NCBI GenBank assembly: GCA_025966365.1
Contig: JAICWV010000019.1
Span: 1 to 34,809 of the forward strand
Source of the DNA: Chloroflexota bacterium
GTDB lineage: Bacteria; Chloroflexota; UBA5177
Direction: 5' to 3'
DNA: 34,809 bases
Shown here: positions 1 to 34,809 of the stretch, one piece after another
Layout: every line of letters begins with the position of its first letter
Numbering within the stretch: position 1 is the first letter of the stretch
The notes under the pieces: generated by a model
Database searches by the model: none
Told to the model about the DNA's origin: nothing
Seen by the model: only the letters and a program-made list of their open reading frames with translations
Program-made: the position numbers and the translations under genes

Positions 1-9
1 GAGTCTCGC

Positions 10-861
10 ATGTCCTCGCCTCCCCGCCTCTATCCTACCGACCTGACTGATGCCGAGTGGCAGATTCTGGAGCCCCTCGTTCCCGCAGCCAAACCGGGAG
101 GCCGTCCACCGAAGTGGACGCGTCGCGCCATCCTGGACGGCATCTTCTACCTGGTGCGCTCCGGCTGTCACTGGCGCTTGCTGCCGCGCGAGTTCCCGCC
201 CTGGAAGACTATCTATCACTACTTTCGCGCCTGGCGCATCAATGGCACGTGGGAACGACTCAATGCCACGCTCCGGGACCGGGAGCGGACGCGGCAGGGG
301 CGCAATCCCCAACCAAGCGGGTGCATCATGGACAGCCAGTCGGCCAGGACCACCAGCGTAGGCGGCATCCGGGGCTACGATGGCGGCAAGAAGCTCAGTG
401 GACGGAAGCGGCATCTCCTGGTCGACACGCTGGGGTTGGTGCTGCGAGCCAATGTGCATGCCGCGGACATACAGGATCGGGCGGCCGTGCCGCAGGTGCT
501 CAACGGGGTGAAGGAGCGGTTCGGCCGTCTGGCCCACATCTGGCTGGATCAGGGGTATACCGGCGCCGGCAGGGCCTGGATCGAGCGGGAGCTGGGCTGG
601 AGTGTCGAGATCGTCAAGCATGCCCCACGGCCACGCGGGATCTGGGTCTTTCCCGGGCAGGAGGTCGATCCTACCATCTTCCAGCGACCCAAGGGGTTCC
701 GGCATCTCCCGCGTCGGTGGGTCGTTGAGCGAACGTTCTCGTGGTTCGGCCAGGCACGCCGGTTGTCCAAGGACTACGAGCGGCTACCCGAGACCGAGGA
801 GGCCATCATCTATATCACCATGAGCCGGCTCATGCTCCGCCGCCTGGCCCGGGCTGCATGA
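10..861 (+). CDS. IS5-family DDE transposase
   Basis: This 283-residue protein would catalyse cut-and-paste movement of the IS. The N-terminal part (about 8-85) is the DUF4096-type segment common in IS5-group transposases (DLTDAEWQILEPL, then SGCHWRLLPREFPPW). The DDE core follows: D108 in IMDSQSA, D180 in LDQGY, and E240 in WVVERTFSW, with the Y-R/E-type context expected around the last acid. Length and motif spacing match complete members, and there is no frameshift. The ATG at 10 gives the normal N-terminus; its ribosome site would lie at or beyond the window edge. It is followed directly by the inferred right terminal repeat. Exact subgroup within IS5 was not determined. Confidence 0.93.
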   Translation: MSSPPRLYPTDLTDAEWQILEPLVPAAKPGGRPPKWTRRAILDGIFYLVRSGCHWRLLPREFPPWKTIYHYFRAWRINGTWERLNATLRDRERTRQGRNPQPSGCIMDSQSARTTSVGGIRGYDGGKKLSGRKRHLLVDTLGLVLRANVHAADIQDRAAVPQVLNGVKERFGRLAHIWLDQGYTGAGRAWIERELGWSVEIVKHAPRPRGIWVFPGQEVDPTIFQRPKGFRHLPRRWVVERTFSWFGQARRLSKDYERLPETEEAIIYITMSRLMLRRLARAA

Positions 862-862
862 C

Positions 863-881
863 CCTTTTCCGACAGCTTCTA
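863..881. repeat. Probable right terminal inverted repeat of the IS
   Basis: Immediately after the transposase stop lies CCCTTTTCCGACAGCTTCT, whose complement (AGAAGCTGTCGGAAAAGGG) resembles known IS5-type ends. The left partner cannot be checked in this window. Confidence 0.55.
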
Positions 882-883
882 GG

Positions 884-1103
884 TGTCGCATGCCGTGCGC
901 CACGGCGATCAGCCGACCCAGCGCGACGAGAAGGAGAGCTCGCGGCAGCATAAGGCGGTCATCACCAATTTTGGCGGCCAGGTCCGAGCGACGTATGCCA
1001 AGACGGGCAGCGAGGAGAGGTCACGATGGGATCCCAGCCGCTCCCACGGTCGCATTATCGACGTTCGGTGGTACAGCATCATACGGACGTGCTGCTACTA
1101 CGG
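884..1103. other. Gene-free stretch between the IS and the nuclease gene
   Basis: No reading frame here has a ribosome site, a recognisable motif or a plausible length. Short open frames on the plus strand run antisense into the downstream nuclease gene and look like noise. It may be debris left beside the IS insertion. No terminator hairpin was recognised, although the minus-strand nuclease gene ends at its right border. Confidence 0.5.
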
Positions 1104-2090
1104 TTACGTCGATGGTCGACGCACAAGAAGGTCGCGCAGGTATGCTTGCCAGAAGTCTTTGAACGTGATGTCGCCATTCGCTAGGGTGAGCACGTCATCG
1201 CGTTCCATGAGTACGACTGTCCGGTTGCGCGTGTTCCGAGATTCGGTTTTCGCTCCCTCAGTGAAGCCGGACATGGACACATAGAGTCCGTTCACAAACG
1301 AGGGTCGCTTCGCCAGCTTGCCGGTGATGTTGTAAATGACTTCCGGTTCGAGGGGAGTGCCCTCCCAACGACACTCGATCAGAACCCACTCTGGGTCCGT
1401 CATGAATAAGTCCACCTGCTCGGACTCACCCGGAAGGCCCCGCTCGACATGACAGCCGTGGGCCTCAAGTAGGGCCTCAATCATGCCTTCGAATTGCCTA
1501 CCACGCGCCTGCCGATTGGTGGACCGCTCCAGTGTCTCGAGTTGGCCGCGCACGCGTGCAAGAGCATCGTGATCAAGAAGCTCTCCCTTAATCGCTTGTT
1601 CGAATTGGACCGCTGCGGCATCGGCATCTGCCTGATGGACGCCATCCTCCTCCGGCACAGCGAACTGTGGCAGCACCGTGTCTGCTTCGAGCGACCCAGC
1701 TATTTCCCGCTCGTCATGCAACGTCCAGTTCACGCCCTCAAGGAACGCCAGCGCCACCGCCCTGGCACGATGATCTTTCGGCATGTGCATGAACTCCCAG
1801 TCCGCGAACTGCTCATGCTCCCAGTGCTCGATGACACTGAAGGTGTCAACTGTCGCCGGCCGGACGAATATCCACGCGGCGCTCAAGGTAGCGACGGCCA
1901 CGACTTCCACCGAGCCGAATAGGGCGAACGTGCCGGGCATCTGCCGGTATTCGAGCTGCCAGTACTTCTCAACCCGATCCCGATACGCGCTGAGGAGCCG
2001 CCGAAAGTAGGCGAAGTATGCCTCTTCCCACGCTTCCGTCCACTCGCGGCTCGGGGTGAACGGATAACCAAATCGAACTGGGTATGTCAT
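1104..2090 (-). CDS. PD-(D/E)XK restriction-endonuclease-like protein
   Basis: A 328-residue protein whose C-terminal third carries a restriction-endonuclease-like fold signature: R198-Q-F-E201 on a helix, then D227 (EQVDLFM), then a beta strand ending E239-C-R241 (WVLIECRW). This matches the E...D...ExK layout of Mrr-type nucleases, with arginine in place of the usual lysine. The following text (VIYNITGKLAKRPSFVNGLYVSMSGF) fits the helix-strand that completes the fold. The N-terminal 190 residues are alpha-helical and charged, not recognised, and may be a target-sensing part. A GGGAG ribosome site lies about 8 bases before the ATG. No methylase lies nearby, so it is not a classical restriction-modification pair. 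It sits on the same strand as, and 117 bases downstream of, the HTH gene. A defence role is inference. Confidence 0.6.
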   Translation of the reverse strand: MTYPVRFGYPFTPSREWTEAWEEAYFAYFRRLLSAYRDRVEKYWQLEYRQMPGTFALFGSVEVVAVATLSAAWIFVRPATVDTFSVIEHWEHEQFADWEFMHMPKDHRARAVALAFLEGVNWTLHDEREIAGSLEADTVLPQFAVPEEDGVHQADADAAAVQFEQAIKGELLDHDALARVRGQLETLERSTNRQARGRQFEGMIEALLEAHGCHVERGLPGESEQVDLFMTDPEWVLIECRWEGTPLEPEVIYNITGKLAKRPSFVNGLYVSMSGFTEGAKTESRNTRNRTVVLMERDDVLTLANGDITFKDFWQAYLRDLLVRRPST

Positions 2091-2207
2091 ACGCGATCAC
2101 TCCCGACTACCTCAGGGACGGACTTCGAAGTGATCCAATCCGGTCCTTTCGTCATCAGGTAATACCGTAAGGCTGGCCATGTAGGGCAATCGGCCCTGCA
2201 GGACATC

Positions 2208-2432
2208 CTAGGACTCCTGCGGACTCTCCTCGACTGCTACGTGACCGCCCGGTCGATACCGCGCGACGAGGAAGCTGTCCAGATCCCCGCGCTTGATACG
2301 CCAGCCCGATTTGTCGCTCAGGTAGTACCCGGCAAGCTCGCCGCCGCGCAGCCACCGGCGGACGGTCTCAACCGACACGCCGAGCTCAACGGCCACGTCC
2401 TTGACGGTCAGGTATGCCCGTTCATCACTCAT
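2208..2432 (-). CDS. Excisionase-like / MerR-type helix-turn-helix protein
   Basis: This 74-residue protein is essentially one DNA-binding domain of the HTH_17 (excisionase/MerR-like) class: LTVKDVAVELGVSVETVRRWLRGGELAGYYLSDKSGWRI, followed by RGDLDSFLVAR. The helix-turn-helix is at about residues 8-30 and the wing residues at 36-48. Such proteins act as recombination directionality factors or small repressors in integrative elements. The tyrosine integrase 1.2 kb away makes the excisionase role plausible but unproven. The ribosome site CTATGAGGT precedes the ATG and resembles the site of the divergent gene at 2541. It could instead be the regulator of the divergent promoter region. Confidence 0.8.
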   Translation of the reverse strand: MSDERAYLTVKDVAVELGVSVETVRRWLRGGELAGYYLSDKSGWRIKRGDLDSFLVARYRPGGHVAVEESPQES

Positions 2433-2540
2433 AGTCGTTGTACCTCATAGCAAAGCATAACATAGCGCACCGTGTTGTTGTAAATGCAGCAAAGGTGTAT
2501 TACAGTGTCGTCGTAAGTCGTTCTATGAGGAGGTACTACG
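2433..2540. promoter_or_regulatory. Divergent promoter region of the HTH and SWIM genes
   Basis: This 108-base AT-richer gap separates two diverging genes. On the plus strand TTGTTG (about 2474) and TATTAC (about 2497) are 17 bases apart and could be a weak -35/-10 pair. Both genes have near-identical Shine-Dalgarno surroundings (CTATGAGG before each start), giving the gap an inverted-repeat appearance at its two ends. Control by the HTH protein is inference. Confidence 0.35.
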
Positions 2541-2810
2541 ATGAGCACCGCACCCTTACCGCACAGTTGGAAACGGGCGATGGAGCGGGCAGCGGCCGAT
2601 CACCTGCACGCTATCCGGCTGAACCGGCTTGCCTATGCCGTGCGCAGTACGGAGCACGCACCGGGCACCCATCATGTCGTCAGGCTCGATCCGTCGGGGC
2701 GAATTGTCGGCTGCTCGGAGTGCCCTGGTTGGAAAGGTCGCCACCACCCGTGCAAACACGCGGGCTGCGTTGCGCGACGACTGCTTCGGGAACAGCGAAA
2801 GGATCGGTGA
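2541..2810 (+). CDS. Small SWIM-type zinc-finger protein
   Basis: An 89-residue protein with a strong GAGGAGGT ribosome site 6 bases before its ATG. The C-terminal half contains CSECPGWKGRHHPCKHAGC, that is C-x2-C ... C-K-H, the arrangement of a SWIM zinc finger (usually CxC...CxH, with a CxxC variant here). The centre (HHVVRLDPSGRIVGCSECPGW) reads like the beta hairpin that leads into a SWIM finger. SWIM domains bind nucleic acid or protein. The stand-alone form is seen in plasmids and integrative elements. It begins a plus-strand group with the genes at 2882 and 3135. The exact function is unknown. Confidence 0.65.
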   Translation: MSTAPLPHSWKRAMERAAADHLHAIRLNRLAYAVRSTEHAPGTHHVVRLDPSGRIVGCSECPGWKGRHHPCKHAGCVARRLLREQRKDR

Positions 2811-2881
2811 TCGATGCGCTGAGAGAGGGAATGATGTCACCCACGATGAACACAATCCACAGAAGGGAAAGAGAGTTGACG

Positions 2882-3142
2882 ATGAAAATTTCCGCCACCG
2901 AGACCGGTTCATGCCCCTTCGCGCTACTGTCAGCACCAGAGCGAGTGGTGCGCGTGGAGGATCAGGACGACTACTTGGAGTTGGTTGTCGATATCGCTGA
3001 GAGCGGGCTACCGTGCTCATACGTCAGCGTGTCCGCCGGTTACCTGAATGACCGCGTTCCATGCGAGGTCTTCACCAGCACCATTCCTGTTGCCCGCCTG
3101 CAAGAAGCACTCGGTGTGCTTGCCGGGGGAAGCCGTGGATAA
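2882..3142 (+). CDS. Hypothetical protein, 86 residues
   Basis: Not recognised. The start at 2882 (MKISATETGSCPF) is chosen because an AGAAGGGAAAGAGAG purine run lies just before it; the frame stays open upstream but has no better ribosome site near an earlier start. The protein is acidic, with a predicted strand-helix-strand mix (VVRVEDQDDYLELVVDIAE) and no membrane segment or signal peptide. It has two cysteines (C11, C45) and one more near C61, which are not in a clear metal motif. Its stop overlaps the next gene's start by 8 bases, so the two are probably translated together. It lies within the mobile-element region between the SWIM protein and the integrase. Confidence 0.6.
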   Translation: MKISATETGSCPFALLSAPERVVRVEDQDDYLELVVDIAESGLPCSYVSVSAGYLNDRVPCEVFTSTIPVARLQEALGVLAGGSRG

Positions 3143-3524
3143 CACGAACTACGTGGACATGCGCATCGCGCAGTTGCGCCGTGATGTCTTCTCCGAACTG
3201 GAGGAGATTGAAGGAAGGCTGATGGAAGCGATAACTGAGCAAGTCCCTCAGCCGCTCGATGCAGTCACGATCGTAGGGCTGTCGGCCCTCCTACACGAGG
3301 AGGACACGCCTGATCCAATCCGGCTGATCGTTCAGCGCGATGGGAACCGGTTCGGCGCGCGGATCAGGCGGCAGGGCACCGGCTTCGGCGTTCAGCTCAC
3401 TGACGCGACTGGTCGGCACGTCGTGACCGGTGACGATGAATCACACGAAACGCTGGAGTCGGCTGTAACCGCCGCACTCTACCAGGCAATTGTTTGTAGC
3501 GACCGCAAAGGTACGACGAGATAA
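3135..3524 (+). CDS. Hypothetical protein, 129 residues, coupled to the upstream gene
   Basis: Not recognised. The GTG at 3135 is preferred: it follows GGGGGAA with short spacing and overlaps the preceding stop by 8 bases. Earlier in-frame starts (3048) would run deep into the upstream gene, and the ATG at 3159 has no ribosome site. The N-terminal 35 residues form a charged likely coiled helix (RRDVFSELEEIEGRLMEAI). The middle and C-terminal parts look like an antiparallel sheet (PIRLIVQRDGNRFGARIRRQGTG...) followed by a helix with ESAVTAALYQAIV. There is no signal peptide or membrane segment. A terminator follows 9 bases after the stop. Confidence 0.6.
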   Translation: MDNTNYVDMRIAQLRRDVFSELEEIEGRLMEAITEQVPQPLDAVTIVGLSALLHEEDTPDPIRLIVQRDGNRFGARIRRQGTGFGVQLTDATGRHVVTGDDESHETLESAVTAALYQAIVCSDRKGTTR

Positions 3525-3533
3525 CCAGCAGAG

Positions 3534-3575
3534 GAACGGGGAGTGGCTGAACACCACTCCCCGTTCTTGCATTTC
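3534..3575 (+). terminator. Rho-independent-type terminator before the integrase
   Basis: A perfect 13-base-pair stem (GAACGGGGAGTGG at 3534-3546 and CCACTCCCCGTTC at 3554-3566) with a 7-base loop is followed by TTGCATTT. It ends the 2541-3524 gene group and separates it from the integrase, whose ribosome site starts 12 bases later. Because of this the integrase probably relies on its own promoter or on read-through. Confidence 0.8.
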
Positions 3576-3591
3576 AGTGAGGAGAAACGCA

Positions 3592-4758
3592 GTGACACGG
3601 CAATACGGAAACGGTGCAATCGCAAGCCTCAAGGACGGCAGTGGCAAGGTAGTCGGATACAGAGGACAGCCGACGATCGGCGGCAAGCGGTACTCATTTA
3701 GAGCCAAAACGAAGGGTGAAGTGCGACGCATGATCGACGAGGCGAAGGTCGCACACGCCCAAGGACGACTTCACGCAGATAAGACTCAGACCGTCTCCGA
3801 ATATCTGTGGGGCTGGCTGGAGACAAAGCGGCGCAGTCAGAATCTGCGCGTGAAGACCCTTGAGTGCTACGAGTTGAACATCCGGGAGCGCCTCGTGCCG
3901 CACATTGGGACCAAGAAACTGAGTGATCTCCGACCAGCTGAGGTGCAGGACACCTACAACCAGCTTCTTGCTCGGGGTCTTTCGCCGTTCTCTGTCATTC
4001 AAGCCCACCGCCTGCTCCACAAGGCTCTGGCCGACGCGGTGAAGCTGGACATTATCGCCCGCAACGTAACCGAGGCCGTCGATCCGCCCCGCGTTCCTCG
4101 CAAGGAGATGAAGACGCTGACCGCTGACCAACTTGAAACCCTGTTCGAAGCGACGCGCGGGGATCGTTTCCATGCTCTCTGGATTGTGCTGGGACTTGTG
4201 GGCCTGCGCCGCAGCGAGGCGGTCGGGTTGAGGTGGGGCGATATCGACTTCGAAGCCGGGACTCTGACCGTCAAGCGGGGCCTCCACCGATACAAGCGCG
4301 GTGGTGGGCTGCAGTTTACGGAGCCTAAAAGCGAGACGAGCCGCCGTACAGTCCACCTCCCCAAGTCGGTTATCCGTGCCCTGCACGAGCGGAAGGAACA
4401 GCAGGCGTTTGAACGGAATGCTGCACGAGGCGGCTGGGAGGAGCATGATTTGGTCTTCGCAACCGTGTTCGGAAAGCCGCTTGATCCGAACCGCGTCAAC
4501 TACTACTTTCGCAAGGCGCTGGACAAGGCCGGACTTCCAAGTGTCCGAGTACACGACATGCGCCACTCATGTGCAACCGTCCATATGAAGAACGGTGTGA
4601 ACGGGCCTACAGTCCAGCGGTGGCTGGGGCACAGCAGTATCACTTTGACGCTCGGCACGTATTCCCATGTGAGCGCCGACATGTTGGAGGACGCCGCGGA
4701 AAGGATGGACATCTTGTTTGACCGAGAGGGCCACGTCGCCGAAAAGGCGGTGTTGTAA
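3592..4758 (+). CDS. Tyrosine-type site-specific integrase
   Basis: A 388-residue phage-type integrase. The GTG start at 3592 follows a GTGAGGAG ribosome site; the frame also runs upstream through a terminator, so longer starts are unlikely. The N-terminal arm-binding part contains a short AP2-like strand block (GNGAIASLKDGSGKVVGYRGQPTIGG, about 6-31). The core-binding SAM-like domain spans about 65-165. The catalytic domain carries R206 (GLRRSEAVGLRW), K246 (TEPKSETSRRTVHL), H321-x2-R324 (VHDMRHSCAT), H347 (WLGHSS) and the nucleophile Y357 (LGTYSHV). All catalytic residues are present, so the enzyme should be functional. It probably inserted the surrounding element. The adjacent serine tRNAs are candidate targets, but no attachment repeat was found. 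Confidence 0.94.
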   Translation: MTRQYGNGAIASLKDGSGKVVGYRGQPTIGGKRYSFRAKTKGEVRRMIDEAKVAHAQGRLHADKTQTVSEYLWGWLETKRRSQNLRVKTLECYELNIRERLVPHIGTKKLSDLRPAEVQDTYNQLLARGLSPFSVIQAHRLLHKALADAVKLDIIARNVTEAVDPPRVPRKEMKTLTADQLETLFEATRGDRFHALWIVLGLVGLRRSEAVGLRWGDIDFEAGTLTVKRGLHRYKRGGGLQFTEPKSETSRRTVHLPKSVIRALHERKEQQAFERNAARGGWEEHDLVFATVFGKPLDPNRVNYYFRKALDKAGLPSVRVHDMRHSCATVHMKNGVNGPTVQRWLGHSSITLTLGTYSHVSADMLEDAAERMDILFDREGHVAEKAVL

Positions 4759-4769
4759 AGGACATTCGT

Positions 4770-4811
4770 TGCTCGGCCTTGACAATGCGATGCTCGGCCT
4801 TGACAATGCGA
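4770..4811 (+). repeat. Perfect 21-base tandem duplication after the integrase
   Basis: The unit TGCTCGGCCTTGACAATGCGA occurs twice, head to tail, at 4770-4790 and 4791-4811. Each unit contains a perfect -35-like TTGACA (4779-4784 and 4800-4805). The first lies 17 bases upstream of GACAAT (4802-4807), so the duplication itself could create a promoter for the gene at 4934. Alternatively these could be integrase arm-binding sites, which often occur as short direct repeats beside int. Nothing further was recognised in the rest of the 4759-4933 gap. Confidence 0.8.
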
Positions 4812-4933
4812 TAGCGAGAACCCGGGCGCAGAGGTATGGATCGGAGCGTTGATCTCAGTCGCGACATCGGGTAAGGTAACGAAGCACGGTGATTCGTGCG
4901 TAGCTCCCACGCGCTCAGTCGTCTAGGTGGTCC

Positions 4934-6154
4934 ATGCAAAGTTGCTTGCGCTGTGGCGAACAAGTCGGGGTACTGGTTGGGGCCTGGATCCCCCTTTGTG
5001 AACCCTGTGAGTCACTGCTATGCGAGCTCCCCGAAGGATACAGGCACGACGGATATTGTGCCGCGTGTGGTGGGGTGAAGCAGCGAAACGACTACGTGTG
5101 CGAGCTATGTGATTCACTCGGGCCAGGGGTGCAGGAAGTGTTCTGTACCGACTGCGGGAAGCGCCAATCCATAAAGGAGGTGCTTGATGCGTGGGAAGTG
5201 CCCGATGAAGCTGACGGATACCAGTTGCCCGGCACCGCCGCCTTCTGCCGAGACTGTCTTTTCCGCTGGGCTGACCGGTTGCAGGATACCCAGCTTTCCA
5301 TAGAGATGAGGGAGAAGCTTCTTGAACTCTATCGCGAGGAGCCGTGCCTTGTGGATAGGCTGCGTATGCTGCCTCTTGGGACACATTTCCCCATGCTGCC
5401 CCCCAGATATGGCCGCAAACTCCGCAGTGTAGTGAACTCCGAGCAAATCGGGTGCGCAGATTCACTGCTTGATCCCGAGGCCGAAGAACTTCCTGACCAT
5501 GTGTGCGCAGGGACAGCGGCTCGCTCTTGCTTACAAGCTGCGCACAGCAGGGACTGGCCCGGCCGACCGTCAGACAGGTCTGTCCTCTTATGGCGCGATG
5601 ACCACGCGATGGTCTCGGACGACCTTGACGAGTTAATTGCCCAATCGTCACTTAGTGACCCTTACACTCCGCCGTTACTGCCTGTAGTCTTCGACGGTGG
5701 AAAGGGTTGGTTCATGATGGCGGTACATCGCACATCGAAATACGGACGTGTGGAAGTGTACGGCACGGCTGACATACAGGGAGAGGCGGAGGGCCTAATT
5801 GGCCCTGCTCAACTGAGCACGACAACAGCGCAACCCACCCCCGAAGGGCTTCGGTGGATTCACCAACAGCAGACCGCCCTTCTTGACTGGTATCAGCGTG
5901 TTCTTCTGGGCAAGCGGTTTCAGCGCGCTCGTGGCCGTCCACCTGGTTCCTCAGACCTTCTCCGGTCAGCTCAAGCAAAGTATCCCGAGGCGGTCCGCGC
6001 GGCAATGCGCGGAAACCGGAACATGCGTGGCCCCTTGACGGCAAGTGATATTGCCCGTGAACTGCAGAAGCTAGAGGTTGATGCCTCCGATCGAACCGTG
6101 AGACGCTGGCTGAAAGAAGGCGAGTTACCGGCTCCGAACGATACCGCCGAATAA
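4934..6154 (+). CDS. Multi-zinc-ribbon protein with C-terminal helix-turn-helix
   Basis: A 406-residue protein of unknown function. The first 110 residues hold six regularly spaced CxxC pairs (C4/C7, C22/C25, C42/C45, C56/C59, C71/C74, C105/C108), enough for three zinc ribbons. The middle section (about 140-320) is not recognised. The C-terminus is a DNA-binding fold: ASDIARELQKLEVDASDRTVRRWLKEGELP, a helix-turn-helix like those of resolvase- or MerR-type proteins. An AGGTGG ribosome site sits 5 bases before the ATG. It precedes the Cas4-like nuclease gene by 85 bases on the same strand. The combination suggests a DNA- or RNA-binding partner or regulator of that nuclease; this is inference. 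It may be specific to integrative elements. Confidence 0.65.
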   Translation: MQSCLRCGEQVGVLVGAWIPLCEPCESLLCELPEGYRHDGYCAACGGVKQRNDYVCELCDSLGPGVQEVFCTDCGKRQSIKEVLDAWEVPDEADGYQLPGTAAFCRDCLFRWADRLQDTQLSIEMREKLLELYREEPCLVDRLRMLPLGTHFPMLPPRYGRKLRSVVNSEQIGCADSLLDPEAEELPDHVCAGTAARSCLQAAHSRDWPGRPSDRSVLLWRDDHAMVSDDLDELIAQSSLSDPYTPPLLPVVFDGGKGWFMMAVHRTSKYGRVEVYGTADIQGEAEGLIGPAQLSTTTAQPTPEGLRWIHQQQTALLDWYQRVLLGKRFQRARGRPPGSSDLLRSAQAKYPEAVRAAMRGNRNMRGPLTASDIARELQKLEVDASDRTVRRWLKEGELPAPNDTAE

Positions 6155-6179
6155 TTTGCCGTTTTCTTGCCACCTGGGC

Positions 6180-6194
6180 GGGTCAGTGTGACCC
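6180..6194. promoter_or_regulatory. Small palindrome upstream of the nuclease gene, possible operator
   Basis: GGGTCA-GTG-TGACCC is a perfect 6-base inverted repeat with a 3-base centre. It lies 45 bases before the nuclease start and after the stop of the HTH protein gene. It has the size of a dimeric repressor site, but no regulator is assigned. Being short, it may be chance or a weak hairpin. Confidence 0.3.
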
Positions 6195-6239
6195 ATGCTG
6201 GACGTATTCGAACCGTACAGCACCCCAGGAGGTAACCGC

Positions 6240-7091
6240 ATGGACGCCGGGCTCACGACCACAACGACAACCGCAGCGCCTCAATCCAAGTCCCGGACCT
6301 ACCGCATCACGCCACGCGAACTCGACACGTACCAAGCGTGCGCATTCAAATTCGCGGCCGATCGTCGTGGCAAGCAGCAGAAAGTATGGCAACCCCAGCC
6401 GAGTAGCTTCCCACTGGCGCTCGGCAACGCCGTCCACGACGCGCTCAACCAGGCGAACCGCCAGGCCATGAAACGAGGGAGCTTGCCAAGCGCCGATGAA
6501 GTGTTTGACCGCTTCTGGAATCGCTCCCGATTCGGCTCCACCGAGCAGGAGGTAGAGGCAGCCTACCTCGCGCGGCCAATGGTGGAGCAGTATCTCACCT
6601 ACGTCACGGACAACGATCTAGAGATCCTGGCGTCTGAGCAGTTCATCCTCACGCCAGAGATGCATATTGGGGAAGGCATCTACCTGATCATCAGTGGCAA
6701 GCTCGATGTCCTGTTTCGGCGTCCCGGCGGCGCGCTCATGTATCAGGATCACAAGACAGGGAGTCAGCTCCCGACACCGGACATTCTGGAATACGCTTTG
6801 TCGAGCGCGGCCTACAGGGGCCTGGTCCGACGTCTCCAGCCACGCGCCGAGACGATATTGATTAGCCAGCGCCTGCTGTCGACCGGTGCTGAAGTGACTG
6901 TTGATCTGAGCGACGACGTAGTCCAGGCCGCCAAGCAGCAGATGGCCGACCTCGTGCGCGCAATGGATGCAGATCCGGCCATGATCAGCGCAGCCTTCCA
7001 GCCATCCGAGAACGAGCAGTGTGCTTGGTGCCCGCACCAGTCAGTGTGCCCCCTGCTCGCCGCTGGCAGTGAGGAAGGAGTGGCGTTGTAA
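6240..7091 (+). CDS. Cas4/AddB-like PD-(D/E)XK nuclease with four cysteines
   Basis: A 283-residue stand-alone nuclease. The ATG at 6240 is chosen because AGGAGGT lies 8 bases upstream; an earlier ATG at 6195 has no such site. Motifs in order: C34 (YQACAFKF), GNAVHDAL with H66, ISGKLDVLF with D156, YQDHKTG with D170 and K172, and a C-terminal cluster C261-x2-C264-x5-C270 (CAWCPHQSVC). One N-terminal plus three C-terminal cysteines around a RecB-type core is the iron-sulphur layout of Cas4 and AddB exonucleases. There is no cas1, cas2 or CRISPR in the window, so a CRISPR role is not supported. It overlaps the WGR gene by one base (TAATG). It may process DNA ends for the element or act in defence. 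Confidence 0.82.
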   Translation: MDAGLTTTTTTAAPQSKSRTYRITPRELDTYQACAFKFAADRRGKQQKVWQPQPSSFPLALGNAVHDALNQANRQAMKRGSLPSADEVFDRFWNRSRFGSTEQEVEAAYLARPMVEQYLTYVTDNDLEILASEQFILTPEMHIGEGIYLIISGKLDVLFRRPGGALMYQDHKTGSQLPTPDILEYALSSAAYRGLVRRLQPRAETILISQRLLSTGAEVTVDLSDDVVQAAKQQMADLVRAMDADPAMISAAFQPSENEQCAWCPHQSVCPLLAAGSEEGVAL

Positions 7092-7366
7092 TGGCCAGGC
7101 GTCACGACCTCCCACTGCTTCCTCCCTTCCACTCCTACATCGCCTTCACGAGCATCGACCCCGCCCGGAACAGACGTCGCGCGTACCGCATCGTGATCGT
7201 GCCCATGGACCGCGCCTACGCTGTCGTAACGTACCGAGGTCGGGTGAGCGGAACGCAACAGGTGCTGATCGAGCCGTGTACCACGTGGGAAGCGGCGATG
7301 GAGCTTGCCGAAAGGCGTGCTCACGACCGGCTCCTGCACGGCTACACCGTCGAATCGGCAGCCTGA
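7091..7366 (+). CDS. Stand-alone WGR-domain protein
   Basis: A 91-residue protein that is nearly all WGR domain: AYRIVIVPMDRAYAVVTYRGRVSG (strand pair with an RGR in place of the WGR tripeptide), then QQVLIEPCTTWEAAMELAERRAHDRLLHGYTV, which matches the conserved helix and the closing K/R-x-x-x-G-Y segment. WGR domains bind nucleic-acid ends in PARP proteins and occur in bacterial MolR-type proteins. Its ATG overlaps the nuclease stop (TAATG), which argues for translational coupling and for the two acting together. Naming it a DNA-end-binding partner of the nuclease is inference. A degraded copy of its last 57 bases lies at 8172-8228. Confidence 0.78.
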   Translation: MARRHDLPLLPPFHSYIAFTSIDPARNRRRAYRIVIVPMDRAYAVVTYRGRVSGTQQVLIEPCTTWEAAMELAERRAHDRLLHGYTVESAA

Positions 7367-7722
7367 CAAGCGGGGATGGGTGCGCCACCCGTATCCAGCC
7401 TCGCCTCCCACGCTCTCTGTGGAATCCTAAAGTTGTCCAGGAGCTCTCCACCACGGCTAACACGGCCCTTGGGGCTATATGACTGATAAGTAAGCTACAC
7501 GGATCGCTCAGGAGTCGAGGGGATCATCCGCCCGTCTGTGCTTGATCCGCGTCCAGTCTCCTAGGCCTCGGCTGCCACCGCGGCCAACGTGACGCCCAGG
7601 AGCGGCAAGAGCAGCGCCATCCGGGCCGCTCCGCTGCCAAGCTGAAGGACGTGCAGAACGCGGTGTGTGACAGCTAGGTACTAGGGCGAGAACGTGGTTA
7701 CTTGCGGAGCTTAACGGAAATC
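7367..7722. other. Gene-free stretch after the WGR gene
   Basis: There is no convincing gene here. Frames are short and lack ribosome sites. A small inverted repeat ATCCTAG/CTAGGAT lies at 7720-7739, overlapping the end of the 80-residue minus-strand gene. The 12-base string ATCCTAGGACTC at 7720-7731 also occurs at 2205-2216. Confidence 0.45.
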
Positions 7723-7965
7723 CTAGGACTCGCTAGGATCCTCGTGCGTCACGCTGAGGGTGACTTCTACATGCGCCGGGAGTGGTTTGATGCCGCCTTG
7801 CTTGCGTAGACAGTCCTCGATGAAAGTGCCAACCGCCATCTCCGGCGATATAACCGCGAAACTGCTGCGGCCCTCCTTCTCCCGCTCGACGGTGTAGTAC
7901 GTGTTCCCTCCCATCTCTATCGGCCCGGCTGGCACGACTCGGAAGGATACTGTGATTGGGTCCAT
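7723..7965 (-). CDS. Hypothetical protein, 80 residues
   Basis: Not recognised. The start at 7965 (MDPITVSFRVVPAGPIEMGG) is supported by AAGGAGCAAGCT just upstream. The frame stays open for another 106 codons upstream, but those lack a ribosome site and run antisense across the WGR remnant, so they were not included. The protein is acidic and likely mixed beta/alpha (a FRVVPAG strand, TYYTVERE, EMAVGTFIEDCLRKQ helix, AHVEVTLSV strand), with no membrane segment. It stands alone, flanked by the WGR gene and its remnant, in the segment just before the serine tRNAs. Confidence 0.5.
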   Translation of the reverse strand: MDPITVSFRVVPAGPIEMGGNTYYTVEREKEGRSSFAVISPEMAVGTFIEDCLRKQGGIKPLPAHVEVTLSVTHEDPSES

Positions 7966-8171
7966 AGCTTGCTCCTTATAGCCACGAGAGGGGCAAAGCG
8001 GTGCCCTGCCCCTCCGTATGCTTGCGCGGCTACTTCCGGACTGGCAGATGTCGTTCGGGAAGTCGGCGAAGTCCGTTCCGTTGACCACGTTGACTATCTG
8101 ACCGTAACAGTTGATGTCAACCCCAATCTTCTTGTGAGACGACATGAACTCGAAGTCGCTGCTGATCTGGA

Positions 8172-8228
8172 GAAAGGCGCGCTCACGACCGGCTCTTGCA
8201 ACGCTACACCGTCGAATCGGCTGCTTGA
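8172..8228 (+). pseudogene. Degraded copy of the WGR gene 3' end
   Basis: These 57 bases match 7310-7366 at 51 positions without gaps, and in the same frame read ERRAHDRLLQRYTVESAA followed by a stop. Upstream of about 8172 the frame is broken by a stop and a shift relative to the intact gene. This shows that a second WGR gene, or a duplicated element end, once lay here. It is the part nearest to the tRNA-Ser genes. Confidence 0.7.
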
Positions 8229-8346
8229 TTTTCATGGGCTGGAGTGCGCGTGCCTCCCGCCCGCTTGTGTTCTCTAGTGGCACTGCGCGGTGGCGGACAG
8301 GCAGCTACACTTGCGGAAAATGCCCCAGAATTGCACCGGAGCCCCC

Positions 8347-8397
8347 AAAAAACGCCGATGCGGGCGGCACCGGATAGACCCCGGCGGACGCCCGCAT
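8347..8397 (-). terminator. Terminator after the serine tRNA genes
   Basis: On the minus strand, ATGCGGGCG (8397-8389) pairs with CGCCCGCAT (8366-8358), with a further GC pairing inside. A run of six T (8352-8347) follows 5 bases later. It lies 35 bases downstream of tRNA-Ser(GCU), as expected for the end of the serS-tRNA unit. Confidence 0.75.
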
Positions 8398-8431
8398 GGT
8401 CAACTTTACGGCTTGTACAAGCCAAACAATC

Positions 8432-8519
8432 TGGCGGAGAGGGGGGGATTCGAACCCCCGACGGAGTTACCCGTAGCGGTTTAGCAAACCGCCGCACTAG
8501 GCCACTATGCGACCTCTCC
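8432..8519 (-). tRNA. tRNA-Ser, anticodon GCU
   Basis: The 88-base gene folds as a class II (long variable arm) tRNA: acceptor GGAGAGG/CCTCTCC (8519-8513 and 8442-8436), anticodon stem GCGGT/ACCGC around TTGCTAA giving GCU, T arm GGGGGTTCGAATCCCCC, discriminator G and encoded CCA (8434-8432). It reads AGC/AGU serine codons. It is next to tRNA-Ser(UGA) and serS and close to the mobile region, so its 3' end is a plausible integration target. Confidence 0.96.
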
Positions 8520-8539
8520 AGGCAGGCAAATTGTATCAC

Positions 8540-8626
8540 TGGCGGAGGGAGAGGGATTCGAACCCCCGAGGCTCATCACCTGGCTGTTTTCAAGACAGCT
8601 GCCTTCAACCGCTCGGCCATCCCTCC
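8540..8626 (-). tRNA. tRNA-Ser, anticodon UGA
   Basis: The 87-base class II tRNA has acceptor GGAGGGA/TCCCTCC (8626-8620 and 8550-8544), anticodon stem GCTGT/ACAGC around CTTGAAA giving UGA, a long variable arm, T arm with GTTCGAAT, discriminator G and encoded CCA (8542-8540). It reads UCN serine codons, chiefly UCA. It lies 35 bases after the serS stop on the same strand. Confidence 0.96.
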
Positions 8627-8661
8627 GAGCCGCCAAGTCTATTGACTTCGGCGGATTTCCG

Positions 8662-9942
8662 TCAAGATTCCGCCCGGATCTCGGTCACGCCGTCCATGTA
8701 CGGCACCAAAGCCTTCGGCACCTCGATGCTGCCGTCCTCGCGCTGATAGATCTCCCAGATCGCCGCCATGCAGCGTCCTATCGCCACGCCCGATGCGTTG
8801 AGGGTGTGGATCAGCCGCGGCGGCTCGCCGGGACCGGGGCGGTACCGCATCTTCCCGCGGCGCGCCTGAAAGTCGCCCATGTTGCTACAGCTGCTGATCT
8901 CGACGTAGCGGCTCAGGCTCGGCATCCAGACCTCGGGATCGAACTTCTTTACCTGTCCGAATCCCAGATCGGATGTGTTCATCTCCAGAACGTGGTATGG
9001 CAGTTCCAGTCGCTGCAATACGTCCTCGGCGAAACCCACCAACCTCGTCAGCCAGTCCGCGCTCTCCTCCGGCCGGCAGAACACCACCATCTCCACTTTG
9101 TCGAACTGGTGAACCCGGATCATGCCCCGTGTCTCACGCCCGGCAGCTCCCGCTTCCAGGCGGAAGCAGGGCGTCGCCGCCGTGTACAGGATCGGCAGCC
9201 GGTCCGCGTCCAGAATCTTGCCGGCTTCCATGTTGACCAGCGGCACCTCGCCGGTGGGGATCAGGTACATGTCCTCACCGGGAAGGTAGTAGGCATCTTC
9301 CGCGAACTTGGGCAACTGCGCGGAGATGACCATGGCCTCGCTCTTCACCGCGTACGGAACCCAGCACTGGGTGAAGCCGTGCTCCTTGCTGTGGATATCG
9401 AGCATGAACGCCGCCAGTGCCCGCTCCATCCGTGCCCCCAGCCCTCGAAGGCTGTAGAACCGCGTGCCGGACATGCGGACGGCGTCGGCGGCGTCGAAGA
9501 TGCCGAGGGCCTCGCCCAGGTCCGCGTGGGACTTGGGCTCGAAGTCAAACGTCCGAGGCGTGCCCCACTTCCAGCGCACCACATTGTCTTCCTCGCTGGT
9601 CCCCACCGGAACATCGGGCGCGGGAATATTGGGGACCCACAGCTCCAGATCGTGGAGCTGCGTCTCCAGCTCCGAGATGCGGGCGTCGATCTCGGAGATG
9701 CGGTCGCGCAGCCCGGTGGCGCGAACCCGCAGCTCGTCCCGCTGCTCGCCGGTGAGGCTTTTGTCGGAGAAGGCCTTCGAGAGGCGGTTCCGCTCCGCCT
9801 TGAGCTCGTCCCCCTCCACTTTCAGTTGCCGCTGCTCGGCATCCAGCGCCAGGATTTGGTCGATAGGCGCCTGGTCGCAGCGCTCGCTCACGGCTTTTTT
9901 GACCTCCTCCGGATGGGTCCGAATGAAGTCGCGGCTAAGCAT
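8662..9942 (-). CDS. serS: Seryl-tRNA synthetase
   Basis: A 426-residue class II synthetase that attaches serine to tRNA-Ser. The start at 9942 (MLSRDFIRTHPEEVKKAVSERC) matches the family N-terminus; the open frame extends upstream only by reading lysS in another frame. The N-terminal coiled coil (about 30-105, LDAEQRQLKVEGDELKAERN) is the tRNA long-arm-binding domain. The catalytic part has the TGEVPLVNM segment, motif 2 (PCFRLEAGAAGRETRGMIRVHQFDKVE) and motif 3 (NASGVAIGRCMAAIWE). Its start overlaps the lysS stop by 8 bases (ATGCTTAG). Two serine tRNA genes follow at once, so enzyme and substrates may be on one transcript. Confidence 0.97.
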   Translation of the reverse strand: MLSRDFIRTHPEEVKKAVSERCDQAPIDQILALDAEQRQLKVEGDELKAERNRLSKAFSDKSLTGEQRDELRVRATGLRDRISEIDARISELETQLHDLELWVPNIPAPDVPVGTSEEDNVVRWKWGTPRTFDFEPKSHADLGEALGIFDAADAVRMSGTRFYSLRGLGARMERALAAFMLDIHSKEHGFTQCWVPYAVKSEAMVISAQLPKFAEDAYYLPGEDMYLIPTGEVPLVNMEAGKILDADRLPILYTAATPCFRLEAGAAGRETRGMIRVHQFDKVEMVVFCRPEESADWLTRLVGFAEDVLQRLELPYHVLEMNTSDLGFGQVKKFDPEVWMPSLSRYVEISSCSNMGDFQARRGKMRYRPGPGEPPRLIHTLNASGVAIGRCMAAIWEIYQREDGSIEVPKALVPYMDGVTEIRAES

Positions 9943-11395
9943 TGGCTTCCTCGCGGCGGCGCAGCAGCGGGAACAGGATGGTCTCGCGGATACTGTGGAC
10001 GCCAGCCAGGACCATGACCAACCGGTCGATTCCGATGCCCACGCCGCCCGTCGGCGGCATTCCCTGCTCCAGCGCGCGGACGAACTCCAGGTCCACTTCG
10101 GCACCCGACTCACGCGCCAGGGCTTCCATCCGCTCCAACTGATCGCCCGGCTCGTTCAGCTCGGTGAAGGCGTTGCCCAGCTCGAAGCCTCCCACGTAGA
10201 TCTCGAAGCGCTCCGCGATATCGGGCTGCCCCGCCTTGCGCTTGGCCAGCAAGCTTCCCGGGAAGTCGATGGGGTAGTCGATGAGAAAGGTGGGCTGAAT
10301 GAGGTTGGGCTCGACCATCTCGCTCACGATCTCCTCAATCACCTCTCCCCTGGGAGCGCTCGGGGCCAGCTCCAGATCGCGCTCCAGGGCCTTGGCCGTC
10401 AGCTCCTCCACCGTGCGGCAGGTCTTCAAATCGATGCCCGCGTACTGCTGAACGGCATCCCGAACGGTCAGCTTCTGCCAGGGGGGCGACACGTCGATCT
10501 CGTGGCCGTTGAACCCGAGAGTGGGTGTTCCACAGATATCCTGGGCCACGGTGGAGACGAGGTCCTCGGTGAGGGCCATGATGTCCTCGTAATCGGCGTA
10601 GGCCTGGTACAGCTCCAGCATGGTGAACTCGGGGCTGTGCTTCCAGGAGAAGCCCTCATTGCGGAAGTCCTTGCCGATCTCATAGACTCGCTCCATCCCG
10701 CCGACGATCAACCGCTTCAGATACAGTTCGGTGGCGATGCGCAGGTAGACGTCGGCATCCAGAGAAGCGTAGTGGGTGGTAAAGGGATTGGCCGCGGCTC
10801 CGCCGTAGAGCGACTGGAGCACCGGGGTCTCGACCTCGATGAACCCACGGTTGTTGAGGTAGTCGCGAATGGTGCGAAGGGTGCTGCTGCGGACCTCAAA
10901 GATCCGCCGCGCTTCTTCGTTGGAGATCAGATCGAGGTAGCGCTGGCGATACCGCGTCTCCACGTTGGCCAGACCGTGGAACTTGTCCGGAAGTGGCAGG
11001 TACGACTTGGCCAGCAGGACCACGTCCTCCACCCCGATCGATACCTCGCCGGTCCGTGTCTTGAAAACCGTGCCCTCGGCGCCGATGATGTCGCCCGCAT
11101 CCAGCAGCTTGAAGTACTCCCACTTCTCGGAGCCGAGCACGTCCAGCTTGAAATAGAGCTGTATCTGGCCGGCGCGGTCCTGAATGTGGGCGAAGGCTGC
11201 CTTGCCCATCAGCCGTACCCGCATGACGCGGCCGGCAACGCGCACCCGGCTGCCCTCCAGCGCACCGAAGTCGCGGACGACTTCAGTCGAAGGACGCGTG
11301 GCCGGGAAGCGATTGGGCAGATAGGGCAGCCCGAGCGCGGCGAGCTGCCGCAGCTTTTCCTCGCGAAGGGAGCGCGAATCGTCAAGTTCAACCAT
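9935..11395 (-). CDS. lysS: Lysyl-tRNA synthetase, class II
   Basis: A 486-residue LysRS. The OB-fold anticodon-binding domain spans about 45-135 (VRVAGRVMRVRLMGKAAFAHIQDRAG). The catalytic core has motif 1 (NNRGFIEVETPVL, about 181-193), the GGAAANPFTTHY signature, motif 2 (MERVYEIGKDFRNEG, 234-248, then HSPEFTMLELYQAY) and motif 3 (PPTGGVGIGIDRLVM near the end). Length fits the family. The loop after motif 2 reads SWKHSPEFT where most members have a TRHNPEFT-like string, a mild divergence. It is the second gene of the greA-lysS-serS unit. A hairpin in the 83-base gap before it could reduce or shape expression. Confidence 0.97.
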   Translation of the reverse strand: MVELDDSRSLREEKLRQLAALGLPYLPNRFPATRPSTEVVRDFGALEGSRVRVAGRVMRVRLMGKAAFAHIQDRAGQIQLYFKLDVLGSEKWEYFKLLDAGDIIGAEGTVFKTRTGEVSIGVEDVVLLAKSYLPLPDKFHGLANVETRYRQRYLDLISNEEARRIFEVRSSTLRTIRDYLNNRGFIEVETPVLQSLYGGAAANPFTTHYASLDADVYLRIATELYLKRLIVGGMERVYEIGKDFRNEGFSWKHSPEFTMLELYQAYADYEDIMALTEDLVSTVAQDICGTPTLGFNGHEIDVSPPWQKLTVRDAVQQYAGIDLKTCRTVEELTAKALERDLELAPSAPRGEVIEEIVSEMVEPNLIQPTFLIDYPIDFPGSLLAKRKAGQPDIAERFEIYVGGFELGNAFTELNEPGDQLERMEALARESGAEVDLEFVRALEQGMPPTGGVGIGIDRLVMVLAGVHSIRETILFPLLRRREEANA

Positions 11396-11423
11396 GACTT
11401 ATGGTATCCGTCCTGTCCACATG

Positions 11424-11455
11424 AAAGAGCGGCCCGCCAACGCGGACCGCTCTTT
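11424..11455 (-). terminator. Hairpin between greA and lysS
   Basis: AAAGAGCGG and CCGCTCTTT pair over 9 bases, extended by CCGC/GCGG after one mismatch, with a CAAC-type loop. No long T run follows on the minus strand, so this may be a partial terminator or a processing or stability element rather than a full stop between greA and lysS. Confidence 0.55.
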
Positions 11456-11478
11456 GAGTACTTCCAGGCTCGTGGGAG

Positions 11479-11958
11479 CTAGCCGATCTCCGTGATAATA
11501 TAGGAGACAGTTCGGGCCGGGGCCTGGACGGAGATGGTCTCTCCCGTCTTGCGACCCCAGAGGGCGCGGCCGATCGGCGATTCGTCGGAAATCTTGCCGT
11601 CGTTGGGAGATGCCTCCAGGGAGCTGACGATGGTGTAGGTGCACACCTTCCCGTCGTCGCGCTTCACCGTGACCTTGCACCCCAGCTCAATCTGCGACCG
11701 ATGGCCGTTGCCGTTCTGGTCGAGAATCCTCGCCTCGCGCAAGGTCTGATCGATCTCCGCCATGCGGCCCATGAGTCGCGCCAGGTCTTCTTTGGCCTGT
11801 TCGAACGCGGCATTGTCGGTAATGTCCCCGCCTTCCCGCGCGGAGGTCAGCCGGTCCGCAATCTGCGGACGGACATCATTCCGGAGGTGGGCGAGCTCAC
11901 GTTCGAGCTCGGCCTTGAACTGGGCCGAGATGATCATGGGCTTGTGGTGGTTGTTCAC
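11479..11958 (-). CDS. greA: Transcript cleavage factor GreA
   Basis: A 159-residue GreA/GreB-family protein that enters the RNA polymerase secondary channel and rescues backtracked complexes. The N-terminal coiled coil (about 10-80) carries the acidic tip GGDITDNAAFEQAKEDL, where GreA usually has GDLSENAEYHAAKE. The C-terminal FKBP-like domain includes ELGCKVTVKRDDGKVCTYTIVSSLEA and SPIGRALWGRKTGETISVQAP. The start is GTG with a clear TAGGAGGAATCC ribosome site. The tip substitutions (TDN for SEN) keep the acidic charge. Neighbour lysS follows on the same strand, a common pairing. Confidence 0.94.
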   Translation of the reverse strand: MNNHHKPMIISAQFKAELERELAHLRNDVRPQIADRLTSAREGGDITDNAAFEQAKEDLARLMGRMAEIDQTLREARILDQNGNGHRSQIELGCKVTVKRDDGKVCTYTIVSSLEASPNDGKISDESPIGRALWGRKTGETISVQAPARTVSYIITEIG

Positions 11959-11973
11959 GGATTCCTCCTACAG

Positions 11974-12016
11974 AAAACGCCCGGCGCATAACCCTCCCCT
12001 GGGTGCTCTGCCGGGC
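11974..12016 (-). terminator. Terminator between birA and greA
   Basis: On the minus strand GCCCGGC (12016-12010) pairs with GCCGGGC (11985-11979), with an inner ACCC/GGGT pairing, and is followed by GTTTTC (T run 11977-11974). It lies 28 bases after the birA stop and just before the greA ribosome site, so greA probably has its own start within or after it, or depends on read-through. Confidence 0.65.
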
Positions 12017-12043
12017 TGAAGAGAGCATCATTGTAATCGCGAC

Positions 12044-12826
12044 TCAGGCGGTTGTAAAGCCCCCTGCGGATCGAATCGATACATCACCCGCCAGAACCGT
12101 CCGTTCGCTGCCGTCCGGCAGACGTACCCTCAGACCTCCGCTGCGCTCCACGCGAATTGCCGTTCCGGTCCACTGTCCGCGCTCATCCGACACGATGATT
12201 TCACTCCCAAGAGTTTCGAGCCTGGAAACCCATTCTTGGAATACGACATGAGGATACTGTGAGAGCTCTCGAAGCCACCGATCCACGCCGGTGAACACCT
12301 GTACCGCCAGGTCCGCCCGATTGACCGATGCCCGCACTGCTTCTGCCACACTTCCCGCTCCCGGTAAATCCGGGTGACAAGAGACGTTTATACCGCAGCC
12401 GACCACGACGAAATGCGCGGCGTCCCGCACCACTCTCTCGGCCAGAATGCCGCATACTTTACGACCCTCGATGAGGATATCGTTGGGCCACTTGATGTGC
12501 GAATCGACGCCGGTGGATCGGAGGGCGTCGCCTACTGCCAGCGTCATCAAGAGAAGCGCGTCACCTGGGACGGGTGGCATCTCGAACACGAGCGACATCA
12601 GCAAGCCGGTGCAGGGCGGAGCCATCCAGCTACGGTCCCGTCGCCCGCGGCCTGCAGACTGGAAATCGGTTAGAACCGCGGTTCCCGGCCGAAAAGACAC
12701 GCCGGGCAGCGTCGCCGCGACGCGATTGGTGGAGTCAACTTCGGGAAAGTAGATCAAGGTGAACGGCGTTTCCAGCCGCGCGATGCCGCGCTGTATCCGG
12801 TCGACGTCCAGTGGCTCGAGATTCAC
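12044..12826 (-). CDS. birA: Biotin--[acetyl-CoA-carboxylase] ligase
   Basis: A 260-residue biotin protein ligase that forms biotinyl-AMP and transfers biotin to the carrier domain of acetyl-CoA or other carboxylases. Motifs: FPEVDSTN (about 27-34), the adenylate loop GRGRRDRSW (59-67), KWPNDILIEGRKVCGIL (112-128) and GCGINV. The C-terminal SH3-like domain is present (GTAIRVERSGGLRVRLPDGSERTVLAGDVS). It lacks the N-terminal DNA-binding domain, so it is a monofunctional ligase and not a repressor. The start is GTG without a visible Shine-Dalgarno; the upstream small gene's terminator ends only 17 bases before it, so the transcript start is uncertain. Confidence 0.93.
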   Translation of the reverse strand: MNLEPLDVDRIQRGIARLETPFTLIYFPEVDSTNRVAATLPGVSFRPGTAVLTDFQSAGRGRRDRSWMAPPCTGLLMSLVFEMPPVPGDALLLMTLAVGDALRSTGVDSHIKWPNDILIEGRKVCGILAERVVRDAAHFVVVGCGINVSCHPDLPGAGSVAEAVRASVNRADLAVQVFTGVDRWLRELSQYPHVVFQEWVSRLETLGSEIIVSDERGQWTGTAIRVERSGGLRVRLPDGSERTVLAGDVSIRSAGGFTTA

Positions 12827-12842
12827 AAGGAGGCTCGCAATA

Positions 12843-12878
12843 CAAAAAATGAGGAAGCGCCCCGTGGGGCGCTTCCTC
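12843..12878 (-). terminator. Strong rho-independent terminator of the small gene
   Basis: A perfect stem, GAGGAAGCGCCC paired with GGGCGCTTCCTC with a four-base loop (12851-12878), is followed on the minus strand by ATTTTTTGT (T run 12849-12844). It lies between the 21-codon gene and birA. It stops the short transcript, or might act as an attenuator for birA. Confidence 0.88.
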
Positions 12879-12915
12879 CTAGTTACAGGCTATACGACTT
12901 GCCGCTGGAGGTGAT

Positions 12916-12981
12916 TCAGCGGAGAGCCACCTCCGTGCAGTTCATCACTTCGCCGACGTAACTATGACTATCACTATCCAT
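12916..12981 (-). CDS. 21-residue small protein with its own promoter and terminator
   Basis: A 22-codon frame (stop included) reads MDSDSHSYVGEVMNCTEVALR. It has an excellent Shine-Dalgarno (AAGGAGGTGAT, about 7 bases before the ATG), a promoter about 90-120 bases upstream and a strong terminator 38 bases downstream, so about 220 bases of RNA appear devoted to it. The peptide has a Ser/Asp-rich N-terminus, one cysteine and no hydrophobic segment. It is not recognised. It could be a free small protein, a leader peptide for birA, a precursor of a modified peptide, or part of a regulatory RNA. It is transcribed divergently from mreB. Confidence 0.6.
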   Translation of the reverse strand: MDSDSHSYVGEVMNCTEVALR

Positions 12982-13073
12982 CTGCACATCACCTCCTTCA
13001 TTCCTACACGGGCACCTGGATTCGGCTTCCAGATACGCTGTATCCGGTTCGCCATGTCTCGTGCGGTTGCCCT

Positions 13074-13103
13074 ATAGTACCCGGTCTGGAGGACGCGTGT
13101 AAA
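13074..13103 (-). promoter_or_regulatory. Promoter of the 21-residue small gene
   Basis: On the minus strand TTTACA (13103-13098) and TACTAT (13079-13074) are 18 bases apart, close to the housekeeping -35/-10 consensus. Transcription would begin near 13067 and give an 86-base leader before the ATG at 12981. Confidence 0.55.
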
Positions 13104-13167
13104 GGGCACGGAACCGGCTGGACAATTCCCGCCCTACAGCTCGTTTTCGGCTTCCCGACGCCAAAAA

Positions 13168-13202
13168 TTGACCTGCCAGAGGGAAATGCACTGTGCTATA
13201 CT
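13168..13202 (+). promoter_or_regulatory. Probable promoter of the mre-rod cluster
   Basis: An extended -10 element TGC-TATACT (13194-13202) lies 34 bases before mreB. TTGACC at 13168 is 23 bases away, too far for an ordinary -35, so the extended -10 is the better evidence. An AAAGGA ribosome site follows at about 13224. Confidence 0.5.
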
Positions 13203-13235
13203 GTTCCGATTCGCGGCCGGGCGGAAAGGACCTCC

Positions 13236-14294
13236 ATGCGCAGCCCTCTCTCGAGCCTCTTTGGCATGTTCTCCAAAGACCTCGGCATCGACCTTGGAAC
13301 TGCCAATACCCTTGTCTTCGTTCGGGGCCGCGGCGTGGTCATCTCCGAGCCCTCGGTGGTAGCCATCGACAAACGCACCAAGCGCGTCCTGGCGATCGGC
13401 GCCGAGGCCAAGCGCATGGTCGGGCGCACACCCGCCAACATCGTTGCTATTCGGCCACTGAAAGACGGTGTTATCGCCGACTTCGAGATCGTCGAAAGCA
13501 TGCTGCGCTACTTCATTAACCGAGTGCACGAGGAAGTGGCGCTGCTTCCGCGCCCACGCGTGGTGGTGGGCATTCCCTCCGGCGTCACCGAGGTCGAGCG
13601 CAGAGCGGTATCCGACGCGGCGGTCAATGCCGGGGCGCGCGAAGCCTACCTCATCGAAGAGCCGATGGCGGCGGCAATCGGGTCCGACCTGCCCATTACC
13701 GAGCCGAGCGGAAGCATGATTGTCGACATCGGTGGGGGAACGACCGAAGTTGCGGTGATCTCTCTGGGCGGGATTGTCATCAGCAAGTCGGTGCGGGTGG
13801 CGGGCGATGAGATCGACGAGATGATTTTGCAGTTCGCGCGCCGCGAGCACGGTCTGCTCATCGGTGAGCGGACCGCCGAGCAGACCAAGCTCACCGCGGG
13901 AACGGCCCATAACGACATTCCGGAAACCAAGGTCATTCTCCGCGGGCGAGATGTGGTCACCGGGCTGCCCAAATCGGTGGAGGTCTCCAGCCGGGAAATA
14001 CGTGACGCAATTGAGCCGCCGGTGGCGCTGATCACCGAGGCCGTGACCACCACGATCGAGGAGACGCCGCCGGAGCTGATCGCCGACATCATGGACCAGG
14101 GCATCACGCTGGCGGGCGGAGGGGCGCTGCTTCAGGGTCTGGACCGCCGCATCGCCGAGGAGACCAAGATGCCGGTCACAATTGCCGACGACCCCCTCAC
14201 CTGCGTCGTTCGGGGCACGGGACGGTGCCTGGAGGATCTGGATACGCTACGCAAAGTCTTTGTGTCTCCACAGGATGGACGGGCGCCTCGATAA
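13236..14294 (+). CDS. mreB: Rod-shape-determining actin-like protein MreB
   Basis: A 352-residue bacterial actin that organises the elongation machinery beneath the membrane. Phosphate 1 loop: LGIDLGTANTLVFVRGRG (about 16-33). Then VVVGIPSGVTEVERRAV and EAYLIEEPMAAAIGSDLP. Phosphate 2: MIVDIGGGTTEVAVISLGGIV. Adenosine site: GITLAGGGALLQGLDRRI. An N-terminal LSSLFGMFSK could be the membrane-touching segment. Length matches family norms. It is the first gene of mreBCD-mrdA-rodA, transcribed divergently from the 21-codon gene. Confidence 0.98.
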   Translation: MRSPLSSLFGMFSKDLGIDLGTANTLVFVRGRGVVISEPSVVAIDKRTKRVLAIGAEAKRMVGRTPANIVAIRPLKDGVIADFEIVESMLRYFINRVHEEVALLPRPRVVVGIPSGVTEVERRAVSDAAVNAGAREAYLIEEPMAAAIGSDLPITEPSGSMIVDIGGGTTEVAVISLGGIVISKSVRVAGDEIDEMILQFARREHGLLIGERTAEQTKLTAGTAHNDIPETKVILRGRDVVTGLPKSVEVSSREIRDAIEPPVALITEAVTTTIEETPPELIADIMDQGITLAGGGALLQGLDRRIAEETKMPVTIADDPLTCVVRGTGRCLEDLDTLRKVFVSPQDGRAPR

Positions 14295-14309
14295 CCGGGC
14301 GGGCAGAGC

Positions 14310-15146
14310 ATGGTTGAGACTCGCGGAGGCCGGCGGTTTGCTGTTCTCTTTCTCGTCGGCGCATTTCTGGTTCTGATCCTCGGCCGCTGGATCAGCCCGG
14401 TGGACCACGTAGCCATGAGCGTGACCGCTCCCTTTGCCGCCGTCATCAATGGAGCCGCCAACGGCGTCGGCGACACCCTCTCGGGGTTCCTGAACGCCGG
14501 GCAGATTCAGGGGGAGAACGCTGCCCTGAAGAAGCAGAACGCTCGCCTCATCGAGCGCCTGGTCAAGCTGCAGTCGCAAGCCCACGACGATGCTCAGCTT
14601 CGCCGGATGCTGAACTTCGAGGATGGGAATTCGCACATGGATTATCTTCCGGCCCGGGTGATCTATAGCGACCCCACCGGATTGGGATCGTACATCGTGA
14701 TCAACAAGGGATCGCGCGACGGGCTGCGCGAAGGCATGACGGTTCTCGACCAGGACGGTTACTTTGTCGGAAGCATCACCGATCTCGCGGTGACCTCTGC
14801 CAGGATCCTTCTCATGCTGAGCCCGAGTAGCTCGGTCGCTGCCATGGACCACAATACCCAAGCGCAGGGACTGATCGAGGGACGCTACGCGGGAAGCCCC
14901 GAGCTGAAATACGTGCTCACCGGAAGCAAGCTTCATGTGAACGACCTGATCGTGACCCAGGGACAGGCCAATCTGTATCCGCGAAACCTGGTGATGGGCC
15001 AGGTTGTAAGCGTGAGTCGGAGTCCGCAGAGCGTCTTTCAGACGGCCCAGATTCATCCCGCGGCCGATTTTGCCCATCTCGAAATCGTCCAGGTCGTCCG
15101 AAACTGGATTCCGCATTACCCGGCAAGGCTCATCAACCCACATTGA
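14310..15146 (+). CDS. mreC: Rod-shape-determining protein MreC
   Basis: A 278-residue bitopic membrane protein that links MreB to PBP2. Residues 9-26 (RFAVLFLVGAFLVLILG) form the single membrane helix. A coiled coil follows (about 68-95, GENAALKKQNARLIERLVKLQSQA), then the two beta-barrel domain (DYLPARVIYSDPTGLGSYIVINKGSRDGLREGMTVLDQDGYFVGSITDL...). Its start is 15 bases after the mreB stop and its stop overlaps the mreD TTG start. Length is typical. Confidence 0.95.
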   Translation: MVETRGGRRFAVLFLVGAFLVLILGRWISPVDHVAMSVTAPFAAVINGAANGVGDTLSGFLNAGQIQGENAALKKQNARLIERLVKLQSQAHDDAQLRRMLNFEDGNSHMDYLPARVIYSDPTGLGSYIVINKGSRDGLREGMTVLDQDGYFVGSITDLAVTSARILLMLSPSSSVAAMDHNTQAQGLIEGRYAGSPELKYVLTGSKLHVNDLIVTQGQANLYPRNLVMGQVVSVSRSPQSVFQTAQIHPAADFAHLEIVQVVRNWIPHYPARLINPH

Positions 15147-15667
15147 ACGCTCGAACCTTCCACCCCGGTCTCTTCACCGCGCTCTGGCTTCTGCCGGTCC
15201 TGGCCCTCCTGCAGGCCGCACTCGTCAGTCACATCGCGGTGCGGGGAATCCTCCCCAGCATCGTCTTGATTGCCGTGGTCAATTGGGGAATCCTCCGCGG
15301 TGCCGACCAGGGCATGCTCTGGGCGTTCATCGGAGGTATCATGCTGGACTTCTATTCGGGATATCCCTTTGGCACCAGCACGGTCGCTCTGGTCATCGTC
15401 GCCAGCCTGGTCAGCCTGGGTGAGGGCACCTTCATCCGTACCCACGCCTTGCTGCCACTGCTCACCGTGCTCGGCGCCACGCTTCTGTACTACCTCATCG
15501 CGCTGTTTGTCCTTCAGAGCGCCCAAGAGCCGGTAGACTGGGTGCGCATCATGCGCTATATCGCCCTTCCCGCCGCTGTCTACAATGCGCTCCTCAACAT
15601 CGTCGCCTATCCCCTGATGCGCCGTCTGGACGCGCGCGTCTATCCCGTTCCGAGGGCAAACTGGTGA
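15143..15667 (+). CDS. mreD: Rod-shape-determining protein MreD
   Basis: A 174-residue integral membrane protein with about five hydrophobic helices (LFTALWLLPVLALLQAAL, ILPSIVLIAVVNWGIL, GMLWAFIGGIMLDFYSG, TVALVIVASLVSL, LLPLLTVLGATLLYYLIALFVL). The segment GGIMLDFYSGYPFGTS matches the conserved MreD core. It starts with TTG inside the mreC stop region (4-base overlap) and ends in GTGA shared with the PBP2 start, so translation is coupled on both sides. Confidence 0.92.
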   Translation: MNARTFHPGLFTALWLLPVLALLQAALVSHIAVRGILPSIVLIAVVNWGILRGADQGMLWAFIGGIMLDFYSGYPFGTSTVALVIVASLVSLGEGTFIRTHALLPLLTVLGATLLYYLIALFVLQSAQEPVDWVRIMRYIALPAAVYNALLNIVAYPLMRRLDARVYPVPRANW

Positions 15668-17631
15668 GAAAGAAGACCAAGTTTCTCCTCCTGCGCTCCC
15701 TGATCATCCTGGTCTTCGCAGTTCTGGCGGGGAGGCTGTGGTATGTGCAGGTGGTGATGGGGAGCTATTACAAGGCGCAGGCCGATACCAGCAAGATCCG
15801 GCTCGAGCCGGTTCAGGCGCTGCGGGGGATCATTTACGACAACAAGGGCCGGCAGCTGGTGTGGAACGCGCCCAGCTGGGACGCGGAGATCGTCCCCCAC
15901 GGCATTCCGGACGGCCAGGCCGCACGTATCTACTCCCTCCTGTCCAGGCTGCTCGGCAACCATCCCACCGCCAGGCAGATCGCGAAGATTGTCAAGGAGA
16001 ACCAGTGGCAGCCGTATGAGCCGGCTGTCATCAAGCAACACATCAGTGCCTCAAAGGCGATGCTCATCATGCAGATGCATACGCGCCTTCCCGGCGTGCG
16101 CGCCGATCCCACCACCGTGCGCGATTACAACCTGGATCCAGCCATGTCGCTCTCACACATTCTGGGCTACTCCGGGATCATCGGCGCCCAGCAGTACGCC
16201 GACATGAAACGCCTGTACCCGCGTGAGCACATCACCTCGCTCGATCAGGTCGGCCAGACGGGCATCGAAGCGGCTCTGGACCCGTATCTGCACGGGTCCA
16301 ACGGAACGGAAAGGGTTGAGGTGGACGCGGGAGAGCGGCCCGTCCGCACACTCTCCAGAGGCACGTCTGTCACCGGCGACAGCGTCTATCTCACCATTGA
16401 CGCCAGACTGCAGCGGCAGGTAGCGTCCGATCTGGCGGCTGCCCTGAACCACGTGGGCCTGCGGCGAGGAGCGGCGGTCGTCGAGGACGTCCGTACCGGC
16501 AAGATCCTGGCGATGGTGAGCCTGCCCAGCTTCAACAACAACTGGTTTTCCACGCCGATCACTCTCAAACGCTACGACTCCCTGCTCCACGATCCAGGCA
16601 AGCCGCTGAGCGACGGCGCGTATCAGGGTGTATACGCGCCGGGGTCCATTTTCAAAGTCATCACCGCCACGGCGGCACTGCAAACCGGCGTTGCTACCGG
16701 CTCCCGCATCGTGGAAGACACCGGGCAGATCAGGCTCTGCAGCATCTATGACGCCAACGCCTGCCAGGTCTTCAAAGGGTGGACGTGGCCGCGGCCGCTT
16801 GGTCCGGAGAATGTCGTCCGCGCGCTGGCGCAATCGAGCGATATCTACTTCTATACCATGGCCGGCGGCAACCCCAATATCGATCCCAACATGCCGTATA
16901 TCGGCGCCAACCGTCTGCATCACTGGGCCCTGCAGTTCGGACTGGGCAGCCCCCTCGGCATTGAACTGCCGGGTGAGGCTGGCGGATTCATTCCCTCCGC
17001 GAGTTGGTTCGACAAGCTAAAGCCGACCCCCGGAGTGAAGAATCCCGGAGACGAATGGCACATCGGCAACACCTACAACATGGGCATCGGGCAGGGGCAG
17101 AACCAGGTCACGCCGTTGCAGATGGCGAACGTTACCGCCACCATCGCCAACGGCGGCACCCTGTACCGCCCGCGCATCGTGGATCGCATCACGGGACGCA
17201 TCACGCCCCGCAAGGGTGTGTCCAAAAGGACGCGTACCATCCTCCCCTTTGTTCCGCAGATCATCCGCCGCGGCTTCATCGATCCGGGCAATCTCGCACT
17301 GATCCAGGAAGGGATGCACGAGTCGGTGACACTCCCGGGATGGGAGGGAACCAGCTATTACGTCAAGGACCCGCGCATCGATGCCGCCGGCAAGACCGGC
17401 ACGGCGGAGGCGACCGGTGGCGCGAACGCATGGTGGATGGGCTATGCCCCGTTCAACAACCCCCAGATCGCGGTTGCCGTGGTCGTGCCCAATGCCTCAT
17501 CGGAAGGCGCCTATACCGCTGCTCCGATCGCGCACAAGATCTTCGAGGACTACTTCCACTACAAGCCCACCAAGCCGGACTGGCTGGTGGACGTCTCCCG
17601 CCAGCTCACCTCGACCAACGGATCCGCCTGA
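15664..17631 (+). CDS. mrdA: Penicillin-binding protein 2, elongation transpeptidase
   Basis: A 655-residue class B PBP that crosslinks peptidoglycan during elongation together with RodA. Membrane anchor at about 8-25 (LLLRSLIILVFAVLAGRLWY), then the pedestal domain with RGIIYDNKGRQLVWN and a GYSGIIG segment. The transpeptidase core has S328-I-F-K (APGSIFK), S391-S-D (AQSSDIYFY) and K577-T-G (AAGKTGTAEATG). All catalytic motifs are present, so it should bind beta-lactams. The GTG start overlaps the mreD stop (GTGA), and rodA starts 1 base after its stop. Confidence 0.97.
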   Translation: MRKKTKFLLLRSLIILVFAVLAGRLWYVQVVMGSYYKAQADTSKIRLEPVQALRGIIYDNKGRQLVWNAPSWDAEIVPHGIPDGQAARIYSLLSRLLGNHPTARQIAKIVKENQWQPYEPAVIKQHISASKAMLIMQMHTRLPGVRADPTTVRDYNLDPAMSLSHILGYSGIIGAQQYADMKRLYPREHITSLDQVGQTGIEAALDPYLHGSNGTERVEVDAGERPVRTLSRGTSVTGDSVYLTIDARLQRQVASDLAAALNHVGLRRGAAVVEDVRTGKILAMVSLPSFNNNWFSTPITLKRYDSLLHDPGKPLSDGAYQGVYAPGSIFKVITATAALQTGVATGSRIVEDTGQIRLCSIYDANACQVFKGWTWPRPLGPENVVRALAQSSDIYFYTMAGGNPNIDPNMPYIGANRLHHWALQFGLGSPLGIELPGEAGGFIPSASWFDKLKPTPGVKNPGDEWHIGNTYNMGIGQGQNQVTPLQMANVTATIANGGTLYRPRIVDRITGRITPRKGVSKRTRTILPFVPQIIRRGFIDPGNLALIQEGMHESVTLPGWEGTSYYVKDPRIDAAGKTGTAEATGGANAWWMGYAPFNNPQIAVAVVVPNASSEGAYTAAPIAHKIFEDYFHYKPTKPDWLVDVSRQLTSTNGSA

Positions 17632-17632
17632 G

Positions 17633-18751
17633 ATGAAGCACTGGCGTAATTTTGATCTGCAGCTCGTCGGCATTCCCCTGGGACTTGTCTTTTTCAGCGT
17701 GCTCGTCCTGTTCGCCATCTCGCGCTGGCCGACGTCAGGCGTCAGCATTTCCACACCCGTTCACCAGGCGCTGTATGCCGTCATCGGGCTGGCCCTGATG
17801 TTCTTTCTGACCAACTTCGACTATCGCCTGCTGCGCTCGCTGTCGCTGCCGATGTACCTATTCGCGATTGCCCTGCTGGGTGTGGTCCTGGTGCTGGGCC
17901 ATAGCGCCTACGGCGCCACCCGCTGGATCAACCTGGGCATTCTTCCGCTGCAGCCGTCCGAGCCGGCCAAGCTCTTCCTGGTCGTCTTGCTGGCCAAGTT
18001 CTTCGCCGACCGCGAAGAGCGCATGGGATCGCTCAGCACGCTTGCCATCTCTCTTGTACTGGTGGTCGTTCCTGCCGCCATGGTGCTCATCCAGCCGGAT
18101 CTGGGGACCAGCGCTGTCTTCTTCGCCATCTGGGTGGGCATGGCACTGATGGCGGGCATGCCTACCCGATACCTCGCTTCGCTCGGCGTTGCGGTTATCG
18201 CCCTTCTGCCCATCGTCTGGCACTTCATGGGCACGGTCAAGCGCTTCCAGTACACCCAGGACCGCCTGCTCATCTTCCTGGACCCGCAGAAGGACCCGCT
18301 GGGATCGGGCTACAACGTCATTCACTCGCTCATCACCGTTGGCTCCGGCGGCTTCCTCGGCCACTGGTTCAGCGCCGGAACGCAGAGCCAGCTAGGGCTG
18401 CTGCGGGTCGAAGACAAGGACTTCATCTTCTCGGTCATCGCGGAGCAGATCGGCTTCGTCGGCATCTTGCTGCTTTTCGCCGTTTTCGTGACCCTTCTTA
18501 TGCGCATCGCGCGCGTATCGTTCATGGCAGCCGATACATACGGGCGGCTGCTGGCCACGGGTATTCTCTCTATGCTGATGTTCCAGATCTTCGTGAACGT
18601 CGGGATGAACATCGGCCTGATGCCGGTGACGGGCATTCCCCTGCCCCTCCTCAGCTATGGAGGCAGCTCACTGATCACCACGCTCGCCTCTTTCGGCATC
18701 CTGCAGAGCATCCTGCTCCGCCATCAGAAGCTGGTCTTCGCCGCCGGCTGA
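17633..18751 (+). CDS. rodA: Peptidoglycan polymerase RodA (SEDS family)
   Basis: A 372-residue multi-pass membrane glycosyltransferase that polymerises lipid II with PBP2. The ATG at 17633, one base after the PBP2 stop, gives the usual N-terminus (MKHWRNFDLQLVGIPLG); the open frame to its left is antiframe PBP2. About ten membrane helices are visible, with the family signatures GATRWINLGILPLQPSEPAKL, LIQPDLGTSAVF, DPLGSGYNVIHSLITVGSGG and the C-terminal NVGMNIGLMPVTGIPLPLLSYGGSS. Its last 28 bases overlap the end of the convergent GT9 gene. Confidence 0.97.
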   Translation: MKHWRNFDLQLVGIPLGLVFFSVLVLFAISRWPTSGVSISTPVHQALYAVIGLALMFFLTNFDYRLLRSLSLPMYLFAIALLGVVLVLGHSAYGATRWINLGILPLQPSEPAKLFLVVLLAKFFADREERMGSLSTLAISLVLVVVPAAMVLIQPDLGTSAVFFAIWVGMALMAGMPTRYLASLGVAVIALLPIVWHFMGTVKRFQYTQDRLLIFLDPQKDPLGSGYNVIHSLITVGSGGFLGHWFSAGTQSQLGLLRVEDKDFIFSVIAEQIGFVGILLLFAVFVTLLMRIARVSFMAADTYGRLLATGILSMLMFQIFVNVGMNIGLMPVTGIPLPLLSYGGSSLITTLASFGILQSILLRHQKLVFAAG

Positions 18752-19923
18752 AGCAGGTCCAGAGCGGCGCGGACCATCGCTCCCACCGTTACCAGCCTCA
18801 TGCAGATCGGATCGCCGAGCGGACATTCCGCCGTTGCCGCCATGGAATAACACGGGCTGCAGACGATGTCGCTGCGGAGAAGCTGTACCGGCGCCACCGG
18901 CCGGTACGGGCCATGGATCCGCGGATCGGTGGGCCCGTACACGGCGAGGACGGGACGTGCCGCGGCAGCGGCAAGGTGGAGGGGGCCACTGTCGCCGCTG
19001 ACAACCAGATCGGCCCGAGCGATCACGCCGATCAGCGTTTCGATGTCGGTTTTTCCCGCGAGCGAGACCATCGGCACGCCCGCGCCTCGCCGCACGGCCT
19101 CAGCCAGCGGGGCGTCCGCCGCCGAACCGATAAATGCGAATTGCACGTCCGCCCGACCGGATAGGTCGTCGGCGAGGCGGCTCCAGTTGCCGGCCGGCCA
19201 GCGTTTGGCCGAGCCATTGATCGATCCGGCGTGGATCAGGACCAGCGGCCGTGTATCGTCAATCCCGGCCCCATCCAGTACTCGGCGGCCTGCTGCCCGC
19301 ACGCGCCCGGGCACCGGAAGCAGTGGCGGGCCCTCCAGAGGGGGCGCGCCGAGAGTTTCCACCAGGCGGCTCACATAGTCCGTATCGGGGATGCGCCAGT
19401 CGAAGCGGCCGCCGGGTACGGGATCGGTGAGGAGGTGGGGGTATGCCTCGCTGGCATACCCAACCGTCCGCGGGGCTCCGGACATATGCGCCCAGAGACT
19501 TCCCATCTGCCCTGACAGACTGACGGCAACATCGAATTGGCGGGCGCGGAGGGCTTGCATCGCCAGCCAGTAGCGGAGCCAGGTCCGAGGGTCGAGCAAG
19601 CCGCGGAGGGTGCGAATCAGGTTGGTGTCGACCGTGAATACCTCGTCCACCGAGTCATAGAGCCGGGCCAGGGGAGCCGTGTAGGGCAGCACCAGAACCG
19701 CGATATAGGCGTCGGGGTAGCGCGCCCGGAGCTGCTGCACGCCTTGCATGGAATGCAGCACGTCGCCCAGGAGGTCGAGGCGGATCAGCAGGAACCGGCG
19801 CGGCTCGCCTGTGGGCCGCGGCCGGTCGGCGCGCGTGATTTGCCCATACATCGAAAGAGTCCGCCGAGCGGCCGATCGGACGGCACCCCGAAGCCAGGGG
19901 CGCGCCGAGTTGCGAAGAGACAC
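18724..19923 (-). CDS. Glycosyltransferase family 9 (heptosyltransferase-like)
   Basis: A 399-residue GT-B protein of the ADP-heptose:LPS heptosyltransferase family. N-terminal domain: RFLLIRLDLLGDVLHSMQGVQQLRARYPDA (about 43-72). C-terminal sugar-nucleotide domain: VLIHAGSINGSAKRWPAGNWSRLA, then DLVVSGDSGPLHLAAAAARPVLAVYGPTDPRIHGPY. A CSPCYSM...CPLGDPICM cysteine-containing tail is typical. The acceptor is unknown; in a lineage without proven lipopolysaccharide it may build another glycan or glycolipid. The start is GTG 3 bases after the fabZ stop; a start further in, at 19851, is possible. It is the last gene of the carbamate kinase-fabZ-GT9 unit. Confidence 0.85.
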   Translation of the reverse strand: MSLRNSARPWLRGAVRSAARRTLSMYGQITRADRPRPTGEPRRFLLIRLDLLGDVLHSMQGVQQLRARYPDAYIAVLVLPYTAPLARLYDSVDEVFTVDTNLIRTLRGLLDPRTWLRYWLAMQALRARQFDVAVSLSGQMGSLWAHMSGAPRTVGYASEAYPHLLTDPVPGGRFDWRIPDTDYVSRLVETLGAPPLEGPPLLPVPGRVRAAGRRVLDGAGIDDTRPLVLIHAGSINGSAKRWPAGNWSRLADDLSGRADVQFAFIGSAADAPLAEAVRRGAGVPMVSLAGKTDIETLIGVIARADLVVSGDSGPLHLAAAAARPVLAVYGPTDPRIHGPYRPVAPVQLLRSDIVCSPCYSMAATAECPLGDPICMRLVTVGAMVRAALDLLQPAAKTSF

Positions 19924-19926
19924 GTC

Positions 19927-20367
19927 CTATCGCGGCCCCGGCCCGATGACGAAGGTGATGTCCCCCTCGGCTGCGATCTCTCCGTCGACGGTCGCCACGC
20001 CGTGCCCTTTGCCGGCCCGCGATCGAAGCTGCGTCAACGTGACCTCGAGACGCAGGACATCCCCGGGCACCACTTGCCGGCGAAAGCGGAAGTTATCCAG
20101 ACCGGCGAGATAGGCGATGCGGCCGATCATGTCTCGCGACGGCAGGATCGCCACCGCCCCGACCTGAGCGAGGGCCTCGGCGATGAGCACACCGGGCATG
20201 ACTGGAAAGCCGGGGAAATGGCCCTGAAAGAACGGCTCGTCCACGGTCACCGCCTTGATGCCCACCGCCCGAGACCCGGCCTCCATTTCGAGGATCCGAT
20301 CCACGAAGAGAAATGGATACCGGTGCGGAATGACGCTCTGAATTTCCGGCGAGCCCAGCTCCGTCAC
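19927..20367 (-). CDS. fabZ: 3-hydroxyacyl-[acyl-carrier-protein] dehydratase FabZ
   Basis: A 146-residue hot-dog enzyme that dehydrates 3-hydroxyacyl-ACP in fatty-acid synthesis. It has the family signature [13 protein letters not shown] (13-25) and the catalytic pair H50 in [14 protein letters not shown] and E64 in LIAEALAQ. The start is GTG sharing bases with the carbamate kinase stop (GTGA). It is isolated from other fatty-acid genes, sitting between carbamate kinase and a GT9 glycosyltransferase. This suggests a role in acyl-chain supply for a glycolipid, or simply a co-transcription accident. Confidence 0.95.
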
Positions 20368-21329
20368 GTGCCACTCTTGACCGGAGCACCCGCTGTGATG
20401 CGCGTCCCGTCGCGGCCCGCGACGGCAGCTGCCAGATACTCGACCGAGGTGATGATGACGCGCTTCCCTCCAGCTTCCAGAAAAGCGATTGCGGCCTCCA
20501 CCTTGGGTCCCATGCTTCCTTTGGGAAACTGCCCGTCGGCATAGTGGCGGCGAATCTCGTCCAGTGATACGTCATGGAGGGGCCGCTGCTCCGGCGTTCC
20601 GAAGTCCACTGCCACCGCCTCCACTTCAGTGAGCAGCACGAGGACGTCGGCCCCGACCAGCGTCGCCAACTTCTGCGCCGACCGATCCTTGTCAATCACG
20701 GCCTCGACGCCCCGGTACGAGCCATTGGATGTCCGCACCACGGGCACGCCTCCGCCGCCGGCAGCAATCACGATCTGTCCGGCATCAAGAAGGGCTCGAA
20801 TCGCGGGCCACTCCACGATGCTCTGGGGCCGGGGCGACGGGACCACCCGCCGATAGCCGCGGCCCGCGTCTTCGACCATCTGCCAGCCCGCCTCGCGCTC
20901 CATCCGCTCCGCATCGGCTCTGGCGTAGAAGCGGCCGATGGGCTTGGTGGGCGCGTCGAAAGCGGGGTCGTCGGCCGCGACCTCTACCTGCGTTACCAGC
21001 GAGCACACGCCCGCTTTCATTCCCTCGCCGTCGAGGAAATTGCCGATCTCCTGCTGCAGAAGATAGCCAAGCTGACCCTGGGTCATGGCGCCGGCTACGT
21101 CCATGGTCACCGGCGGCACGACCTCCGCGGCCAGGTCGGACCGGAGCATGATCTCGCCAACCTGAGGACCGTTTCCGTGCGTGGCCACTACCCGGTGGCC
21201 CGCAAGGATCAGACGTCCGAGCTCGATGCTCATGCGCCGGACGTTCGCACGCTGTTCCTCAACCGTGCCGCGCTGGCCCGACGGAAGAATCGCGTTGCCA
21301 CCAAAGGCGATTACCAGCACATCAGGCAC
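20364..21329 (-). CDS. arcC: Carbamate kinase
   Basis: A 321-residue carbamate kinase that interconverts carbamoyl phosphate + ADP with carbamate + ATP. The GTG at 21329 is chosen: it gives [21 protein letters not shown], the family N-terminus, with GGGAGGAAG just upstream. An earlier ATG at 21431 would extend into the promoter region. Signatures: GGNA (10-13), [10 protein letters not shown], the [14 protein letters not shown]...PTKPIG block, [34 protein letters not shown], and [18 protein letters not shown] near the end. It is divergent from ornithine carbamoyltransferase. Together the two could run citrulline breakdown, although no arginine deiminase is visible. Confidence 0.95.
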
Positions 21330-21395
21330 CTGTCTTCCTCCCTCCCGAAATAGGTCACATTCTATATCCCGGAGCCATTTCGAGGATAGACGCGA

Positions 21396-21404
21396 TGATA
21401 TAAT
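21396..21404 (+). promoter_or_regulatory. Extended -10 promoter between carbamate kinase and ornithine carbamoyltransferase
   Basis: A perfect TATAAT (21399-21404) is directly preceded by TGA, forming an extended -10, 51 bases before the TTG start at 21456. The surrounding GATGAT-ATA-ATCATC (21394-21408) is palindromic, so the same site could be read towards carbamate kinase or bind a regulator. No good -35 was seen. Confidence 0.55.
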
Positions 21405-21455
21405 CATCCGCCCCTGCGACACTTCCTTCATTCGTCAAGTCTTCGGAGTGCGTCT

Positions 21456-22388
21456 TTGCCCCGATCTTTCCTGAGTCAAAATGACCTGTCTCCGACAGAA
21501 GTTCGGCGGGTCTTTGCCCTGACGCACACCCTCAAGCAATCGAAATTGGTGCCGGCCCTACAAGGGCAGTCACTGGTCATGTTCTTTGAGAAAGCGTCCA
21601 CACGAACGCGCCTTTCATTTGAGATCGGCATGACTCAGCTCGGGGGCCACGCCGTGTATCTCGACCGTGAGTCGTCTCAACTCTCGCGCGGAGAATCGGT
21701 TCCCGACACCGCTCGGGTGGTCTCTCGCTATGCCGACATCATGATGGCGCGGGTGAACGAGCACGCGACGGTGCAGGCTCTCGCCGATGCCGCCTCCATT
21801 CCCGTGATCAATGGCCTGAGCGATGAAGAGCATCCGTGTCAGAGCATGGCCGATCTCTTCACCATGCTGGAGCATAAGGGCCGGGTGGAGGGCTTGACGG
21901 TGGCATACGTCGGTGATGGCAATAACAACGTGACGCACTCCCTCATGCTCGGAGTAACCCAACTGGGCGGGTACATGCGCGTGGCCGCTCCTCCGTCTTT
22001 GCAGCCCGCGGAGCGTTATGTCGAGGTGGCCCGCGCGAACGCAGCACAGTGGGGCGGAAGCGTGGAGGTGATGACTGACCCGGTCCGAGCGGTTTCAGGC
22101 GCCGACGTGGTCTACACCGACGTGTGGGTCTCGATGGGCCGCGAGACCGGCCGCGAGGACAGGCTCCTCACGCTTGAACCGTATCGAGTGGACGAGAAGC
22201 TGGTCCGGCACGCGGCCGATGATTACATCTTCATGCACTGCCTTCCTGCCCACATCGGGGAGGAGGTGACGGGCGACGTGGCGTACGGTCCCCACTCCGT
22301 CATCTTTGATGAGGCGGAGAATAGGCTGCACGTTCAGAAAGCGCTCATGGCGTACCTGCTAGGAGTATCGGAAAGGGTAATGAGATGA
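21456..22388 (+). CDS. argF: Ornithine carbamoyltransferase
   Basis: A 310-residue OTC linking carbamoyl phosphate and ornithine with citrulline. Carbamoyl-phosphate sites: STRTR (48-52) and HPCQ (126-129). Ornithine site: DVWVSMG (222-228). Catalytic HCLP (261-264), followed by the NRLHVQKALMAYLL end. The start is TTG with CGGAG upstream. It overlaps the aminotransferase start by 4 bases (ATGA). The divergent carbamate kinase suggests the catabolic direction, but anabolic and catabolic OTCs cannot be separated reliably by eye, so the symbol argF (versus arcB) is provisional. Confidence 0.95.
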   Translation: MPRSFLSQNDLSPTEVRRVFALTHTLKQSKLVPALQGQSLVMFFEKASTRTRLSFEIGMTQLGGHAVYLDRESSQLSRGESVPDTARVVSRYADIMMARVNEHATVQALADAASIPVINGLSDEEHPCQSMADLFTMLEHKGRVEGLTVAYVGDGNNNVTHSLMLGVTQLGGYMRVAAPPSLQPAERYVEVARANAAQWGGSVEVMTDPVRAVSGADVVYTDVWVSMGRETGREDRLLTLEPYRVDEKLVRHAADDYIFMHCLPAHIGEEVTGDVAYGPHSVIFDEAENRLHVQKALMAYLLGVSERVMR

Positions 22389-23770
22389 ATCAAGAGCACG
22401 TGGATTTCCTTCGCTGGCTCGTTCCCGGTCTTCAAGACGTGCCCATGTCCAGTCCCTACTGGACAGATCAGGCAGAGCGCTACCTTGCCCTCACGACACA
22501 GGATCGCGACGTCTACCCGGTCATCGACCACACACGCGGCCGGGGCGTGTGGATGTACGACCTGGAGGGAAACCAGTACCTCGACATGACGTCCGGCGTG
22601 GCTGTCCGCGCACTTGGCTTCCGCCCCGAGGGAATCCACGAATTCGAGGAGCGTCTGGGCGATGTGGCCGAGGAGCTGCCCGGACACGACTTCGACAACA
22701 TCCCCGAGATCCTTCTCGCCCAACGCTTGACGCAAATCACGCCCGGCGACTTCGACAAGCATGTCTTCTTCACCACCAGCGGAGCCCGCGCCGTGGAAAC
22801 GGCGGTGAAGTCAGCTATCGACCTGACTGGCCGCACGCGCTTTGTCGCCTTCCGTCCTGCCTTCCATGGCCGGACCGGCTACGCCCTCGCCTTGACCGCG
22901 AGCAAGGCCATCCAGAAGGAGGGGTTTCCACAGGCGCTGGCCGTCACCCGCACGCCGTACGCCTACCCCTACCGCAGCCCGGTTGGGAGCGATCCGGACG
23001 CTACAGCCGCGTACGCTCTCCAGCAACTGAGCGACGCCATCGCCGATGAGGGCCGCGACATCGCAGCCATCGTGGTGGAATCCCTTGCCGGGGAAGGCGG
23101 CATGATTGTCCCGCCGGATAAGTTCCTCCGCGGCCTGCGCGCGATCGCCAACGACCTGGGCGCGCTCCTGGTTGCCGATGAAGTCCAGGCAGGGCTGGGC
23201 CGCACCGGCACCTGGTGGGCCATCGAGCAGGCGGGGGTGGTGCCCGATCTCATCTGCACGGCCAAGTCGCTGGGCGGCGGCATCCCCATGGGAGCCACCA
23301 TGGGCCGGGCCCCCATGTTCACGACAGGGTCCCGGCACTCGGAGACCTTTTCCGCCGAGCCCCGCGCCGCGCTCCTGGCGCTCTTCACTCTGAAGCAGAT
23401 CGAGGAGCGAAACCTGATGCAAAACGCGGCCGACGTCGGCACCCACATGATGCAGGCGCTCCACGAGCGCCTGGCCGACTGTGACCAGGTCGGCGAGGTA
23501 CGGGGACGAGGCTTCATGATGGGCGTTGAGTTCGTCGAGGACCGGCAGAGCAAGCGAGCGGCACCCGATGTGCGAAACGCCGTGGTCAAGAATTGCGTCT
23601 TCAAGCAGCGGCTCTGGGTCCTGGGCGCGGGCCGCAGCACGATCCGCTTCCTGCCTGCTCTGACCACGTCCGAGGAGGAAGCCATGGAGGCTGTCGAGCG
23701 CTTCGTGCGTGCGGTAGGAGAGGAAACCCGATCGCTCGCCGGCCGTACGCAGGCAGCTATCGCTTCGTAG
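22385..23770 (+). CDS. Class III PLP-dependent aminotransferase (ornithine/4-aminobutyrate type)
   Basis: A 461-residue fold-type I aminotransferase. PLP site: FFTTSGARAVETAVK (128-142), HGRTGYALALT, D265 in LLVADEVQAGLGRTG, and the Schiff-base lysine K294 in CTAKSLGGGIPMGA. The C-terminal part has EVRGRGFMMGVEF and STIRFLPALTTSEEE. It begins in ATGA inside the OTC stop, so it is translated with OTC; ornithine is the natural candidate substrate. 4-aminobutyrate or another omega-amino acid is possible because members with this architecture vary. A terminator follows 28 bases after the stop. Confidence 0.85.
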   Translation: MNQEHVDFLRWLVPGLQDVPMSSPYWTDQAERYLALTTQDRDVYPVIDHTRGRGVWMYDLEGNQYLDMTSGVAVRALGFRPEGIHEFEERLGDVAEELPGHDFDNIPEILLAQRLTQITPGDFDKHVFFTTSGARAVETAVKSAIDLTGRTRFVAFRPAFHGRTGYALALTASKAIQKEGFPQALAVTRTPYAYPYRSPVGSDPDATAAYALQQLSDAIADEGRDIAAIVVESLAGEGGMIVPPDKFLRGLRAIANDLGALLVADEVQAGLGRTGTWWAIEQAGVVPDLICTAKSLGGGIPMGATMGRAPMFTTGSRHSETFSAEPRAALLALFTLKQIEERNLMQNAADVGTHMMQALHERLADCDQVGEVRGRGFMMGVEFVEDRQSKRAAPDVRNAVVKNCVFKQRLWVLGAGRSTIRFLPALTTSEEEAMEAVERFVRAVGEETRSLAGRTQAAIAS

Positions 23771-23797
23771 CTCATCAGCAATCGCCACAGGAACGAG

Positions 23798-23831
23798 GGA
23801 CCGGGATGTACAGCGTCCCGGTCCTTTCTCT
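23798..23831 (+). terminator. Terminator after the OTC-aminotransferase operon
   Basis: GGACCGGGA (23798-23806) pairs perfectly with TCCCGGTCC (23816-23824) around a 9-base loop, followed by TTTCTCTCT. It closes the two-gene operon. Confidence 0.75.
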
Positions 23832-23917
23832 CTGTCGCGTGGATGGCACACATTCTGCACTTGGGATGCCGACGACAATACCTCGCTCAGTGGGGAAGAG
23901 CGATTTTGGAGAGAGCG

Positions 23918-24214
23918 ATGGACGCCTGGGTACAGAGACTAAAGACGGCATACGATGCCGGCTACTACAAGACAGAGGCCGAGGAAGCCCAGCAAGTTCC
24001 CTTTCCGTGGCAGAACAAGACCTGCAAGAACTGCCCGTTCTGGTCGAACAGCATCTGCCAGGTCTATGCGGAGTATCGAAGCTCAACGGCGCACACCTGC
24101 TCGTACTTCGACCCCTGGAATCGTCAGCAGGCACAGAACATCATCCAGGAGCGTCAGTGGCAGGGATTCCGCCGCTGGTGGGAGTGGTTCAACGACCGGG
24201 GCGCGACGCGCTAG
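23918..24214 (+). CDS. Hypothetical small four-cysteine protein
   Basis: A 98-residue protein, not recognised. The ATG at 23918 has GGAGAGAG 3-5 bases upstream; the frame also contains an earlier ATG (23843), but that lies in the terminator tail and has no ribosome site. Its centre is CKNCPFWSNSICQVYAEY...HTCSYFDPW: C-x2-C-x7-C, then a fourth cysteine 14 residues later. This spacing suggests an iron-sulphur or zinc site. The flanks are helical with many aromatic residues (RRWWEWFNDRG at the C-terminus). It is a single gene between two terminators. Confidence 0.6.
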   Translation: MDAWVQRLKTAYDAGYYKTEAEEAQQVPFPWQNKTCKNCPFWSNSICQVYAEYRSSTAHTCSYFDPWNRQQAQNIIQERQWQGFRRWWEWFNDRGATR

Positions 24215-24258
24215 ATACCGGGCCGAATTTCTCCGCTGTCTTACCCACTGATCCATCC

Positions 24259-24285
24259 GGGGCTCGCCGAAGGGCGGGCCCCTTT
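24259..24285 (+). terminator. Terminator after the four-cysteine gene
   Basis: GGGGCTCGCC and GGCGGGCCCC pair over 10 bases with one G-T pair around a GAAG loop, followed by TTT. It lies 44 bases after the stop. Confidence 0.65.
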
Positions 24286-24289
24286 CCGT

Positions 24290-24432
24290 CCTGTCAAAAT
24301 ACTCGGTATACTGCTACCACTGCCGCGATGTAACCGCGGAGCGAAGAACATATGGGGACGGGCTGGCGCACCTGCGAGCCGGACTTGATTCCGGTGGGAC
24401 TCGGCCCTACTGACTAGCGTAATGGGGGCTCG
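24290..24432 (+). promoter_or_regulatory. Promoter and structured-looking leader of the S8 protease gene
   Basis: A -10-like TATACT (24307-24312) has no clear -35. From there to the ATG is about 115 bases of leader rich in complementary GC segments (CCGCG...CGCGG at about 24332-24349; CCGGA...TCCGG at 24380-24396) and ending in CGGCCCTACTGACTAG (24402-24417). The last part faintly resembles the conserved 3' core of cobalamin-type riboswitches, but the expected other boxes were not found. I therefore call it only a possible structured leader. Confidence 0.35.
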
Positions 24433-27400
24433 ATGTCCAGGCCGGCTACTTTTCTCGCTGTACTCGCTATCGTCTGCGCAACGCTCGCCATCCGTCCTGC
24501 CCACGCCGCACCCGTTCCGTCCGGGAAGCGCGTCGCCGTCTTCATCTGGCTGAAGGGCGCCCCGCTGGGAGCCGACCAGCACTTCCGGGCGCGGACGGCC
24601 CGGACGCACAATCACTACCTGCTCGACCCGGCTTTGCCAGCCGCCCGCTGGTACTCTTCCAGGATGCTGACATACCACAAGCAGGAAGTGGCCTACCTGC
24701 AGTCTCATCACGTCGACGTTCAGGTCGTGCGGTACTTCAGCATTCTGTTCAATGGCATCAGCGCCACGGTGCCCGCCTCACAGATGGGTTTGCTGCGCCG
24801 CGCAGTCAACGTCACCCAGGTCACCAAGCAGCAGGTCTACAAACCTATGCTGGACAAGAGCATCGGCCTCATCCACGCGCAGGAGGCCTGGCCGGTGGTG
24901 GGAGGAGAGGCGAACGCCGGCAAGGGCGTCTTCATCGCTCAGATCGACACCGGCATCGACATCACCAATCCCTGTTTCAGCGACAAAGGCATGCCGCCGC
25001 CACCGTCGTTCCTCCGCGGGCGCGGAGACCCGAAGTTCGAAAACAACAAGGTGATCGTCGCGCGGGCCTATCCGGTCAATCCCGGCGATAATCCCTCTCC
25101 GGCGGACACCGCCGGGCACGGCACCTTCGGCGCCGCCATCGAGGCATGTGACTACAACACCAAGACGCCGGTGGGGACGGAGGTCAGCGGGGTCGCCCCT
25201 GCCGCTTACCTCATGAATTACAACGTCTTCCCGTCCTATCCCAACACGGAATCTCCCTCACTGGACACATTCCTGCCCGCGTTGGAAGATGCCATCTCGG
25301 ATGGCGCCGACGTGGTCAATTACAGCGCCGGGTACAGCTTTGGTGCCGACGACTATCGGCTCGATCCAGACGAGCAGGCGATCGAAGTGGCGGCACGAAA
25401 TGGCGTGAGCGTGGTGGTCGCGGCTGGGAACGCCGGACCCGAGAGCCAGAGTGTATCCTCGCCTTCCGCCGCCCCCGATGCCATTTCGGCCGGGGCAACC
25501 ACCAACTCGCACGCGCTCCACACCACGGTGAAGGTCGGTGGCCCGACGGCGCCGCCGGACTCGCTCTCGCTGATCCAGGACGCGCCGTCGGTGTACCGGT
25601 TCTCCTCGCCCGTTGGACCGGCGCAGATCGTGCCGGCTGGGTACGGGCGAATGACCGGCGATACGCTCCCACCGGGAGAGCCGGCCAACAGCAATCAGGT
25701 GAATGACTTCGCCGGCAAGGACTTCAAGGGAAAAATTGCCCTGGTCGAGCGCGGCAAGCGCTACTTCAAGGACATGATTGCGAACGCCAAGAAGGCTGGA
25801 GCCGCGGGCGTCATCGTGTATGACAGCAATCCCGCGGGTTTCGAGTTGCAGGAGATGCCGAACGACTCCAATTTCCCGGCTGTGTTCGTGAGTTACAAGG
25901 ACGGGACCGCCCTCGCCCAGTGGGTGACCGACCATCCTGATGCCACGGCCACGCTTGACCCGACCATCAGCTTCTTCAGCCAGTCACCGGACCTGCTCAC
26001 CGACTTCAGCTCCCGCGGGTACGGCCCAAACTACCTGATCAAGCCCGATGTAGTCGCCCCCGGGCAGGCTATTTACTCGGCCGCGGAAAGCGAGTACCCG
26101 CCCGACAACAAGAACGTCAATGTCGGGGATGTCTACGACCCGTCCGGCTTCACGACTGCCGACGGCACCAGCTTCGCCGCGCCGCACACCACCGGCACCG
26201 TCGCCCTGCTGAAGGGACTGCACCCGACGTGGACGCCTGCCATGCTCAAGTCCACCATTCAGGGCACAGCTCAGATGAACATCCACGAACAGGCGGATCC
26301 GTCGAAGGTCTCCAGCGTTATGGAATCAGGGTCGGGGCTGATTGATGCCGAGGCGGCCGTCGATGCCAACGCTTACCTGCTCCCCTCTGCAGTCAGCTTC
26401 GGAGCGGTAAACCGGGGCTATGGAGCAGTGCAGCAGACATCCCACGTATCCCTCCACGATGCGAACGGAGGGGCGGGAACCTGGCAGGGAAGCGTCTCGT
26501 GGATAGACGGCGGGTCCGGTGTTTCACTGACCGTTCCGTCTTCACTGACGCTGGCTGCAAACGGCACCTCGGACATCCCGTTACAGCTCAATGTGTCCGC
26601 GTCCGCCGCGGCCGGAGACTATGACGGCTACGCCGTCTTCACCAAGGGCGGCGAAACGCTGCACGTTTCCTTCATGGTGCATGTAGCGACCGTTCCGGTA
26701 AAGCAAGGCAGCGTTCTGCTGGTGGACGATACCTGGAGCCGGTTCCAGGCGCCATACCCCATGCCACCGATCAAGCACGTGGACGTCTCGAAGTACTACA
26801 CAGACGCGGTCGCGAAGATCGGCAAGAGCTCCACCTACTGGCCCGAGAACACGCAGGGTACGCCCAGCCTGTCCGATATGAAGCGTGCCTCGGCCGTGGT
26901 CTATTTCACCGGTGCCAATCTCAACGACTTCTCGTCCGAGAACGGAAACGTGGAAGGACTGGATGGACCGATCACGCCGACGGATTCCTCGATCCTGGAT
27001 CAATACCTGCAGTCCGGTGGCCATGTATTCGTAACCGGTGAGGCGAGTGTCCTCTCAGTTCCCCTATTCATGTACGTCGTCCTTGGTGTGAACACCGATC
27101 TGTTCAGTCTCTATGACACCGACACCAACGATTTCGCTCATACCGGCACGGTGTCTCCACCCAAGCCGAGTACCCATCCTGACTCCGGGGTGGGGGCGTA
27201 CAAGCGGGTCGGCCCGTTCCTGGGGCTCAAGCCAATCGACCTCAGCTCGAAGGGGGACGGTGCCCGCACCAACCTTGCCCAGTTCAACACCCTGCTTGGC
27301 GACTTTGTCGGCGTCGCCGGCTTGCAGCCGGTCCACGGAAATGTTGCAGGATACGGGACCGCGTACGGACAGTGGGGCATGGCCGCCCCCAAGCAGGTGA

Positions 27401-27843
27401 TCCCTGCCAAGGCCGGCTTGCAAGAAACCGGCGTCACGGCCAGCAACGAGCCGACGCTCTCAAACCCCACGCCGAAATACAAGGGCCGGTCGGTGGTGTT
27501 CTCCTTCGGCTTTGAAGGCATCAACGACAATACCGGCTTTGCGACCCGGGCGCAGGTACTCAAGCGCATTCTGCAGTGGTTCAACGACAAGCCGGCGGCC
27601 TCGGTCGCGCCGGTTCATTATCCGCACGGCAAGAGCGTGCCGCTACGCGCGGGCTTGAAGTCGAACGTCGGCGCCAGGATCGGTGCCTACCAATGGCAGA
27701 TCGGTTCCAGGACGCTGGGCGCAACCGCCGCTCCGACGAAGTACCGCTTCCCGCACGCGGGCACCTACCGGGCGCGCGTCCTCGTCACGGATACCATGGG
27801 CCACGCCTCGTTAAGCCGCTGGGTGAAGCTGCACGTGCGCTAA
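24433..27843 (+). CDS. Secreted subtilisin-like serine protease (S8) with PA insert
   Basis: A 1,136-residue exported protease. The signal peptide is residues 1-26 (TFLAVLAIVCATLAIRPAHA-AP). A propeptide-like segment spans about 30-130. The S8 catalytic triad is D172 (IAQIDTGID), H229 (TAGHGTFGA) and S580 (DGTSFAAPHTTG). Within the catalytic domain an inserted PA domain (about 395-505) contains GKIALVERGKRYFKDMIANAKKAGAAGVIVYD. After the catalytic domain come a beta-rich domain (about 650-760, SAVSFGAVNRGYGAVQQTSH), a segment resembling a glutamine-amidotransferase-like fold (SVLLVDDTW ... LDQYLQSGGHVFVTGEA ... RSVVFSFGFEGIN) and a PKD-like tail. It probably digests external protein. Its stop codon overlaps that of the convergent hydrolase gene. 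Confidence 0.92.
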   Translation: MSRPATFLAVLAIVCATLAIRPAHAAPVPSGKRVAVFIWLKGAPLGADQHFRARTARTHNHYLLDPALPAARWYSSRMLTYHKQEVAYLQSHHVDVQVVRYFSILFNGISATVPASQMGLLRRAVNVTQVTKQQVYKPMLDKSIGLIHAQEAWPVVGGEANAGKGVFIAQIDTGIDITNPCFSDKGMPPPPSFLRGRGDPKFENNKVIVARAYPVNPGDNPSPADTAGHGTFGAAIEACDYNTKTPVGTEVSGVAPAAYLMNYNVFPSYPNTESPSLDTFLPALEDAISDGADVVNYSAGYSFGADDYRLDPDEQAIEVAARNGVSVVVAAGNAGPESQSVSSPSAAPDAISAGATTNSHALHTTVKVGGPTAPPDSLSLIQDAPSVYRFSSPVGPAQIVPAGYGRMTGDTLPPGEPANSNQVNDFAGKDFKGKIALVERGKRYFKDMIANAKKAGAAGVIVYDSNPAGFELQEMPNDSNFPAVFVSYKDGTALAQWVTDHPDATATLDPTISFFSQSPDLLTDFSSRGYGPNYLIKPDVVAPGQAIYSAAESEYPPDNKNVNVGDVYDPSGFTTADGTSFAAPHTTGTVALLKGLHPTWTPAMLKSTIQGTAQMNIHEQADPSKVSSVMESGSGLIDAEAAVDANAYLLPSAVSFGAVNRGYGAVQQTSHVSLHDANGGAGTWQGSVSWIDGGSGVSLTVPSSLTLAANGTSDIPLQLNVSASAAAGDYDGYAVFTKGGETLHVSFMVHVATVPVKQGSVLLVDDTWSRFQAPYPMPPIKHVDVSKYYTDAVAKIGKSSTYWPENTQGTPSLSDMKRASAVVYFTGANLNDFSSENGNVEGLDGPITPTDSSILDQYLQSGGHVFVTGEASVLSVPLFMYVVLGVNTDLFSLYDTDTNDFAHTGTVSPPKPSTHPDSGVGAYKRVGPFLGLKPIDLSSKGDGARTNLAQFNTLLGDFVGVAGLQPVHGNVAGYGTAYGQWGMAAPKQVIPAKAGLQETGVTASNEPTLSNPTPKYKGRSVVFSFGFEGINDNTGFATRAQVLKRILQWFNDKPAASVAPVHYPHGKSVPLRAGLKSNVGARIGAYQWQIGSRTLGATAAPTKYRFPHAGTYRARVLVTDTMGHASLSRWVKLHVR

Positions 27844-28616
27844 ACAGGCGTCCCTGAACGGGCTGCTGCCGCCTCAACGAAGGTACCGAAGAGCCGCGCC
27901 CACCGCGGGCCGGTGGTCTGCCAGATGCCCTCCGGGTGGCATTGGACACCCATGAGGAAGTCCTCGCCATCACCCTCGATGGCCTCGACCACGCCGTCCG
28001 GGGCACGGCCCGTGACGGTGAACCCGGCCGGCACCTCCAGCACTGCCTGGTGATGGAAGGTATTGACGAGGACCTGGCCGGGACCAAGAATGCCGGCCAA
28101 TCTCGACTCCGGCTCCACGATCAGCTCGTGCGCCAGATGGTCGCGACCACGGTCGCGTACGTCGTGTACGTGAACCTGGTCGAGCTGCGATGGGAGGTCC
28201 TGATACAGGGTGCCGCCGCCGGCAACAGCCAGCACCTGGATGCCGCGGCAGATGCCGAGAGTCGGAAGACGGTCGCGTAGCGCCCAGGACGCGAGTGTCA
28301 GCTCCAGATCATCGCGTGCTTCGTCTACCAGCCCCAGATTCGGATGCACGTCCTGCCCGTAGCGACGCGGCGCCACATCATCCCCACCGGGGAGGAGCAA
28401 GCCGTCAAGCTCAGCATAGATTCGGTGGAGAGCCGCTTCGCCGAGTCCAAGCGGGATCACGATCGGGGCACCTCCGGCGGCGGCAATCGCGTCCACATAC
28501 TGTTGGTTAACGGCGGAGCGCATGGAGGTCCAGGGCGTCTGCGGGCTCGAAGCGGTCGCGTTGGAGAAGGCGGTAATCCCGATGAGGGGCCGGCGCAGTG
28601 CCTGAGCGTCTACCAT
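27840..28616 (-). CDS. Peptidase C26 / gamma-glutamyl-GABA hydrolase-like amidotransferase
   Basis: A 258-residue class I glutamine-amidotransferase-like hydrolase (PuuD group). It has the start motif RPLIGITAF, GLLLPGGDDVAPRRYGQ (72-87), the nucleophile C123 in LGICRGIQVL, VNTFHHQAV (184-191) and the catalytic H227 and E229 in GVQCHPEG. The family cleaves gamma-glutamyl amides such as gamma-glutamyl-4-aminobutyrate. In this amino-acid-breakdown setting that role is plausible, but the substrate is not shown. The ATG at 28616 has only a weak GGA before it and a TACGAT -10-like box 9 bases upstream, so its leader must be very short. Confidence 0.88.
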   Translation of the reverse strand: MVDAQALRRPLIGITAFSNATASSPQTPWTSMRSAVNQQYVDAIAAAGGAPIVIPLGLGEAALHRIYAELDGLLLPGGDDVAPRRYGQDVHPNLGLVDEARDDLELTLASWALRDRLPTLGICRGIQVLAVAGGGTLYQDLPSQLDQVHVHDVRDRGRDHLAHELIVEPESRLAGILGPGQVLVNTFHHQAVLEVPAGFTVTGRAPDGVVEAIEGDGEDFLMGVQCHPEGIWQTTGPRWARLFGTFVEAAAARSGTPV

Positions 28617-28624
28617 GGCATTCC

Positions 28625-28664
28625 ATCGTAGCAGGATGGCGACACGGAATGACCGTGGTACGAT
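28625..28664. promoter_or_regulatory. Divergent -10 boxes between the C26 hydrolase and histidine ammonia-lyase
   Basis: The gap holds ATCGTA (28625-28630; TACGAT on the minus strand) and TACGAT (28659-28664, plus strand). These are mirror-image -10-like boxes facing the hydrolase and hutH starts. No good -35 boxes were seen, so activators may be needed, or the likeness may be chance. Confidence 0.35.
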
Positions 28665-28684
28665 GAGTCGCTTCAGAGACCTTC

Positions 28685-30235
28685 ATGCCGGACCCCTCTA
28701 CCGCCCCAACCACGGTCCCGCTCGCGGTCGACTGCGATCCTCTTTCTATCCATGAGGTGGTCGAGGTCGCGTGTGCCGGTCGTGCGGTGACGCTTGGCCC
28801 TCACGCCGTCGCCGCCATGACACGCTCCCGGAACGTAGTGGACCGAGTGGTCGAGGACGGGGACGTTGTGTATGGAATCTCAACTGGATTCGGAAAGCTT
28901 GCCGACAAGGTCATCCCGCGTGATCTGCTGGAGCAGCTGCAACGCAACCTCGTCGTCAGCCATTCCGTGGGCGTGGGGCCGCCCCTGGATCGCGAGGTTG
29001 TTCGCGCCATGCTCCTGCTTCGGGCGGCCGCACTGGCGCGGGGCTACTCCGGAATCCGTCCCGAGACGGTCCGCCACCTGATCGATGTCCTGAACAGCGG
29101 CATCATACCGTTTATCCCCGCCAGAGGATCGGTCGGCGCCAGCGGAGATCTGGCCCCGCTGGCTCATCTCGCTCTGACGCTCATCGGCGAGGGCCGGGCC
29201 TTTCTGGATGGAAAGGATCTACCCGCCCGGGAGGCGCTGCAACGTCGGGGCCTCACCCCGTGCGTTCTGACGGCAAAGGAGGGCCTTGCCCTCATCAACG
29301 GGACGCAGCTGATGACCGCGCTCGGCATACTGATCATTGACGGCGCCCAGAATCTCTTCGAGGTCGCCGACATTGCGGGAGCCATGAGCCTGGAAGCGGT
29401 GCGGGGAACCAACCGGGCCTTTGACGCCCGCGCGGCTGCTGCCCGGCCGCATCCCGGTCAGATCACGGTGGCCGCGCACTTGCGCGCGCTGACGGAGGGC
29501 AGCGAGATAATGGCCTCCCACCGCCATGACAATCACCGGGTCCAGGACCCGTACTCACTCCGGTGTATGCCTCAGGTCCATGGCGCCTCTCGTGATGCTT
29601 TCCGTTTCATCACGGAGGTCTTCGAGACCGAGATCAACTCCGCCACCGACAACCCGCTCATCTTCACCGGCCCTGATGACATCGTATCGTGCGGCAATTT
29701 CCATGGCCAGCCGCTGGCGATGGCGCTCGACTTCGCGGCGGTGGCGCTGGCGGAGCTGGCGAGCATCTCCGAGCGCCGGATCGAGGTCATGCTGGACCCC
29801 AACTTTAGCGAGCTGCCTCCGTTTCTTACCATGCGGGGCGGCGTCGACTCCGGGTTCATGGTGTCCCAGTACACGGCAGCGGCGCTGGTGTCCGAGAACA
29901 AGGTGCTGTCACATCCGGCCAGCGTAGACTCGATTCCAACCTCCGCCAATCAGGAAGATCATGTGAGCATGGGAGTCACCGCGGGGCTGAAGGCGCGCGA
30001 CATCCAGCGCAATGTCGAAGCCGTGCTGGCAATCGAGCTTCTGGCTGCCGCCGAGGGGCTGGACTATCGCCGCCCCCTGCGCAGCTCGGCAATACTGGAG
30101 CAGGTCCACGCGCTAATTCGCTCCGAAGTTCCCCATCTTGCCGAGGACCGAGCCATGTACCCCGACATCGAGGCGGTGACGCGCATGGTCCGCGATGGAC
30201 GTATTCGCCACGCGGCCGCTGGCGCGAATGACTGA
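28685..30235 (+). CDS. hutH: Histidine ammonia-lyase
   Basis: A 516-residue aromatic amino-acid lyase that removes ammonia from histidine to give urocanate, the first step of histidine breakdown. It carries the MIO cofactor motif A152-S153-G154 in RGSVGASGDLAPLAHLAL, the N-terminal VYGISTGFGKLAD (with the catalytic Y), QRNLVVSHSVGVG, and EINSATDNPLI with SANQEDHVSMG near the C-terminus, as in HAL rather than plant PAL. No other hut genes are in the window. The Shine-Dalgarno is weak. Its stop overlaps the next gene by 8 bases. Tyrosine or phenylalanine lyase activity cannot be excluded by eye. Confidence 0.93.
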   Translation: MPDPSTAPTTVPLAVDCDPLSIHEVVEVACAGRAVTLGPHAVAAMTRSRNVVDRVVEDGDVVYGISTGFGKLADKVIPRDLLEQLQRNLVVSHSVGVGPPLDREVVRAMLLLRAAALARGYSGIRPETVRHLIDVLNSGIIPFIPARGSVGASGDLAPLAHLALTLIGEGRAFLDGKDLPAREALQRRGLTPCVLTAKEGLALINGTQLMTALGILIIDGAQNLFEVADIAGAMSLEAVRGTNRAFDARAAAARPHPGQITVAAHLRALTEGSEIMASHRHDNHRVQDPYSLRCMPQVHGASRDAFRFITEVFETEINSATDNPLIFTGPDDIVSCGNFHGQPLAMALDFAAVALAELASISERRIEVMLDPNFSELPPFLTMRGGVDSGFMVSQYTAAALVSENKVLSHPASVDSIPTSANQEDHVSMGVTAGLKARDIQRNVEAVLAIELLAAAEGLDYRRPLRSSAILEQVHALIRSEVPHLAEDRAMYPDIEAVTRMVRDGRIRHAAAGAND

Positions 30236-30971
30236 TACGGCGCCGGCGCCTCCCGCGGAGCGGTGGACGGTTCCCTGGGGGATCGGGACGGTCATCGCGG
30301 CCGTCCTTATCTCCTTCATCAGCCTGCTTATCGGATCAACCGTGGTCGTGTCTCTGGCCGGGAAGAATCCGACGATCGAGTGGGAGATGGTGGGCTATCA
30401 GGCTCTCACCCTGGGAGTGCTGATCAGCGCCGTCCTGCTCATCTTGTTTCGGTTCCAGCTGTCGCCCCGAGCGCTTGGCTACCGATTTCCGGGCTGGAGT
30501 ACCCTGGCCGCCGCCGCCGCATCGGTTATCCTCATCACGTTTGCCGCCTACGCCATTCAAGAGGCTTTCAACGCCCTCTTTCCGGGGTACAACGTCCATG
30601 GAAACGTCCGGGAGCTCGGAAACACCATCCGCGGCCACCCCGGCATGGCGGAGAAGGTTCTCATCCTGGCCTGGGCCTCGATCGAAGTGCCGCTGACCGA
30701 GGAGACGCTGTTTCGCGGCATTATCTTTCAAGGGCTTCGCACGTTCTTCAACCGCTGGATTCCGTACAGTCTCGCGGTTTTTTGCGCAGCCGCGATCAGC
30801 GGGACCCTCTTTGGCCTGGCGCACGGCGAGCCTCATACCCTCCCGATCCTGATCTTTGTCGGCATAGCCCTGGCGTACATCTTTCAGTATGGGCGCAGCA
30901 TTTTCGCCTCGGCACTGGTTCATGCCCTGATCAACGCGCTGGCCATGATCACGCTTCTCAAGCAGGTATGA
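30228..30971 (+). CDS. CPBP-family intramembrane metalloprotease
   Basis: A 247-residue multi-pass membrane protein of the CAAX protease/bacteriocin-processing (Abi) family. The ATG at 30228 overlaps the hutH stop by 8 bases (an earlier ATG at 30195 lies deeper in hutH). Catalytic motifs: E158-E159-x3-R163 (TEETLFRGIIFQG), H199 (GTLFGLAHGEPH) and H232 (SALVHALINAL). About seven hydrophobic helices are visible. The substrate is unknown; bacterial members process or degrade membrane proteins or confer peptide self-immunity. It ends in ATGA shared with the phosphoesterase start. Confidence 0.9.
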   Translation: MTDTAPAPPAERWTVPWGIGTVIAAVLISFISLLIGSTVVVSLAGKNPTIEWEMVGYQALTLGVLISAVLLILFRFQLSPRALGYRFPGWSTLAAAAASVILITFAAYAIQEAFNALFPGYNVHGNVRELGNTIRGHPGMAEKVLILAWASIEVPLTEETLFRGIIFQGLRTFFNRWIPYSLAVFCAAAISGTLFGLAHGEPHTLPILIFVGIALAYIFQYGRSIFASALVHALINALAMITLLKQV

Positions 30972-31453
30972 CCACCCGCATCGTCGTGCTCGCGGATACC
31001 CATCTGCCGCGCGGCCATGATCTTCCTCGGCCATTGGAGCGGGAGATCGACGGAGCCGATCTCGTGGTCCACCTGGGCGACTTCACCGGTATTGACCTGG
31101 CCGACGCCCTGGAGAAAACGGGCAAGCTCGTCGCGGTGCATGGCAACAACGATGTGCTCGCGATCCGGCATCGCTACCCCGATCGCCGCGAAATCACGGT
31201 GGAAGGTCGGACCATTCGCTGCATCCACGGAGACACGGGTGGACGCACGGCAGCCGCGGCGGCGGCCGCGGAGCGAGGAGCCAACATCGTCCTGTACGGG
31301 CACAGTCATATGCCCGGGGTTCTCGATGACAACGGCACGCTGCTGTTCAATCCCGGCTCTGCTACCCAGAAACGTTTCGCGCCGTATCGCTCCTTCGGCA
31401 TCCTGAGTATCGGTGAGGAAGTCGATGCGCAGGTTGTGCCCGTCGAGGGCTAG
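30968..31453 (+). CDS. YfcE/MJ0936-type metallophosphoesterase
   Basis: A 161-residue calcineurin-like phosphoesterase. The start at 30968 overlaps the CPBP stop (ATGA) and gives the family N-terminus MTTRIVVLADTHLPRG. Metal ligands in order: D10 and H12, D38 (VVHLGDF), N60 (AVHGNND), H88 (CIHGD), H112 and H114 (YGHSHMPG), ending with LFNPGSATQKR. Small members hydrolyse phosphodiesters or cyclic nucleotides; the cellular substrate is unknown. It is the third gene in a tightly overlapping hutH-CPBP-phosphoesterase group. Confidence 0.92.
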   Translation: MTTRIVVLADTHLPRGHDLPRPLEREIDGADLVVHLGDFTGIDLADALEKTGKLVAVHGNNDVLAIRHRYPDRREITVEGRTIRCIHGDTGGRTAAAAAAAERGANIVLYGHSHMPGVLDDNGTLLFNPGSATQKRFAPYRSFGILSIGEEVDAQVVPVEG

Positions 31454-31513
31454 ATTGACCACGCCACGCGCGGCTGGTAGCCTGTCTACTGTGCACTGCA
31501 AGGCTGAAACCGA

Positions 31514-32512
31514 GTGAAACGGGCTCTGGCTCCTGTGGCCTTCGTCCTCACGGCCGGCTTGCTGGGGGGTGTGATCCTCGTCCCGGCGGCAGGGGCGGAT
31601 GACGGTACCCCGACGGCGGTGACCGTCGTTTCGGAGACGGTAGTTCCGAGCATCGTCATGGTCTCACCCGAAGCCTCACCCACGGCTCCCGTGCAAATCG
31701 TCCGCGAGGATACTCCGGTGGTGGAGGTGCCGACGAAGACGTCGGTGCCCACGGTTGCCCCAGTGCCGGTTCCCACCTCCCCGGTCCCGCCCAGCACCGC
31801 GCCCATACCCACTGCTCCGTACGTTCCTCCGCCCAGTCCGGACGAGCTTCGTCAGAGCGCCCGATTGCGCTGGGGGAGCCACGTCCCGGCCGCGGTTCGG
31901 CGCTGGGCCTTTCTGATCGTGCCGGTCGCCCGTCGCTATGGCGTCGACCCCAATCTGGTGGCGGCAGTGATGACCATGGAGTCGGGAGGCGATCCGTCCG
32001 CGTTGAGCCCTGCCGATGCGCGCGGCCTCATGCAAATACTTCACGGGCCGTGGGACCCGCGTCGGAACATCAACGATGGCGTGCGCATGCTCTCGACCTA
32101 CCTGGACGAGTTCCACGACCTGGACCTGGCGCTGGCGGCCTACAACGCCGGCCCGGCCGCCGTGACCCAGTACAGCGGCGTCCCGCCCTACCGGGAAACT
32201 CGGGATTACGTCATCATCGTCCACTATCTGTATGACCTCTTCGGCCACCGGTCCCTCTCACAGCACCGAAAGGCTCAATATCAGTCAACTGTGAAAGACC
32301 TTTCCCGCTTCAAGCGGCAGCGGAAGAAGATTCCGTTTCTGAACAAGGTGGCCGGGACGCACACGCATCTGACGCTGACCTGCTCGTCGTTCCGAGACTC
32401 CTGCGTATCCAAATCCAAAGCCTCGCTCTTCCCCACCCTCGATCCCTTCTGGCCGATGCCGGGTCTCCCCGATCCGCTCCGGCAGGTCGGCCCAACCTTG
32501 GCGTCGCCATGA
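31514..32512 (+). CDS. Secreted lytic transglycosylase (SLT domain)
   Basis: A 332-residue exported cell-wall enzyme. The signal peptide is about 1-28 (PVAFVLTAGLLGGVILVPAAGADD). Residues 35-108 are a Pro/Val/Thr/Ser-rich linker that could span the wall. The SLT domain is at 128-240, with the catalytic E156 (MTMESGGDP), ARGLMQI and AYNAGPAAV. It cuts glycan strands to leave an anhydro-sugar end. The C-terminal 70 residues are basic, contain a cysteine pair (TCSSFRDSC) and are not recognised. The start is GTG with a poor ribosome site. The stop overlaps the next gene's ATG by 4 bases. Confidence 0.88.
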   Translation: MKRALAPVAFVLTAGLLGGVILVPAAGADDGTPTAVTVVSETVVPSIVMVSPEASPTAPVQIVREDTPVVEVPTKTSVPTVAPVPVPTSPVPPSTAPIPTAPYVPPPSPDELRQSARLRWGSHVPAAVRRWAFLIVPVARRYGVDPNLVAAVMTMESGGDPSALSPADARGLMQILHGPWDPRRNINDGVRMLSTYLDEFHDLDLALAAYNAGPAAVTQYSGVPPYRETRDYVIIVHYLYDLFGHRSLSQHRKAQYQSTVKDLSRFKRQRKKIPFLNKVAGTHTHLTLTCSSFRDSCVSKSKASLFPTLDPFWPMPGLPDPLRQVGPTLASP

Positions 32513-33576
32513 CCAAGATTGACCGTGCCCGCTCGATACTCCAGGGCCCGGATCTCCTGCTGGTGTCCCCATCGGCCGATCTCGCCTATCTCATCGGCTA
32601 CGCCGGACACGCCAGTGAGCGGCCCACGCTCCTGGCAATTCCTCGCGAAGGACGCGCGCGTATGCTGATGCCGCAGCTGGAAGCGCCGCGACTCCCCGCC
32701 CTGGAAGACGTGGATGTTGTCGCCTACGACGAGACCGATGACCCGTATGCCCGGCTGGCCGATGCGCTGGGCAGAGAAGCGCCGGGTTCGGTTGCCATCA
32801 GCAACGAGGCCTGGGCCGCCCTCTTACTTGGGCTGCAGAAGGCGTGGCCATCCGCCCGGTTCCAGGCCGCCACGCCGCTGTTGCGCGAGCTGCGAATGCG
32901 CAAGTCTGCGCGAGAGATCGAGGCGCTTGACCGGGCCGGACGCGTCGACGATGCGGTCTTTGAGGAGCTGCGCTCTGCGGGAATCCAGGGACGGTCCGAG
33001 CGCGAGGTGGGCCGGATGCTGGAGGATATGCTTCGGGACCGGGGCCTGACCGATGTCTGGCAGATTGTGGCCGGGGGGCCGAACGCCGCGTCTCCACACC
33101 ACTTCTCCGGCGACCGGATTATCGCCGAGGGAGATGCGGTGGTACTTGACTACGGCGGCTCGCTGGACGGATATCAGGCCGACATCACGCGCACCGTGCA
33201 CGTGGGCCGGCCTGGGGACGTGTTCGTCCACGTCTATGAAATCGTCCGCCAGTCGCAAGAGGCCGGCGTCGCCGCCTCCGGGCCGGGCGTTCGCGCCGGG
33301 GAGGTGGACCGGGCAGCGCGAGCCGTCATCGAGGCCGCGGGCTACGGCGACTTCTTCATCCATCGCACCGGACACGGAATCGGGCTGGAGATCCACGAGG
33401 AGCCCTATATCGTCGCGGGCAATAATCTCACGCTGGAACTGGGGATGACCTTCAGCGTCGAGCCCGGGATCTACCTGCCCGGAAGATTCGGCGTACGCAT
33501 TGAGGACATCGTGGTGATCGTCGAGGCAGGCGCCCGGCGTCTGACCGACGCCACCCGCGAGCTGGTTATCCTGTAG
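32509..33576 (+). CDS. M24 metallopeptidase (Xaa-Pro aminopeptidase/dipeptidase)
   Basis: A 355-residue pita-bread-fold peptidase that removes residues before proline from peptides. The N-terminal creatinase-like domain (1-130) is followed by the catalytic domain with all five metal ligands: D214 (VVLDYGG), D225 (ADITRT), H289 (GHGIGLEIHEEPY), E318 (SVEPGIY) and E332 (RIEDIVV). Length fits PepQ/YpdF-type enzymes. It begins in ATGA inside the transglycosylase stop. It complements the secreted S8 protease by finishing proline-containing peptides. Confidence 0.92.
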   Translation: MTKIDRARSILQGPDLLLVSPSADLAYLIGYAGHASERPTLLAIPREGRARMLMPQLEAPRLPALEDVDVVAYDETDDPYARLADALGREAPGSVAISNEAWAALLLGLQKAWPSARFQAATPLLRELRMRKSAREIEALDRAGRVDDAVFEELRSAGIQGRSEREVGRMLEDMLRDRGLTDVWQIVAGGPNAASPHHFSGDRIIAEGDAVVLDYGGSLDGYQADITRTVHVGRPGDVFVHVYEIVRQSQEAGVAASGPGVRAGEVDRAARAVIEAAGYGDFFIHRTGHGIGLEIHEEPYIVAGNNLTLELGMTFSVEPGIYLPGRFGVRIEDIVVIVEAGARRLTDATRELVIL

Positions 33577-33579
33577 CGC

Positions 33580-34596
33580 TCAGTCGGCGTACACTCCTGC
33601 AGTCTGAGTCGCGGCATCGGGCATGGGGGATTCCTCAACCCAGGAGGTGGCGTCGTCTATTTCGGCGCGGATGCGCGCCTCCGTCTTGGCCCTGTTCTCG
33701 GCGGACAGCATGCCTCGCTCCTGCATGTAGGCCGCCAGGCGCGCGATGGGATCGCGGCGCTCCCACTCCTCGAACAAATGCCTGGGGACGTAGGACGCAT
33801 CGTCGTGCTCGGCATGCCCGCGCATGCGGAAGGTGCATGCTTCGATCAGCGTCGGCCCTTCCCCGTTACGAGCTCGCTCGACGGCCTCCCTGGTGGCCGC
33901 GTATGTCGCGATCACATCGTTCCCGTCCACAGAGGCGGACGGAATGCCGTAGGCGGCAGCCCGTTCGGCGAGCGATTGCAGGGCCACATGCGCAGCTACC
34001 GGCGTGGAATAGGCATAGCCGTTGTTCTCGACGATCAACACCAGTGGAAGGTGGAGTGCCGCGGCAAAGTTCAGCCCTTCGTGGAAGTCCCCGGTGTTGG
34101 TGCCGCCATCTCCTATATAGGCAAGAGCAACCTGGCGCGTGCCCCGCTGCTTTGATGCCAGGGCAACACCGGCGCAGAGCGGAATGGTCGCGCCAAGCAT
34201 GCTGACCGGGGAGAGAACGCCGCGCGACAGGTCACCGAAATGGAGATTGCCGTCGCGGCCCCGCGACGGTCCCGCTTCTCGCCCCAGCCACTGCGCGATG
34301 ATGGCTCGGGCTGAGATGCCGCGCACCATCGAGGCGCCAAGATCGCGGATCAAGGGAGCAACTACATCGTCGGGGCCCAGCGCGTAGGAGCTGGCGACGG
34401 CCGTTCCTTCCTGACCGCGGCTGGAATAGACCGCCCCGACCAGCTTCCCCTGCAAATACAGGGCGCGAACGCGATCTTCGAGCGAACGTGTCAGCTGCAT
34501 GAAGTAATAGAGCTGGAGGAGATCATCGGCGGTAAGGCCGGCTTGCTCGTGCCCGGGACCGGCGAGAGGGATGATCTCCTGTTCGATCGAGGTCAT
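33580..34596 (-). CDS. 2-oxoacid dehydrogenase E1 component, alpha subunit
   Basis: A 338-residue thiamine-diphosphate enzyme subunit of pyruvate (or acetoin/branched-chain oxoacid) dehydrogenase. The TPP-binding motif starts at IGDGGTNTGDFHEGLNFAAALHLP (161-184) and ends with VENNGYA (189-195). SSRGQEG (58-64), RDGNLHF (114-120) and the phosphorylation-loop-like RMRGHAEHDDASY are also present. The start at 34596 has no Shine-Dalgarno but lies 6 bases after a good -10, so a leaderless transcript is likely; an ATG at 34647 is the alternative. The beta subunit is not in the window: downstream is the convergent M24 gene, with a gap of 3 bases. Confidence 0.88.
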   Translation of the reverse strand: MTSIEQEIIPLAGPGHEQAGLTADDLLQLYYFMQLTRSLEDRVRALYLQGKLVGAVYSSRGQEGTAVASSYALGPDDVVAPLIRDLGASMVRGISARAIIAQWLGREAGPSRGRDGNLHFGDLSRGVLSPVSMLGATIPLCAGVALASKQRGTRQVALAYIGDGGTNTGDFHEGLNFAAALHLPLVLIVENNGYAYSTPVAAHVALQSLAERAAAYGIPSASVDGNDVIATYAATREAVERARNGEGPTLIEACTFRMRGHAEHDDASYVPRHLFEEWERRDPIARLAAYMQERGMLSAENRAKTEARIRAEIDDATSWVEESPMPDAATQTAGVYAD

Positions 34597-34601
34597 GCAC
34601 G

Positions 34602-34630
34602 ATGATATGTCGGTGCGAGGATGGGAACAA
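34602..34630 (-). promoter_or_regulatory. Promoter giving a leaderless E1-alpha transcript
   Basis: On the minus strand TTGTTC (34630-34625) and TATCAT (34607-34602) are 17 bases apart. The -10 ends 6 bases before the ATG at 34596, so transcription would begin at the start codon itself. This explains the missing ribosome site. The remaining bases to 34809 hold no gene that I can support. Confidence 0.5.
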
Positions 34631-34809
34631 GCGCCTCGACACGGCATTGACGGCTTCGGACCCAGGTTTGTAGACTACGAAGCCCTCGAGAGAGGCACGA
34701 GGATCCGGATTGGAGTGTTGACGCAATCAGCCCATACTGGATAGACTCGGGAGCGCTGGACGAGAGTCTGGCGCGACGCACGTTTACAATCGAAGAGAGA
34801 GATTCCAAA

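Follow-up and report, generated by a model that had tools for sequence, protein, structure and literature searches.

A Cas4-like nuclease gene overlapping a stand-alone WGR gene on a probable tRNA-associated integrative element of a Chloroflexota bacterium

Three same-strand genes of a Chloroflexota bacterium, which encode a zinc-ribbon/helix-turn-helix (HTH) protein, a RecB/Cas4-like nuclease, and a stand-alone WGR protein, raise the question of which of them belong together and what they might do. The genes lie in a 34,809-nucleotide stretch of contig JAICWV010000019.1 (assembly GCA_025966365.1, positions 1 to 34,809 of the forward strand), which is referred to here as the window. A first-pass annotation, made from the letters alone, had proposed that all three form one DNA-end-processing or defense module carried by an integrative element. 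We followed up this proposal by examining the genomic setting of the genes, the identity of each protein, and the recurrence of their combinations in other genomes and mobile elements.

RESULTS

Genomic setting of the three genes

The source genome (G000) is a Chloroflexota MAG that is 97% complete, and its class is represented by 7 genomes. The three genes are placed between a tyrosine integrase gene (3490 to 4758, plus strand; PF00589, E = 3.5e-26), one of a family found flanking tRNA genes, and tRNA-Ser(gct) (8432 to 8519, minus strand), the 3' end of which faces the element. Across the integrase from them sit an excisionase-like HTH gene (2208 to 2432, minus strand; TIGR01764, above the cut-off) and a gene for an Mrr_cat-type restriction endonuclease (1104 to 2090, minus strand; PF04471, E = 2.7e-10), which is probably further cargo of the element. 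The endonuclease also gives a partial match to the candidate defense family PDC-S02 (E = 3.2e-6). Between the excisionase-like gene and the integrase are a short SWIM-like zinc-finger open reading frame (ORF) that scores below its cut-off (2541 to 2810) and an ORF without any family match (3048 to 3524). In the gap between the integrase and the zinc-ribbon/HTH gene, a 21-bp unit (TTGCTCGGCCTTGACA-like) occurs twice in tandem (4764 to 4805), possibly as an operator or an integrase arm site, and a promoter-like site (4779 to 4807) overlaps this repeat region.

The proposed integrative element is borne out by this arrangement, in which the integrase, the excisionase-like gene, and tRNA-Ser adjoin, and by the relatives of the integrase, which also flank tRNA genes. 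At the integrase loci of related genomes, a tRNA gene lies within ∼170 bp in 5 of 11 cases and within ∼2.1 kb in 3 more, and two loci carry tRNA-derived direct repeats (45 bp of tRNA-Lys at L112 and 40 bp of tRNA-Ser at L110). The former (G005:C22:2500-12432, 191 to 5735) is a 5.5-kb integrative element bounded by the 45-bp tRNA-Lys repeats and containing an integrase, an excisionase-like gene, and a UvrD-type helicase fragment. The tRNA-Ser(gct) side is likely the attachment side of the element in the window; serS lies beyond the tRNAs, in the order serS-tRNA-Ser(tga)-tRNA-Ser(gct) that is also seen in genome G003. G000 lacks a counterpart of the gene that flanks the tRNA in G003. No direct repeat matching the 3' end of the tRNA was found in the window. 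The start of the contig falls within or close to the element, and since it is occupied by an IS-type transposase gene, the left (far) border may be lost.

A PD-(D/E)XK nuclease with FeS-type cysteines

The central gene (6240 to 7091, plus strand) encodes a 283-amino-acid nuclease of the PD-(D/E)XK superfamily, which belongs to the RecB/Cas4-like family PF12705 (PDDEXK_1; E = 2.4e-21, 77.2 bits against a cut-off of 22). Its ORF opens at 6195, but an AGGAGG precedes the ATG at 6240, which is the likely start. The active site (H, D, D-x-K) is complete, and its residues H81, D171, D185, and K187 are shared without change by the two nearest relatives of the window protein. The same is true of four cysteines in an FeS-type arrangement (C49, C276, C279, and C285, counted from 6195); these are the residues that had first been listed as C34, C261, C264, and C270, and the numbers differ because those were counted from the ATG at 6240. 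A structure model of the nuclease built from three sequences was of poor confidence (pLDDT 43).

The label "Cas4-like" in the first-pass annotation is a reasonable descriptor, but the score against the Cas4 model TIGR00372 is below its cut-off (11.6 bits against 65). No Cas1 was found in G000, and a role as a CRISPR-associated Cas4 is therefore excluded as far as a 97% complete genome allows. The closest phage profiles are those of the exonucleases phrog_1218 (E = 8.8e-12) and phrog_69 (E = 4.7e-11). Relatives of the nuclease were found in 13 of 400 genomes, its own included. The nearest (G006:C217, 34% identity) lies beside tRNA-Lys and is without a WGR gene. Scanning of genome contigs with the nuclease gave six loci only, four of which were new and distant, and the WGR profile detected no WGR neighbor at these or at the other loci of its relatives. 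The window nuclease had no matches in phages and plasmids by tblastn, and single-protein and alignment scans of viral contigs returned nothing.

A stand-alone protein of the WGR fold

The third gene (7091 to 7366, plus strand) encodes a 91-amino-acid protein, and its ATG overlaps the TAA stop codon of the nuclease gene at 7091, as first annotated. In this protein the WGR motif is replaced by YRGR, so that its tryptophan is missing, and the score falls narrowly below the cut-off of PF05406 (E = 3.5e-4, 21.1 bits against 22). A single-sequence model nevertheless predicts four strands and a helix at moderate confidence (pLDDT 65). In a Foldseek comparison of this model with the PDB, the WGR domains of PARP1/2/3 came out on top (probability 1.00, TM-score ∼0.6), with no E value below 0.04. 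The WGR assignment is thus confirmed at the level of the predicted fold.

WGR genes are rare in the phylum (17 of 350 genomes). The closest relative of the window WGR (45% identity) comes from the same bacterial family and is encoded at locus L027 (1896 to 2165; G006:C198). The two form a sister pair in a tree of 14 WGR sequences (clade support, 98/98) and share an N-terminal DLPxLPxF stretch. Weak WGR-like matches at loci L017 to L024 looked like chance upon inspection. Downstream of the window WGR gene, positions 8172 to 8228 (plus strand) are 89% identical to its last 57 bp, stop codon included (7310 to 7366), with an alignment score of 84 compared to at most 31 in 100 shuffles. The segment is the remnant of an earlier WGR gene copy next to the tRNA.

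Recurrence of the nuclease-WGR pair

The L027 WGR gene starts 9 bp behind a gene for a 225-amino-acid nuclease that matches PF12705 (24.9 bits) and bears Cas4-type (FeS) cysteines. This nuclease does not align with that of the window (blastp E = 2.4) and represents a different subfamily; its own relatives occur in 13 of 350 genomes, with an adjoining WGR gene in G006 alone. The genomes of the class hold only 0 to 4 PDDEXK_1 places each, and it is therefore unlikely by chance that two of two members of this WGR subfamily follow such a gene directly. The probability is ∼1 in a million (∼3 in 3,000 genes each), a figure of rough arithmetic for a subfamily chosen after the fact and for two loci that may share ancestry. 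Both loci belong to one taxonomic family. The nuclease and the WGR protein are plausible as a two-part pair. No adjoining nuclease gene was recognized at the further phylum WGR loci that were read in detail.

The zinc-ribbon/HTH gene (4934 to 6154, plus strand) was confirmed as an ORF encoding 406 amino acids, with the six CxxC pairs (C4/7, C22/25, C42/45, C56/59, C71/74, and C105/108) and the C-terminal HTH that had been described. Its matches to DZR_2, HTH_32, and MerR are each below the cut-off. The first-pass annotation joined it to the other two genes and named homologs that almost never occur together as the finding that would speak against a single module; the search of genomes returned this pattern, with relatives of the nuclease lacking both partners. 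A search of 400 Chloroflexota genomes at E = 0.001 gave no relative of the zinc-ribbon/HTH protein, and neither plasmids nor viral contigs yielded one; the pair in G006 is also without such a gene. A module of all three genes, in which the zinc-ribbon/HTH protein would bind DNA as a regulator or select targets, would agree with their common strand, with the gap of 85 bp that separates this gene from the nuclease start at 6240, and with the HTH, but these findings make it very improbable. At most, the gene encodes a neighboring regulator, with no evidence of belonging to the pair. What stands of the proposed linkage is the nuclease-WGR pair, which recurs in a second genome.

Stand-alone WGR genes on mobile elements

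Stand-alone WGR genes gave matches in 714 plasmid records. Among 20 sampled neighborhoods, traG was present in 9, and in 4 the WGR gene directly followed a thermonuclease gene on the same strand; most had other neighbors, and one lay 43 bp behind a tyrosine integrase. A WGR gene behind an integrase was also found in a Synechococcus phage record and in genome G020. On rhizobial plasmids, stand-alone WGR genes are often near transfer genes. In Rhizobium favelukesii, pLPU83a_0136/0137 form a thermonuclease-WGR operon next to traG and the transfer region, and the operon rises together with the transfer genes on loss of the repressor RcgR (PMC13055273). In Rickettsia felis, pRF34 is described as a WGR-containing protein that resembles DNA polymerase III epsilon (PMC1800911). 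The literature search found no paper that joins a WGR domain with Cas4 and a nuclease, and the papers found give no established function for stand-alone WGR genes. Overall, WGR is an accessory of mobile elements that has come to lie with nucleases repeatedly but has other neighbors more often.

Such varied company, the nuclease relatives without a WGR gene, the remnant of a second WGR copy, and the IS transposase at the contig start would all be expected if the nuclease and WGR genes had nothing to do with each other and came to adjoin by accident on a mobile element in decay. The overlap of the nuclease stop with the WGR start and the presence of the same WGR subfamily 9 bp behind another FeS nuclease argue against such an accident, which we regard as fairly improbable.

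Defense genes at related loci

The pair could also be defense cargo, in which the WGR protein would sense invading DNA by its free or nicked ends and the nuclease would destroy it. Loci with related integrases do bear defense genes, and the element in the window itself encodes the Mrr_cat protein. At one such locus (L109; G006:C18:6000-16000, 3 to 2662), DISARM DrmA and DrmB (E = 6e-70 and 4e-68) lie near the integrase, together with a methyltransferase, an AAA ATPase, and an amidoligase-like gene. At another (L107; G002:C17:167000-176833, 6518 to 8647), a GmrSD-type restriction endonuclease gene directly adjoins the integrase and tRNA-Arg. A 27% identical relative of the nuclease in G005 points the same way, in that the next gene encodes an NYN protein with a match to HEC-09 (E = 1.2e-46). 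At this locus (L030; G005:C115, 213 to 1905, minus strand), the gene for the PF12705 FeS nuclease overlaps the NYN gene, and the two are possibly another nuclease pair. Against a defensive role, the only matches of the nuclease to PADLOC models were weak ones (DruK and Cas4-like), the WGR protein had none, and none of the three proteins convincingly matched any PADLOC model of a known anti-phage system. The rhizobial nuclease-WGR operons, moreover, sit with transfer genes and not in defense islands. Taken together, we consider defense cargo an unlikely explanation.

DISCUSSION

A nuclease-WGR pair that may act on DNA ends

WGR domains of PARPs bind broken and nicked DNA. We tentatively favor, at just short of even chances, the reading that the nuclease and the WGR protein form a two-gene pair on a tRNA-Ser-associated integrative element, in which an end-binding WGR protein brings the nuclease to DNA ends. 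The evidence for this reading consists of the domains, the intact active site, the overlap of the two genes, the finding of this WGR subfamily after two FeS nucleases that are themselves unrelated, and the element context. Against it count the small number of loci (two, from a single taxonomic family), the relatives of either nuclease that have no WGR neighbor, the other company of most plasmid WGR genes, the missing tryptophan of the window WGR, and the poor model of the nuclease. By analogy with its family, the PD-(D/E)XK FeS nuclease would degrade or trim DNA from ends, while the co-translated WGR protein would hold DNA ends or nicks and, through a presumed physical interaction, recruit the nuclease there. 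Such a pair would most likely serve to process ends for the recombination or transfer of the element itself, or those of competing DNA.

More generally, we infer that WGR binds ends or nicks and is joined by mobile elements to nucleases of unrelated kinds, its partner here being a RecB/Cas4-type exonuclease. A bolder and rather doubtful extension would make WGR an interchangeable end-recognition subunit added to Cas4-like, thermonuclease, and DnaQ-type nucleases; the results would be a general class of two-part devices for DNA-end processing or defense, with the present Cas4-like pair as an undescribed branch. If stand-alone WGR proteins do recruit nucleases to DNA ends, this would account for an orphan family that is widespread and tie it to element transfer or defense.

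Comparison with known systems

A published parallel is the pLPU83a_0136/0137 operon, in which a small stand-alone WGR gene is likewise joined to a nuclease gene and carried by a mobile element (PMC13055273). Its nuclease, however, is of the SNase type, whereas that of the window is a PD-(D/E)XK FeS nuclease, and it lies in the transfer region of a conjugative plasmid rather than on an integrated element. The pfam12705 and mobile-element Cas4-like nucleases (PMC5704561) share with the window nuclease the PF12705 fold family, the four FeS-type cysteines, and a location outside CRISPR loci. The window nuclease differs from them in having a WGR partner and no helicase fusion, and WGR is absent from that paper. 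The window WGR resembles those of PARP1/2/3 in predicted fold but is a stand-alone protein without an ADP-ribosyltransferase. The pair in G006 matches the window in placing a related WGR gene behind an FeS PD-(D/E)XK nuclease and departs from it in the nuclease subfamily that the WGR gene follows.
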